Source of the DNA: Spinellus fusiger
Taxonomy: Eukaryota; Mucoromycota; Mucoromycetes; Mucorales; Phycomycetaceae
Length of the DNA stretch: 64,000 bases
Assembly: GCA_025094145.1 (NCBI GenBank)
Contig: JALLLS010000020.1
Coordinates: forward strand, 405,203-469,202
Direction of reading: 5' to 3'
Shown: in pieces, positions 1 through 64,000 of the stretch
How the letters are laid out: each line of letters begins with the position of its first letter
How positions within the stretch are numbered: position 1 is the stretch's first letter
Position numbers and translations under genes: made by a program
Notes under the pieces: generated by a model
The model's input: only the letters and a program-made list of their open reading frames with translations
What the model was told of the DNA's origin: nothing
The model's database searches: none

Positions 1-1393
1 TTCAAAATCAGATTCTTGTTCAGATTCTTTAAGACTGTTGAATAAAAGTGAATAATAGCTCTTGTAGTGATATCAACCCCCTTTCTTCTTCTTCCCTGTA
101 CCATTCGTTACCTTTCTTTATCCTCATCTCTGTGAATATCTTCGGTAGCCAGTGCTTCTGTGTTGCTCTCTTGAGTCATCTCAATGGGAGCCTCTACACC
201 ATTATCAGTGTGGTTCTCTAGAGTGTCCTCGGTGGATGCCTCAGCACTGTCGCTTGTAGATGCCTCAATACTATTTCTAATATTCTTTGCACTGCTCTCT
301 TGTTTAATGATCGCTTCTACTTTCTTGCTCTCTTCTACTATCTCATCCTCAAAAATAGTGGCTGTGTCATTCAAGAAATCCTCAGAATTGTCTTTTTGTC
401 TTCCACTGGGCAATTTCTGATCCATTTCCACACATGCCATATTGGCTTCAACAATGATCTGCTGCTGGTAGGAGATATCAGATGCTTCTGGCAATGCATT
501 GATAACCACTGCTTCAGACGTATCTTCCACACTCAGTCCCTTGAATCCATTTTCCTGTCCTTCTGCTTCTGTGCCTCTAGAGTGAGGTCTAATTTGGATT
601 CTTCGGAAGATATGGTCAATCATTTGAGTTAATGTCACTTGAGCTACATTTTGGTTGGCACTGTTCCGTGACAAGAGGAAGATGTTGTAGGCAGTTCGAA
701 CTGCCTTTAGTAGTGTTGCCTGGTGAAGAGGGTTTCGTGTAGAGTACACAGCATCCAACAAGGCCTGTTTTATAGCATAAGTCTCATCTTTTTTTCTTTT
801 CTCTCTCTCTCTCTTTTCCACTGATGCACCAGCAGGTACATGGATAGATTATAAAAAGCAACTTTACCTTGATGATCTGTAACTGTACTTTTTCATCTGT
901 TTCTTCTCCAATGAAACACGCACAAATACTGTCCACCATCTTCTCCATCATTTGTGTCTGGGCAGCTTCATCTTCCATATCATCAAGGTAGTTGTAGGTG
1001 ATGAATTTACCAAGGCAGTCGAGAGCAATAGTCATCAGGTTAGCTGACCTGGTGTCAATGGCAGTCTGTAAAGCAGCAAGGATAACAGTGGATCTACCAA
1101 CGCGTGAGTGTCTTTTCTTTCTTTCTTTCTTATTTCTCTTCTACTGATACATTTTTAGTGAAGAGGTGTCTACCTTGTCTGTCCTTCAGGTGCAGCTTCG
1201 TCATTCTTTAACATGTCTAACTCTATCAGCATGATAAGCTCATGACTCTGTGTTGCTTACTTTGTGCCTTGAGAACAGCCTCTTTCAAGGCCTTGTTTCT
1301 TCTTGTTTCTTTGGCATTGGCAAACTTCTCGAGAGCATTAACGACAAACACAGAGCTCGAAGTGACAGTGGACGTAGACTGGACAGACTGTCT

Positions 1394-1437
<44 letters not shown>

Positions 1438-1453
1438 TGTGTACAGGCGTCAT
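1..1453 (-). CDS. SEC7: Sec7-type ARF guanine-nucleotide exchange factor, N-terminal part (gene runs off the left edge)
   Basis: Large Golgi ARF-GEF of the Sec7/BIG family, which activates ARF GTPases for vesicle budding. Only the N-terminal DCB part is present; the Sec7 catalytic domain lies beyond base 1. Exons by hand: 1261-1453, 1174-1222, 868-1093, 112-764 and 1-34, with phase closing at every junction. Family landmarks are the DCB stretches TIALDCLGKFITYNYLDD and LLKAVRTAYNIFLLSRNSAN followed by TLTQMIDHIF. Start chosen at 1453 (MTPVHTA); an in-frame ATG lies upstream at 1522 but adds non-conserved residues. Oddities: the N-terminus carries an Ala-Thr dipeptide run from a hexanucleotide repeat (about 1395-1435), the first intron is only 38 nt, and a long acidic Ser/Thr/Glu-rich linker follows the DCB segment. 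Family call is firm; exon edges are inferred. Confidence 0.88.
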
Positions 1454-2013
1454 CGTCAGAGTGTCTTTTTTTATATTTAAAAAAAATAAAAAAGTAGAAG
1501 AGGGAGAGAGCTGAATGAGCACCTTTGCAGTGTAGGTTAAACCGTTGAGTTTCTCTTTTTTCTCTCTCTCTTTTCTTTTCTTTTTGTTTTGTTTTGTTTT
1601 GTTTTGTTTTGTTTTGTTTTTGTTTTGTTTTGTTTTGTTTTTGTTTTCTTTCCTTTTATTGGCTATTTACTAGTCCTTCTAGTCTTTACCAAAGGCACTG
1701 AACAGGGAGAAAAGAGAGCGATGAATAAGTTACAGCTGAGATGGAAAGTAGAGTGACCAAGTTCTTTATCATTTTAACGTCCAGTCAGATACACTGAGAT
1801 GCTTTGGTATCACAGTCACTTATGCCTGTGCCTGTGCCTGTGCTTATGTTAATACTTGGGGTAGTGATTGTATCTGCATGTAATATCTCTATATAACATC
1901 TCCATGTAAGATTCCTCTTTCTTTCTTTCTTGTCCTTAAATACTAGAAATCTATGGTAAGTTTATTTATTATTATTAGTATTTTTGTTTTTTTTTGTTTG
2001 TTTGTTTGCTTCC
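1454..2013. repeat. Intergenic gap with a (GTTTT)n pentanucleotide repeat
   Basis: Region between the divergent-side start of SEC7 and the 3' end of the PPR gene. It holds a pentanucleotide GTTTT tract at about 1584-1640, polypyrimidine tracts and short direct repeats (GTGCCT at about 1825-1840). No coding signal seen. Confidence 0.7.
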
Positions 2014-4090
2014 TCATGGATCCGCTTTCAGAGAGAGAGAAGGCCGATCTTTCAATAAGAGCGCAATCTCATCTGCGTCTAAAACGAGTTCTTTACGCAT
2101 CGTGTCAATGACCTGCTTGGCAACGGTAGCATTCTGAGAGGCAATACAGCAATCTAGCATCGCCAGGTACGTAGGAGGGTTGATTTTGTCTGGTGTATAT
2201 TCTCGACTCAATTCACTCTTTACAGACAAAAGAGCAAAGGCAGCCTCCTTTGAATCACGAGAGGCAAGGGCAAAGATATGCTGGTACATTGTCAAATCCC
2301 GCTGCAATCCATATTTCTTTGCCATGGCCCATCTTCCCCACATGGCACTGTACAGACCAGCCCCTCCTAAACAAGTCAATGTTGTGATAAAAGTCATTCG
2401 ATCATAAAGCACATTGGATTCCAGCATGAGCTTCTCAATCTCAAAGAAACGTGGGTCGAGTTGGAATCGTGCAGAATGGTCGGGATGACTTGGGTTGGTC
2501 CATGCCAAGGCAGAGTTGAGCTTAAAGTAGTCCAGAGTGAAGTTGTTGAATCTGTGGGGAATGCATGCCTTGAGAAGGGCTTGGAATACGTGTGGTTTCT
2601 GAATATCAATCCCGCGCTTGATCATGGTGCCTACAATGCCAAGAGTCTTGTCCAGGCGTGTGTTTCCAGTATCCTTGTATTCTTTGGTTCTCGAATAACC
2701 AGACAGCATGGCAGCATAGGTAATTCCATCAGGGGGGATGCTGTGGGTCTCCATAAAGTCAACAAAGTCCTCTGCTCTCTTCATAGGGAAATCAGAGCTG
2801 CCTAGACTGTTGGCCAATGTCATATAGGACACAATACGGTTGCACTCTGTAACGCTCAGCACTTTGGTAGTCATTAGGCGTACGACCAATTCTCCCCATG
2901 CCATGGACTCCTGGTTTTCATAGTACCGTAAATAAAGACCTTTCACTCCCCTGGACTTGACTTGTAATTTGTACTGGTGCTGGAGCTGTCTTTGATGTGC
3001 CAGGAGTAGTACAGAGTCAAGATCCACTGTAGGATCCACAGCCTGGGTCATTTTCATATATTTCTCGGTGTGTTTGGGGTTTCCTTGGTAAGCAAAACTG
3101 CGAGTCAGTTTAGTTAATAGCTCCAAAGAGCAAGTATCTTGCATAGTCCATGTCTGTATCCAATGGTGCACTGTATCTTCGACCTGGGCATTAGCAAATG
3201 CCAGCAGAAAGGCCTCTCTTATGCCGAGGTTCTCCATCAATGGCTTGAGATTAGGCGTAGTGGACAGTCTCTTCATGCACTCCTCCACCTTGTCCTTTTT
3301 TATTAACACACCCCAGGCCTAAACAGGTGGTGTTGATTAGGTCAACACACTCTCCACCGGCCACAGAGCCAACTTACCTTGATTCTGTACTCCCATGCCG
3401 ACACATGGTCTACAGTAAGAGTAAAGGTCTTGTCAAATGTAGTCATGATGGTAGAGAGATGGGTTCTGTAATGAGTGTTGGACTGTTTAATCCCAATGTC
3501 AATGGCTTTACACCACAGCTCAATATCCTTTCTAGCCTCAACAGGCATCTTCTGAAACCGAGAAGGAGAGAACCACCTGAGTACAGTTGCTGTCTTCTCG
3601 GGTGGCAGGTATGATTCTGTCATGGCGTCCAGGAGAAGGTGGTAGTAGTCCCTGGAAGCAGACCTGAGCTCATGGAGTTCATTCACACCGGCATAAAGTT
3701 GTTCTATTTTGCCGTCTGCTTTGTACTGTTCTAGGGTCTGTCGGGTGTCTTTTACAATAGGTACAGGGGGTGGTGAGGGGGTGGCAGTATCGACAAGAAG
3801 ACAGGTGGGCTGTGCATGGACAGTAGAAGCAGAAAGAGGCGTGGACTCGGGTGTGCCTACAGGTGCCGTGGCTTGACTGTCTTGACACTGCCATGAACTG
3901 GAAACGTGACGAGTGGCATAAAAAGTGACAGCTAAATAAAACGTCAACAGGCTTCTCGTGTGTGTGTGTTTGGTCCCTTACGAGGCTGTCTTGGATAAAA
4001 GACAGGACGAGTGACGCAATGAATTGTGTTTTTCAGCTGAGCAACTCTCGTCCTGAGAAAAGGTTTGCCCGCATAAAGTGATTGCAGCAT
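2014..4090 (-). CDS. Pentatricopeptide-repeat-like protein, probably mitochondrial
   Basis: Predicted 638-residue protein from three exons: 3982-4090, 3378-3880 and 2014-3318. Phase closes at both introns. The N-terminus (MLQSLYAGKPFLRTRVAQLK) is basic and hydroxylated with no acidic residues in its first 20, as expected of a mitochondrial presequence. The middle and C-terminal parts are helical with PPR-like units, for example around FVDFMETHSIPPDGITYAAMLSGY and LAMLDCCIASQNATVAKQVIDTM. Such proteins usually bind organellar RNA and act in its stability or translation; no specific target can be named. An in-frame upstream ATG at 4198 would add 36 residues. The 3' end lies about 560 bp from SEC7. 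Family call by motif style; exact orthology not recognised. Confidence 0.68.
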
Positions 4091-4988
4091 AAGAAAACCC
4101 CTGAACCGTGGACTAGAGAGGTGCGAAGTGATTTTTTTTGTGTTCTTTATTGAGGAGGCTGTTGAGTGTGACGCGCTACTTGAAGTTGACAGTCCCAAAG
4201 AGGACAGGGAGGGGATAGGGTCAACTTTACCAGGTCAGTCACCCCACTCAACAGAGGAAGTTTTTACGAGAGTGGTGGTGGTGGTAATAGTGGTGGTATT
4301 AGTAGTAATAGTAGTAATAGTAGTAATAGTAGTAATAGTAGTAATAGTAGTAATAGTAGTAATAGTAGTAATAGTAGTAATAGTAGTAATAGTAGCAGCA
4401 GCAGTAGCAGCAGCAGCAGTAACAAAAACACCACCACTAACACCACCACTAACACACAGCGGGATTCTCCACCCACCCACCCACTCATAGACTGCCATTT
4501 GCTCAAGGATTCTTAACAATAGGAAAAACACATCCTCATGGCCCAGCTGTTTATAATAGAAAAAAAAAAGAAAGAAATCTCAACAAAATCCCTTGCCCAA
4601 CAGTAGAAGGAGAGTTGGGTGAGGACACTGTACTGAATGAAGATGGCCCTATAGATATATATTTACAGCCACATATAGAACATGCATAATAAACACAACC
4701 AAATAACCATTGAGCCACTCATTCATTCATTCATCAATCACTACCCAACAACACACATGAAATGGAAAAAAGCAGTGGTGATGATTCTGCAGGCCTTGTA
4801 TTTTATTATTACTATTGTCATTGTTATTATTCCTCAAGCAAAGAAAGGAACACTGAAAAAGAATCCTACTTACTCTGTTTGTGACGTATGCGAATCATGA
4901 CGCGTTTTTCTTTTTTTGGGAATACTCGAGGCTCCTTGCTCTCTTTTTCTCTCTTGTCACTTCTCACCTCTTCACGTTTCCTGACAGC
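4091..4988. repeat. Divergent promoter region with a (TAGTAGTAA)n minisatellite
   Basis: Intergenic region shared by the PPR gene (minus) and the RNA-binding protein gene (plus). From about 4267 to 4460 it is a run of GTGGTG, then roughly eleven 9-bp TAGTAGTAA units, then AGC/AGT triplets and ACCACCACTA units. All frames across it give only dipeptide or single-residue runs, so the long open frames there are artefacts of the repeat. Confidence 0.85.
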
Positions 4989-6742
4989 ATGGCGCAAGTC
5001 CAGAACGACGGATGCAAAGCACTTTATGTCGGCAACCTTGATCATCGAGTCACAGAAGAAATGCTCACTCAAATATTCGCCGTCATCTCGGTGGTAGATA
5101 ATGTTAAGATTATTCACGATCGTTACGTAAGTATTCGTATAGCAGCCATGTTAAGACCCCTTGATTTCTTGTATGATGGCATGAAGAGAGATAGATGAAG
5201 AAAGAATATAAAACGACAAGAGCTGTGACTGTCAGTAGTGCTCATCATCCTTCTTTCCTTCTCTATTCCCCTTTTGCAAAAGAAGGAAGAAGAAAGAAAA
5301 AAGAAAAAGATGCTTTCTCTTTGTTTTTGTTTTCCCCCGTGCTAATCACTGTTCTTTACTACCAAAGAAGACTTAACGTTGGACCTACTGTGGAATACTA
5401 GTAGTCTCCCTTGCAGGGGGACAGTACAAGACAAGGTTACAATCACTCTTTGCTTTCTTCAGTCTCTCTCATGTCCATACCACTTTCTACTGAACCTCAT
5501 AGTGTTATAAAGTACATTGACTTATTGATGATGATGATAGGCTGTCCATGGAAGTATGAACTATGGCTTTGTAGAGTTCCAGGACCACCAGGGGGCTGAA
5601 CTGGCTTTACAGTCAATGACAGGCAGAAAGGTGTTTGGACAGGTAAAAAGGTACTCCACAATGACTGGGATGAGTAACGGGCCTACAGGACATCCGTGTC
5701 AATTGGGCAACCCAAGGATCCACCCAAAAGGAAGACACAAGCGCCCATTACCATATCTTTGTAGGCGATCTTAGCCCTGAAGTCAATGACAGCGTATTGA
5801 CAAAGGCTTTTAGTCCTTTTAGAAGCACCTCGTAAGCAACTACAACACAACCCCTCATTTTAATTGAAGGATGCTAGGGAGGCTCGTGTGATGTGGGATC
5901 AAACAACAGGAAAATCAAGGGGATTTGGGTTTGTTGCTTTTCGAGACAAGACAGATGCCGAACAAGCCATTGCAACAATGAATGGAGAGTGGCTGGGATC
6001 CCGTGCTATTCGATGCAACTGGGCCAACCAAAAGACAAACGGACAGGCAGGAAACCCTACCACAGTTGCATCTGTCAATGTGATTGATAGACAATTTGGT
6101 GAGAGCACAAGCAGTGGATCCATGACTCATGCACTCCTCACAGCCACTTCGGCCAACATGTCCTATGAACAAATCTTTGCTCAGACACCTCACTACCAAA
6201 CAACAGTGTACATTGGCAACCTGCCCCATGGCATCACACGTAGGTCATTCTGTGGCTATTCAAACTTATACATGATAAGAACAAGATATTGCACCTTACT
6301 TCCAGCAATACGGCTATGTGTCTGACATACGCCTTCAGTCGGACCGTGGTTATGCTTTTGTCAAGTAAGCACTCTAGTGAATACTCTTCTCATTTCACTC
6401 TATAGAATGGACTCCCATGCCAATGCTGCTACTTCCATCTTTGCTCTTCAGGGGTTTGCCATCGGGAATCGTCCTGCAAAACTCTCTTGGGGAAAGGATC
6501 GTGTGACAAACAATACCACGACCCAGCCCTACGATCCTTACTCGTATAACTATGCTACGACGCCATATGCTCAGCAGAATTGGATGCCTTCGACGGGAAA
6601 TGCCTATGATTTACAGACCATGAGACCACCAGCGCAGGTTGCTGTGCCTCATGCTGCAACAGGAGCAGAGACGGGAGGTAATCAGAATTGGGATCAATAC
6701 TATCAACATTATTACAGTGCAGGGCACAACATGAATGCATGA
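4989..6742 (+). CDS. Three-RRM RNA-binding protein of the TIA-1/Pub1 family
   Basis: Predicted 386-residue protein from six exons: 4989-5126, 5541-5642, 5689-5831, 5878-6239, 6286-6364 and 6406-6742. Every intron phase closes. Three RRMs are visible. RRM1 has RNP2 LYVGNL and RNP1 NYGFVEF, RRM2 has IFVGDL and RGFGFVAF, and RRM3 has VYIGNL and RGYAFVK. The linkers DIRVNWA and [10 protein letters not shown] are typical of TIA-1/Pub1. The C-terminus is rich in Gln, Tyr, Asn and Ala, a low-complexity tail found in stress-granule proteins of this family. Known members bind U-rich mRNA and affect mRNA stability, translation and alternative splicing. Intron 1 is unusually long for the locus (414 nt). 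The start follows a pyrimidine-rich leader. Confidence 0.9.
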
Positions 6743-6959
6743 GTCTTTTTATTTTTTGCTTCTGTGCCAGTGTAGAGTAAAGAGAAGAGGGATTTCAGCT
6801 ATACACATTAGGGAGTTTTATTCTATTTGCCTCTTCAATACATTTTCTCTTTTTGTTCCTTTCATGGTTGTTTATGTGCCAAGAAGAGTGGGTGTAGGGG
6901 CTATGAGGGGTCTATAATGACTAACACATAAAGATGGAGATAGATGAGTAGACACCCTC
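6743..6959. other. 3' flank of the TIA-1/Pub1-type gene up to the LINE-A target-site duplication
   Basis: About 220 bp of AT-rich DNA holding the probable 3' UTR. No gene or repeat seen. It ends at the duplication that marks the insertion of LINE-A. Confidence 0.6.
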
Positions 6960-8019
6960 TGTACCAATACAGTTCAAAGTATTTTTTATTTTTTGGGTGT
7001 GGTTTGCTATTCGCGCATTGGGCATATCAGCCACCCTATGAGAACTTTTGGAAAAATAAATAAGAATAAACATATAAACACCAAATACAAAAGTGAAAAA
7101 AAATAATGCAAATGAATGGGAAACAGAAGGACAGAGAATATAAAACCTCAATGAGGGAAAAATAAGGGAAAAAATGAAAAAAAAAAAGATTGTAAATGAG
7201 AATTATGAATAGACATCCAAAAGGCCATAAAGTCAGCAAGGAAACCAGGACACCAAAAAGATAACCGTCATCCTGTGGCGATTCGAAATCCAACGAGGGA
7301 TACTTAGAGCAACTCGGACAATCCTGAGGACACAAATACAGCAACTACACTAGCAGCTTCTGGCTTTGCTAAACGGGCCAAGAATGGGTGGTAGAGGAGA
7401 TATCGGAGGAGAAGTGAGGATACAGCGTCTGTTGCTGCAGGAGTCTTTGCACTCTATGGCGGCGTTGGCGTTCCCGCTCAACACACCCATCAGCAGCCTC
7501 AATGAGCAGGCTACCAGCTGATGGCTCTACCTTAAAGTCTCGAGTAGACGTGGCTCAATCAATGGCTTGCAGCAGTATTAACAAACTGGGCCAAAGATCT
7601 TGCCATTTAACAAAAGACTTAACCATATGCGGCAAAAGATTTAGACAATAGTCAGTTGGATGAACGTCTTGTGGTGGGGCAGGAACTAGGAAGAACAAGA
7701 ACGTGGAGCGTTCATGGTCAATGAATTTGCATGTGAGAAAGTGGTCCATGTTAGCCGAAGGGTATCCACATTGGCAAGGAGCTGAAGGTGTTGGTGGTAA
7801 CCAAGCAATCCTTCATTTTAGTAGACGATGTCTTTCTTTGCGCGTGCACGGTAGTAGAAGAATTGGATCCCAAACAGGTCTACATAGTCCACGGGCTACC
7901 GTCACCAGCGGATTCTTGCCACGTACTAGACTAGTCATTTCACTTTGAAGACGTTCAAGATAAGCTACTTTTAATGGATATTTAGGAGGGTTGTGAGCCC
8001 GTCCTATTCTTTGAGCATT

Positions 8020-10970
8020 TTACCAGAGTACATTGCCACGTAGCTTAATCCATCTGGCTTTACTCTGGAGTGCTTCAAGCTGCGGGACAAGGCACCAGAG
8101 GAGGGTGTCTTCAGGAAGGGTAGCTGCGCGCTCAACAAATTTGGCTTGCAGATAAAGAAAACGAGAGTATATGTTAGGGAGGGCAGCTAATTGAGCAACC
8201 TGGATCGTTCCAAACCTAGCAGTAGCAGATCTAGCAAGACAAAGTCTCAGACAAGCAGACTGACAGATTTGTAGCAGGCGGATGCCTAGTCTATTGACAT
8301 TACAAATAGCCAACCCATACTCAAAGATAGGCCGAACAAAAACAGTATACGCTCTTAGGGCTGCTGTAATCCCAAAGCCATACATGTTTACACCCATTCC
8401 TCTCAGCTTTTGCATTACTGCAATTGCCTTGACTTGTGAGTGTGAGAAAAGTGCGTCTTAGTTAATACCTTGACGTGAAAAGGGGATACCAAGGTACTTG
8501 AAAGTATCACAGGTTGGAAGCTCGTTGCCATAGAGGTAAAACGGCACATTGGTCGGGGCATTGAGTACTTCACATTTGGAGGGACTCCATTTGTAACCAA
8601 GGAGGGTCGAGTGAATTTCGGCAAGTGCCAGCATTCGATGTATATCTTCTGGGCAGCCCATAAGAGCCACATCATCAGCATACAACAAACAATTCACAGG
8701 AGCCCAAGTAACAGTGACATGAGACGGACTGTAAGAAGAATCTGACGACTCAGAAGAGTAATCCGAAACTGTAGAAGTAGGAAAAGGATTGTGAAGGGAA
8801 TTCTGTAACTCGTCAAGCAATGCGTGAACAGTTGCCTGTGGGGAAGCAAAAGAGAAAGGATTTCGAGCACAGAGATTAATGGACCGTCCCATGGTAGGTG
8901 GGTGCATACCAACCAGTATTGGGGATACCGAAGCAAACCTCAAGAAACGTGGAATAGTATCAATGAAAATAGAATAAAGGAATGGAGAAAGAATAATACC
9001 CTGTAAGACTCCTCGTTTGGGTGCAATGTCCCGGGATGCTACATTTTTCAGAATTACATTCACCACAATGTCATCAAACAAATTCTGTGGTAGCAAGAGC
9101 AACGGCTGAGACACGAAGGGCATCAGCGACTCCCATATGACAGAGCGTTCCACACTATCATATGCAGCTTTAATATCTAGGAAGACGACGACTGGAGGTT
9201 TTGGATCTTGCTCTCCTGATCCTTGGGCAGCGTACAACCCCATAAGTTCGTGGAGACAGAGGGCCTGGTCTAGAGTTCCACGACGAGCGCGAAATCCACC
9301 TTGAGCCATGTCCAATGCAGGCATGGTCGAAAAGAGCTCCCAGCTATACATCTTTCTAAGAGCTTACGAAACACCGATGTCAAGCTAATAGGCCGATAGT
9401 TACTAGGGTCATCCTGCTCTCCTTTGTTTTTGTAAATAGGTACCACCTGTGTTGTTCTCCAGGCCACAGGCGTCCACGACCATCTCCAACACAATGTGAA
9501 GATTTGATGTAACAGAGGCACTAGCACTCGAACTAGGGGTTTGAGCATTTCTGCTCTAATATGATCAATGCCTGGTGCTTTTCGATTTGGCATCTTTCGA
9601 ATAGCAGAGTGAATAAAGTCTACGTCCCATGGAACTGGATTGTCTTGGAGAATAAACTCCTGACGCTCCTGTCTTTTCGTAGATCCGCCAAACACACTCT
9701 CTAGGTGGTCAATCATGCGATTGGCAGCATGCCGAGGGCCCTCTGGAGATGACAGGGAAATTGGCGAACGTCTCCGCAGCCTCATTCCTTTCACAGCACG
9801 TGTCATCTCTGTTAAGCCCTTACGGACTTTATCACAAAATACATGCCAGGTTTGTCGTTGTGCTTGCCTTATAGCCTTTTTCAAAGCTAAACACGCTTCC
9901 TCATACAAGCGGTGGGCTTCAATGCGTTCAATATCATTGCCTACCCGTCGTCTAAAACGATAAAGTTCTTGACGACGGTCAGCTAACTGTTGTAGATCAG
10001 CATTCCAGTAGCTTTTCCAAGCTTTTGGATGGGATTGTGCGCGCCCTACGCTATCATCCAGGGCCTTGTAGATTGACTCATTGAGTCTCTCAGCAAAGTC
10101 CTCCATCTTAACAGAGCACAACGGGGTTTTGTCTTCCAATATTTTTTGGATCTCTCTTTGCAGTTCACCTGTGTTCTCTGCAAAACATCGCTTGTACTGG
10201 TCACAGACTGTTTGTTTGTTTAAACGTTGCAGTCTCCAGAGGCGACGGACAGCTGTTTCTGTCATGAGCGGTGGCATGAGCACCGGCTGAAAGGACAGCT
10301 TACACAAGTGGTGGTCTGAACCTAACGTCAGATCGTCCCTAATGTGCAAGCACACTTCGGAGAAGTTGTAGCTTCTTGACAGGAACAGGTCAATAATGCT
10401 AGCAAACCGACGACCATCTGCTAGAATTCGCTCATATGTAGGCAAGCCAAATGCCAACTCTGAGTTCCACAAGGTTAGATCCTGACGGCAGATCCAGTCT
10501 TCAAATCCCACATGTCTGTCGTTTATGCCATGATCTCCAGTCAGGCGGCCTAAACGTGTATTCAGGTCACCAAGGACGAGTGTGAAGTCGTCTATGGGTA
10601 GTGAATTCAACCTTTCCGCAGCCTCACTAGACGACAGCCTCGGAGGTAGGTACAGACCATGGAGTGTATATGGGCCAATCCTACAGGAGACCACAAAAGG
10701 ATTAGTAATTGGTAAGGAATGTACATGGTAAGGAAAGTCAGGACGAATAAAGAACGAAACTCCATCAAAACCTCGTCCAGCATCACCATGGGCTGTAGCA
10801 TAGTTGTGTATTTGTATCCAGGGGCACCTCAACATTTGCATGTCTTTGGTCAGGAAAGTCTCTGTCACTAAAAGTATATCAATATCATTCTGCACACACA
10901 CATTCAGAACGTTCACCAGTTTGGGCCTGATTCCACAAGCATTCAATAGACCAATCTTCAGTCTATTCAT
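8020..10970 (-). pseudogene. LINE-A ORF2: AP endonuclease plus reverse transcriptase, broken
   Basis: The first segment (9270-10970) holds an APE-type endonuclease with the landmarks LNACGI, TETFL, LGDLNTR and GSDHHLCKL. The start of the RT domain follows (RKAPGIDHIRAEMLK, YRPISLTSVFRKLLER). A one-base frameshift near 9350 moves the frame to 8458-9351, which carries AQGGFRARRGTLDQA, FLDIKAAYDSVER, GVLQGIILSPFLYSIF and the catalytic box YADD at about 8665-8682. A TAA at 8458-8460 interrupts GIN-DALFSH, and a further stop lies near 8020. Past it the same frame continues with a Cys/His-rich C-terminal motif (CQCGYPSANMDHFLTCKF), itself preceded by a TGA. This is the normal EN-RT-CCHC layout of LINE ORF2, now inactive. 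Confidence 0.88.
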
Positions 10971-12208
10971 AATTCTTCTTGGTGGGTGTTTTGGGTGTCT
11001 CCCTCATCTTCTTCCATGGCTGAGCCTGATCCAAATGCCTGGATGGCCTCTTCTTCAAGGGTGGCGGGGCGGCTGGCAACTGGGGTCTTGGCCTTGAGAT
11101 CTGCCAAGAGCTTCTCAAAGGCAGTGGCAGAGAGGCGGGGAGTGGCATTACCAGAGCCAAAGTGGCGAGCAATGCTGTGCCCTAAGTGGGTGGGGGAACA
11201 AAGACAGGTGTTGGACACTCGTTGCTCAAAGAGTTTTTGGGCCATTACAGCCTTGGTGCTATCTGACTCCTGCTGGAGCTTAGGGTCTGCAATCACCGTT
11301 GCAGCTACTGGATCAAAGCTTGTCTGTGGCTTGATCTTTGATTTCTCAAGTTTCTCCTCGAGTTCTTGCTTGAAGCTACCGTGTACAAGCAGTGCAATTG
11401 TACCCCTTGCTGGGAAGTGGATGTCTATGATCCGTGACTGTTGGATCTTCAGTGATCCCAACATCTTGCGGATCTGGCCGTACTTGAGGTAGCGGCGACA
11501 GGGCAAGTATACAAAGTCGTATACTGAGGGCCCAGTAGGCTCTTGTAAGGCCCGAACTGTTTGTGCTCTAAGCACTGCTCTGGCCTTTGCTGTCTTCTTT
11601 GGTGGGGAGGCGTTCTTTTTAGCCATGTTGGCATAAGTGACAGTAGCCTTTTCTATGGCATCTGTGGGTTTCACTGTGGGGATGGGTGTGGGAGTAAGGG
11701 CAGGAGGTGATTTGGGTGCATTATCTGCACTCTTGGCATTGATCTGAGCCTGGAGAGATGTAATAAGGTCATCCTTGACCTTGACTTGTGCTTCCAATTC
11801 CTGGATGCGGAGTCCAATTGTTGCCATTTGTCTCTGAATATCTGACAGAAATGCCATCATCTGCTGGGTGAAGGTATCAGGCTTTTCTACCTCAATCATT
11901 TGATACTCGTAAGTATTTGCACGAGTGCGCTTACTAAGTAGTCTGGGTTTTCTGCTGTCTGAGTTAGGAATGGTGGTGGCAGTGGTGGCCTCAGACACAA
12001 AGGGTCTGACAGGTGCTGGTACAGGAGGTTGCTTGATGGTTGGTGGTTGGCCAGGATCCTTAGTTGGTGTATCCAATGTGTACTGTGTACTATGTGGGTG
12101 GATGGGGATTGTTGCTGATAGATGGATGTTACTTATGTTGAGTTTTGCGATTTGTATTTTTACTCTTTTGGGGTAATATTGATTACACGAAAGAGCCCCA
12201 TGTAGCAA
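10967..12208 (-). CDS. LINE-A ORF1 (Gag-like, coiled-coil)
   Basis: Open frame of about 413 codons at the 5' end of LINE-A. It has a basic Pro/Thr-rich N-terminal part, a predicted coiled coil (heptad-like run IGLRIQELEAQVKVKDDLI), a Pro/Lys-rich linker and an acidic C-terminus (AMEEDEGDTQ). This resembles nucleic-acid chaperone ORF1 proteins of non-LTR elements, although no zinc knuckle or RRM was recognised. The first ATG in frame is at 11899, well inside the frame; the upstream 103 codons lack a start. The stop codon overlaps the ORF2 start as ATGA at 10967-10970, which suggests termination-reinitiation for ORF2 translation. Confidence 0.75.
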   Translation of the reverse strand: MLHGALSCNQYYPKRVKIQIAKLNISNIHLSATIPIHPHSTQYTLDTPTKDPGQPPTIKQPPVPAPVRPFVSEATTATTIPNSDSRKPRLLSKRTRANTYEYQMIEVEKPDTFTQQMMAFLSDIQRQMATIGLRIQELEAQVKVKDDLITSLQAQINAKSADNAPKSPPALTPTPIPTVKPTDAIEKATVTYANMAKKNASPPKKTAKARAVLRAQTVRALQEPTGPSVYDFVYLPCRRYLKYGQIRKMLGSLKIQQSRIIDIHFPARGTIALLVHGSFKQELEEKLEKSKIKPQTSFDPVAATVIADPKLQQESDSTKAVMAQKLFEQRVSNTCLCSPTHLGHSIARHFGSGNATPRLSATAFEKLLADLKAKTPVASRPATLEEEAIQAFGSGSAMEEDEGDTQNTHQEEL

Positions 12209-12209
12209 C

Positions 12210-13575
12210 TACAGTGGCTTTCAATAAAACAATGGTATTTTCAAATTCAGACCATAATTTTACCCTTGAATTTTTTTTTATTAAACATTCTTCATTTATT
12301 GCTTTTCCACTCTAATGTCTACCTCATCTAACACCACCGAACAACCCATGAGACCTCTTGGGAACAGAAAGAAGAATATCGATGACTTCACTCGATGTCT
12401 CATTGCTCAAGAAGCCACCGTCAATGGGACCAGCCTGGTTGCCATTTCTGCTAGGTTTGGAGTTTGTCAGCAGTCTGTTTCCCTTATCGTAAAGAGATAT
12501 AAGGAAACTGGCTGTTTCAAGGCCAAGAAGAGCACTGGGCGCAAGCCCATTCTGACAGAGAGAGACAAGAGAGAGGTCAGTTGCAAAGTGACAAGAGATT
12601 CATTCTAGACAATGGATCAACTTCGCAAGCAGATGACCACCCAAGTGTCCAGGAGCACCTTCTCAAAATTAATGAAGAAGCTTGGCCTGTTTTCTTGCAG
12701 GGTGGTCAAGAAACCTTCTCTCACTATTAAACACAAGAAGCTGAGGCTTGCTTGGGCCAAGGCCCATCTCCACTGGACTGAGGAAGACTGGAAGACAGTC
12801 ATCTGGTCCGATGAGTCAAAGTACCAACTCATGAGGACCAACAACCGCAACAGAGTGGTGCGCAAGAAGAAGGAGGGGCTGCCCCCAAAAAACATCAAGC
12901 CCACCATGAAGTTTGGTGGTGGTAGCGTGATGGTGTGGGGATCTTTCTCTGGTGAAGGTGTTGGAAGGTTGGTGCCTGTGAAGGGCAGTATAGACAGTAG
13001 AAGATACATTGATATCTTGAAGGAGAATTACTACCCTGAGCTGGCTCGACTCAAGGCACTGAATCCAGAGGTAGATTATGTTCTTCAAGAGAACAATGTC
13101 AGCTGCCACAAGAGTAGAGAGTCCAGGTTGTGGAAGGCAAATGAGAGCATTGCCACTATGGAGGGGTGGCCCTCACAAAGCCCCGACCTCAACCCTATAG
13201 AGCATTTGTGGGAGGAGCTAGACAGAGCCATCAGAAAAAGGATGACCCCAGCAAGCTCTCTTCAAGATTTGGAGGTGCTCTTGTTAGAAGAATGGGAAAA
13301 TATTCCCAAGGACACCACAGACACCCTCATTGCCAGCATGGGGCGGAGATGTAGGGCTGTCATTGAGGCCAAGGGTGGAAGCACCAAATATTAAGGGTTT
13401 CCACCTAATAAACTTGTATTTATTATTCTGTTGACCTTCTTTATACTTCATCCAATTTTCAAGTCTCTACTGTGTGTTTAATGTATGTTTTTATTACAAA
13501 GAATAAGTATTTCCATAAACAAGAATCATAACGGGGTATGAAAAAAAATCCATTATTATTTTGAAAGCCACTGTA
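12210..13575 (+). mobile_element. Tc1-A: Tc1/mariner element with intact ends
   Basis: The element starts TACAGTGGCTTTCAA at 12210 and ends with its inverse at 13561-13575; the terminal 15 bp match perfectly and decay further inward. TA dinucleotides at both ends fit the usual TA target duplication. Inside lies one transposase frame on the plus strand. Both termini have been hit by LINE insertions, so its original flanks are split: the left flank is now at 6960 and the right flank at 14620. Confidence 0.9.
12315..13394 (+). pseudogene. Tc1-A transposase, inactivated by a nonsense codon and loss of a catalytic Asp
   Basis: Tc1-family DDE transposase of about 360 codons. An N-terminal helix-turn-helix region covers roughly residues 20-75 (LVAISARFGVCQQSVSLIVKRY). 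One in-frame TAG at 12606-12608 interrupts the domain between the HTH and the catalytic core; the frame continues unchanged to 13394. The catalytic core shows WSDESKY with the first Asp, and PSQSPDLNPIEHLWEEL with the Glu. The second Asp position reads QENN instead of QEDN, so Asp is replaced by Asn (a single-base change). I count 35 residues between the second and third catalytic positions, one more than classic Tc1 DD34E. It cannot be active as read. Confidence 0.9.
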
Positions 13576-13586
13576 CCATAGGCCTC

Positions 13587-14613
13587 GGGCTCACAACCCT
13601 CCTAAATATCCATTAAAAGTAGCTTATCTTGAACGTCTTCAAAGTGAAATGACTAGTCTAGTATGTGGCAAGAATCCGCTGGTGACGGTAGCCCGTGGAC
13701 TATGTAGACCTGTTTGGGATCCAATTCTTCTACTACCGTGCACGCGCAAAGAAAGACATCGTCTACTAAAATGAAGGATTGCTTGGTTACCACCAACACC
13801 TTCAGCTCCTTGCCAATGTGGATACCCTTCGGCTAACATGGACCACTTTCTCACATGCAAATTCATTGACCATGAACGCTCCACGTTCTTGTTCTTCCTA
13901 GTTCCTGCCCCACCACAAGACGTTCATCCAACTGACTATTGTCTAAATCTTTTGCCGCATATGGTTAAGTCTTTTGTTAAATGGCAAGATCTTTGGCCCA
14001 GTTTGTTAATACTGCTGCAAGCCATTGATTGAGCCACGTCTACTCGAGACTTTAAGGTAGAGCCATCAGCTGGTAGCCTGCTCATTGAGGCTGCTGATGG
14101 GTGTGTTGAGCGGGAACGCCAACGCCGCCATAGAGTGCAAAGACTCCTGCAGCAACAGACGCTGTATCCTCACTTCTCCTCCGATATCTCCTCTACCACC
14201 CATTCTTGGCCCGTTTAGCAAAGCCAGAAGCTGCTAGTGTAGTTGCTGTATTTGTGTCCTCAGGATTGTCCGAGTTGCTCTAAGTATCCCTCGTTGGATT
14301 TCGAATCGCCACAGGATGACGGTTATCTTTTTGGTGTCCTGGTTTCCTTGCTGACTTTATGGCCTTTTGGATGTCTATTCATAATTCTCATTTACAATCT
14401 TTTTTTTTTTCATTTTTTCCCTTATTTTTCCCTCATTGAGGTTTTATATTCTCTGTCCTTCTGTTTCCCATTCATTTGCATTATTTTTTTTCACTTTTGT
14501 ATTTGGTGTTTATATGTTTATTCTTATTTATTTTTCCAAAAGTTCTCATAGGGTGGCTGATATGCCCAATGCGCGAATAGCAAACCACACCCAAAAAATA
14601 AAAAATACTTTGA
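13587..14613 (+). mobile_element. LINE-B: 5'-truncated copy of the same LINE inserted at the right end of Tc1-A
   Basis: Contains only the last 1.03 kb of the LINE: the ORF2 C-terminus with its Cys/His motif and the 3' UTR. It is flanked by a perfect 17-bp duplication ACTGTACCATAGGCCTC at 13570-13586 and 14614-14630. The first six bases of that duplication are the terminal bases of the Tc1-A right TIR. Identity with the matching part of LINE-A is near complete: two open frames of 102 and 64 codons are identical and an 81-codon frame differs by one residue. It also shares the internal TGA (LLK-stop-RIAW) with LINE-A. Confidence 0.93.
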
Positions 14614-14630
14614 ACTGTACCATAGGCCTC
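14614..14630. repeat. Right target-site duplication of LINE-B
   Basis: The 17-mer ACTGTACCATAGGCCTC, identical to 13570-13586. It marks a target-primed insertion at the junction between the Tc1-A right end and chromosomal flank. Confidence 0.93.
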
Positions 14631-14819
14631 TCCCAATGTTTATCATCCAAGCAGTCCATGCAAGAAGAAATAAAAAGAGAATAGTTTATATTAGGCAAGA
14701 GAGTAAGAAAGAAAAGTGCTATAGCTAACAAGAGTAACTGACTAAAGACACCCTTACATCTATACATCTATGCATCTATACATCTATACATATGTGTGTA
14801 TGTATCATCAGTATTTTCT

Positions 14820-15402
14820 TTACCAGCCATGACTAAAGGCTAGACCACCAATGGCAAGCGCAATAGCAAAAATTATAGCATTGTAGGCAAGTCGGAAGAA
14901 ACGGCTGTCTACACCCAGCTCAGAGAAGGCAAAAATAATAGTCAAAGCAAGATAACTAATGGAGGCATCAGCCATTGGAATTTGTAATGGAGCACTTACA
15001 TCCATGTAAGAATCATAACAGCACGGTTGGAGCCAGTACCAAATGTATTTAACACAAGCACAGAAAGCAGTAACAATGTGTTTTCAAAGAGAACTCGGTG
15101 TGCATTTTGAAGTCGTGACTAGTACTAGATGAGTCATTGAACAAGAGAATGACCCTGTATATAATACTTACATGATATCCAGATCTTGCATTCCATGAAG
15201 TATTTTTAGTAGTTACAGGTTCTGTAACATTGTTGGAGGAAGTCTCAGGCCTGTTATCATGGACAAGATTATCTCCCACAACATTACGAAGGAAATAAAC
15301 AAGGCCCCAAAGAATCCAGAGAACAAAAAAGGCAATCCAAGTGGATTTGACATAGCGTTGGTTGACAAAAGTATCTACAGTAAATCCGTTCTTGGGTGAC
15401 AT
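14820..15402 (-). CDS. Small integral membrane protein, MAPEG-like
   Basis: Predicted 161-residue protein from three exons: 15172-15402, 15000-15118 and 14820-14955. Phase closes at both introns. It has about four hydrophobic segments: residues 22-40 (WIAFFVLWILWGLVYFL), about 88-105 (ENTLLLLSVLVLN), about 113-130 (WIYLALTIIFAFSEL) and the C-terminal AYNAIIFAIALAIGGLAF. The loop and helix RLQNAHRVLFENTLLLL resembles the conserved Arg-Asn-Glu-Asn pattern of MAPEG enzymes (membrane glutathione S-transferases and relatives), so a MAPEG-type fold is plausible. Activity is not shown by the sequence. It lies 190 bp downstream of the LINE-B duplication, so the transposon nest sits directly behind its 3' end. 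Confidence 0.62.
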
Positions 15403-17952
15403 TATTGTATGGCTTTAAGAATTATCGATAGAAAAAAAACAGAAAAAAAGAGAACTATTTGATGAAAATATTGAGTTATCTCGAACTGTCAATGAGACTT
15501 TATACTTCTTCCTGTTTCTGTACCACACAGACACTACAGGCATAAAAGCAGGCTGGGTGGCGAATGATAGCCCTTTATTATTATTATTATTCTCCTTATG
15601 AAGATAAAATCTGGGTAGACTAACTCTATATTCTTCTTCTTATGTATCTCCTATACAAAAATTCCTTTTTTTTCTCTTCTCTATTTAAAAGAAGTCAGCA
15701 GTGTCGATACTAGAGAAGTTTTGATTTATTTCACTGTGAGATATTATAAACAAGATCATTTGATGAAGACTGTCTGGATTTCTTTCTTTATTATCCCACA
15801 GGAATATCTATGGCTGCCATTAAGAAATAACATTGGGAAGAGGATAACTCTTCTCTACTTTCTTACTGTTGTAGTCTGTTTACATCAAAAGAATGGAATT
15901 AACAACTATACTAAATTGGTACACATGCACACACATCTTTATGAAAATGAGAAAAGATTGTATCTATAAATGATTTTACATTAGTCCATTCTTTGCTTAT
16001 CTGAGAAATGATTTCATTCTGACTGAACAGATGATCTTGTTACTCAAAACTGGCATAGACACAGCTGGAGATAGAGTCTGGACATACTTGAATATCGTCA
16101 TTTGAGCGTATATTTGTATATTTTAGGAATGAGTCCTTTGGGATGTTCACTGCATAGATTGAGTGCATAACAACAGTAAGAAAAGAGAGTAGATTTATTA
16201 ATGAAGTAGAATAGAAAGCCATTGGGTTTTAATAACAAAGAATGATGAAGTAACTTGGTCAGTCCCTCCTTTATTGATTCTCTTGCCATTAAGTTTTAAT
16301 AACAATGCCAATTCCATTATCTACACTCTGAAGAGTCAAAAATAGTATTGCTAATGATTACTTATTATTATTATTATTCAGATAGTCAAGTAGAAATTAT
16401 ATTACCAATAAATAAACTCTGTTCTAAGTATTGATATCCTTTCTTGTCTTGCTGCCTTTATTCTTATATGCGATATTGATGTAAGTTTTACAGTAGAAGT
16501 CTAGAGAGTTCTTTTTTCCTTCTTTTTTTTAATAGAGATCAATAAGGGCGAATATAGATAACTGCTAAAATATTCACTGTAGTCTATACCATCTATTGAG
16601 AATTATGAGACACTATCTCTGTTTCTTTGTAGACAATAGTGCAAGTTGGACGCTATAAATTAAAATATTAGTTGAAATGATATTTAAATCGCACGATGAA
16701 AATCACTATCAACTATACCAAAGATAATTGTACTCGGAGATACTATAGCATCACGAGAACATACCATTTCCTGACACAGCTTTTTGGAGATAGTCTAGTG
16801 CTTTAGTACAAGATGAATTTAGTAATAGATCTTCATTGAACTGATCAAAAAATAGGCCTTTGAGAATCAGATAGATAAAATGAATTCAATATGACTTCTA
16901 CCAGGTATCATTAGTGTTTGTAGTTGCTTGTAGGTTGTTATGTCTATTTGCTTTCTAATGAATATACAAAGTCTATACTATGGCTAGTATTTATGCGTTC
17001 AGTATGGTCTCTTTTCGATAGACACTCTTTTCAGTCTTTTATAGGTTTCTCTTGGTCTAGGGACATTCTATTTTCTATTTCCAACAATAAAGTAGTCTAT
17101 AGATTCAAATCTTGATCAATATATCTAATCAGCATGTCATTCCTTTCACTCTTCAGCCTAGTACTGGATTTTCTGTTTAAATTTGACAAGTCTCTTCTTA
17201 CCAAGTGTATTCAAAAGAACTGCTGTCGTCTGAAAATCATACCTTATGTTTCTCAAATCTGATCTTCTTCAAAACCCAATACCTGTTGCCAAAACATTCT
17301 GTCTAATGGTATTCAGCCAATTTTAGTTCGTAGAATAAAAGATCAAAAGTGTTTGTAAATTTGATAGACATAACAAAAATAGTTTAGTAGACACTATGTT
17401 TTCTAATCTTTCATCTTTATAAATTCATAGACTACTTGTATATATCTTAAGACATGCCAATCTATAGTGTGAATGGGTAAGAAATGCAATTGGTTTGGAC
17501 TTAATTACCTTTCTCTTTTGATTACATACCCTTCCTTCATATATTAATAAATTGGTGAATGCAATGAGTATCGACTATAAACTTTTGGTATAGAATTCAA
17601 ACAATAAACTATAAATAATTGATCGGTTATCTTTATTTTTTCTTGTTTACTTAATTCTATTGTTATAGATTAATTTGGAATTGTCATCTTTGATGCATCT
17701 ATGACTTTTTTTTTACTTTTTGTTTTTGTTCCCTCAAATTATTATTTAAACTGATATTCTCTGTACTTTCCGACTCTTATTCAATAACTACTTTATTTAA
17801 TGTTCTGTTACCTGGCACTGTTTGTTTGTATTTATTCCTAGGAATATTTCTAGCTGATTTTTATTATATTCTTGATTTATTGGTCGTTTATTGTAGTGTG
17901 ATTCAATAATAGACACTTATTATTCTTATTATTGGTTATGTTTACAGACTTA
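15403..17952. other. AT-rich gap of 2.5 kb with no recognisable gene
   Basis: Only short spurious open frames are present (for example near 16040-16290 and 16924-17115). TTA/TAT triplet runs occur at about 15580 and 16360. The stretch ends at the left TIR of Tc1-B. It may hold fully decayed transposon DNA, but I could not assign it. Confidence 0.6.
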
Positions 17953-19298
17953 TACAGTCACGCACCATTGAATTTAATACTTGCCTAAATTTAAAAAATA
18001 AAAACTTTTTTTGCATAAAACTCTTATTCTTTCCAAATATTATTAAACCAACACAATATGTCAGATACATTCTCAGAAACACATACTCGTGGAGAATATG
18101 ATAAAGCAGAAGATAAAAAGATATGGGGCATTTATTACCTGTTTAAGGCTGGATTAAAATTGACTATCATCGCAAACGTAGTTGAGATGAAAAAGCCCAC
18201 AGTTCAAAATATTATCAGAAATATCAAAGAACATGGGTCACCATTGCGTTTAAAGAGTCATGGAAAACCCAGAAGAGTGAATGAGAGGGACCTCAGACAC
18301 CTGGAAAAGGTCATTAGAGAGGATCCATTTGCCTCATATATTCAGCTGAAATTGGAAATGTTGAAGATTCAGGTTGATGTATGTAAAAACACCATTATCC
18401 GTTACTGTAAGCAGTTAGGGTTCGGATATTTTTCTCCAGCTCACAAGCCAGCCTTAACTGAAAAACACAGAGAAACGGCTTCGTTGGGCTAAAGAACATG
18501 TCAATTGGACGAACGACCAGTGGAAAGGCGTTGTCTGGTCTGATGAGTCCAGGTACACCGTGAAAGGAAACGATGGAGGTGCCCGTGTAATCAGAAAAGT
18601 TGGAGAAAGGTATGATCCTAATCCTATTGTTTTAACAACGAAGTTTGGTGGCGGAGGGGTCATGCTTTGGAGCTGTTTTTGGGCGGGCGGATTTGGCCCA
18701 TCAGTCTTTGTTGATGGCACTGTAAACCAAGACGAATATATCAATATTTTGGCTGGTGAGTTCCATCTTTGGTTCATGGAATTGCACCAGAAAGAAGATA
18801 GGGAGTTTCTGTTACAAGAAGATGGTGCTAGTTGTCATACTGGGGCCTATGCCAGATGGTGGAAAGAGACACCTCAGATTAGGGGCTTTGAGTACTGGCT
18901 CGCACAAAGTCCTGACTTGAGCCCAATTGAACACGTCTGGTGGGCCTTGGAAAGACGAATTGAGGAAAGAAGGGTATCTATTACCAATGTTGAATGTTTG
19001 AAGGCTCTACTTGCAGAGGAGTGGGAGAGGGTCAGTGTTGAACTTGCACAACGATGAGTTCTGAGTATGACCGACAGATGCCAGGCTGTAATTGATGCCA
19101 AAGAAGACCATACAAGCTATTAACTATATTATTATTATTATTTTATTTTCTATAATTAAAAATATTAAGCTTTGGTGTGCTTAAGTTTGAAGCTTCTAAA
19201 TCAAATGTGGAGTATTTTATCTAATGTTGAACATATCCTAAATATTTCGTCCTGAAATTTATTTTCAAAAGTATTAAATTCAATGGTGCGTGACTGTA
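17953..19298 (+). mobile_element. Tc1-B: second Tc1/mariner family, nearly intact
   Basis: The terminal inverted repeats begin TACAGTCACGCACCATTGAA at 17953 and match the inverse at the right end (19269-19298) for 30 bp without mismatch. A TA pair is at each end. The element is about 1.35 kb with one transposase frame. Long perfect TIRs and only two lesions in the transposase point to a fairly recent copy. Its TIR differs from Tc1-A after TACAGT, and no LINE is attached to it. Confidence 0.92.
18058..19121 (+). pseudogene. Tc1-B transposase with one frameshift and one in-frame stop
   Basis: The first segment (18058-18492) holds the N-terminal HTH region (KLTIIANVVEMKKPTVQNIIRNI). A one-base shift near 18475-18485 moves the reading to the frame beginning KRLRWAKEHVNW. 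The catalytic residues are intact: WSDESRY, LLQEDGASCH and QSPDLSPIEHVWW. I count 35 residues between the second Asp and the Glu. A TGA at 19055-19057 cuts the C-terminus, after which the frame resumes with MTDRCQAVIDAKEDHTSY before the true stop near 19121. Family assignment is firm; the copy is inactive as read, although only two point changes separate it from an open frame. Confidence 0.9.
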
Positions 19299-19801
19299 CA
19301 TACTAACTGTCTATTAGATAGTGTAAAAGGAAACATTTGGGGTCATTAAGCAAAAAAAAACTATCAAAAACAATGTTCATTTTATTCTTATTCTTATTCT
19401 TATTCTTATTTTAAACTTTGTTTGTTTTATTTTGAATACACACACTTTTGGGACACTCTCTAATCTGTAGAAACATATAGGTCTTTTGGGGAACCAGAGA
19501 AAAAAAATTGGAGATTTAATAAACAATGTAAGCTAGGGCCAATTTTACTCCGAATCTCATCTTAATTTATGAACCGAATAACTACTATTTTTTATTAACA
19601 CAAGTTTCTATGTATTTTTATACTAATTCTATGAGAAACATAGTTTCAAAAGTCACTCATGTACTTAGGGTGTAAATATACCTCTACTCTATAGTATATA
19701 TCTACTAGATATTATAATATCTTTTTGCATGACAAAATCGAATAAGATACACTTCATTATCACTTTTTAGGTAGTTTACCTGTATCATGGGTTTCCGTCA
19801 G
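19299..19801. other. AT-rich spacer between Tc1-B and the Fanzor-like fragment
   Basis: About 500 bp with a CTTATT repeat at about 19385-19410. No gene seen. Confidence 0.6.
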
Positions 19802-20362
19802 TTAGTCAACCGAGGCTCCAGCGATAACTGGGGAGAAGAAGGATGGAGATGAATCAGAAGGCTTGGACATTTTATTGGTTCTAGGTATATCCTTGGAGTC
19901 ATGCTTTCTTTTGTTATATCTACAAAAGCGCTCTGGGAGGGTACCATTTTCCCTTTGAGACATTAGAATATGTCTAAAGTTCAATGTAGCAGCTAGATCA
20001 CGATTCCAAAGCCTCAATGTCTTGTCTTTCATACAAATTTGGTTTGAACAACTATTTGAAGAGAGAGAAATATGAGTTTCTTTTTTTGATATAGAATTAA
20101 GAAGAAATGACCTGAGAAGACCATGACATTTAACTTTGGGCATTTTTGTTCGTTGGTATGGCCTGGGGTTCTTGACATGTTTAAATGTTTCCAAAGGTGA
20201 GTACTTGCACGCAGGACACAGGCTCGATGTTTTGAATTCATTGATAAGATAGAGTCTGAATCCTTCTTTCTTCAACATCCTCCGCATGCCTTTTTCCTTT
20301 ATTGTCATTCTTCTGGTAGAATTCGCACCTGAATAAATTGCTACAGGCTCCCACAGAAATCA
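19802..20362 (-). pseudogene. TnpB/Fanzor-like nuclease, C-terminal fragment
   Basis: The open frame reads (WEPVAIYSGANSTRR)MTIKEKGMRRMLKKEGF...INEFKTSSLCPACK...KVKCHGLL, then, after a probable 62-nt intron (about 20046-20107), CSNQICMKDK and TLRLWNRDLAATLNFRHI. The CPAC and C-x4-C pairs look like the zinc ribbon, and NRDLAATLNF resembles the third RuvC motif (Asp followed by Ala-Ala-x-Asn) of TnpB and its eukaryotic Fanzor relatives. The N-terminal recognition and RuvC-I/II parts are missing; an in-frame stop lies just upstream at about 20363. Fanzors in fungi are often carried by DNA transposons, and this one sits 500 bp from Tc1-B. Family call rests on motif pattern only. Confidence 0.5.
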
Positions 20363-21392
20363 AATACATACAAGAATCCTAAGTTAAATCTATAAGCATA
20401 TTGTATCTTCTTTACTTCATTAAAATCTTTAGTTAAGAAAGAATAGATAGAAATACAATAAGAAAAAGGAAATAGATAGTTATCTTATTAGCAACACTGA
20501 ATAGTGTCAGCTATTATTTATTATCCATTGATGTGATGGTGTCGTTAATGACTTCTTAGGTCCAAAGGTATTTGGTTTAGTTAACGTACAATTAACTCTG
20601 CTCTTATTTATTCAACTTGTTTGTTATTCTTTTATACTTCTTTTATACTTTAATGATTATTACAGATAGAAGAACTTCAAGGAAATCACCACCAAAAGAC
20701 ATACATTCTAATGCAGGCTGTTGTGCTTTTATATTATCTCTAAAAGATCTGTCAACTGTATTAAATACGCTACGACTTAGATGCTTTATTCAATACCATT
20801 GATTCTATAGCTGTTTTATTTATTTATTTATAAACTGTTAAATGTTAACCTCTCGTTTCTTTAATAAATGGGGTCTGAGGTAACAGCATCCTGTACACCA
20901 CTCAATATATCTCTTCTCAATGTGTCTTGGTTATGCCGTATAGAATTCAGACAACCTTGTTCAATGTTAGCATACATGTCTACTCTATACTGATAAAGAG
21001 GGCTTTCCAAATAAATGCAAGTGATTGGAATCATTTATGTACATTAGTCTGAAACAGTAGTGTTTTATTGTGCTTATCATGATATTCTGGTTATTGATTG
21101 AGCATGTTTTTATAGTCCAACCTAACTGTCCTGTAGGAAAAAGAAGTACTTAACTCATAGGACTGTATGACTGATTCATCTCACTCATTCTTTGAAGGAA
21201 GCTCATTTCTTGGTCTTATCACAATGTCACTACATTCTGTTTGGTATCTATCATTTCTTGGACAGTTAAGATGACTTTTGTACAAATAGCCACACTTACA
21301 ACAGCTTATCTATCTATTTTGAAGATGGTTCACTCAGATAATGCTATTAGGTATATAATTTGGATAAACATACTTGTTCAAGAAAGTGTGAA
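20363..21392. other. AT-rich gap, nothing assigned
   Basis: About 1 kb with only short open frames. No RNA gene or recognisable transposon end seen until the TIR-like sequence at 21393. Confidence 0.55.
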
Positions 21393-22264
21393 TACAGCCA
21401 CACTCAATTGAATTGAATACCTTTGAGTATAAATATCAGGACGAAACAGATAAGACATGTTCAACATTAAATAAAACATTTCACATTTGATCTATAAGCT
21501 CCAAAATTAAGCATATCAAGTCTCAATATATTTAATTATAGAAAATAGAATAATAATACAGTTAATATTTTGTATGGCCTTCTTTGGCATCAATGACAGC
21601 CTGGCATCTGTCTATCATACTCTGAACCTATCGTTGTGCAAGTTCAATACCAACTTTCTACATTGATAATAGATACCTTTCTTTCTTCAATTCATATTTC
21701 CAAGGCGTATCAGACATGTTCAATTGAGTTCAAATCAGGGATTTGTGTAGGCTAGTAATCAAAGAACCCTAATTTGATGTGTCTCTTTTCACCATCTAGC
21801 ATAGGCCTCAGTATGACAGCTAGCACTCTTTTATTGTAACAGAAACTCGCTGTTATTCTTTATGGTGCAATTCAATGAACCAAAGATGGAACTCACTAAC
21901 TAAAACAATGATGTATTCGTCTTGGTTTACAGTGCCATCAACAACGACTAATGAGCCAAATCCATTAGCCTAATAGCAACTCTAAAACATCACACCATTA
22001 CCACCAAACTACATTGTTGGATCAATAGGATTATAACTATAACGTTTTCTAAATATTTTAATGACACAGGCATCTCTATTGCTCTTTTTCATAATGTATG
22101 TTGACTCGTCAGACTAAATGATACCTCTCCACTAATCACTTGTTCAACTGGCATGTTCCTTAGCACAACAAAGCTGTTTCTCTTTGTATGTTTTTAAGTG
22201 AAGGCCAGAGTGTAGTCTACAGAAAAGGATACATACTCTAACTGATTGCAGTAGCTGATAATAG
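21393..22264 (-). mobile_element. Decayed, truncated relative of Tc1-B touching the permease stop codon
   Basis: Starts with a TIR-like end TACAGCCACACTCAATTGAA at 21393. Read on the minus strand it follows the Tc1-B transposase from about residue 125 (ACTATTATCAGCTACTGCAA) to its C-terminus (QRCQAVIDAKEGHTK-like at 21575-21615), with many stops and frameshifts. The part upstream of that point is missing. Homology begins about 3 bp downstream of the amino-acid permease stop codon. Confidence 0.85.
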
Positions 22265-22266
22265 TA

Positions 22267-24909
22267 TCAGGTTTCAAGTATAACACGACCTGTATCAAAG
22301 TCTATACAAAGCATTATAAATGAACATTGTTTAATTTACGCAATATATCAGATAAATATTAAAATAAATTACCAACTTCATCCAAGGGTACTAATTTGGT
22401 CTTCTTTGTCAACTTGAAACCAATATAGCAAAAAAAGATAGGAAGAATACCAATGTAATTTGTAATAAACCGCATGACATCGAATTGAGGAGTAAAAGAG
22501 CTATAGCCCATGAATATCAATAATAATATAAGATACTATTTTCATGGACAGGTTATCAAAAAAAAGTGTTACTAAAACATAAATAGAACCTACCTTGTCC
22601 AAGAATAATTAAGACACAAAGAATACCTGAAAAATAGGCAGAAAAAGGACTGGCCCAAGCCTTGTAAGGAAAATCATTCAGACTACGACCTTGGCGACGA
22701 TGGGCTCTTCTGAATCTGATATGAACAAAGGAAATACCCGCCCAACTAATAAATCCAGTAACGGCATTAATGCTTAAAAACCATACAAATGCAGCAGAAG
22801 CACTATAAATCGAGACAAATACACATAAAAATCCAGTGGTAGAAGAGAGAAAAACAGCATAATAAGGAGCACCGTATCGATTTGTACGGGCTAATATCAA
22901 AGGAGCCTGCCCATCACGAGCTAGTGCCATTAGTGTACGGGCACACGTATATAAGGAGGAGTTGGCGGCAGAAAGTACACTTGATAAAACCACAGCATTA
23001 ATAATATGTGCTCCTGCGTCAATACCACCAAGGGTAAAGACTAGGGTAAATGAAGCCGTTGCAGAGTCCTCAGCACTATTGAGGAGGTTGGGATCTGTGC
23101 TTGGAATACAAAGACCCAGTAGAAAGATGGTGATAATGTAGAAAAAGATAATACGCCAGAATGTATTACGAATAGCCTTGGGTATTGTTTTTGCAGGATT
23201 CTTGGCTTCACCAGCAGTAACACCAACTAGTATAGTAGAAAATAAGAAATATATTGGCAAAGCATCGATGGTCCAGTGATGAGTTTACTTACCAATCTCA
23301 GTACCCAAGAAAGAGAATCCTGCTGAAAGTAAAACGGACACTGTTCCAACGACACCGTCAGAGAAAGCGCCAGGATCTTTCCAATAGCTATTAAAATAAT
23401 AACAATGAATGATATCAATATTTTTTTCCCAATATTGAGAATAGACAACTTACGTAAATCCAATGGCATGACCCCCTAAACCACCCGAGCTTACGCAAAT
23501 AGCTATTGACAAGACCAACAGAATAAGCTAACACATCACTTCAGTTAATACGGGACATACCAATAATGATAAATACGAAAACAATTAATATCTTGAGCAT
23601 GGCAAACCAGTACTCAAGTTCACCGTATATTCTACAAAGCAGTTAGCGGCACTATTCTCAAAATGACATGTGTTTACCTCACACCGACCAAATTAATGGA
23701 AAGAATAAGAAATAAGAAGAGCACAGACCATACAGCATCTGGCATTACTGGTTTCCACCAATTAATGATAGTTGCAGCAGCAGAAAGTTCTATGAATAGA
23801 TGATGTGAGTTCTATTCATTGGATAAATAGAGTTACCTGTGGCAATTGTTACGGCCTAAATATCGGTTTATATTTGTTTGATAAAATAGTACAATGTAAA
23901 AATAAGTCTTAATTATTTTTCATAAGTAATAATAGAAGAACAATGCATTACCCACTAGTGTAGCATTTAAATGATCATTGGCAGTAATAGGAGCAGTAAT
24001 AGAGATAGTGTCAGTCACAATATAAAATAAACTTGAGCCACCTTAATCTTGATCTGTTTGTACTACTTACCGAAAACCTACAAATACAAATAAGGAAATA
24101 CAAAAGAAAAAAAAAGTCAATAAGATGCCCAATCCATTGGTAACCATGACGACATACCAATAATTCCAACCCAATGCAAACCCCAGTGCTGGATCTACAA
24201 AGCGACTGGCATAGTGACTGAAAGAGCCAGAGACTAGGAAAAAAAATGAATGAATAGTTAAATAAAATCCATGTCTATTCTTCTTCTACTTCTCATGAAT
24301 AGATATGTGTATAAAACACACCTGGTAAGAAGGTAGCCATTTCACCAAGACATGTCATGACACAAAAAACCTATTATAAAATGAATTACATTATGTTTCC
24401 ATACAATAATATTTTACCATAAATCCAACAATACAGTAAGCAATAAGAGCACCCGCTGGACCAGCCTGAATAATAATAAATAATAATAATAAAAGCATAG
24501 GTTAGTTGGCTTAGATTTTTACAGGATTTCTAAAAACTAAGTGTGTTAAATAGGAGTTATTTATTTACCATTGCGATATTTTGCCCAGAATTTAAGAAAA
24601 GACCAGTGCTATGATTTCTTTGTTAGACGCTTTTTTTTTTTTTTTTTGCTTTGTAACGTTGTTGATTTATGTTCTTTTATTCCTGTCTTACCCAATGGCA
24701 CCTCCAAGTGAAATCATTTGGATATGTCTGGCATCAAGGCCACGCTTAGTATTTTCGAATTCTGCCTTATTGTCATGTTCTCCTGCCTCTTCCGATTTTT
24801 CTGATATGATAGATGAGGGAATGGATTTTGAATAGTTCTCATTTTTTTCCTGGTCTACTGCTGGGGAGATAGAGCCTTCTTCCATGTGAATTACTTTCTC
24901 ACTTATCAT
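22267..24909 (-). CDS. Fungal amino-acid permease (YAT/APC family)
   Basis: Multi-exon plasma-membrane amino-acid/proton symporter of the fungal YAT family. Exon 1 (24692-24909) carries the signature RHIQMISLGGAIG. Short exons follow at 24569-24608 (GTGLFLNSG), 24418-24465 and 24322-24370 (FCVMTCLGEMATFLP). Later exons give SGSFSHYASRFVDPALGFALGWNYWY, AVTIATELSAAATIINWW, YWKDPGAFSDG, ITAGEAKNPAKTIPKAI and LNDFPYKAWASPFSAYF. The last three exons end or lie at 22590, 22373-22500 and 22267-22301, giving LGQGSSFTPQFDVM and the tail DFDTGRVILET. Phase closes wherever checked, except that the join between GWNYWY and AVTIATE (23840-24240) probably needs an extra small exon I could not fix. Substrate unknown. 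Confidence 0.86.
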
Positions 24910-26103
24910 AGTCTGCCTTTTCTTGGGAGAGTATTTATCAATTGAACTTTAAATAAAGAAAAGAGTAGAATAGGTAAGGATAACTTTCAATACAATAAAG
25001 AAAAGAAAAAGAGATAGAGAAGAAAAAGAAAAAAAGAAAAAAGAAAAAGAAGAAAAAAACAAGATACCTATAGTAAATGAACTGAAACCAACAACCAATT
25101 TTGGTCGCTCATTTGAATTGTCATGTCTTATGCCGTCTTTTGCATAAATACAAGTCCGCCGAGATACTGTATACGATACATAAAAGATCAAACACTAATA
25201 TGATCCACTAGCGCTGTATTAGAGTGAAGTATACTGTTCTACTATTTATTATCATTAATAGATCATCATGATAGTATTAATGCGTAAGAGTGTCCGCATA
25301 AAAATGAGGGCAAAGGAGATGTCTCCTTTTAATTTAAATAAGATGGCTCACAACCACTATCTACTCAAATATGTCTAATAGTTTAGATAAAGCAGACTGA
25401 TTTTGTATTGAAGCGTTTAAATCAAAGATCAAAGAATACATAAAGAGAATAGTGAGTCATCAGTGTCATCAGTTTCAATGATATATACTCCTGTTGTACT
25501 TCTAAGAATTGAGTTTCGTTGCTCCCGTCTTGTATTTATGCTTATCACGTTTCTCACCATATTTTTAAATTGCAAAGAAATAATACAGTCTAATGCGTTC
25601 TTTCTTTTCCATGAAGATCTATAGGCAATAAAGCAAAACATATCTTTAGGCGCATGATTAGTGGTGGTGTTGTGGCACTTGAATAAGTTCCTAACTTCTA
25701 GCTTATCGGTAGATTCTCTCTTTTTGAAAGGTAGGCCAGACTTAATAAAGAAATTAAGAGATAATGACAGTTCATAACAAGATAGCTACAGCCATCGCTC
25801 TCTTAATAACAAACTGAATTGAATTAAATCTAATAGGTTAGACCCTCTACAGATTAGATAATAAACATATACTTAGTGAGTTAGAATGTTGAGAAAGAAG
25901 TAATAGTATCATCATACTCAATACCCATGTCAATATATTTACAGCAACAGCAACAGCAACAACAACAACAATCAACCGACATGAAGAGATACAAAGGTAT
26001 TGGTAGTCATAGTCAAAGAAGATAATATGTATTGATAATGCACATATATATATATATTTACAATGATATTTTCTCGAGGAAAAGAGAAAAGAAACACAGC
26101 CAT
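24910..26103. other. Intergenic region between the permease and BRR2
   Basis: About 1.2 kb holding the permease promoter and the BRR2 3' region. Purine-rich tract at 25010-25060 and an (ACA/GCA)n tract at about 25945-25975. No gene seen. Confidence 0.6.
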
Positions 26104-29100
26104 TTACTCTTCTTCACTCATATCTTCATCACTATCTTCTCCATCTGCCACATCCAATTCAAGTTCAAGTTCTTGATCACAGCCATTGTAACTGTCTGAC
26201 ATCAAATAGATTCTAAGGTGATGATGGCCTGCCTTGGGTGCAACAAAGTCCAGCTTCACTGTCAGTTTCTGCTGTAAAGTGACACGCTTAATAGCCAAGA
26301 GAGTCTTGCTTTCAGGATCACCCACCACAATCCACCATCCTTCGTCCTTCTTTTGAGAGAAAAAGGGTGCCACCACAGGTCCTACCTCCTCCTCCTCTTC
26401 TGATTCACGCTCCAATTGAACCCTCACATTCACAACACTACCAGAAGTAATGGAATCCATGTCTGCCACCTCAAATCCAAGTTCAATGTTGGGGTAACGG
26501 TTCACAAAGTGTGCTACTTCGCTCAGCTTCTGTTGGTTCATCTGAAGCACCTCATTTCTAACATCATCCTCGAGTTCCATAATATCAAAGACAGAGGCCA
26601 CTTCTTTCTTCTCACATCGCTGAATGACATCGCTAGTGAAGTGGGGTACTTGTTTGAGGGGTGAGTCAAGATCCCACATGGCCTGGACACTCATTTGAGA
26701 TAGCTCCATGGAGGCCAAAGCAGGAGACAGCCAGCCATTAGACGAAATCACATCAACACATGCCTGTAGCAGGGGAATGATGCGTCCAAGAACAACAGCT
26801 TGGTCAGACTGAAGATCCGGTGGTAATTGCATGCGAGAGAAGTGTGCTTGCAAAAGAATGTTTGTTTTGATACGAGGGGTGTTGAACTTGGGAGTAGCAA
26901 GTCTGACAGGCAGGCGTTCGTACAGTCGCTTAAGAATGGAATCTTCATGATGGCGAATAGGAATACTATCAAATTCAGTAGCAGAGGCAACAATCTCTAA
27001 TAAACCTCTCAGCTTAGTGGTGTTCTTCAAACTGACACTGAACATATCTACAGTGGTGTAGTTGATATTGTAGTAGGCTGCAATCATGCCCAAGTTAAGT
27101 GGGCTCACATCCATCTCATCTTCCACAGTAATACATTTAGTCTCCTGTAGATCGTTCAGTGTATTCTCAACCAACTCAGAAAGATGGTCAGATAAATGAC
27201 GATGGCTTGTGCCTTGTAAGCCATAGTAGTTAGGATTGTGGGCCATACGACGGTAAAGGAAGGTCCATGTAAGGTAATCCACAGCATCCTGCTTGTTTTC
27301 AATGGTCTTGGTGACAATCTCTGCGTTAAAGTGATCGTGTATGAATTGATCCAAATGAGATTCAACGGGTAATGCTTCATACAAGAATCGTTTGTAGAAC
27401 TCTTTCTTGTTAGCTTGGCACATGAGAACACACTTGCCAGTGTCATCGTGGCGAGGACGACAGGCACGTCCAATCATTTGGAGTACATCTGTAATGGGAC
27501 AATCTGCATAACGATGCTCTTTACCTTCAAAGTATTGAGTACCCATTACAATCACCATATGAGAATGAAGTGACAATGCCCAGCAAGTATCGCGCGATGC
27601 AATGACTACTTGGATAGCACCCGAAGTATATAGTTGCTCTACAATCAGCTTGTCTTGCTTTGACAATGCTTCGTGATAGAAGCCGATACCATGCTCAAGT
27701 GTCTCTACCAATGTTTTGTCTTGCACACGATCCAAGATGGTTTGGATCTCTTCCAATTTACAGTGCAAGAAGCGGTTAGGTGTATCATCACCAATACAGT
27801 AGGTAATAATGTCTACGGCGGTTAATTTACACTGCTTTCTTGAGGGCACAAATACAATCACAGGCTTATCAGCAGAGTGTGAAGTAATAGCAATATATGT
27901 AGGTTTTGCCATGGCCATCATTAAAGAGGCAAAATGAGGGATGTTGTAGCTCTGAATGTAGATCTCCAAGGGCACAGGTCTTACAGAAGGATGGAAGTTA
28001 AAGACGGCCTGAGAAGGTGCGCCAATCCATTCACCCAAATCCTTTGCATTGGCAAGGGAAGTACTCAGTACAATAATACGAATGGCCTTTTGAGTCTGAG
28101 AAGCAATATAACGCATACGAGAGACAATCACTTCATAAGTGGGTCCAATGTCACCACCAATCAAGTGCAACTCATCTGCAATGAACAGACTGACATTCTG
28201 TACATTCTTTCTCTGTTTCCAGCGACGAGAAACAACATCCCACTGATTAGGTGTACATGCAACAATGTCACCGCGCTCTAATAGCTTAAAATCTGCACTA
28301 GTTTCACCTGTCAATGCAACAACTTCTTTTCCACCTTCAATCTTGCTGAACTTGTTATTCCAGTCAGCAACACGTTGATCCACTAGTTCCTGGAAGGGTG
28401 CTACATAAATGCAGCGTCCATTCTTATCCTGCTGCCACATACGGAGAATAGCAAACTCTGCACACACAGTCTTGCCACTACCAGTAGGAGCACCAATAAA
28501 GGTATTGTCATCTGTAGTATAAAGTGCATTGAAGGATTGAGTTTGGATAGGATTAAAGTGCTTGATCCAGCCAGAATAGACATTTTCATAGATAGGATTG
28601 CGCAGAGCAGACACTGGCAATGGTTGAAGATCGTGCAATTCTGTGTGGGGTGTGTACTTCTCAGGCAAAATCAAGTGCTTAAAGGACACTGGCAGTTTAG
28701 TTTCTGCATGTAACCAACGATCTGCTACCACAGTAACAAAGTAGTTGGGTGGCAGGGGTTCATACAATGGCACAGTGAAAGACACCAAGTATTCTTCTTC
28801 AGCACAGCGTTGCTTGAGAATAAAGTAATCATGGTGAAGAATAGTCTCTCCATCGACATCCTCTACTAGAATCCAAAATGCCTCTGATGTATCATGGACC
28901 TTCTCATCCCACTGGAAATCAGGAGTGATAGTCAACTCTATCTTTAGTAAAGAACGGGTGACAGGCTGAACATGGGCTTGAATATCAAGACGAGGGAATT
29001 GGTGAATGAATTTGTGCAATTGACGGCCTGCCTTGGGTTGACCTACAAGTTCACCCAGTTCCTGAGGGTTAAGATCAAAGTAGCGCTCCCAAGGAAACTC

Positions 29101-32100
29101 TTTTCTTTCAAGACGCTTAACAATATCAAAAGGCATGGTTTTGAATTGGCGTAAAGGAGACATGGACAACCAAGAGCGCTTTTCTACCATCTTACAGAGA
29201 TCCAATGCCTTTTTAGTGAGCTGTGCCCAGCCACGTTTCAGACAAATCTCAAAAATAGCACGCAGAATACGACCTGCACTCTGGGTGACGAATACCATGT
29301 CAGATACAAGAGCAAATCCATCCAGTTTAAGTTGAGAAATGTAGGATTGTAAGAGGACGTTGATTTTGGCAGTTGGTTCTTCCAGACTCTCCTTGACAGG
29401 AATTGGCACACGCTCAAGTAGTTTAGAAAGTTCAAGTTTCTCTTCTTCACGGATAGGAATGTACTTGAACTCATCAGAGAGAGCGAATACTCTGAAGAGT
29501 TCAATATGACTCATCATTGGCTTCAAGTGCTGGTTGTAAGTAGCCATAGAGTGATGTGTCACATAAAAGTGAGAGGCAATACGACCCAATTCAGTCATTT
29601 GGAAACGACCCGACTTTTTATCATACTTGATGAGATTACACTTGTCAAGTACAACAGCAGCTGAATGGATCAAGTCCACACGCTTTTGTTCCAAGTAGGG
29701 ATCTTCAGCAATCTCATCTTCTGATATGTTGTAGAGTGTAGGGTTTCTCAGCATACGAACGTACAGGTAGGTATAGCCTAGCCATTGCACAGCTTCATCT
29801 CTGTTACGAATGCTACCCAACATAATCTCTGCATTCAAATTATCAGACAATCGAGCAATAAACTGGGATTCGATGGGAAGTTGAGTGTTGAGAAGAGAGA
29901 GATAGTACTGGAGTTCAGCATGAGCAGTGATAATAATACCTTCACCATAAGTGTCGAATTGTGGACGACCTGCACGACCCAACATCTGCAACACATCCTG
30001 AGGGGACAGCTCGATCCAGCGACCCTTTTCAGGTGAGTAGATCTGAGTGCCTTTAATAATGACAGCGTGGGCTGGTAAATTGACACCCCAAGCCAGTGTA
30101 GCTGTAGAACAAAGGACCTTGATATGACCATCGGCAAACAGTTCTTCTACCAAAGTACGGTCAGCACGCGTCATGCCAGCATGATGGATAGCAAAGCCAT
30201 AGGGCAAAAGATCTTGTAGATTAGCATCCTTGACAGTAGCAGCTTCTGATTGCAGAATTTCACGACTAGCAGAGTCCTGCTTTAAGAAGCGTCCAATGGT
30301 TCCCTTTTCAATAGCAAGATCACGCATGGTTTTTGCTGTCTTTGCTGTTTCTTTACGTGAATGAACAAACACAAGTACCTGGTTTTCTTCACGCTGTTCG
30401 AGTTGTTCAATGGCCTTTTCATAACAGACTTCATTCATCACTTGGAATCTTTTAATGGCCTTTTTCTCCGTGACACCAATGAACTGTTGTTTTAATGGAC
30501 AAGGACGGAAGGTACTATCAAAGAAGAAGAGACCTGACTTGAGATCCACACGTAAGAAGGCAGCAACATCTGCATAGTTTGGAAGTGTGGCTGATAATCC
30601 CACTAAACGTACAAGTTCTTGTGTTTGTTCCATTGTGCGGATGGTACGAGAGACAATACTTTCAAGCACAGGACCACGATCATCATGCAACAAGTGAATT
30701 TCATCAATAATAATGAGTCTGACAAGGGCAGTGTAACTACGGTCAGTGGCTTTACGAGTGATAACATCCCACTTTTCTGGTGTTGTGACAATAATCTGGG
30801 TGTCTGCAATCTGCTGCTTTGTTAGCTGTCGATCACCCGTCAATTCGGCCACTTGGACATTGTAGGGCTTCAGACGTCTACTGAAATTGCCCACCATTTC
30901 TGCTACCAGGGCCTTCATAGGAGCAATATAAACAATCTTAAAGGCATCTAAATCAATGGCATTTGTCTCAGGATCACGGTTTCTATCCAGTTCATGAAGA
31001 ATCGTCAACATGGCAACATTAGTTTTGCCTGCACCTGTTGGAGCACACAGCAGAACATTCTCATCACTCCCAAAGGCAGTAGGATAAAGTTTGCTCTGAA
31101 CACGATTCAGACTCTCGGCACCTGCAAATGCCTCATGTGTCCATTTTGGCATGGACTTTATGGACACCAGTTTCTCATCAGCAGCAAAAGCATGGGGTTT
31201 AGGGGCAGGAACATGAATTTCCTCATAGCCCTTTTTAGCACGCTTGAAGGAGCCATCAGGTAGTTTGACCTTTTTATTGGACATGAGGTGGGATCCTTGT
31301 TCAAAGGCCAATGCTTCCAGATCCAAAAGACGACGAGGAGCCAAGGTAGTGCCTGGTGTTAATGTGGTGGTGGTGGGTACTTGGCCACGACTACGATGTT
31401 CTTTGGGCTTTGTATCGATTTCCATGGCATTCTCAACTACACCCTTTCTCACCAAGGCCTCTCCACGACGCTGACGGTCTCCACTCAATTCACGCAAGAT
31501 CCATGACAGTCCCTTTTGTTCTAGTTCTGATTCCAAGGCTGTCTTTTCAGCTCCTTCTACTCTTGCAAGACGTGTACACCAATAGATGAGATCGCGGTTC
31601 TTGATGAGAATACGAACAAGATCGAATTTGTCATAGTCAAACAATCCCATCAGTTCATTTTCACAATCACGAATGTTAATATCAGGGGATCCAAGAATGT
31701 CGAATGCCTTGGTTGTCTTTTCTTGAGCAGTGTAAGGATCAGAATAGTAGGTGGCTACTTGACGCTGGAGCCAAAAGGCATCAATGTCATAGGGAGTGAC
31801 ATGATCCAAAGATCTCTTTGTTGTGCTACTGCGCTTTTTCTTACTCTCTGCACCAGGAAGGACTGTTTTGAAGCCATCCTCCTCATCCTCATCCTCCTCT
31901 TCTTCTTCGCGTTGTCGTCTTCCAGAAGAGAGGACAGTGGTGACTTGTGTCTCGTCATCATAGTCTTCCTCCTCCTGATCATCATCTCTGACTTCATACT
32001 GATTGTCTTCATTTTCTTCCTCTTCATCATCATCAAACACAACAGCCACTCCCAACTCATCATCAATCTCGCCTAGTTTCTGTCCATGTTCATCGACTTC

Positions 32101-32694
32101 CATAGCATCTCCTTCTGCACTGTAATCTGTAATCTTCTTGGACAGATTTACGAGTTGTGCAAACCGTTCAGACTGAATAGATCCAATCACAGACTCGATT
32201 TCACGCTTCTTATCAAAATCCTTCAATGTGTCTGTCTTGAGGGTCTCCAAAACATCATCAGCAGCACTACGAATAATATCCCGTGCCTGATCCCCGAGAT
32301 GTTCATAAACAAACGACAGGATGTGTTCATAGGCTTCTCGTGTCTCTTTTGTCCGTGGTTTATAATTGAGACCTTCCCAATCCTCGGTTGCTGAGAGAAC
32401 AGAAGAATAGCCATACGCCTTACTAATGGCACTCTCCTCCTTCTTTCTTCTCCTCTTCTCTGCTACTTCTTCAGCACATTCTGCAGCCTTCTTCTTCTTT
32501 TCCTCAATATCTTTGGGGGTTTCTCTTTCTACGCGTGAACCAAACTCCTTGGTATCAATACGTCCCCAGAGTGTTTCTGGTTCACCTGTGGGTTCTTGAT
32601 CTCTGCGTGGCAACCCCTTACGATCTGCCTGAAGTACAAGACTGGAGTTGGCAGCATATTGATACTGATTAGCTTTGGCAATATTCTCTGCCAT
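26104..32694 (-). CDS. BRR2: Pre-mRNA-splicing helicase Brr2 (U5 snRNP 200-kDa Ski2-like helicase)
   Basis: A single uninterrupted frame of 2196 codons, full length for the family. Brr2 is a component of the U5 snRNP and unwinds U4/U6 during spliceosome activation. The N-terminal domain starts NQYQYAANSSLVLQADR and includes a long acidic stretch (about residues 200-270). The N-terminal helicase cassette has Walker A APTGAGKT at about 549-556, DEIH at about 663, SAT and QMLGRAGR. A Sec63 domain follows. The C-terminal cassette has APTGSGKT at about 1401, DELH at about 1506, STS in place of SAT and QMIGRACR, then a second Sec63 domain; this cassette is catalytically weak in known Brr2. The C-terminus is acidic (DGEDSDEDMSEEE). 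It has no intron although its neighbours have two to nine. Confidence 0.97.
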   Translation of the reverse strand: MAENIAKANQYQYAANSSLVLQADRKGLPRRDQEPTGEPETLWGRIDTKEFGSRVERETPKDIEEKKKKAAECAEEVAEKRRRKKEESAISKAYGYSSVLSATEDWEGLNYKPRTKETREAYEHILSFVYEHLGDQARDIIRSAADDVLETLKTDTLKDFDKKREIESVIGSIQSERFAQLVNLSKKITDYSAEGDAMEVDEHGQKLGEIDDELGVAVVFDDDEEEENEDNQYEVRDDDQEEEDYDDETQVTTVLSSGRRQREEEEEDEDEEDGFKTVLPGAESKKKRSSTTKRSLDHVTPYDIDAFWLQRQVATYYSDPYTAQEKTTKAFDILGSPDINIRDCENELMGLFDYDKFDLVRILIKNRDLIYWCTRLARVEGAEKTALESELEQKGLSWILRELSGDRQRRGEALVRKGVVENAMEIDTKPKEHRSRGQVPTTTTLTPGTTLAPRRLLDLEALAFEQGSHLMSNKKVKLPDGSFKRAKKGYEEIHVPAPKPHAFAADEKLVSIKSMPKWTHEAFAGAESLNRVQSKLYPTAFGSDENVLLCAPTGAGKTNVAMLTILHELDRNRDPETNAIDLDAFKIVYIAPMKALVAEMVGNFSRRLKPYNVQVAELTGDRQLTKQQIADTQIIVTTPEKWDVITRKATDRSYTALVRLIIIDEIHLLHDDRGPVLESIVSRTIRTMEQTQELVRLVGLSATLPNYADVAAFLRVDLKSGLFFFDSTFRPCPLKQQFIGVTEKKAIKRFQVMNEVCYEKAIEQLEQREENQVLVFVHSRKETAKTAKTMRDLAIEKGTIGRFLKQDSASREILQSEAATVKDANLQDLLPYGFAIHHAGMTRADRTLVEELFADGHIKVLCSTATLAWGVNLPAHAVIIKGTQIYSPEKGRWIELSPQDVLQMLGRAGRPQFDTYGEGIIITAHAELQYYLSLLNTQLPIESQFIARLSDNLNAEIMLGSIRNRDEAVQWLGYTYLYVRMLRNPTLYNISEDEIAEDPYLEQKRVDLIHSAAVVLDKCNLIKYDKKSGRFQMTELGRIASHFYVTHHSMATYNQHLKPMMSHIELFRVFALSDEFKYIPIREEEKLELSKLLERVPIPVKESLEEPTAKINVLLQSYISQLKLDGFALVSDMVFVTQSAGRILRAIFEICLKRGWAQLTKKALDLCKMVEKRSWLSMSPLRQFKTMPFDIVKRLERKEFPWERYFDLNPQELGELVGQPKAGRQLHKFIHQFPRLDIQAHVQPVTRSLLKIELTITPDFQWDEKVHDTSEAFWILVEDVDGETILHHDYFILKQRCAEEEYLVSFTVPLYEPLPPNYFVTVVADRWLHAETKLPVSFKHLILPEKYTPHTELHDLQPLPVSALRNPIYENVYSGWIKHFNPIQTQSFNALYTTDDNTFIGAPTGSGKTVCAEFAILRMWQQDKNGRCIYVAPFQELVDQRVADWNNKFSKIEGGKEVVALTGETSADFKLLERGDIVACTPNQWDVVSRRWKQRKNVQNVSLFIADELHLIGGDIGPTYEVIVSRMRYIASQTQKAIRIIVLSTSLANAKDLGEWIGAPSQAVFNFHPSVRPVPLEIYIQSYNIPHFASLMMAMAKPTYIAITSHSADKPVIVFVPSRKQCKLTAVDIITYCIGDDTPNRFLHCKLEEIQTILDRVQDKTLVETLEHGIGFYHEALSKQDKLIVEQLYTSGAIQVVIASRDTCWALSLHSHMVIVMGTQYFEGKEHRYADCPITDVLQMIGRACRPRHDDTGKCVLMCQANKKEFYKRFLYEALPVESHLDQFIHDHFNAEIVTKTIENKQDAVDYLTWTFLYRRMAHNPNYYGLQGTSHRHLSDHLSELVENTLNDLQETKCITVEDEMDVSPLNLGMIAAYYNINYTTVDMFSVSLKNTTKLRGLLEIVASATEFDSIPIRHHEDSILKRLYERLPVRLATPKFNTPRIKTNILLQAHFSRMQLPPDLQSDQAVVLGRIIPLLQACVDVISSNGWLSPALASMELSQMSVQAMWDLDSPLKQVPHFTSDVIQRCEKKEVASVFDIMELEDDVRNEVLQMNQQKLSEVAHFVNRYPNIELGFEVADMDSITSGSVVNVRVQLERESEEEEEVGPVVAPFFSQKKDEGWWIVVGDPESKTLLAIKRVTLQQKLTVKLDFVAPKAGHHHLRIYLMSDSYNGCDQELELELDVADGEDSDEDMSEEE

Positions 32695-32873
32695 TGTTTA
32701 TTGTATGCTCAACGTTATGAAAATGTTCTCTCTAACACAAGAATTCATTCACTCACTCACTCAAACGCAATCACACACACACACACTTGAGAGAGTGGGA
32801 GTGAGAGAGAAGAAGAAAGAAAGAAAAAAAAGGGCACTTTCTGCGTCATGGTGCTGTGGCTGATGACGGAGTT

Positions 32874-34507
32874 CTATTTGATGGGGCAAAGCAGCTGGAA
32901 GAGGAGGAGGTTCTCTAATGCAATGACGCCTCGCTTGGAATAGGGTGTTCCTTGAGTCCAACAGGTGTGGAGAGGTGCCAATTGATGCACGTCCCATAGA
33001 ACTACTCTGTCATTGTACATGTGGACAGCATCACGGATGATATTGGCAAACACCCGACTTCTTTCTCCACCCCAAGAAGTGAAAGAGATGTTGCCATAAC
33101 CCATATACTGGGGTGTTCTTACGACGATCTTCTGGTGTGGGTAGGCCTTGTGCACTACAGCAGAGAGAAATGCATTGAAGGAAGTTTGAAAGACAGCAGG
33201 AGTCACTGAATCCAGGGCAATATCCCCATTCCCTGCACTAACAATAACAATATCTGCAGGTGGATGGGTGACTGATGGTTGCTGGATCTGCTGTTCCCAG
33301 TTCTCAGAGGAAAGAGTGTCTAGAGTAGAATAGTAGAATTGACCATTGCTGTGCCATTCTTCTGGGAATGTCAGTGGAGTGTTGGGATCAGTAACCCATG
33401 GATAGAGTGTGTGGGTTGGATCTTCATTATCATCATTACAGTGGCATGGATTCGTGGGATCAGTGACTTCATTGCACCAACGATTGCTATTACTAAGGGC
33501 CTTGAGGTTTCTATGGCCAGAAAAGAATCTCAGTCACAAGAGAATGCCGATGTGGGGCTTACCTTCTTACATTCCCATCTCCCCATACATGCACAGTTGT
33601 ATCTTGTAGGCACCTTGCTGCCTGTCCAATGGATGTGTAGTGGAAGCGACATGTATTAGGAACATACAGCGCACCACTCTCTGCATGATCCTCCTGTTTT
33701 GGACTGAACATCCCATAAAAGTCCAATGGATATTTAGACTGGAAGGCTGTCTTCTTCATCCAGCTGCCTTGCATAGAAGAATTCTCATTACAATCAGGAA
33801 GAGAAAGATGGGCAGGTTCTACAATCAAGGCATGAGGAAAATCCATTGCATAAGGATAATAAAGCCGGTAAAGAGGAGATTCCCACCAATAGTACCTCTG
33901 TTCAACAGATCCCTTCAGCTTATAGGTATCTGCCTGTGAGAATTGAACAGAGGCCAAATAGAGATAGCGATTGGGTATATGTTGCTGCAGATCAATTGTC
34001 ACTGTAGTGTTTTCTCCTATTGCTTGAAGAAGAATGCTGTCTGAAGGTCCTATTTCTCTCTTATCTAAAACGCGACTAAACTATCAGCAATACATGTTAC
34101 TGTATTGGCTATTGACTATACACATACTAGAACAACAATACAAGCAGACTCCCCTTCACGGATGACTCTATCTGTAGTGATGACATCGTCTTCATTCATA
34201 ATAAATAGCTTTCCTTCTATTCTATCCCAGCCAGGGTTTTCTTCTAGTCTAATGTGTGATTAGACCCGTGTTTTTCTTCTCTTTTTCTTTTTTCTTTTTT
34301 TATCTACACTTACAACTTATCTCCATTGACATTAGCACAGGCAGATCCGTACTGAATACTATCTGTACTCTTCTCTTTCTTCCATGACGAAAAGGATAGA
34401 CTCATTAAAGACTTATTCTCGGCATTAAAAGAGATATAGACAATTGTCATCAACAGAAAGAATAAGACAGTCAAGAGCACAAGAGCCTGCCTGCGAATAG
34501 CCTGCAT
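32874..34507 (-). CDS. Type II membrane protein with SGNH/PC-esterase-like domain
   Basis: Predicted 489-residue protein from four exons: 34314-34507, 34128-34248, 33563-34080 and 32874-33510. All phases close. A single hydrophobic segment follows a short basic N-terminus (residues 9-27, LVLLTVLFFLLMTIVYIS), giving a lumenal or extracellular C-terminus. The lumenal part resembles NXPE, PC-esterase or plant TBL-type acyltransferase/esterases: a GDS-like block VHVWGDGNVRR and a C-terminal D-x2-H block (LWDVHQLAP). Cysteine clusters (WCN, CHC) fit a secreted fold. The nucleophile Ser of the GDS block is replaced by Gly, so hydrolase activity is uncertain. The gene lies 180 bp upstream of the BRR2 start in the same direction. 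Confidence 0.66.
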
Positions 34508-35167
34508 AGTAGAATAAAGAAGAGTAGAAATAATCTACTAACAAGAATAAGTTATCTTGACTTTGACATAGTCTCCGATTGGATACTACAAACCAATTAG
34601 ACCAATCAGAATTGATTCCGAGGGTGGCTAAAGAAAAGAGGAGAAATAGAAAGTGAAACCCGAGTTCGGAGATATCATGGTTACTAAGATACGTGAATGC
34701 TTTGACAGTGAAATGTATTATTTCTTCACATTAAATCTCTGTTGTTGGTAGTGGCTTGATAGGCAATAATACCTAGAATGCTATTCAAGATTATATATTT
34801 ACAAAAACAACAACATAAAAGAAATAATAATAGTAGTAAAGAGAGAATAAGCAAAGAATAAGCAATATGATAACACAAATGAAAAGACAGTAATAAGTAA
34901 GAGCAGTAGAAAAGCAAAAAAGAAAAAAAAGAAAAGGTAATACAATGGTAGTAGTATCAAGGCAAAAGAGAGCAAGGAAGGTCTAGTAAGGTCTAGTACC
35001 GAGAGTAAATGAGTGGATGCGTAGATAAATAAAAGTGTGAGTGAGCGTGAATGAGTGCGTGTATGGGCAGGCGTAGAGATCAATGAAAGTATGTGTTGGT
35101 GTGTAGATGATAGGCTATGGACGGTGGACGATGATATAAGACATACTCAACACAACACATTCAAACA
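34508..35167. other. Intergenic region, purine-rich, no gene seen
   Basis: Promoter side of the SGNH-like gene and 3' side of SET2. Contains GA/AT-rich simple sequence at 34800-35050. Open frames here are low-complexity. Confidence 0.6.
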
Positions 35168-38100
35168 CTACTCTTTACGCGACTTTAACTTCAATGCAAA
35201 ATCAACCCCATGCATATCTATGAATTTCTCAATCTTTGCTCTAAAAGCACTCGTCACAGAACTCATTCTTCTTCCTGATTGTAGTTCTTTATCCACAACA
35301 TGGTGGGTTATCTATCAATACAACATGTCTTTATTAATACAAACTCCTCTCTTGTGCTGTTTACCTTTCGTGCAAGATTCTTAAACACTTCCTTATCTCC
35401 TTTCCATAAAGACTGCTGGCGTGCACTCATGTACTTGGTGACGATCTTACCCACCTCTTTCTTAAGATCAACATCATTAAAGAATGGCCCATGTACTTCT
35501 TCCCCCACAGACTGTGCATCGGCAGACTCACTGAGACTCACTGTGGGCGTTGTGATGTGAGGGGAGAGATGTGTCTTGTTCATATGAGAGAAAGTGGGAC
35601 TTGTAGCACTCTCTTGGTCTAGACACTTTTTCTTTCTTGGCACCAAGTGGGATTGTTCTCGTTGCTCTTCTCTCTGTTCATTGCAGGTACCTTTTTCTAC
35701 AGATGCCTCACTCGCTTCAGGAAAGGCCCATTGTGATTTACGAGTGATGAGATTATAATAGTACACTGTGCCCTCTTCTGTGCTGGTAGAGCGCCAATCT
35801 GTAGGGAGTTTGCGTGTCTGCGGTGGGGGTGGCTCATAAAGACTGCTCTCTGTAATACATGGGTAGGGTTCTTGGTAGGATAAAGAGAGATGGTAACCCT
35901 CGTCATAGTAGAGATCAGATCCATAGGTTGGACTGCCTATAGTTGTAGAGGGAATGTATCGGAACTTGGCTTCTCGGATGGAGAGGCCTACTTCTTGGTA
36001 GCTAGAGAGAGATGGGTTGGATCCAAGCATGGCTCTTGGTGCAGTAGGGATCAGTGGACGAGGAGGAAAACGCAGCTTCCATTCAATCTCTTGTAGAGTG
36101 ACATTAAGAGAAAGATACTCAAAATAGTCATCATCAGGATCAAAGTATTCTCGAGTGGATATAAAACGTGCTCTCTTCTGAGAACAGACCTCCTGTTCTA
36201 GTCTACGGCTTGTCTCTACAGGTACTACTGACAGTGATATATAAGGTACTTTTGTCTTTTTGTCACTTTTCCTCTTACCTGTGGCTACTGCTGCAGATGT
36301 GGGTGTGGGTGTGGGTATGGGTATGGATGTGAGTGTGGGTGTGGAGGTGGAGGTAGAGGTAGAGGTAGAGGTAGAGGTAGATTGAGGAGGAGGAAGAGGA
36401 AGAGGAAGAGGAAGAGGAGAAGGAGAAGAAGAGGAGGAGGTAGAGAATGAAAGGGATGGTGGTAATGATTTGGGTTCTACATACTGAGCAGAGTAAGCAA
36501 GAGAAGTTCTTTCTTTTTCTTGTCAACTTACTCCTCTCTTTGGAATACGATAAACACTCTTCAATAGACGCCACTCCTTCTCTAGTCTCTTTGCTAGTGC
36601 ACTGATAGTGGTGCTGGGATGTAGCATGAGTCTATGAAGAACATCAAACATCTTGCAGTCTTCTAGTCCATTTCTATTGGCCAGTGGGAGTCTCTCCAAT
36701 ACACACAATACCTACTCACCTACATCAACACCCACATCCACATGAATGGTATGGACATACCTTTGCCACAATAGCATGGTCACCCTTCCACTCTCCCAGC
36801 CAGAACTTGAGCATCTTCAAACCATGCAGTCTGACGAAATTCCGAAGCACCTCTCTTCCCATGGAATTATCAGGATTGGTGAGCTCCAGTCTAAGAAGAA
36901 GTCGGTTCACCAAATGGGCCTTCCCCACAGAATCCAGCATCTTCTTCACAAAGCTCTGTACTTCTTCTGGATCCTGGAGGGGTTGGGGTGGTCTTGATCG
37001 CTTTTTGAGGGATCTCTTCTGTGCCAATGTCACTGCCTGTTCTGAATCACTGTCTTCATCCGTGGGATGTCCTCTCTCTTCCATGGGTGGATCTGAGGCC
37101 AATGCCCCTCCAATATACCCTTTGCAGCAGGCCTCTCCACAATAGCATTTCTGAGCCACAGCACCATACCGTTCAAATTTATAGTCAAATGTAAACTCAT
37201 CTCCTGCCTTTACAGCACGCGTAGTGAAAATACCAATGCGCATGGTTTTGCCCACTACCCATTTCTGAGTGACGCTGTTGGGACGACATGAATGATTGAT
37301 AAACCGTGCCAAGCAGCCTCTTTTCGTAGCATCAATGATCTGTTTTCTGTTAACTTTTTCAACATGTCTACCAATAACAACAACAACCACAACCACAACC
37401 ACAACAACCACAACAACCACCGGGTGTCCAAGTGGGAGAAGAATGGCTTACCTCATCTGTTTTCAGAGTCATAAAATAGTAATGCTTCAATCCCTCTGCC
37501 TCATATTCCCTTGTGCGTCGGACAAACTCATGGTTGGGAATGACTTCACCAATGTACTCCATAATAAATGCATTGCTAAGCACTATCAATAAGTCATCTC
37601 TCCTTTTTTCTTTTTCTTTTTTTTTCTTTCCTGCTCTGAGGTGGTGGTGCATAGGAGAAAGACTCCTTCCATAGGACACTTACGCAGGAAGATCCGCCAA
37701 AGACCGAAGTCCAAATCCCTTTTTCTCGGTCTGAATCACATCTACCTTGGCATAATGACATCGTTGGAAGCGGCGGTTTCTGCAGTACTGCCCACAGTGG
37801 CAGTCTTCCACCATGCACTCCATGAACATGAGCCGGTTAATGCAGGCATCGTCATCTCCACACGCAGCAGCAGCATCGTCTGTCATGGGGTCGTATTTGC
37901 ACTCACATGGCATCGACTCCTCAGCAATAGATCTTCCCGTGGCTGATCCACAGTAGAGATTGGCAGTGATGTTCTCGTAGGTCTGGAGAGCTCTTTTGGT
38001 GACGGAAGGGTGGTGTAAATTACAGCTACCCATTGTACTCTTGCCATGGTGGTCGTAGTGGGTGGAGTGCCTAGGGGTGGAGCCTTCCCTTATGGAACCG

Positions 38101-38539
38101 TCATTGGGTGGTAAGAAAGCACTTTCAGCAAAGTCGCCCACTAACACTTGTTCTTCTTCTTCCTCTTCTTCCCTAATACCTTTTAACTCTTCTTGATCTC
38201 TTTCGTCATTGTCTCTGTCACTGTAGGGACTGTCCCCCATAATATCAATGGGATCTTCTCTTGAGTCATGGTCATCCACGGACTGTGGGTCGTTGGTGTG
38301 GCATGTCCATTCAGCAGGGTGCTTTTGGGAGAGAAAGGGTGTGTCCTCCATGGCCAGTCCAAGGCCTTTGTCTCTACCTTTGTCTCTGTCTCTGTCCACA
38401 ACTGCAGGGATGAGTGGGGTAGGTGGGTGTCTCTAGTGGTGCTGTTTACCTTTTGACGGATCCAGTGACAGTGTGCTGCTGTGGATGAGTCTTCTGGACT
38501 ATATAAAAAAGGAGATTACCTCAGGTTATCCTTGGACAT
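35168..38539 (-). CDS. SET2: Histone H3 lysine-36 methyltransferase Set2
   Basis: Predicted 958-residue protein from nine exons: 38520-38539, 38450-38493, 37684-38401, 37452-37575, 36761-37339, 36532-36711, 36279-36483, 35365-36227 and 35168-35311. Phase closes throughout. Domain order is acidic N-terminus; AWS (CECKYDP...CINRLMFMEC..CHCGQYCRNRRFQ); SET (GFGLRSLADLP, EYIGEVI, CLARFINHSCRPN, FDYKFERYG); post-SET (CYCGEACCKGYIG); a low-complexity Ser/Pro/Thr segment at 36290-36440; a WW domain (LPTDWRSTSTEEGTVYYYNLITRKSQW); and a C-terminal SRI domain (LKKEVGKIVTKYMSAR...NLARKITHHVV). The SRI domain binds phosphorylated RNA polymerase II CTD in known Set2, coupling methylation to elongation. 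First exon is only 20 nt. Confidence 0.95.
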
Positions 38540-39001
38540 GGTGGTAATGAGGTGGTAATGAGGTGAAGTGGGGTGAAGGGGAAAGAGAAAGGGGAAGCTA
38601 TCAGTCCTGCTGAGAAAGAGTGTGTGTGTGAGAGAGAGAGAAAAGGAAAGTCGAGGGAAAGGAGACGTAGGTAGCAAATGGCAAATGACAAATGACAAGT
38701 GGCAGGTGGCAGGTGAGAGTGACGGCTTTTGTTTTACTGAGAAAGAAAGACAAAGAAAAAAAAAAGAAAAAAAGACGGTTGGGATATCTTCAAAGGTAAA
38801 GGGCAAGGAAACAAGAACTTCCCTCCTTCCCTCCTTTATAGTCTAAGAATGGCAATACGAGCGGGATGGAAATGAGTAGGAGAAGGAAATTCAGACAGTG
38901 CTACACTTTATCATTGTCAGTGTAAATTAGTGTCTACTGCTGGCTTGTCCTTTTTATTTTTTATTTTTTTTATTTTATATTTTATTTTATATTTATTATG
39001 A
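38540..39001. other. Intergenic region between SET2 and the Akr1-type gene
   Basis: About 460 bp with a direct repeat of ACAAATG/GGCAAATG and GGCAGGT at about 38680-38715 and a purine-rich tract. Likely SET2 promoter. No gene seen. Confidence 0.6.
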
Positions 39002-41428
39002 TTATACTTCCATGATGTGCTTATTAATGGAGGGAGGTGATTGGATATCATACAGCTCGTACCAATTCTTGGGTTTGTTTCTATCTAGCCAAAAATCAGT
39101 GCAATTGGACCAACAGCCGTGATCAAAGACATTGCGCTTTCTGCCACGACGGTGGGTTCTCTGCTGGTGTAGGGCAGTGGCACCTGCCACCAGTTGAAGA
39201 CAAGGACAGGCATTGTTAGAATGAGAGTGAGAATGAGAGTGAGATTGAGAGTGAGAGTGAGAGTGGGAGTGGGAATGAGAGTGGGAGTGAGAATCCAATT
39301 GGACGGATGATGGAGGCAGATCCATGCTCACAGCACTCGTCAAGGGCTCAGTCCACATATCATGGTTCATGTACTCATAGCGGTGGGCATTAGCACTTTC
39401 ATTGGTGGTGGTGGCTACAGATATCTGATAGAGCTGCACAACAAGAAGAAACACAGACCAGGACAATTGTAGACAAACCCAGAGTGTAAGCACCAGTGTC
39501 CATGCATCGTAGGCAAAATAGCTACAGACTGTCTCTCCCACAAAACAAGTGGGCGAAATAGGCTGGAGAGGGGATTCCATGAAATCTGTTGCATTTCCAT
39601 CCGTCAGCCTTCTTATTAGTGCTATTGGACTTACAATGAAAAGACAAAGAAATAAACGCAAAGATGCCTGTTGCCATGTTGATCAAGAAGAGAATGAAAA
39701 AACGGTGGTTGTGGACACCAATACAGTTGAAGATCCACGGACAATGACTACACACCTTGAATTCAAACAGTGGCCATCTTTGATCACTTACTGGTCAAAG
39801 CGAGCCACGCAACGGTTGCATATTTTACAGTGCTTGGATCTCAAGGGTTTTTTAATCTTTTCATGTTTGTTTGTAACCGAGGTTTAGCTGTGCAAGGGAG
39901 AGGAGATGCAGGAACACTTACCATGCAGGAGATACAGAAATGGCGGATATCCATGCGATGTTTCTCGATCAATTCCTCCACCACAGACCGAATGGCATGG
40001 CGGGGTGGGTCCATGGGCAGGAATCCAGGATCTGCCTTGACAGCCTTGAAAAAGAAATACAAGGCAGTGGAGAAGCTGAGGACAAACACAACATTGGTTA
40101 ATAGGTAGTGGGATGTGACAGGAACAAGAATGCCACCCCATGCTAGAAGAACCCAAAAGGCACTGGATTGGAATATGCTTGAGAAATAGGGTGTCTTCCA
40201 CAGGGCATCGTGGGTAGGCACAGGGATGAGGTACTTGATGATGCCCACATGCATGGAGACAAAAGACAGAAGCCCCAGAGGCAGTCCAGAATACCAGGGA
40301 AGAGCACTCATTGTCTTGAAGAAGATACCTAGTGTAATAAAGGGAAGGCCATAGACGATGCGGTTGAGAGTGGTCTAGAGAAGAGATAGAGTGCAACTGA
40401 GTACAGCAGACAGCAAACAAGGGGGTACCTTGGAGAGAGGCTGTCCTTGCGAACCAGGATAGGTGCCAATCTTGGGCTCTTGCATGGGATTTCCTTTGGC
40501 ATTGACATCGAAATCAAGAACGGCTCTGTTCCATACAGACTCGAGCTTCTTTTCACGCACAAAGTCCATCACAGACTTGCCATTGATGTCTTTGGCCTCA
40601 GGGTCGACAGGATGGTCGAGCATCTTGCGAATACAGGTGCGATTGCCATTGACTACTGCCCAATGGAGAGGCGTGAGGTGTGTATGGTCTGTGGCAGCGA
40701 CATTGGCATCAAACTTCAATAGAATCTCCACTGTAAGAGCATGTCCTTGGTAGGCAGCCCACATCAGAGGTGTGTGGCCTCCTACATTGTCCGCGGTGTC
40801 TATTTCCATGCCATACAGCAGCAGATACAGCACCAGCATCGCATAGGAAGAATGAACAGCAAGATGAAGAGCATCAAAGCCCTGGTGATCTTTCAAGGCA
40901 GGATCGGCTCCCTCCTTGATAAGAGTATGGACAGAGGCAAGAGATCCCTTTCTGGTTTATATTTTATAGAGAGAGAGTGTGTGTGTGAGCCCATCGATGC
41001 CTCCTACTCCATGCAACTTACCTGGCTGCCCAGTGGAGGGGAGTGGCCTTGAGGTCTCCTGCAGTGGCATCCATGACAGCCCCCATGTCAATGAGGTACT
41101 TTACACATGTGTCGTAGTTTCCTATAGCAGCATAATGGAGTGCTGTTGTGCCCTCATCATCCACATCAGTCGCCTTGGCCTGCTTGCTCTCGAGTAGAAA
41201 GCGTATGGACTGAAGGGAGCCTCTCTGAGCAGCTTGGAATAGAGTCATGCCTTGACGGTAAGCAAGAAAAAGCCTTCAAACACACGCACTACCTTTCTCC
41301 CTGTCTGCCTGTGCGTTCTCCATGGACACCTGGCATGTGGGCGGTTCTTTCTTGGGCTGCCGTTGGAGGGGCGTCTGATCCGTCAGCAACAGTGGCTGCT
41401 TGTCTTGGACTTCTTCGCCAATAGACAT
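39002..41428 (-). CDS. Ankyrin-repeat DHHC palmitoyltransferase, Akr1/HIP14 type
   Basis: Membrane S-acyltransferase. Exons by hand: 41293-41428, 41022-41250, 40429-40951, 39922-40374, 39792-39856, about 39635-39747, then a final exon to 39002. The N-terminal half holds about five ankyrin repeats ([53 protein letters not shown]). The membrane part carries DHHC-CRD residues [25 protein letters not shown], with the DHHC motif split by an intron after the second base of the first His codon. The Akr1-type TTNE motif and the [13 protein letters not shown] tail are present. A (His-Ser)n run lies in the C-terminal cytosolic part (39215-39290). Between 39630 and 39690 the frame changes and only an unusually short intron (about 46 nt) would restore it. 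Confidence 0.9.
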
Positions 41429-42311
41429 TTTGTCAATAGCACACCTTAGTCTCTTCTCATATTTAATGTCCGATAGCCCTCTTTCCATTTGAAGGACCAC
41501 AGGTCCTGGTCATTGCTATTCTGATTGGATGTCAGTCGAGTGATCTTCCCCATTTTTATTATCCATGGCAACAGAAGAGTGGAGGGAATCGAATGACAGC
41601 ACTGATAACACCCTAGATGGCTATAGAAGTAGGAAAACCTATCCTTCTCTCTTCTGATTGGATAGAGTAAAGAAGAGAGGAGTTATTGGGTGAACCAACA
41701 CAAGCAAGTGAGAAATATTAAGTCATCCTTCTTGGGTTTGTATTGGGTGTAATTTGGAAATGAACTTTGGGCCCCATTGATAATGTGTCAGTGCATTCTG
41801 AACGGTGGTGCATTGATGGAAAAGGGAAGAAAAAAGAAGAAAAAAGAGAGAGAAATATATTCCCGCCTGTCATTTGTAGTGCTCTTATGGGAGGAGAGAG
41901 AGAGGGATTTGGAGGGATTTGGAGGGATTTGGATGAAATCCCAAGATATCATGGGGATTCTTTACCGAGAAATCACTACAAAACACGGCCAATGCCCTAA
42001 ACATAACTGGACAAGAAAAAAAAAAGGAGAGTAGACTAGGCTTGGAGGGAGTGTATGGGAGGAGGGAGACAGGAGCCAATAGAAATAGCCATCTACCACT
42101 GTCAGCCAATAGACACTACAAAGGCCTCCTGCTGTTGTAGGCGCAGTTCTTCCTACAAAATACAACGTACAGTTATCTCCTCTCTTATCTGTTCTTCTCC
42201 TCTCCAAGCACTGACTGCGGTCACTACTGCGCCACTGAGTCACCTACAAAAGAAATAGAAGGCCCTCTCTTATTTATTTTATTTTTCTCACTGACACTTT
42301 ATTCCTTCTTC
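41429..42311. promoter_or_regulatory. Shared divergent promoter region of the Akr1-type and NF-X1-type genes
   Basis: About 880 bp between two start codons pointing away from each other. Contains a GGAGGGATTT triple direct repeat at about 41900-41935 and a pyrimidine-rich stretch before the plus-strand start. No motif could be assigned. Confidence 0.55.
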
Positions 42312-45300
42312 ATGAGTTCTGCCTCTGCAACCCCCTCCACAGCCATGACAGCCGTTCCCAGTGTAAATAACACAACTGAACCTCAAGGCACCCAACCACG
42401 CCCAAAAGTACGTTGGCATAGACGACCAAAACCCACTCACTCACCCGCCACAACACCCGCCACTGCCGCCGCCACAACAGCAACATCTACAGCAACATCA
42501 CAGGCAAGTGACACGTCTTTATCGTCAGGGTCAGTGGTGTCTACCTCCAGTCCACAGCCGCCAAAGCAGCACAGGCCAAAGCAGCACAGGCCAAGGAACA
42601 GAAAGCCAAAGCAAGCACCAGGGGGTCCTCCTGATTCTGTTTCTGCACCAGGCACAGTGCAATCCTCCTCCCAGTCTCCTGTCAGTACACATACCACAGC
42701 CAACACACATACCACAACAAAATCAATTAGGGCTCATAGAAACAGAGCTCAAGGTCGTCTGACAGCAGAAGGGTCCAAGCAGTCCTCACCACAGCAACAC
42801 ACCAACCACCATAGCTACCACGCTAGAAAAGGCCCTGCTATCATAGCACCCGAGAGTGATGATTTGGCATCAGGTCTTGCGTATGAATTAAAAACATCCA
42901 AATATGAGTGTATGGTCTGTTGGGATGTTGTGCGTCCTGCCCATGCGACATGGACCTGTGATTGCTGCTGGGCAGTATTCCACATCCACTGTGTCCAAAC
43001 ATGGGCCACCAAATCACTCCAAGGTAAGCTATAGATATAAATAACATAGACTATATAACATCACCACCACTACCAAGAAGGGAACTCATTTCGTTTTCTT
43101 TTCTATTCATTGGGGGAAACAAACAAACAAAACAAAAAACAAAACAAAAAAACAAAACAAAACAGATCTTTCTACCAACAAAATGATCACATCATGGCGG
43201 TGTCCAGGATGCCAATACACACGTACAGGTGTTCCCAAGGACTACCTGTGTTTCTGTGGCAAGCAACGGAATCCTGAACTCAACAAGTACCTTACACCTC
43301 ATAGCTGTGGCCAATTGTGTAAGAAATCACGTCTCTGTCCTCATCCTTGTGTACTGTAAGTCCATGGATCCCCCATCAAAAAAGAAAGAAAGAGAGAAAG
43401 AGAAAGAAAGAGGGAGGGAGGGTGTGAGTCTGTCAATAAAAGGGACTTGTTTATTGACTTGTTTATTACTATTATCAGTCCTTGCCATCCTGGTCCTTGC
43501 TCACCCTGTACAGCCATGGGACCTCTTCTCACTTGTTTCTGTGGCCGACATTCTCGACAGACACGGTGTGCAGATACAGACTATTCTGTCCAAGGATACC
43601 AGTGTGAGGAAGTGTGTGGTGAGGTTCTGGGATGTGAAAAGCACAAGTGCAAAGACATGTGTCATTCTGGCCTGTGTTCTCCTTGCACAGTAGAAGAGGT
43701 TCAGCTGTGCTACTGTGGCCGCCATGAAAGAACAAGTCGATGTGGCAGTGGCAAGGCAATAGAGATCAAGGGCCATGTTGGACACTACAGCTGTGGTGAT
43801 GTGTGTGACAGGTAAAATCTATCAAAGAAAGAAAGAAAAAAAGAAAAAGAAAAAGAGTAACTCAACACAGGCCATGTTGGATGGGATGAACAGTACGTAT
43901 GCCTGTGGATACCATCGATGTGAGGCTACCTGCCATCCTTGTGAATCCACCCCCATGAAATGTCCTTACGACCCAAGTGTTGTTTCCACCTGTCCCTGTG
44001 GAGCAGAGAAGATAGAGGTGTTTGGCACACACCAACGCACTCGCTGCACAGACCCCATGCCGTCGTGTGGCAGGCTTTGTCCAAAACAGCTGCCCTGTGG
44101 CCATCCATGCCAGCAGACGTGCCATACACGGACATGTCCTCCCTGCAAGGAAACAGTGCAGGTGGCATGTCGCTGTCAATCCACAGCGTCCACGGCCACC
44201 TGCGCTAGTGTGAGTGAGGCGGAAGGAGGAGATGTCCCCGAGTGCAGCAGTGTGTGTCGATCCATGCGTCAATGTGGACGCCATCCCTGTGGCATTGTCT
44301 GCTGTCCGTTGGCCAAGAGCAAGGGAGGAAAGAAGAAGAGGCAGGGTGGATCTGACACTGCCCACGAATGTCCTTTGGTGTGTGGTCGTGTCTTGTCGTG
44401 TGGCAAACATCCTTGCCAAGAGAGATGCCACAAGGGACGCTGTCCTCCTTGCATGGGTAAGTGGAAAGGGAAAAAGGGGAAAGGGGAAAGGGAGAGAGAC
44501 ATGTCTCTCTCTACGGACTGCCTTCTTACTTTCTATCACTCTAGAGGCCAACTTTGATGAAGTGACCTGCCATTGTCAACGCACACGCTTAGAACCTCCC
44601 ATTCGCTGTGGTACCCAACTTCCTCTTTGTCCCTACCCTTGCCAGCGTCCTGCTGCGTGTGGACACATGCGCCTACTGCAGCACAACTGCCATCCTGACG
44701 AGGAACCCTGTCCTCCTTGCTCCATTCTTACAACACGCACCTGTGTTTGTGGCAAGACAGATCTCAAAAGCGTCCCTTGCTATCGTGAATTCCCTCGCTG
44801 TGGCCGTCTCTGTGATGGGCTTCTTGAGTGTGGAAAACACCGATGCATCAAGACATGCCACAACGGACCCTGTCTCACAGACAGCGAGGTGTGCCAGCAA
44901 ATGTGCGATGGGATCCGAAGCTGCGGCCATCCATGCAAGGGAAAGTGCCATCCTGGGGCCTGTCTTGAATCAGACCCTTGTTCTGTGCGCATCCGTACCA
45001 GCTGTGAGTGTGGACAGCACGTGGCTGAGATGCCATGTCGGGCTACAGGCGAGTCCAGCGGCTCCCAGCACGTCCTTCCCTGCGATGCCCTGTGTGCCAA
45101 GGTACAGAGAAACCGCAAGCTAGCCATGGCCCTGGACATCCAAAGGGACGAGGCAGCAGACACCCTGTCGATGGATGATCTTGGCTACTACGATGCGACA
45201 TTGCGGGAGTTCTACAGGGACCATGTCAGTTGGTGTGTGCAGGTGGAGAAGATGTTGATTGAGTTCTGCACCAGTCCACGCCAGACCCTCCACTGCAAAC

Positions 45301-46136
45301 CCATGCGCAGTCCTCTTCGGCAGTTTATCCATCGCTATGCCATTCATTTTCATTTCACAACCGAGGCTGTGGATCATGAGCCCAAGCGCAGTGTGATTGT
45401 GCGAAAGACAGCAGGACAGAGCAGAGTGCCCCCTCTTTTACTCTCCAAGGCTGCGTTTAATCTGGCTCTAGGCCGTGTGCCGGTGGTAGAGCCATTGTCG
45501 GCAGAAGAATCCGTCGGCAAGACATCCCACCAGCCTGTGAATGCTGTGTATTTGTCGGATCTTGCCATTGGACTCACGCACGTTGAACTGGATCTTGCCT
45601 TGCTTGAGATCTGTGGACAAACAAAAGTGATCTCTCGGTGGGTGGATGACTCTGATGCCATGGTCATTCCCTTGGCAGACACCACCACTGCCATGGATGA
45701 GAGAGAAGACAATGTATGGCGACTCAAGCGACTGTTGAAAGCACACTTTGTCCCCAAAGGCACCTGCTCGCGTGTGGACTGCTGCTGGCTCAATAAGAAA
45801 GGCATAGTGACTTGGACAGAAAAACAGACCAAACCACCTGCTGCTTCCTCATCGGTGCCTAATGGTCAGCGTCATGTCAATGCCTTTGAAGTGCTTTCGA
45901 ATGAGGATGAAGAGTGGATGCGAGTGACATCTGAGAAGAGTTCAGTCAGTGCTTGGGAGGAAGAGACAGTGCGTAAGAACAGTCGTGAAGAAACACTACC
46001 CCATGTCCCTTGCCCCGAGTCTGCAGTAGAGTTACCAGAAGACCATGGAAAAGAAGTGTTCACATCAGAACATGGCATTTCTTTGGAGACACCTGCACAA
46101 GAGTCCTCTGATGATTGGGAAGTTGTGACAGCTTAG
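42312..46136 (+). CDS. NF-X1-type zinc-finger RING protein (FAP1-like)
   Basis: Predicted 1129-residue protein from five exons: 42312-43023, 43166-43355, 43479-43811, 43894-44456 and 44545-46136. All phases close. A disordered Thr/Gln/Pro-rich N-terminus is followed by an atypical RING finger (CMVCWDVVRPAHATWTCDCC...HIHCVQTWA...WRCPGC) and then a long array of NF-X1 zinc fingers (units such as CGKHKC-x3-CH-x2-C-x2-C). The C-terminal part has an R3H-like segment (FIHRYAIHFHFTTEAVDHEPKRSVIVRK). Members include human NFX1 and yeast Fap1; they act as E3 ligase-like transcription or signalling regulators, and yeast Fap1 binds FKBP12. The C-terminus is acidic and Ser-rich. It converges on CMC2 with about 120 bp between stops. 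Confidence 0.93.
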
Positions 46137-46256
46137 AAGAGAGAGAGATCTGGAGAGAGAGAGAAAGTATTTACCTAGTCTGTCTCCCATACCTCCCAGA
46201 CATTGAATTGTAAATAGGTGTTCTTGCTATAAAGAGAAAAGAAAGAAACATTGTAT

Positions 46257-46565
46257 TTATTGATTCTTAGCAGTAAACTCAGTAGGAGGCTCGTCCATTT
46301 CCTTCCAAATGCTTTTCATTCTTGCTCTTTTTTCATCTGTTCTTGCCTTGTTGGCTGCTCTCTGAGCCAAAAACTGCTATTGTCAATACAAGACAGCTGT
46401 AGGGAATAGCCTTACTTCTTTCTTCAAGCAGTTATCCACCAATTGCTTGGCTTCGTTACAAAATCCGAGGAATCGATTGAACGAGTTGGCATGATGGCAG
46501 TTGTCTAGTGCCTGGATAGCATCGTCACAGCCTTGGTCTTTATGGGCAGCTAATGGAGGATGCAT
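46257..46565 (-). CDS. CMC2: Cytochrome c oxidase assembly protein Cmc2, twin CX9C
   Basis: Predicted 89-residue protein from two exons, 46416-46565 and 46257-46376; phase closes. It starts MHPPLAAHKDQGC, as Cmc2 proteins begin MHP. It has the twin CX9C pattern CDDAIQALDNC and CNEAKQLVDNC, which folds as a helical hairpin through the Mia40 pathway in the mitochondrial intermembrane space. Known Cmc2 is needed for cytochrome c oxidase biogenesis. The C-terminal tail is basic and then acidic. Too short for most automatic gene callers because of the intron. Confidence 0.9.
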
Positions 46566-48411
46566 GTCGGGGCAATAGCAGCATAAACTGTGCTGGTAGC
46601 AAAGAAAAGAAAAGAAAAGAAAAAAAAAGGTGTGTAGGGAATATTAAATATAAAGCCGTCACAAGGATCTATTAAGAAGAGAGAAAAAAAAAAAGAAAAA
46701 AAAAAGATATGGCATGGCATCAGTCCTTACAGATACAGCCCGCTCTCAGACACAGGGGGATAGATGGATGAAAATTAAGAATAGAGTGTAACCTGGACTT
46801 ATTCTATCCTTAGTACAGACAAGGGAACAAAGGATAGAATGCTCCCCCTTTTTATTATCAGTGGTTCTCTTCTTTTTATATAGAGTATAGGTAGGCTCAT
46901 TGCAGAGTGTCTGTAGAGTCTATGGATCCTATAGTATAGTAATGACAAGCAGAGCCTTGCTGGAAATGTGTTTGTGTGAATTCTTCTCTATAGGCATCCT
47001 ACCCTCTAAAAGAAAATGGCTGACAATGATAACCCAATGTCCTACTGTGTTATTGAAGGACCAAGGTGTTCATCTCAATCACTTTCTTTTTGTTATGTTC
47101 TTTCTCAACCTTTTATCTAGATTTAGAAATTATTATGGTCTCTGATAAATAACCATACCACCCATTTAGCATTGAGTTGGCTCTCTACAGATTCTATCAA
47201 AGAAGAGAGATTAGTGTCTTAGACTTTCAATATGAACAGTTAAAATCAAATGTTGAAGAATAGACATTGAATAGAAGGAAACTGTGCTTCCTATCCTAGA
47301 GTTGAAATGAATAGAAAGTGGACTCGGAGACACAATGACTGCCTCTTACACTTTTGTCTTCTCTTGAATAAGAAACAGTTACTTTTTACTATTCCTGCAC
47401 CCTACAGGTCCTACAGCTCTACAGTTGTATGCATTTATCTCCATTCTGTCCATTCTCCAAATAAACATAGTAGTCACTATTATTATTATTATTATTCTTA
47501 TTCTTAAAAGAAAATATGTTCATCACTACCAAGTACAGGCAAATCACCTGCTATCAACTTGTTATAATAGTATTGGAAAGAAAGAAAAAGAAAAGAGAGA
47601 TTGTTGAGGATGGATATCTCTACAGATTCATTCATACTGACCATGATGTGTATTAAAAATAGTTTCTTATTTCTATTCTTTATATAAAATTATTATTAGA
47701 TCAAAATATAGCATAAAGAAAAAGAAAAGAAAAAGAAAAAGAAAAAGAAAAAAGACCTCTCTGAATTACAAGTGAAATAGATAATGTTTTCCCTTGGCCA
47801 CTGGAATTGAATGTTTTATTTTCCAAATAAAAGAAATGTTCAGAGCATATCTTTTTTTTGATTTTTCATCCATTATCACACATATTCCTTTATGTCTACT
47901 TCTCCTACCTAATAAACAACCACTACAAAGCAGAAAAATTAAAGACATCTTAGACTAAATAGGGAATGCTAAGAAGATAAGGATTACTGAAGAAGAAAAC
48001 ACTTCAGAACAGACCATGAGTACTAAGAAGACTCACAGAGATGATGACAAGATAGAAATAATGGATGAAATGAACAAAAGATACTCCGATGAAGTTGCTC
48101 GTAGTATTATTATCAGATACAGTAAAAGCTCAATGTAGAGATCCAAGGGAGGGATGTTTCCAAGTACTAGTGTTCTGTACCAATAATGATAATAAATAGG
48201 TGCTTATTATCTTACTGTTTCTGTCCATGTCTTATTTAAGTTTGAACTTTTATAATAATAATAACAATAATAATACTCTTTATTACATAGGCATTAGATA
48301 AAGCATGTTTATAAGAGTAAATAAAATCAAGGTAATTATTGACATGAATAAACAGAGCACAGAGATGTATACAATGGATTGAGCATACACTATGAATGCA
48401 ATACTACTCGC
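46566..48411. other. 1.8-kb AT-rich gap, no gene recognised
   Basis: Contains A-rich simple repeats at 46600-46710, a TTATTA run at 47475-47500 and an (AAAAAG)n run at 47710-47755. Short open frames (46900-47145, 47307-47507) look random. No RNA gene could be recognised, but a non-coding RNA cannot be excluded. Confidence 0.55.
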
Positions 48412-50697
48412 CTTACAGTTTGGCTCCCATAAAAGCACCCACTTTAATTGACTGTCTTACACCAAGATCCAGCATAATTTCTTCTGATCCTCCTGGAATA
48501 GCAAAAGCACGTACTTCACGGTAAAGACGCTCTACCTTTTCACCTTGACCCCCTAGTGTGTGTGTGTGTATGAGTGTGTTTCCCCATTCTCATAAGTAAG
48601 TCACAGATACTGTTACTGTTTTCTCTCTCTCCAGATCTCTCTCTCTCTTTCTCCAGATCTCTCTCCAGATCTCTCTCCAGATCTCTCTCTTTTCTTATTC
48701 TTCTTCTTTACCTCGAGTATAAGCTAAACCTCCAAATATCTGGGCTGCCTCACGTGCACAGTACTCAAAGGTCTGGGTTGCCTGTGCTTTACACAGAGCA
48801 ATGTGTCCACCCAAACGAATGGGCTGGATTTCTTCTGGCATATGCTCTATCTGGTAGGTAAGGATCTCCAACCAAGCATGGGTTGCCTCCACTTGTCTTA
48901 TCATATGGGCAAACTTGTTGCGAATGACAGGATGGTCCACCAGGCGTTTTCCAAATGTCTTGCGTCGATGAGCATACTACAGAGAAAGAAAAGGGAGGAT
49001 ATTTAGTATCTGCAAGCTATACACCAAAGATGTCCTCTTTTATCTCTTTTATCTCTCTCTTTCTTTCTCTTTCTCTTTCTACAAAACCACCCACCTTGAG
49101 GGATTCTTCAATACAGACACGTGCGAATCGGTTGGCTTGAACAACAATGCCACACCGTTCACTGTTAAAGTTGTACATGATGTACTTGAACCCTTGATTC
49201 TCCTCACCAATAATATTGGCCTTGGGCACCTTGACATCTTCAAAGGTGACATAAGCAGTGCCTGAGGGCCATACACCTGAACATTGCATCTGACGTGTGG
49301 CAATACCAGGCATGCCACGCTCCAACAGCAATAGAGAAATCCCACCAAAGCCTGGCTTGCCTGTACGACACGCGACAGTGAAGTAGTCAGCATACACACC
49401 ATTGGTAATCCACTTTTTCTCTCCATTGACAAGGTAGTGGTCGCCCTTATCCACTGCCTCTGTTTGAAGAGCCGCCACATCGGAACCACCACTGGGTTCG
49501 GTGATGGCAAGACAAATGAACTTTTTGCCTGCTAAACAGTCCCTCACCACCTTGTTCTTTAATGCATCGGAGCCAAAGTGGAGAATAGGGGGCAGGCCAA
49601 TGCCAAGTCCGCCCATCAGTGCCCAAGTGATCTAAGAGAGAGTGTGTGTTTATTTAAATAAGGTGAGCTAAAGGATACTTTTTGATAGTGTTGAACCACT
49701 TACCCCTCCTGAGCCACAGCGAGCTACTTCATCCATCACAATGACACGGTGGAAAGAGTCGAACTCTTCGTTAGGAATATTGCCTGGAAGAGGGTAGGGC
49801 AAGTATTCTTGTGGAATCACACCACAGCAACTGGCAGTGATGCCTGCTCTGGCTGCCTTTTCAAACATTTCCTTTGGGATTTCCTTGGCTTCATCCCAGA
49901 CATGTGTATAGGGCATAATCTCTTTTTCAACAAAGGCACGGATCTGTTTACGAACACGGCGGTGGCTCTCATTATAAAAGGGACTGAGAGAGAGAATAAG
50001 AGAAAGGCAGATATAGGTGAGGAAATACAAGTACAACATGAATACACATTAGAACGATAGAGTAAGGGATTCTGTTTTTCTGTTTTTCTGTTTTTGTCAT
50101 GTCATTTACCTGTACCAATCCTGATACCACATTGGATCGCCAAAGGGCACCATGTCACCAAAGGGAACGCCTACTGTAAGAAGACCCTTCTCTTCTTCTT
50201 CTTCCTCTGTTTCTTCCTCTGCTGCTGCTGTTGCTGTTTCATTGGCAGAAGAGGATTCTCCAATGTCAGAGGATACATGCTGAACATCAGAGCCTACAGT
50301 GCCAATACGAAACTGGGGACCGTACTGCTGAAGAACAGAAGGACTGTGGAAAGAAGCAAATTGTTGGCTGGCATCTGTGCCCGCTGCCTTGAGAAGCACC
50401 TTTTTGCCTCCTGGAGTCCATGGTCTTATAGAATGAGATCCCTCTTTTCATGACATTGTAGTATGTCTACAGTAACTTGCCTGGATGTTCATTTAGGAAG
50501 GAACTCACATCGTAAACACCACCATCAATAATGATCCAACTAAACAAAGATGATCCCATCAGTCCATCAGTCTTTCTCTCTTTCTTTTCTAGTCATGCCA
50601 TTTCTTTCTCTTTCTGCTTGTCATGGAGGGTCTATCTTTACCAGTCATTGGCTGTGGTGTGGGTGGCGACGTGTTCAGCAGTGTAGAATTTGGACAT
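48412..50697 (-). CDS. Cytochrome b5-acyl-CoA dehydrogenase fusion
   Basis: Multi-exon gene with verified exons 50642-50697, 50481-50539, 50110-50410 and an exon starting at 49983, continuing to the stop at 48412. The N-terminal cytochrome b5 domain reads [42 protein letters not shown] with heme His in HPGG, and FASFHSP with the second heme His. The acyl-CoA dehydrogenase domain follows: CLAITEPSGGSDVAALQT, GEKKWITNG, ANIIGEENQGFKYIMYNFN, YAHRRKTFGKRL, QIFGGLAYTRG and a C-terminal PGGSEEIMLDLG with the presumed catalytic-base Glu region. Such fusions occur in fungi; the cytochrome b5 may serve as electron acceptor, substrate unknown. The second intron uses a GC-AG donor (CCAG/GCAAGT), needed for the conserved HPGG reading. 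Confidence 0.9.
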
Positions 50698-51086
50698 GAT
50701 AGAAGATAATAATTCTCTTTGGCTGTCTTATTAGTTTATAATTATAAGAAAGAAAAAGAAAAAGAAAAAGAAAAAGAAAAACCCAACGATCCTCAAAGAA
50801 GTGTATTTTATAGATTTCTCTCTTTTTTTTTCTTCTTTCCTTCTCACTCTTTGTGGTGTTATTTTCACGTGAAACACATGATCTTTTCTCTCTCTACATC
50901 TTACTGCTATTCGTGTGTGTTTCTATAGTTGCGTGGGAGAGGGTGGGATGTATATTTTTTAAAAAAAGAAAAAGAAAAAAAAAGAATCCGTAGATAACAA
51001 TTTTACATCAAACACAGCTCTATCTTTTTTTCTTTATTTTTTATCTCTTTTGCTATACATCTCTCTATTTATAAATATAGATGGAT
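50698..51086. other. Short intergenic region with (GAAAAA)n repeat
   Basis: About 390 bp between the acyl-CoA dehydrogenase start and the aspartate aminotransferase stop. It has AAAGAA repeats at 50748-50780 and pyrimidine tracts. No gene seen. Confidence 0.6.
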
Positions 51087-52689
<1,603 letters not shown>

Positions 52690-54587
52690 AAGAGGCAAAA
52701 TAAAAATGCGAAAGAAAAGCGAAAGAAGAAGAGCGAGAAAAAAAGAGAGCGAGAAAATAAAGATAAAAAAAAAGAAAAAAAAAAAGGGATGTTTTCCATC
52801 CACACGTTATTCTCAGGGCATTGTGTGTAGTATGTGGAGGAAGAAAACAGCAGTAGGAAAATCCATCCAATGACAGTAAAGGTGACACTCAAATGAGGGG
52901 GAAGGAAGGAAGGAAGAAAGGAATGGAGACGTGGGTGTAAGTTTTTCCCCCCGCCTTTGCACTCCATCCACTCCACACCCAGGACACCCACTGTCTGGGT
53001 AAAGAAGATGCCATTGAGACATATGATTGGTGGAAACAGCATATGTGCCTGATAAGAACGTGTCTTGCGTACACTCTTCTTCTGTCCAAGGGAAGATTCT
53101 CCTGTGATACAGTACACATCTATACACCAGGAAATTCTTCTGGCCTTTAAGTGGTGATATCTCCTTCCCTTTACGTCCATCCTGGATCATGCCCTTTTAT
53201 GGAACTGTGTTTAAAATGAAGAGGTTTACGTGTCCAAATGATTATTTCCTTTTGTAGTCTACCTCACTATCAAATTGTATTATCAATAGAATATAGTGTT
53301 GATGAATAGCATTGTTTATTATAATAGCATAGCTAATGATATAGTATAGCTATAGCTACTGCACAAGTACACTCCCTTATAGCAATAGAATCTATACCCT
53401 AAAGGCCTTGTGATTTATCCTTGGGAGATAGATAACTATGCTTAGGAGTATAATCTAGACATGGTGGACCTTGTAGAAGACCACCTAAGACTGACTTGAG
53501 AAGAGTCTTTATTTATTAACAATACATTGAGTGTCTTGTGGATTACAATGGTATCAAGCCCAGATGAAGACACTGCTTACCTTTTTATCACTAGAATAGC
53601 CTTTGGTAGTGTCTATCACTTCCTTCTATTGTTTCTCTTTGTTAATAATAGCATATTACCTTGCTTATTTATGCTCATCTTGACGAGTATTTAAATATTA
53701 AATTGTATGTGCAGTGTGGGAAATAACAAAGAGAGAGGAATATCAAAACAAATAATAATTTTATCTCTATTCTGGTAATGTATACATTTTAGTATTCACT
53801 CATAAAATTTACAAGTCAGAATTCACAAGTCAAACAATTCACACTATTTGCCTTGAGCCTAAAAGACAGTATTAGAACCAATACTTTGTTATCATCAAGC
53901 ACCACTGTTAATACCAGCTACAATAAGATAATTGAGGTGATTATGGATATTGAGTCAATGAATAAATACACTGCAAATACTGTAGGCTTAAGGATAATAC
54001 ATTATGTTAAACAATAAATGCAGTGACTGAGTTGTAATGTCAGCTTGATTTCTTCCTTTTATAAACAACTTTATAGCGTTTCATTGCAAAGTCAATCATT
54101 ATTGCTAAAGTAGGCAATCAGAGTTTGAAATATCTTATTTAGACAGCAAAATGGTCTTTTCAAACACATTAGCCAATCATAAGAACATTACAATTTTATT
54201 CTCAGTCTATTTCCTTATATATCCCAAACATCTCTTGGTGTGTAGTGATGGAACAACTATGGCTGTTGACAACTCTTGAAGATACTGTCCAATCAGTGAA
54301 CGACAGAGCCATTCCTCTCCCCCTTCTTCAACAGACTCCGTTAAGAAGAAGACGGTCTTACGAGCGGCCCTGGTCAGACCACACCACATCAAACCCAAGT
54401 CACCTTACTATTGTTGTCAGATTGAATTTGGCAGTGTGGATTTTCGCACGCTTTTTTTATTATTATTATTATTATTATTTGTTTTGTTTTGTTATTTTTC
54501 CTTTATTTTTTTCCCTTTCATTTTTTTCTTTTCCTTCTTTTCTCTTTTTCCCTTCTATTCCCTTTGTGTTGTTCTTTTCTATAAGAA
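52690..54587. other. 1.9-kb intergenic region between two divergent mitochondrial-enzyme genes
   Basis: Purine/pyrimidine-asymmetric DNA near 52700-52800 and AT-rich DNA at 53200-54230. A run of TTA triplets lies at 54455-54480 just upstream of the enoyl-CoA hydratase start. Long open frames at 52483-53190 are low-complexity and lack family features. No gene seen. Confidence 0.6.
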
Positions 54588-56015
<1,428 letters not shown>

Positions 56016-56108
56016 GTGAATGGCACAAAGAACAGAGCACATCTCATTAGTAGTTGCATGACTTGTGGAAAACAAAATAAAAAAACTAGTTTAGGGGTTC
56101 AAGTTTAT

Positions 56109-58678
56109 TTAAATATGACTCTTGAGTAATTTCTCTACATTTTCCCAATCATCTGTAGGCACTCTTACAATAGGTCTTTCAAAATGCTTCTCGATTTCCT
56201 GCATCTTGGACCATGTCTCTTCATTATGAACAAAATTGATACTGACACCCGTGCGACCAAAACGACCTGTTCTGCCAATTCTGTGCAAGTAGGCCTCAAA
56301 ATCTGGCTGGTTGCTCTGGTCCAAAGGAAGGTCGTAGTTGATGACTAGACTCACTTGCATAATATCGATACCACGGGCAATGACATTGGTAGTAATAAGT
56401 ACTTTGAACTCTCCTCTTCTAAACTCATCCATGACTCTATCACGATCCTCAGGCTCCATCTTTCCGTGCAAAGAAACAATGGCATGGCCCTGTGCTGTCA
56501 TGCGTTTGGCAATCTCGTCTGCTGTGTTGCGGCGCTAATGCCAAGGTAAGTCTCTTTGTTTCCCTGTGTGTAGGGGGCTATATAGAATAAAGGGCTTACC
56601 TTGCAGAAAATAATACTCTGACTAACCGTCAATATATCATACAGGTTGGTAAGCACTTCATATTTATGTTGTTCGCTATCACAGTCCATATAAAATTGAC
56701 GAATGGCATCCACACTCAGTTGTTCACGCTTCAATGTAATCTCGTTGGCATTGGGTGCAAAACGACTTGCGAATCTTGTAACATGTTCTGGGAAGGTGGC
56801 TGAGAACAGAACAATCTGAGGGTTGTTAGTAAGCATACTATAAGATACAGATGAATGAGTCAACAGAAACAAAACAAAAAACAGAAACAAGCAAATAGAC
56901 TATGAGGGGGTAGGAATTACGTTTTGATACGTGTGCTCTGGTCAGACATGCCAGATTGATCCAACATGTTATCTGCTTCATCCAATACAAGAAGTTTGAC
57001 ATTGCCTACTGGTAAAAGGCGTTTTCGGATCACATCCTGCACTGAGCCAGGTGTACCAACAATGATTTGGCCAGAGACATGCTGGTTTCTAGCAAGAGAA
57101 TCTTTAACTACTAGTGTGTTGGTGATATTAGTGAACTTGGACATTTGTTGAACAACGTCCATGATTTGACGAGCAAGTTCACGGGAGGGAGCCACACAAA
57201 TAGCCTATAACACCAGCAACAACAACAACAACAACAACAACAACAAATAAGGAGTGTGAGTAAAGTTTCGGTTGCTGTAGTAGTATCTGCAATAGTATGT
57301 GCATTTTACCTGAGGCTGCTTAACATTCATGTCAATACGAGTTAACATTGTCAGTACAAAGGCAGCAGTCTTGCCAGTACCACTCTGAGACTGTCCAATC
57401 ATGTTTTTTGGGCTATGAAGGGTATAGATATAAAAACAGAGTGAGTATCAAAGGAGGTACTGTGGATACAGAGTGTAAGTGGCCCATCAACACTACTTAC
57501 GGATTGGCCAAGAGCAAAGGAAGGGCACGTTCTTGAATTTTGGATGGCTTGGAGAACTTCATTTCATAGAGTCCAGTCAACAACTCTTGGCTCCTGTGAT
57601 GTTACAGCAAGTTTAATGCTACTTGTGCTTATATATCATAATAATAACAACAACAACAACTTACAGTCCAAGATCCTCGAAGCTCTTGACAGAGTAAAGG
57701 GGCGAATCGGGATCTGCCTGCTGATCTGCCAACTTGACATGGACAGTGTTTCTGTTTTCAATCAAGTTGGAGGCTTCTTCTTCTTCGCTCTCTGTTCACA
57801 AATAATAAATATTCTATTGCATAGCAACATAATAACAATAACAATACAACAGAAAGAAGGAAAAGGAATGTGTATGTGATTCAGTAGTGAAGAGTAAACC
57901 AATAACACCCCTTATAAAGAATGGCTCTTTTATTCTTCTACTCTAATGCACTCTAGTTTATTCTACAACACAATCTCCTCTCCAATGTAGAAATGGAAGA
58001 AAGAAGAGAAAGCTTCATTACCTTTGGTCTCTTCTTTCTCTGCCTGGGGTTGGACAGTAGGAGTGTCGGCATTAGCAGTTTCTAATGGTCCAGTGGATTT
58101 GGCAGCTATAGAGACACTACAGATAAGTAACATGAACAAGAATAGCATGCCTTGTTGTAAGCACTGTGTGGTTTCGTACGCTGTGGGGTGTTTGGCTGGA
58201 CGACTGTTGATACACTGTTAATAATAATAATAATAATAATAGAATGAAGTTGCATGTTACTTACCCTGCTGTGTGGTAAGATCACCAAGCTTCAAGGTAA
58301 TAGTGTCTAATTCTGATATCGACAGACGGCCATGGAATAATACAGAAAGAAGGCAGGTAAAATCAGTCAACATATATAACTCTGTGCAGTATCATTCTCG
58401 AGTAATAACCAGCAAAAATAAAAATAAAAGTAAAAGATACAAATAGAAACGCGTAGTGCACTATTTATTCGTATCTTTTTGCTTTTTTTTTGTTATTGCT
58501 AGCATGTGTTCTTCTTTCTCTAATGCACAGAAACCACTTTGCTGTGTTGTGACTCGGCAAAAAAGAAAAAAAAGAAAGAAGAACAGACATGCTGGTGAAA
58601 ATAATGTTTTTTTTCTTATATAACAGAAAGAAAGAAAACAACTACTTGAGTGAGGAAAAGTATTTTACCTTTTGACAT
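56109..58678 (-). CDS. DBP5: DEAD-box RNA helicase Dbp5 (mRNA export)
   Basis: Predicted 470-residue protein from nine exons: 58669-58678, 58265-58312, 58022-58105, 57665-57791, 57501-57593, 57310-57412, 56921-57204, 56600-56837 and 56109-56534. All phases close. Motifs in order are Q motif ([13 protein letters not shown]), I (SQSGTGKT), Ia (APSRELARQ), GG-like/Ib (VGTPGSVQD), II (DEAD in [11 protein letters not shown]), III (SAT), IV (SIIFCKRR), V (ARGIDI) and VI ([11 protein letters not shown]). The sequence [22 protein letters not shown] is the Dbp5/DDX19 hallmark. Dbp5 remodels mRNPs at the cytoplasmic face of nuclear pores, stimulated by Gle1 and InsP6. The start exon codes for three residues plus one base. 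Confidence 0.96.
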
Positions 58679-59504
58679 GGCGAAGAAAGAAGGAAAAGAA
58701 AAAAGGAAATAGAAAAAAAGGAAAAAAAAACTAGTAAAGGAAAGAAGGTCCTTTATAAAGGAAGAAAAAAATAGGAAAAAAAAAAGAGAGAAAAATCTAT
58801 ACCTCTAAATGGGATTCCAAGGACCGAATAGTAATCGGCGGAAAGCGCCGTTAAGATTATAAATAGACTGGCATTTTATTAGGTAATTATGCAGATAGAG
58901 ATCAATATTTTTCATCTCATTCTATAGTGTCTATACTATGCATAGACTCTTATATTCATAAACAGTTCATAGACAGGCTCTTTTTATTTTTTGACTCCAT
59001 CTAATAGCGATGGAGAAGTCTGATTTTGATGTTTTGATAGGTGACGTACATCAAAAGTCCGGTATGGAGTTCATAACTTAAACTCACGTCTCTGTGTGAC
59101 GTCTGATCCTGTTGGATTTCTATTCCTAGTCATGAAAGACTCGGTGGTATAGCTTAAAAATAAAGGGTCAGAAGAAGGATTCAATTAGAAGAGTATAGTA
59201 GTAAGAACATAGATAAAGTGAATAGATAATATTAAATAGTTATCTGTCTATAGACCAAAGAAATATATATATAAAGAACATATAATCCTTTATATTCTAT
59301 AGAACATAGTAATGCATTCATAGGCAAAAACAATGACCCTCTTAATATGCTAAAGAAAAAAAAACTTATTGATCAATCTCTTAAAATTAAAATAAAATTT
59401 AGATCTTTATAACTAATAAAGCACTAGTTTATTTTCATTTCTATCCATTGACATATAAAATAGACAATGAACTGATAATGCTCTACCGTATTACTTGGTG
59501 TAAA
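58679..59504. other. Intergenic gap upstream of DBP5, no gene seen
   Basis: Purine-rich near 58680-58800, then AT-rich DNA leading into the decayed Tc1 element. No recognisable feature. Confidence 0.6.
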
Positions 59505-61344
59505 TACAGTGGCTTGCTAGAAACTTAGGTAGATTTTTTACATTCCGATATGTTTATGTAATAGAAAATACATATTCTTTGTCATAAAAACACAGATTAA
59601 ACACACAATAAAAAATTTAATATTAGATTAAGTATAAAAAAAGGTCAACAGGATAATATATACAAGTTTACCGGGTGAAAATACTCAATATTTAGTGTGG
59701 CCACTCCTTGCTTCAATGACAGTCCTACATCTCCGATACATGCTCGAAATAAGGCTGTCTGTAGTATCCTTAAGAATTTTCTCCCATTCTTCTAATAAAG
59801 AAGCCTATAAATCTTGAATAATACTTCTATATTTCATTTTCTTAATAATTAATCTGTGAGATTATTCAGACAAGTATAAATAACGAGACTGAACAATGAT
59901 TTGTATTGAGTGAAGAAAGGTTCATTACTTATACTTTCTGTGGGTGCTTATCCTTCAGTGGTTTCTACTTTATGTTAGTATGGATAGTCAACTATGTGGC
60001 TGCTAGATAAATACAACTTTATGGTTGGTTCATTGGATAAGCACTCCATTATTGAAACCTTCAGTTATTATGAGTCTTTACTCAATTGACTCTGATAGGT
60101 CATTATTATTCTGTTAGGATATATAGATGATAGCAGCTCATTAAGTGTCCAATAATAAATTGAGCTTAGAAGGTTGATTTGTAGTTATGACCAATCAGTG
60201 AGATGATACAGAGATGTACTATGGTACTTGTGTGCACTCAAGCTTTCATAGAGTATTCTGAATGTCACAGCACACTACTCATGCTAGCCAATTCATTGAG
60301 AATCTTTGAATTGAAATCGGAGCACGACACCCTGTAAAGTTTGTTTCACAGAATTTCTATAGGGATTGGATCAGGGCTTTGTGTGGACTGACCCTCGATA
60401 ACAACAATGTCTTTGTATTTCTTCCATATATTGTATTCTTGACTCTTATGAAAGCCAGCATTTTTCTCTTAAAGTGTATAATCAATCTATAGATCTAATG
60501 TATTGATATAGACCAGTTCGAGACTGTGATTCTCCCTTGAGATCTCAATATATGTTTTGCTGTCTATAATGCCTTTTAGAGGTACACATATTCATATGCC
60601 TTCACTAGAAAAAGAACCCTACACCATTACACTGCCACCTCCATACTTCTTTATTGGCTTCATGTTATTTAGAAGCAGTTTTTCCTTCTTTTTATATACT
60701 ATTCTGGTATGGCTACTGGTCCTCATCCACTGGTACTTGGACTCATCAGACCAGATGACTATCTTCTATTCTTCTACTGTCTAATAAAGATAGGCCTTGT
60801 ATCAAGCAATATTTAACTTTTTGTGCTTGATGCTGAGAGAATGCTTCTTAATCACCCTGTAAGAATACAGGCCAAGATTCTTCATCATCATCCTGAAAGT
60901 ATTCTTGGACACTTGAGTGCTCATTTACTTGTAAAGCTGATCCACTGTCTAGAATGGATCCTTCTCTAATTCACATTCAACATTTATCTCGTTTCTCTAA
61001 CTAAAAATAGAATTAACCCTAGTTTTTTCTTTGATCCTAAAACATCTACTCTTCATTTATCTCTTTAATATACAGGAAACAGACTAAATACTAACTTTAG
61101 ACTTAACATAGATATCATCAGTCAAACTGACATTTATGTTGGCCCTGTGAGCAATCGTACTCTCAGTGAAGTCTTCAATATATATATTTCAGGATATCTT
61201 TTTTTTCGTTCAGTGTTGTTAGATTGGGTAGATAGTATGGTGGAAAAGTGATAAATAAAAAGCGTTTAACAAAACTTTAAATTCTCGAGGGTAAAGATAT
61301 AGTCTGGATTTTAAATCTACCTAAGATTCTAGCAAGTCCCTGTA
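59505..61344 (-). mobile_element. Tc1-A2: decayed relative of Tc1-A with recognisable TIRs
   Basis: Left TIR TACAGTGGCTTGCTAGAAAC at 59505; the right TIR at about 61306-61344 is its imperfect inverse (ending AGCAAGTCCCTGTA). Transposase relics read on the minus strand: EEWEKILKDTTDSLISSMYRRCRTVIEARSG at 59690-59800, and SPDPIPIE at 60355-60400, then further N-terminal parts to about 61000. At 1.84 kb it is about 470 bp longer than Tc1-A; extra unrelated DNA lies at about 59820-60300. All frames are broken. Confidence 0.87.
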
Positions 61345-61935
61345 GAGAGAAAGAATAGTGAGATCTTTGGCCCAGTTTGTTAATACTGCTGTAAGTAATT
61401 GATAGAGCCATTATCTGTTAGCTTGATTATTGAATCTTATGATGAGTGTGTTGGGCGGGAACGCCAACGCCGCTATAGAGTGCAAAGACTCCTTCAGCAA
61501 CAGACAGTGTATCCTCACTTTTCTTCTGATCTATTCTCTACCATCCATTTTCAAACCGTTTAGCAAAGCTAGAAGCTGATAGTGTAGCTGCTGTATTTGT
61601 GTCCTCAAGATTGTTCAAGTTACTTTGAGTGTTCCTCGTTGGATTTCGAATCGTCACAGGATGACAGCTATCCTTTTGGTGTCCTGTTTTCCTTGCTGAC
61701 TTTATGGCCTTTTGGCTGACTATTCTTTACTATCATTTATTATCATCTCTTATTTTACATTATTTTATCCTTCTGTTTATTTTTCTTTATATTTATTTTT
61801 TATTTTTGTATTTAAAGTGTTTGTATGTTTATTTTAATTTTTCAAAATGTCTTATAGGGTGGCCATTAGGCCCAATGCTCAACTATCAAATCATACTCAA
61901 TATATATAACACTTTAAACTGCAGAGAGAAAGTAG
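61339..61935 (+). mobile_element. LINE-C: old 5'-truncated LINE copy at the right TIR of Tc1-A2
   Basis: Last ~555 bp of the same LINE family (61361-61917), starting AGATCTTTGGCCCAGTTTGT, which matches LINE-B at 13988. Diverged and with small deletions relative to LINE-A and LINE-B. The flanking duplication is imperfect: CTGTAGAGAGAAAGAATAG (61340-61358) against CTGCAGAGAGAAAGTAG (61919-61935). As for the other two copies, the duplication starts within the terminal TIR hexamer and the LINE 3' end (...CACTTTAA) joins ACTG. Confidence 0.87.
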
Positions 61936-62159
61936 CTCGTGGAATATAGCATAGCCTTAGAGAACGAATGTTTGAGTTTCAGTTACAATTTTATTGAGAT
62001 AAGTAAAGCCTTACTTCAATTTAAAATACCGAATGGTTCGACCTATAGGCCATTGTTTTATTCAACTATGATTTTATTAATGTTTTAGACTGAGGTTTTA
62101 CGTTCTCAATCAAAGAAGAAATAGGAATCTTCTGATTTATTTATAAATAAAATAAAAGG
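61936..62159. other. Short AT-rich spacer among relics
   Basis: No feature recognised. Confidence 0.5.
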
Positions 62160-62400
62160 TTTATTTTAATAAAGGTAATTGGTACACTGTAAGGCCTTCA
62201 TGGGTATCAATGATAGTCTGAGATCTCCGTCTCATGTTGTTAATGAGAGTATCCGTAGACTCCTTGGATATAAGAATTTTTCTGTTATGTAGAACTCTTT
62301 TTCACTGAGCCTAAAGATTTTCAATTCAGCCAAGACTTATGGTGAACACTGGAACAATATCAGGAATACATTTGATGTTTAAAATAACCTTTTAACAACG
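62160..62400 (-). mobile_element. Tc1-type transposase C-terminal relic of a third kind
   Basis: Read on the minus strand, 62165-62280 gives KILISKESTDTLINNMRRRS and then QTIIDTHEGLTVYQL, the usual C-terminus of Tc1 transposases (compare KDTTDTLIASMGRRCRAVIEAKGG in Tc1-A). The remainder is decayed and TIRs were not found. It is more distant from Tc1-A and Tc1-B than those are from their own relics. Confidence 0.7.
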
Positions 62401-62627
62401 ATCGATTTATATTATATTATATTATATTATAGTTCTCTTTTATATATGCTTTTATAAAGAAAAAAGAAAGAAATTTTAGGGGTTTTGAATCCGAATATTT
62501 TAAGAATCAGTGTAAAAGACATATTAAAACAGTGTAAAAAATGCAAAACAATCACCGGTAAATCTGTCCTCGGAAAGCGTTTTTCCCCCTGGATTAGGAG
62601 TTGTAGTGAAGATTTATAGCTCACAGC

Positions 62628-62700
62628 GCTGACTCCATGTCCGAGTTGTTCTAAATATCTTTGTTTGGTGCCCTGTATTTCTTTGTCAACATTAGTAAAG
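62628..62700 (+). mobile_element. Possible LINE 3' scrap (very short)
   Basis: TGTCCGAGTTGTTCTAAATA and TTTGGTGCCCTGTATTTC resemble two nearby parts of the LINE 3' UTR (14269-14350) with the piece between them deleted. Too short to be sure. Confidence 0.35.
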
Positions 62701-63446
62701 GGATGGGGAGAGAGTAACTTTTTATTATTATTATTAAGGAATGGAAATATACTTTCTAATAAGAAGAGATTGTACTAGTATTTTATATGATTATAATTAT
62801 TTTTAAACAAATAAACCTTACTCAACACTATGTCTTACCCCTTTTGAAGAATCTATTAAGGTAGTACAAAGCAATACGAATAATGATCTTGTTAGGATAT
62901 TCCAAAATAGGTGTTTTTTTAAAGAGAAACATAGGTAAAAAAACACCAGAACAACACTGTTTTGTTTTATCTAATGTTTTGATATGAACTTATGAATATA
63001 TGTGGCAGTAATTTTATACTAATGAAATCGAACAAGGGTCTTTTGCTAAATTAAATAAGCTTTGAATACTAGCTGAATAGTGTTAATGATATGTTATGGA
63101 TCAGCTTTGATCGTGAAAGTGGTAAGTGCATGCGCACAGCGAAGTAATATACAAGATCTGGATGGAACACTATCTGGAAGATTTATCCCTCTAAACCTTT
63201 TTATATCAGAATCATGACATAAGTTATTATCATCAATAGAATTATACTAATATCTACACCTGGATTTTATATATTAAGACTCATCAGATTGTATCAAGAC
63301 AATGTCTAGTAAGTCGTCTTAAAGCCAAGATGTATATACACTTGTACATCTCTAGGTCTATTGAAAAAAAAATTATTAAAAGTGATGAGACTATTTACAC
63401 TATTAAAAAGCAGTTGTATAAGACCCTGATGCTGGGATGAGACAAA
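62701..63446. other. AT-rich gap, nothing assigned
   Basis: No open frame or transposon end recognised. Confidence 0.5.
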
Positions 63447-64000
63447 TACAACCACACTCAATTTAATTTAACAACTACCGAAAATTGGATTTTTTTTTTT
63501 TAAAAAAAAAAAGTACTTTATTTTTACATAAAGCTCTTTTTCTTTTCAAATATTATTAAATTAACCCAATATTTCAGGTAAAATTTCAGAATAATCACAT
63601 TTGTAGAAAATATGATAAAACAAAAGATAAAGAATTATAGAGCATATATTACTTGTTTAAGGCTTGATGAAAGTTGTCTGTGGTCGTGAACGTAGTTGAG
63701 ATAAGAACGCCTACAATTCAAAATAGTATGAGAAATACCAAAAAAAAAACATGGATGACGATTAAGTTTAAAAAGTCATGAAAAACATATAAAAAAAAGT
63801 CAGTGAGAGAAACCTCAGACACCTGGAAAAGGTCATTAGAAAAGATCCATTTGCCCCATATAATCAACTGTAATATGAAAATGTTGAGGTTTGAGGTTGA
63901 TGTATGTAGAAACACCCTTATCAGCTACTGCAATCAGTTAGGGTTTGGATCTTTTTCTAAAGCACACAAGCCAGCCTTAACAGAAAATCACAAGAAGAAA
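63447..64000 (+). mobile_element. Decayed Tc1-B relative running off the right edge
   Basis: TIR-like end TACAACCACACTCAATTTAA at 63447, then a degraded transposase following Tc1-B from its start (63600 onward) through ENHKK at 64000, including recognisable pieces corresponding to LRHLEKVIR and ITYCNQLGFG. Stops and frameshifts throughout. The rest lies outside the window. Confidence 0.85.

Follow-up and report, generated by a model that had tools for sequence, protein, structure and literature searches.

LINEs that target transposons are known in general, and the known sequence-specific LINEs use mostly multicopy RNA genes, microsatellites, or telomeres as targets. The closest described systems are Tx1L and Tx2L of Xenopus laevis (Tx1 clade), APE-type LINEs whose preferred sites lie inside the DNA transposons Tx1D and Tx2D; this system was reportedly the subject of work by Christensen, Pont-Kingdon, and Carroll in 2000 and 2001. 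The element described here likewise is an APE-type LINE with a preferred DNA-transposon site. However, Tx1L and Tx2L each use one site in one transposon family, whereas the site here is the outermost end of the terminal inverted repeat (TIR) of many Tc1/mariner groups, and the TIR is rebuilt. With site-specific APE-type elements from the R1 and Tx1 clades (among them R1, TRAS, SART, and Keno), this LINE shares an endonuclease with a reverse transcriptase (RT), a precise 3′ junction, and a repeated target; it differs from them in that the target is a terminus common to many transposon families and in that the preference is leaky. No published LINE targeting Tc1/mariner ends was found among the titles and abstract openings returned by a limited literature search.

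The locus lies in a 64,000-nucleotide stretch of Spinellus fusiger contig JALLLS010000020.1, here called the window, with the following features:

6957..6973, minus strand: 3′ copy of the imperfect target duplication of LINE-A, beginning with ACTGTA (by eye)
6974..12199, minus strand: LINE-A, full length, 5226 bp; ORF1, then ORF2 (APE-type endonuclease and RT), which is disrupted by one frameshift and one stop
8458..9363, minus strand: second piece of LINE-A ORF2, in a different frame; RT core (PF00078, E = 1.5e-15, above cut-off)
9270..10970, minus strand: first piece of LINE-A ORF2; endonuclease and start of the RT (PF03372, E = 9.1e-07, above cut-off)
10967..12199, minus strand: LINE-A ORF1 region, in the stop-to-stop frame 10967-12208; Pfam gives two weak hits under the cut-off, one of them a coiled coil
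12200..12215, minus strand: 5′ copy of the imperfect target duplication of LINE-A (insertion L067); contains the ACTGTA with which the left TIR of Tc1-A ends
12210..12241, plus strand: left TIR of Tc1-A, from the TIR pair
12210..13575, plus strand: Tc1-A, a Tc1/mariner element of 1366 bp counting the two TA, from the TIR pair and Pfam
13544..13575, minus strand: right TIR of Tc1-A, from the TIR pair
13570..13586, plus strand: 5′ copy of the target duplication of LINE-B; contains the ACTGTA with which the right TIR of Tc1-A ends
13587..14613, plus strand: LINE-B, 5′-truncated, 99.9% identical to LINE-A
14614..14630, plus strand: 3′ copy of the target duplication of LINE-B (17/17)
59505..61344, minus strand: Tc1-B, a decayed Tc1-like relative of Tc1-A (BLAST, 68% and 77% identity), interrupted by other sequence
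61339..61353, plus strand: 5′ copy of the LINE-C duplication, CCTGTAGAGAGAAAG (by eye)
61354..61917, plus strand: LINE-C, an old LINE, 5′-truncated, located at the right-hand end of Tc1-B (74% identity)
61918..61932, plus strand: 3′ copy of the LINE-C duplication, ACTGCAGAGAGAAAG (13/15, by eye)

Tc1-A has the TA-flanked inverted ends and DDE transposase of a Tc1/mariner element: its translation matched DDE_3 and HTH_Tnp_Tc3_2 in Pfam, both above cut-off, and contains an in-frame stop at 12606-12608. Its TIR end occurs in the genome as 22 inverted pairs spaced 1187 to 1375 bp apart, Tc1-A among them. The initial annotation placed LINE-A (minus) and LINE-B (plus) at opposite ends of this transposon, which the sequence bears out. 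The perfect 17-bp duplication that it gave for LINE-B is also there (ACTGTACCATAGGCCTC, 17/17, 13570-13586 versus 14614-14630), and the duplication of LINE-A is imperfect as described (ACTGTAGTTGCTACATGG versus ACTGTATTGGTACAGAGG), its alignment past ACTGTA requiring a one-base gap (by eye). The annotation had further called the two LINEs independent insertions with different 5′ truncation points, and this needs two corrections. The 5′ end word of LINE-A occurs 90 times in the genome, which indicates that LINE-A is full length and that only LINE-B is truncated. Over the kilobase that they share (1028 bp), the two LINEs are 99.903% identical, versus 93% in the 3′ untranslated region (UTR) for the next best of 41 places scored; their sequences are therefore not independent. 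Two other copies, L009 and L010, are near identical in the same way, and members of such pairs do not count as independent sequences; gene conversion and local copying are candidate causes in both cases. At the decayed transposon Tc1-B, whose end at 59505-59511 has a TIR score of 23, LINE-C is the third LINE at a Tc1-like end within the window.

By Pfam, the broken ORF2 of LINE-A carries an AP-like endonuclease and an RT on its two frames, as expected of an APE-type LINE, and in the relative P0004 both domains lie in a single protein. The start codon of ORF2 and the stop codon of ORF1 overlap as ATGA (by eye). L1 ORF2p was matched by the first ORF2 piece, and the LINE proteins matched in the PDB were L1 and R2-type proteins. 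Across copies, a constant CTTTGA-type 3′ end is combined with many different 5′ ends, as in non-LTR elements. In a search with an ORF2 piece, the 13 best of 20 matches were 34 to 55% identical over parts of the query; eight of the 13 carried an organism name (Phycomyces, Circinella, Rhizomucor, Apophysomyces, Absidia, and Syncephalastrum), all of which we take to be Mucorales. The remaining 7 of the 20 include Phycomyces again and two animal proteins. A scan of viral contigs for relatives yielded none that was confirmed.

To determine where other copies lie, we examined the 117 copies with a readable 5′ flank (87 full length and 30 truncated), scoring ACTGTA with at most one mismatch within 34 bp upstream of the LINE and requiring 36 bp of flank for classification. 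The truncated copies are not a random sample: they come from the top 30 matches plus the first 30 places in a listing, and these 60 loci yielded 31 truncated copies with a usable 5′ junction. At the other loci the LINE ran off the locus, or the match was no LINE or came without a 3′ end, or the copy was L058. We dropped L058, which is the same copy as L027, and four copies whose last 24 upstream bases equal those of another; this filter removes identical flanks only, and L003 and L004, which have a common 3′ flank, were both kept among the "other" sites.

ACTGTA stands just upstream of the LINE in 105 of the 117 copies (85 exact), is absent in 11, and in one the flank was too short. The 105 motif-bearing sites comprise 75 Tc1/mariner-type TIR ends in at least 10 sequence groups, 10 sites directly behind the 3′ end of another LINE, and 20 that are neither. 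TIR-type ends are thus not limited to Tc1-A, LINE-A and LINE-B being two of the 75, and they account for 58/87 full-length and 17/30 truncated copies. Groups other than Tc1-A were assigned by their ends, with a transposase motif (by eye) for one more, in the window; among the 30 full-length loci having 1500 bp of flank, 10 showed a partner TIR, and L074, which has a partner, was nevertheless counted as "other." The genome-wide flank comparison proposed in the initial annotation thus places a TIR on the 5′ side of 75/117 copies, and its view that the LINE targets TIRs holds as a strong preference but not as a strict rule, given the 20/105 sites elsewhere and the 11/117 lacking the motif.

This preference far exceeds chance, as had been surmised from the window. 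Only 3 of 122 CTGTA sites at window positions 15200-58000 are TIR-type, against 75/105 insertion sites (Fisher P ≈ 3e-31), as are 3 of the 21 CACTGTA sites of the whole window; on these controls we reject chance placement at TIR ends. The TIR score cut-off of 16 was picked after the scores had been seen; across cut-offs of 10 to 16, 91 to 84 of the 105 sites (TIR and LINE ends) pass, versus 5 to 3 of the 122 control sites. Genome-wide, the LINE 3′ word is joined to ACTGTA in 484 copies (control, 2), and the bare 3′ word is found in 873 (control, 152).

Orientation was read from the TIR side as well. Among the ends listed for three TIR families, a full-length LINE lies 10 to 18 bp outward in the right orientation at 18 of 213 ends (7/100 among those listed, 6/62, and 5/51 by family), and in the opposite orientation at 0 of 213. 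Contigs C1 to C56 hold 61 TIR ends, and at 20 of them a same-strand LINE 3′ end follows within 6 kb in the outward direction; the opposite strand gave 3 in that direction, and the same strand gave 4 in the inward direction. One TIR end may receive several LINEs, with the same target duplication between them: this was seen on C1 (L103, L085, and L047), C115 (L071), and C164 (L147 and L082), and at L007. Four of the 10 LINE-end sites could be traced: 3 lead to a TIR that has the same duplication and one does not. LINE 3′ ends may be targets of their own, but a second insertion at the same TIR gives an identical tandem.

The junctions locate the break. One published account puts LINE target duplications at about 10 to 20 bp (PMC6895275). 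Among the 30 truncated copies, 13 have duplications of 15 to 17 bp with at most one mismatch: 9 are perfect and 4 are one base off, 3 of these at the first base. The other 17 have no clean long duplication (3 decayed, 8 alike only in ACTGT(A), and 6 with nothing credible). The break is decidable at three targets that begin with a base other than A (L017, L024, and L026), where it reads TACAG/N; elsewhere among the clean cases, LINE and target have the A in common, which leaves a one-base ambiguity in the break. At its paralogous empty site, L024 has CCTGTA and L017 has GCTGTA, and the corresponding 3′ junctions read ACTGTA; in these two copies the target therefore starts at CTGTA, with the first nick at TACAG/N. 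The insertion point at the TIR end given in the initial annotation thus stands, but its break at TACAGT/G shifts outward by one base wherever it is decidable. The last LINE base itself varies, since GCTGTA occurs at two 3′ junctions, that of L044 and that of the LINE upstream of L071, where the TIR side has ACTGTA. At L036, TIR-like by eye with a score of 14 (below the cut-off of 16), the variant end ACTATA was copied into the 3′ duplication. ACTGTA as a mere part of the LINE 3′ end is rejected on three grounds: its presence upstream as the TIR end, the duplicated ACTATA, and the empty sites.

The junctions, duplications, orientation, TIR preference, repeated insertions, and empty sites are direct observations, and we conclude that this is very probably an APE-type non-LTR retrotransposon that prefers, not strictly, the outer ends of Tc1/mariner transposons and inserts by target priming. 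The strand running from flank to transposon would be nicked after 5′-...TACAG (TA plus the first three transposon bases, CAG), presumably by the LINE's own endonuclease. The 3′-OH of TACAG, after a putative annealing step, would prime reverse transcription of the LINE RNA, giving a copy that ends in ...CTTTGA(A). A cut of the second strand about 10 to 20 bp farther out in the flank would then generate the duplication (15 to 17 bp where clean), composed of the terminal TIR bases together with flank. As the duplication keeps the TIR whole on the side of the transposon, the transposon is unbroken and the target is available for further insertions; what had been annotated as insertion into the TIR is indeed located at its end but rebuilds the TIR instead of disrupting it. 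The preference for TIRs beyond the (A)CTGTA word may reflect longer DNA recognition or a protein tether.

The LINE could instead parasitize transposition itself, priming from a flank-TACAG 3′-OH exposed by the transposase or being tethered to, or docking on, TIR-bound transposase, a reading that we consider possible but unlikely. Tc1 and Sleeping Beauty transposases cut 2 to 3 bases inside the element; the primer end TACAG fits a cut three bases inside, and the LINE nick presumably falls on the strand and at the place where some Tc1-type transposases cut. The targeting of many TIR groups, of both ends of one element, and of TIR-type ends one base off ACTGTA (7/75, where later mutation is possible) would also fit, as would a preference for TIR ends greater than CACTGTA alone explains. 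However, among the 31 sites that are "other" or motif-less, 15 have CTGTA near the LINE, at positions where no Tc1 transposase should nick; the LINE itself therefore favors this word, and LINE-A has an endonuclease domain of its own. Somewhat less credible is an endonuclease that reads only (C)ACTGTA, with TIR ends dominating as the commonest sites. Consistent with it, TIR, LINE-end, and other targets share the same word, and CACTGTA is in excess genome-wide (9,558 versus 4,888 for the reversed word). If the whole excess consisted of TIR ends, at most ~49% of CACTGTA sites would be TIR-type, yet exact CACTGTA insertion sites are TIR-type in 60 cases and other in 3 (60/63 versus ~49%, P ≈ 1e-15; 3/21 in the window). 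ACTGTA, moreover, occurs 31,450 times in the genome (reversed control, 27,590).

Equally doubtful is that insertion is broad at ACTGTA words and that copies at transposon ends persist since they are harmless there. The duplication does leave the TIR whole, and among three copies at separate loci that are identical over 520 bp and look recent (L011, L015, and L017), the only one with a readable 5′ flank, L017, is at a non-TIR site; intergenic non-TIR ACTGTA words, however, should be just as harmless and are much less used. Tc1 elements insert at TA, and a LINE 3′ end natively bearing ACTG, with TA plus flank as its target and Tc1 later entering the TA beside LINE 5′ ends, would produce a similar junction. 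This reversed order is very improbable: it is contradicted by CTG before TA at LINE-free non-TIR targets (the empty sites of L024 and L017) and by the ACTATA variant on both sides of L036, and it requires a Tc1 at the identical spot beside most LINEs.

For the preferred reading, target-primed insertion at Tc1/mariner ends, the end common to an entire transposon superfamily would be a LINE target that is abundant, mobile, harmless to hit, and rebuilt after every insertion. If the LINE were to exploit transposase cuts or bound transposase, one LINE lineage would exploit many Tc1 families unharmed, filling both ends of one element. The targeting of Tc1/mariner ends links class I with class II elements in a testable way, in that the exact nick position would distinguish the LINE's own cut from that of the transposase.

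A BLAST search of the window with LINE-A (E 1e-8) found three LINE places, all three at the ends of Tc1-type elements:

6974-12199, minus strand: LINE-A, a full-length copy with ORF1 and ORF2
12210-13575: Tc1-A, whose left terminal inverted repeat (TIR) adjoins the 5' end of LINE-A
13587-14613, plus strand: LINE-B, truncated, at the right-hand TIR of Tc1-A
59505-61344: Tc1-B, decayed
61354-61917: LINE-C, an old LINE at the right end of Tc1-B

The coordinates bear out the initial annotation, which had placed LINE-A and LINE-B at opposite ends of Tc1-A. LINE-A, described there as 5' truncated, proved to be full length; its ORF2 encodes an APE-type endonuclease together with a reverse transcriptase and is broken by one frameshift and one stop. 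Judging by the ORF2 relatives, the host is probably a member of the Mucorales. The reported target duplications (TSDs), perfect over 17 bp around LINE-B and imperfect around LINE-A, are both present in the sequence, and that of LINE-C matches at 13 of 15 positions by eye. Repeats of nine bases, of the GTAGTAATA type, form an array at window positions 4248-4436.

We surveyed the 38.08-Mb assembly that contains the window. The LINE 5' end word gave 90 matches (≤3 mismatches; backwards control, 0), the bare 3' word 873 (control, 152), and the 3' word joined to ACTGTA 484 (control, 2). The 5' flank was examined in every one of the 90 full-length copies and in 31 truncated ones drawn from 60 loci; after four copies with identical flanks were dropped, 117 remained, including LINE-A and LINE-B. 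ACTGTA was looked for in the final 34 bp upstream of the LINE. The motif (≤1 mismatch) together with 36 bp of flank was present in 105 of the 117 copies, exactly in 85 of these; 11 copies lacked it, one of them (L141) with a flank TIR-like by eye, and one flank was too short. Sites were called TIR type when the motif-anchored flank aligned with that of another insertion at a score of ≥16, LINE 3' ends excluded; L068, which has a partner TIR and whose family is a Tc1-type element of the window, was added. The 105 sites comprised 75 of TIR type, 10 LINE 3' ends, and 20 others (including L074 and L036, both TIR-like by eye, the former with a partner TIR). The genome-wide flank check proposed earlier thus places 75 of 117 copies at TIR-type ends. 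At a stricter cutoff, ten clusters hold 52 flanks. As a control, 3 of 122 CTGTA sites from window positions 15200-58000 passed the TIR-type score, two belonging to the L068 family and one to the repeat targeted by L024. CACTGTA occurs 21 times across the whole window: three of these sites are TIR ends (scores, 23 to 31), and the remaining 18 score 9 or less. The target of L068 is a different Tc1/mariner-type family (window 17953-19298 and 21393 onward), with the TIR ...GTGCGTGACTGTA, a DDE-like ORF (by eye), and related inverted copies.

That the flanks are TIRs is indicated by their partners. Among 30 full-length loci examined over 1,500 bp of flank, 10 had an inverted partner upstream that starts with TACAG, in seven of them at 1.32 to 1.37 kb. 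The TIR word TTGAAAGCCACTGTA had 198 genomic matches (≤1 mismatch; control, 1), and among 100 exact places listed at least 22 inverted pairs were spaced 1,187 to 1,375 bp apart, Tc1-A included. In three TIR families, a full-length LINE lay 10 to 18 bp outward from the end: at 7 of 100 listed ends in the first, 6 of 62 in the second, and 5 of 51 in the third. None of these 213 ends had one in the opposite orientation. Of 61 such TIR ends on contigs C1 to C56, 20 had a LINE 3' end no more than 6 kb away in the outward direction and on the same strand; three had one outward on the opposite strand, four inward on the same strand, and 15 inward on the opposite strand, these 15 being consistent with LINEs that sit at the element's opposite end. 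A further Tc1 element of the Tc1-A family (G000:C135:169094-173220) has a putative LINE 3' end lying outward at either side.

ACTGTA occurs 31,450 times in the genome (reversed control, 27,590) and CACTGTA 9,558 times (4,888), the reversed word being a rough control for the latter count. If the CACTGTA excess consisted entirely of TIR ends, these would make up 49% of CACTGTA sites; the insertion sites with exact CACTGTA were 60 TIR type versus 3 other (p ~1e-15). On these sequence counts, the apparent insertion preference is one that goes beyond the CACTGTA word. The word itself still counts: of the 31 sites classed as other or lacking the motif, 15 have CTGTA near the LINE.

Among 30 truncated copies compared, nine have perfect duplications of 15 to 17 bp, four have a one-base difference, three are decayed, eight share no more than ACTGT(A), perhaps through recombination or decay, and six show nothing credible. 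The 5' sides of L017, L024, and L026 read GCTGTA, CCTGTA, and GCTGTA, with ACTGTA at all three 3' junctions, and the paralogous empty sites read CCTGTA for L024 and GCTGTA for L017; the A is therefore the LINE end in these copies, which puts the start of the target at CTGTA and makes TACAG-3'OH the primer. The break had initially been placed at TACAGT/G: the TIR-end junction stands, and these three copies shift the position. Since GCTGTA also occurs at the junctions of L044 and beside L071, the last LINE base is variable. ACTATA flanks L036 on both sides, so that end is older than the LINE. The paralogous empty site of L024 is a repeat at window positions 20981-21295 (86% identity across the junction).

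Because the duplication takes in the last TIR bases, a complete end is kept on the transposon side. On contig C1, the TIR (974056-974070, minus strand) is followed by a TSD starting ACTGTATAAAAAAAGC, a LINE, a TSD, a second LINE, and a TSD, the TSD being the same each time. Contig C115 reads TIR, ACTGTACTAAAAAC, a 482-bp LINE piece, GCTGTACTAAAAACCC, and a full-length LINE, and on C164 ACTGTACTATGGTAG is common to the TIR-end LINE L147 and to L082, 5.5 kb further. L007 has an arrangement similar to these repeated-hit arrays. Head-to-tail LINEs at a single TIR end with the same TSD between them were seen at L007, L071, L082 with L147, and L085 with L103; C164 carries an extra short LINE piece between them.

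LINE-A and LINE-B are 99.9% identical over about 1,030 bp (window 6968-8001 and 13586-14619), as are L009 and L010 on contig C46 over 923 bp, with about 135 bp missing from L009. The members of each pair flank a Tc1-like stretch, lying outward of it, and are closer to each other than to the other copies compared. The two TIR ends on C46 differ from each other, and no duplication was seen in the L009 flanks. The near identity may come from gene conversion or local copying.

Transposons are counted among LINE targets in general terms in the introduction of one paper (PMC4640811). The LINE described here might hijack the Tc1/mariner transposase, priming from its nick at the TIR or docking on the bound protein. 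Some Tc1-type transposases cut three bases inside the element, and hijacking is a real rival because the inferred LINE nick coincides with that cut. Tx1L/Tx1D provide the comparison system for this LINE. The simplest account of the junctions is target-primed reverse transcription in which the LINE's own endonuclease makes the nick, with a strong preference for Tc1/mariner ends.
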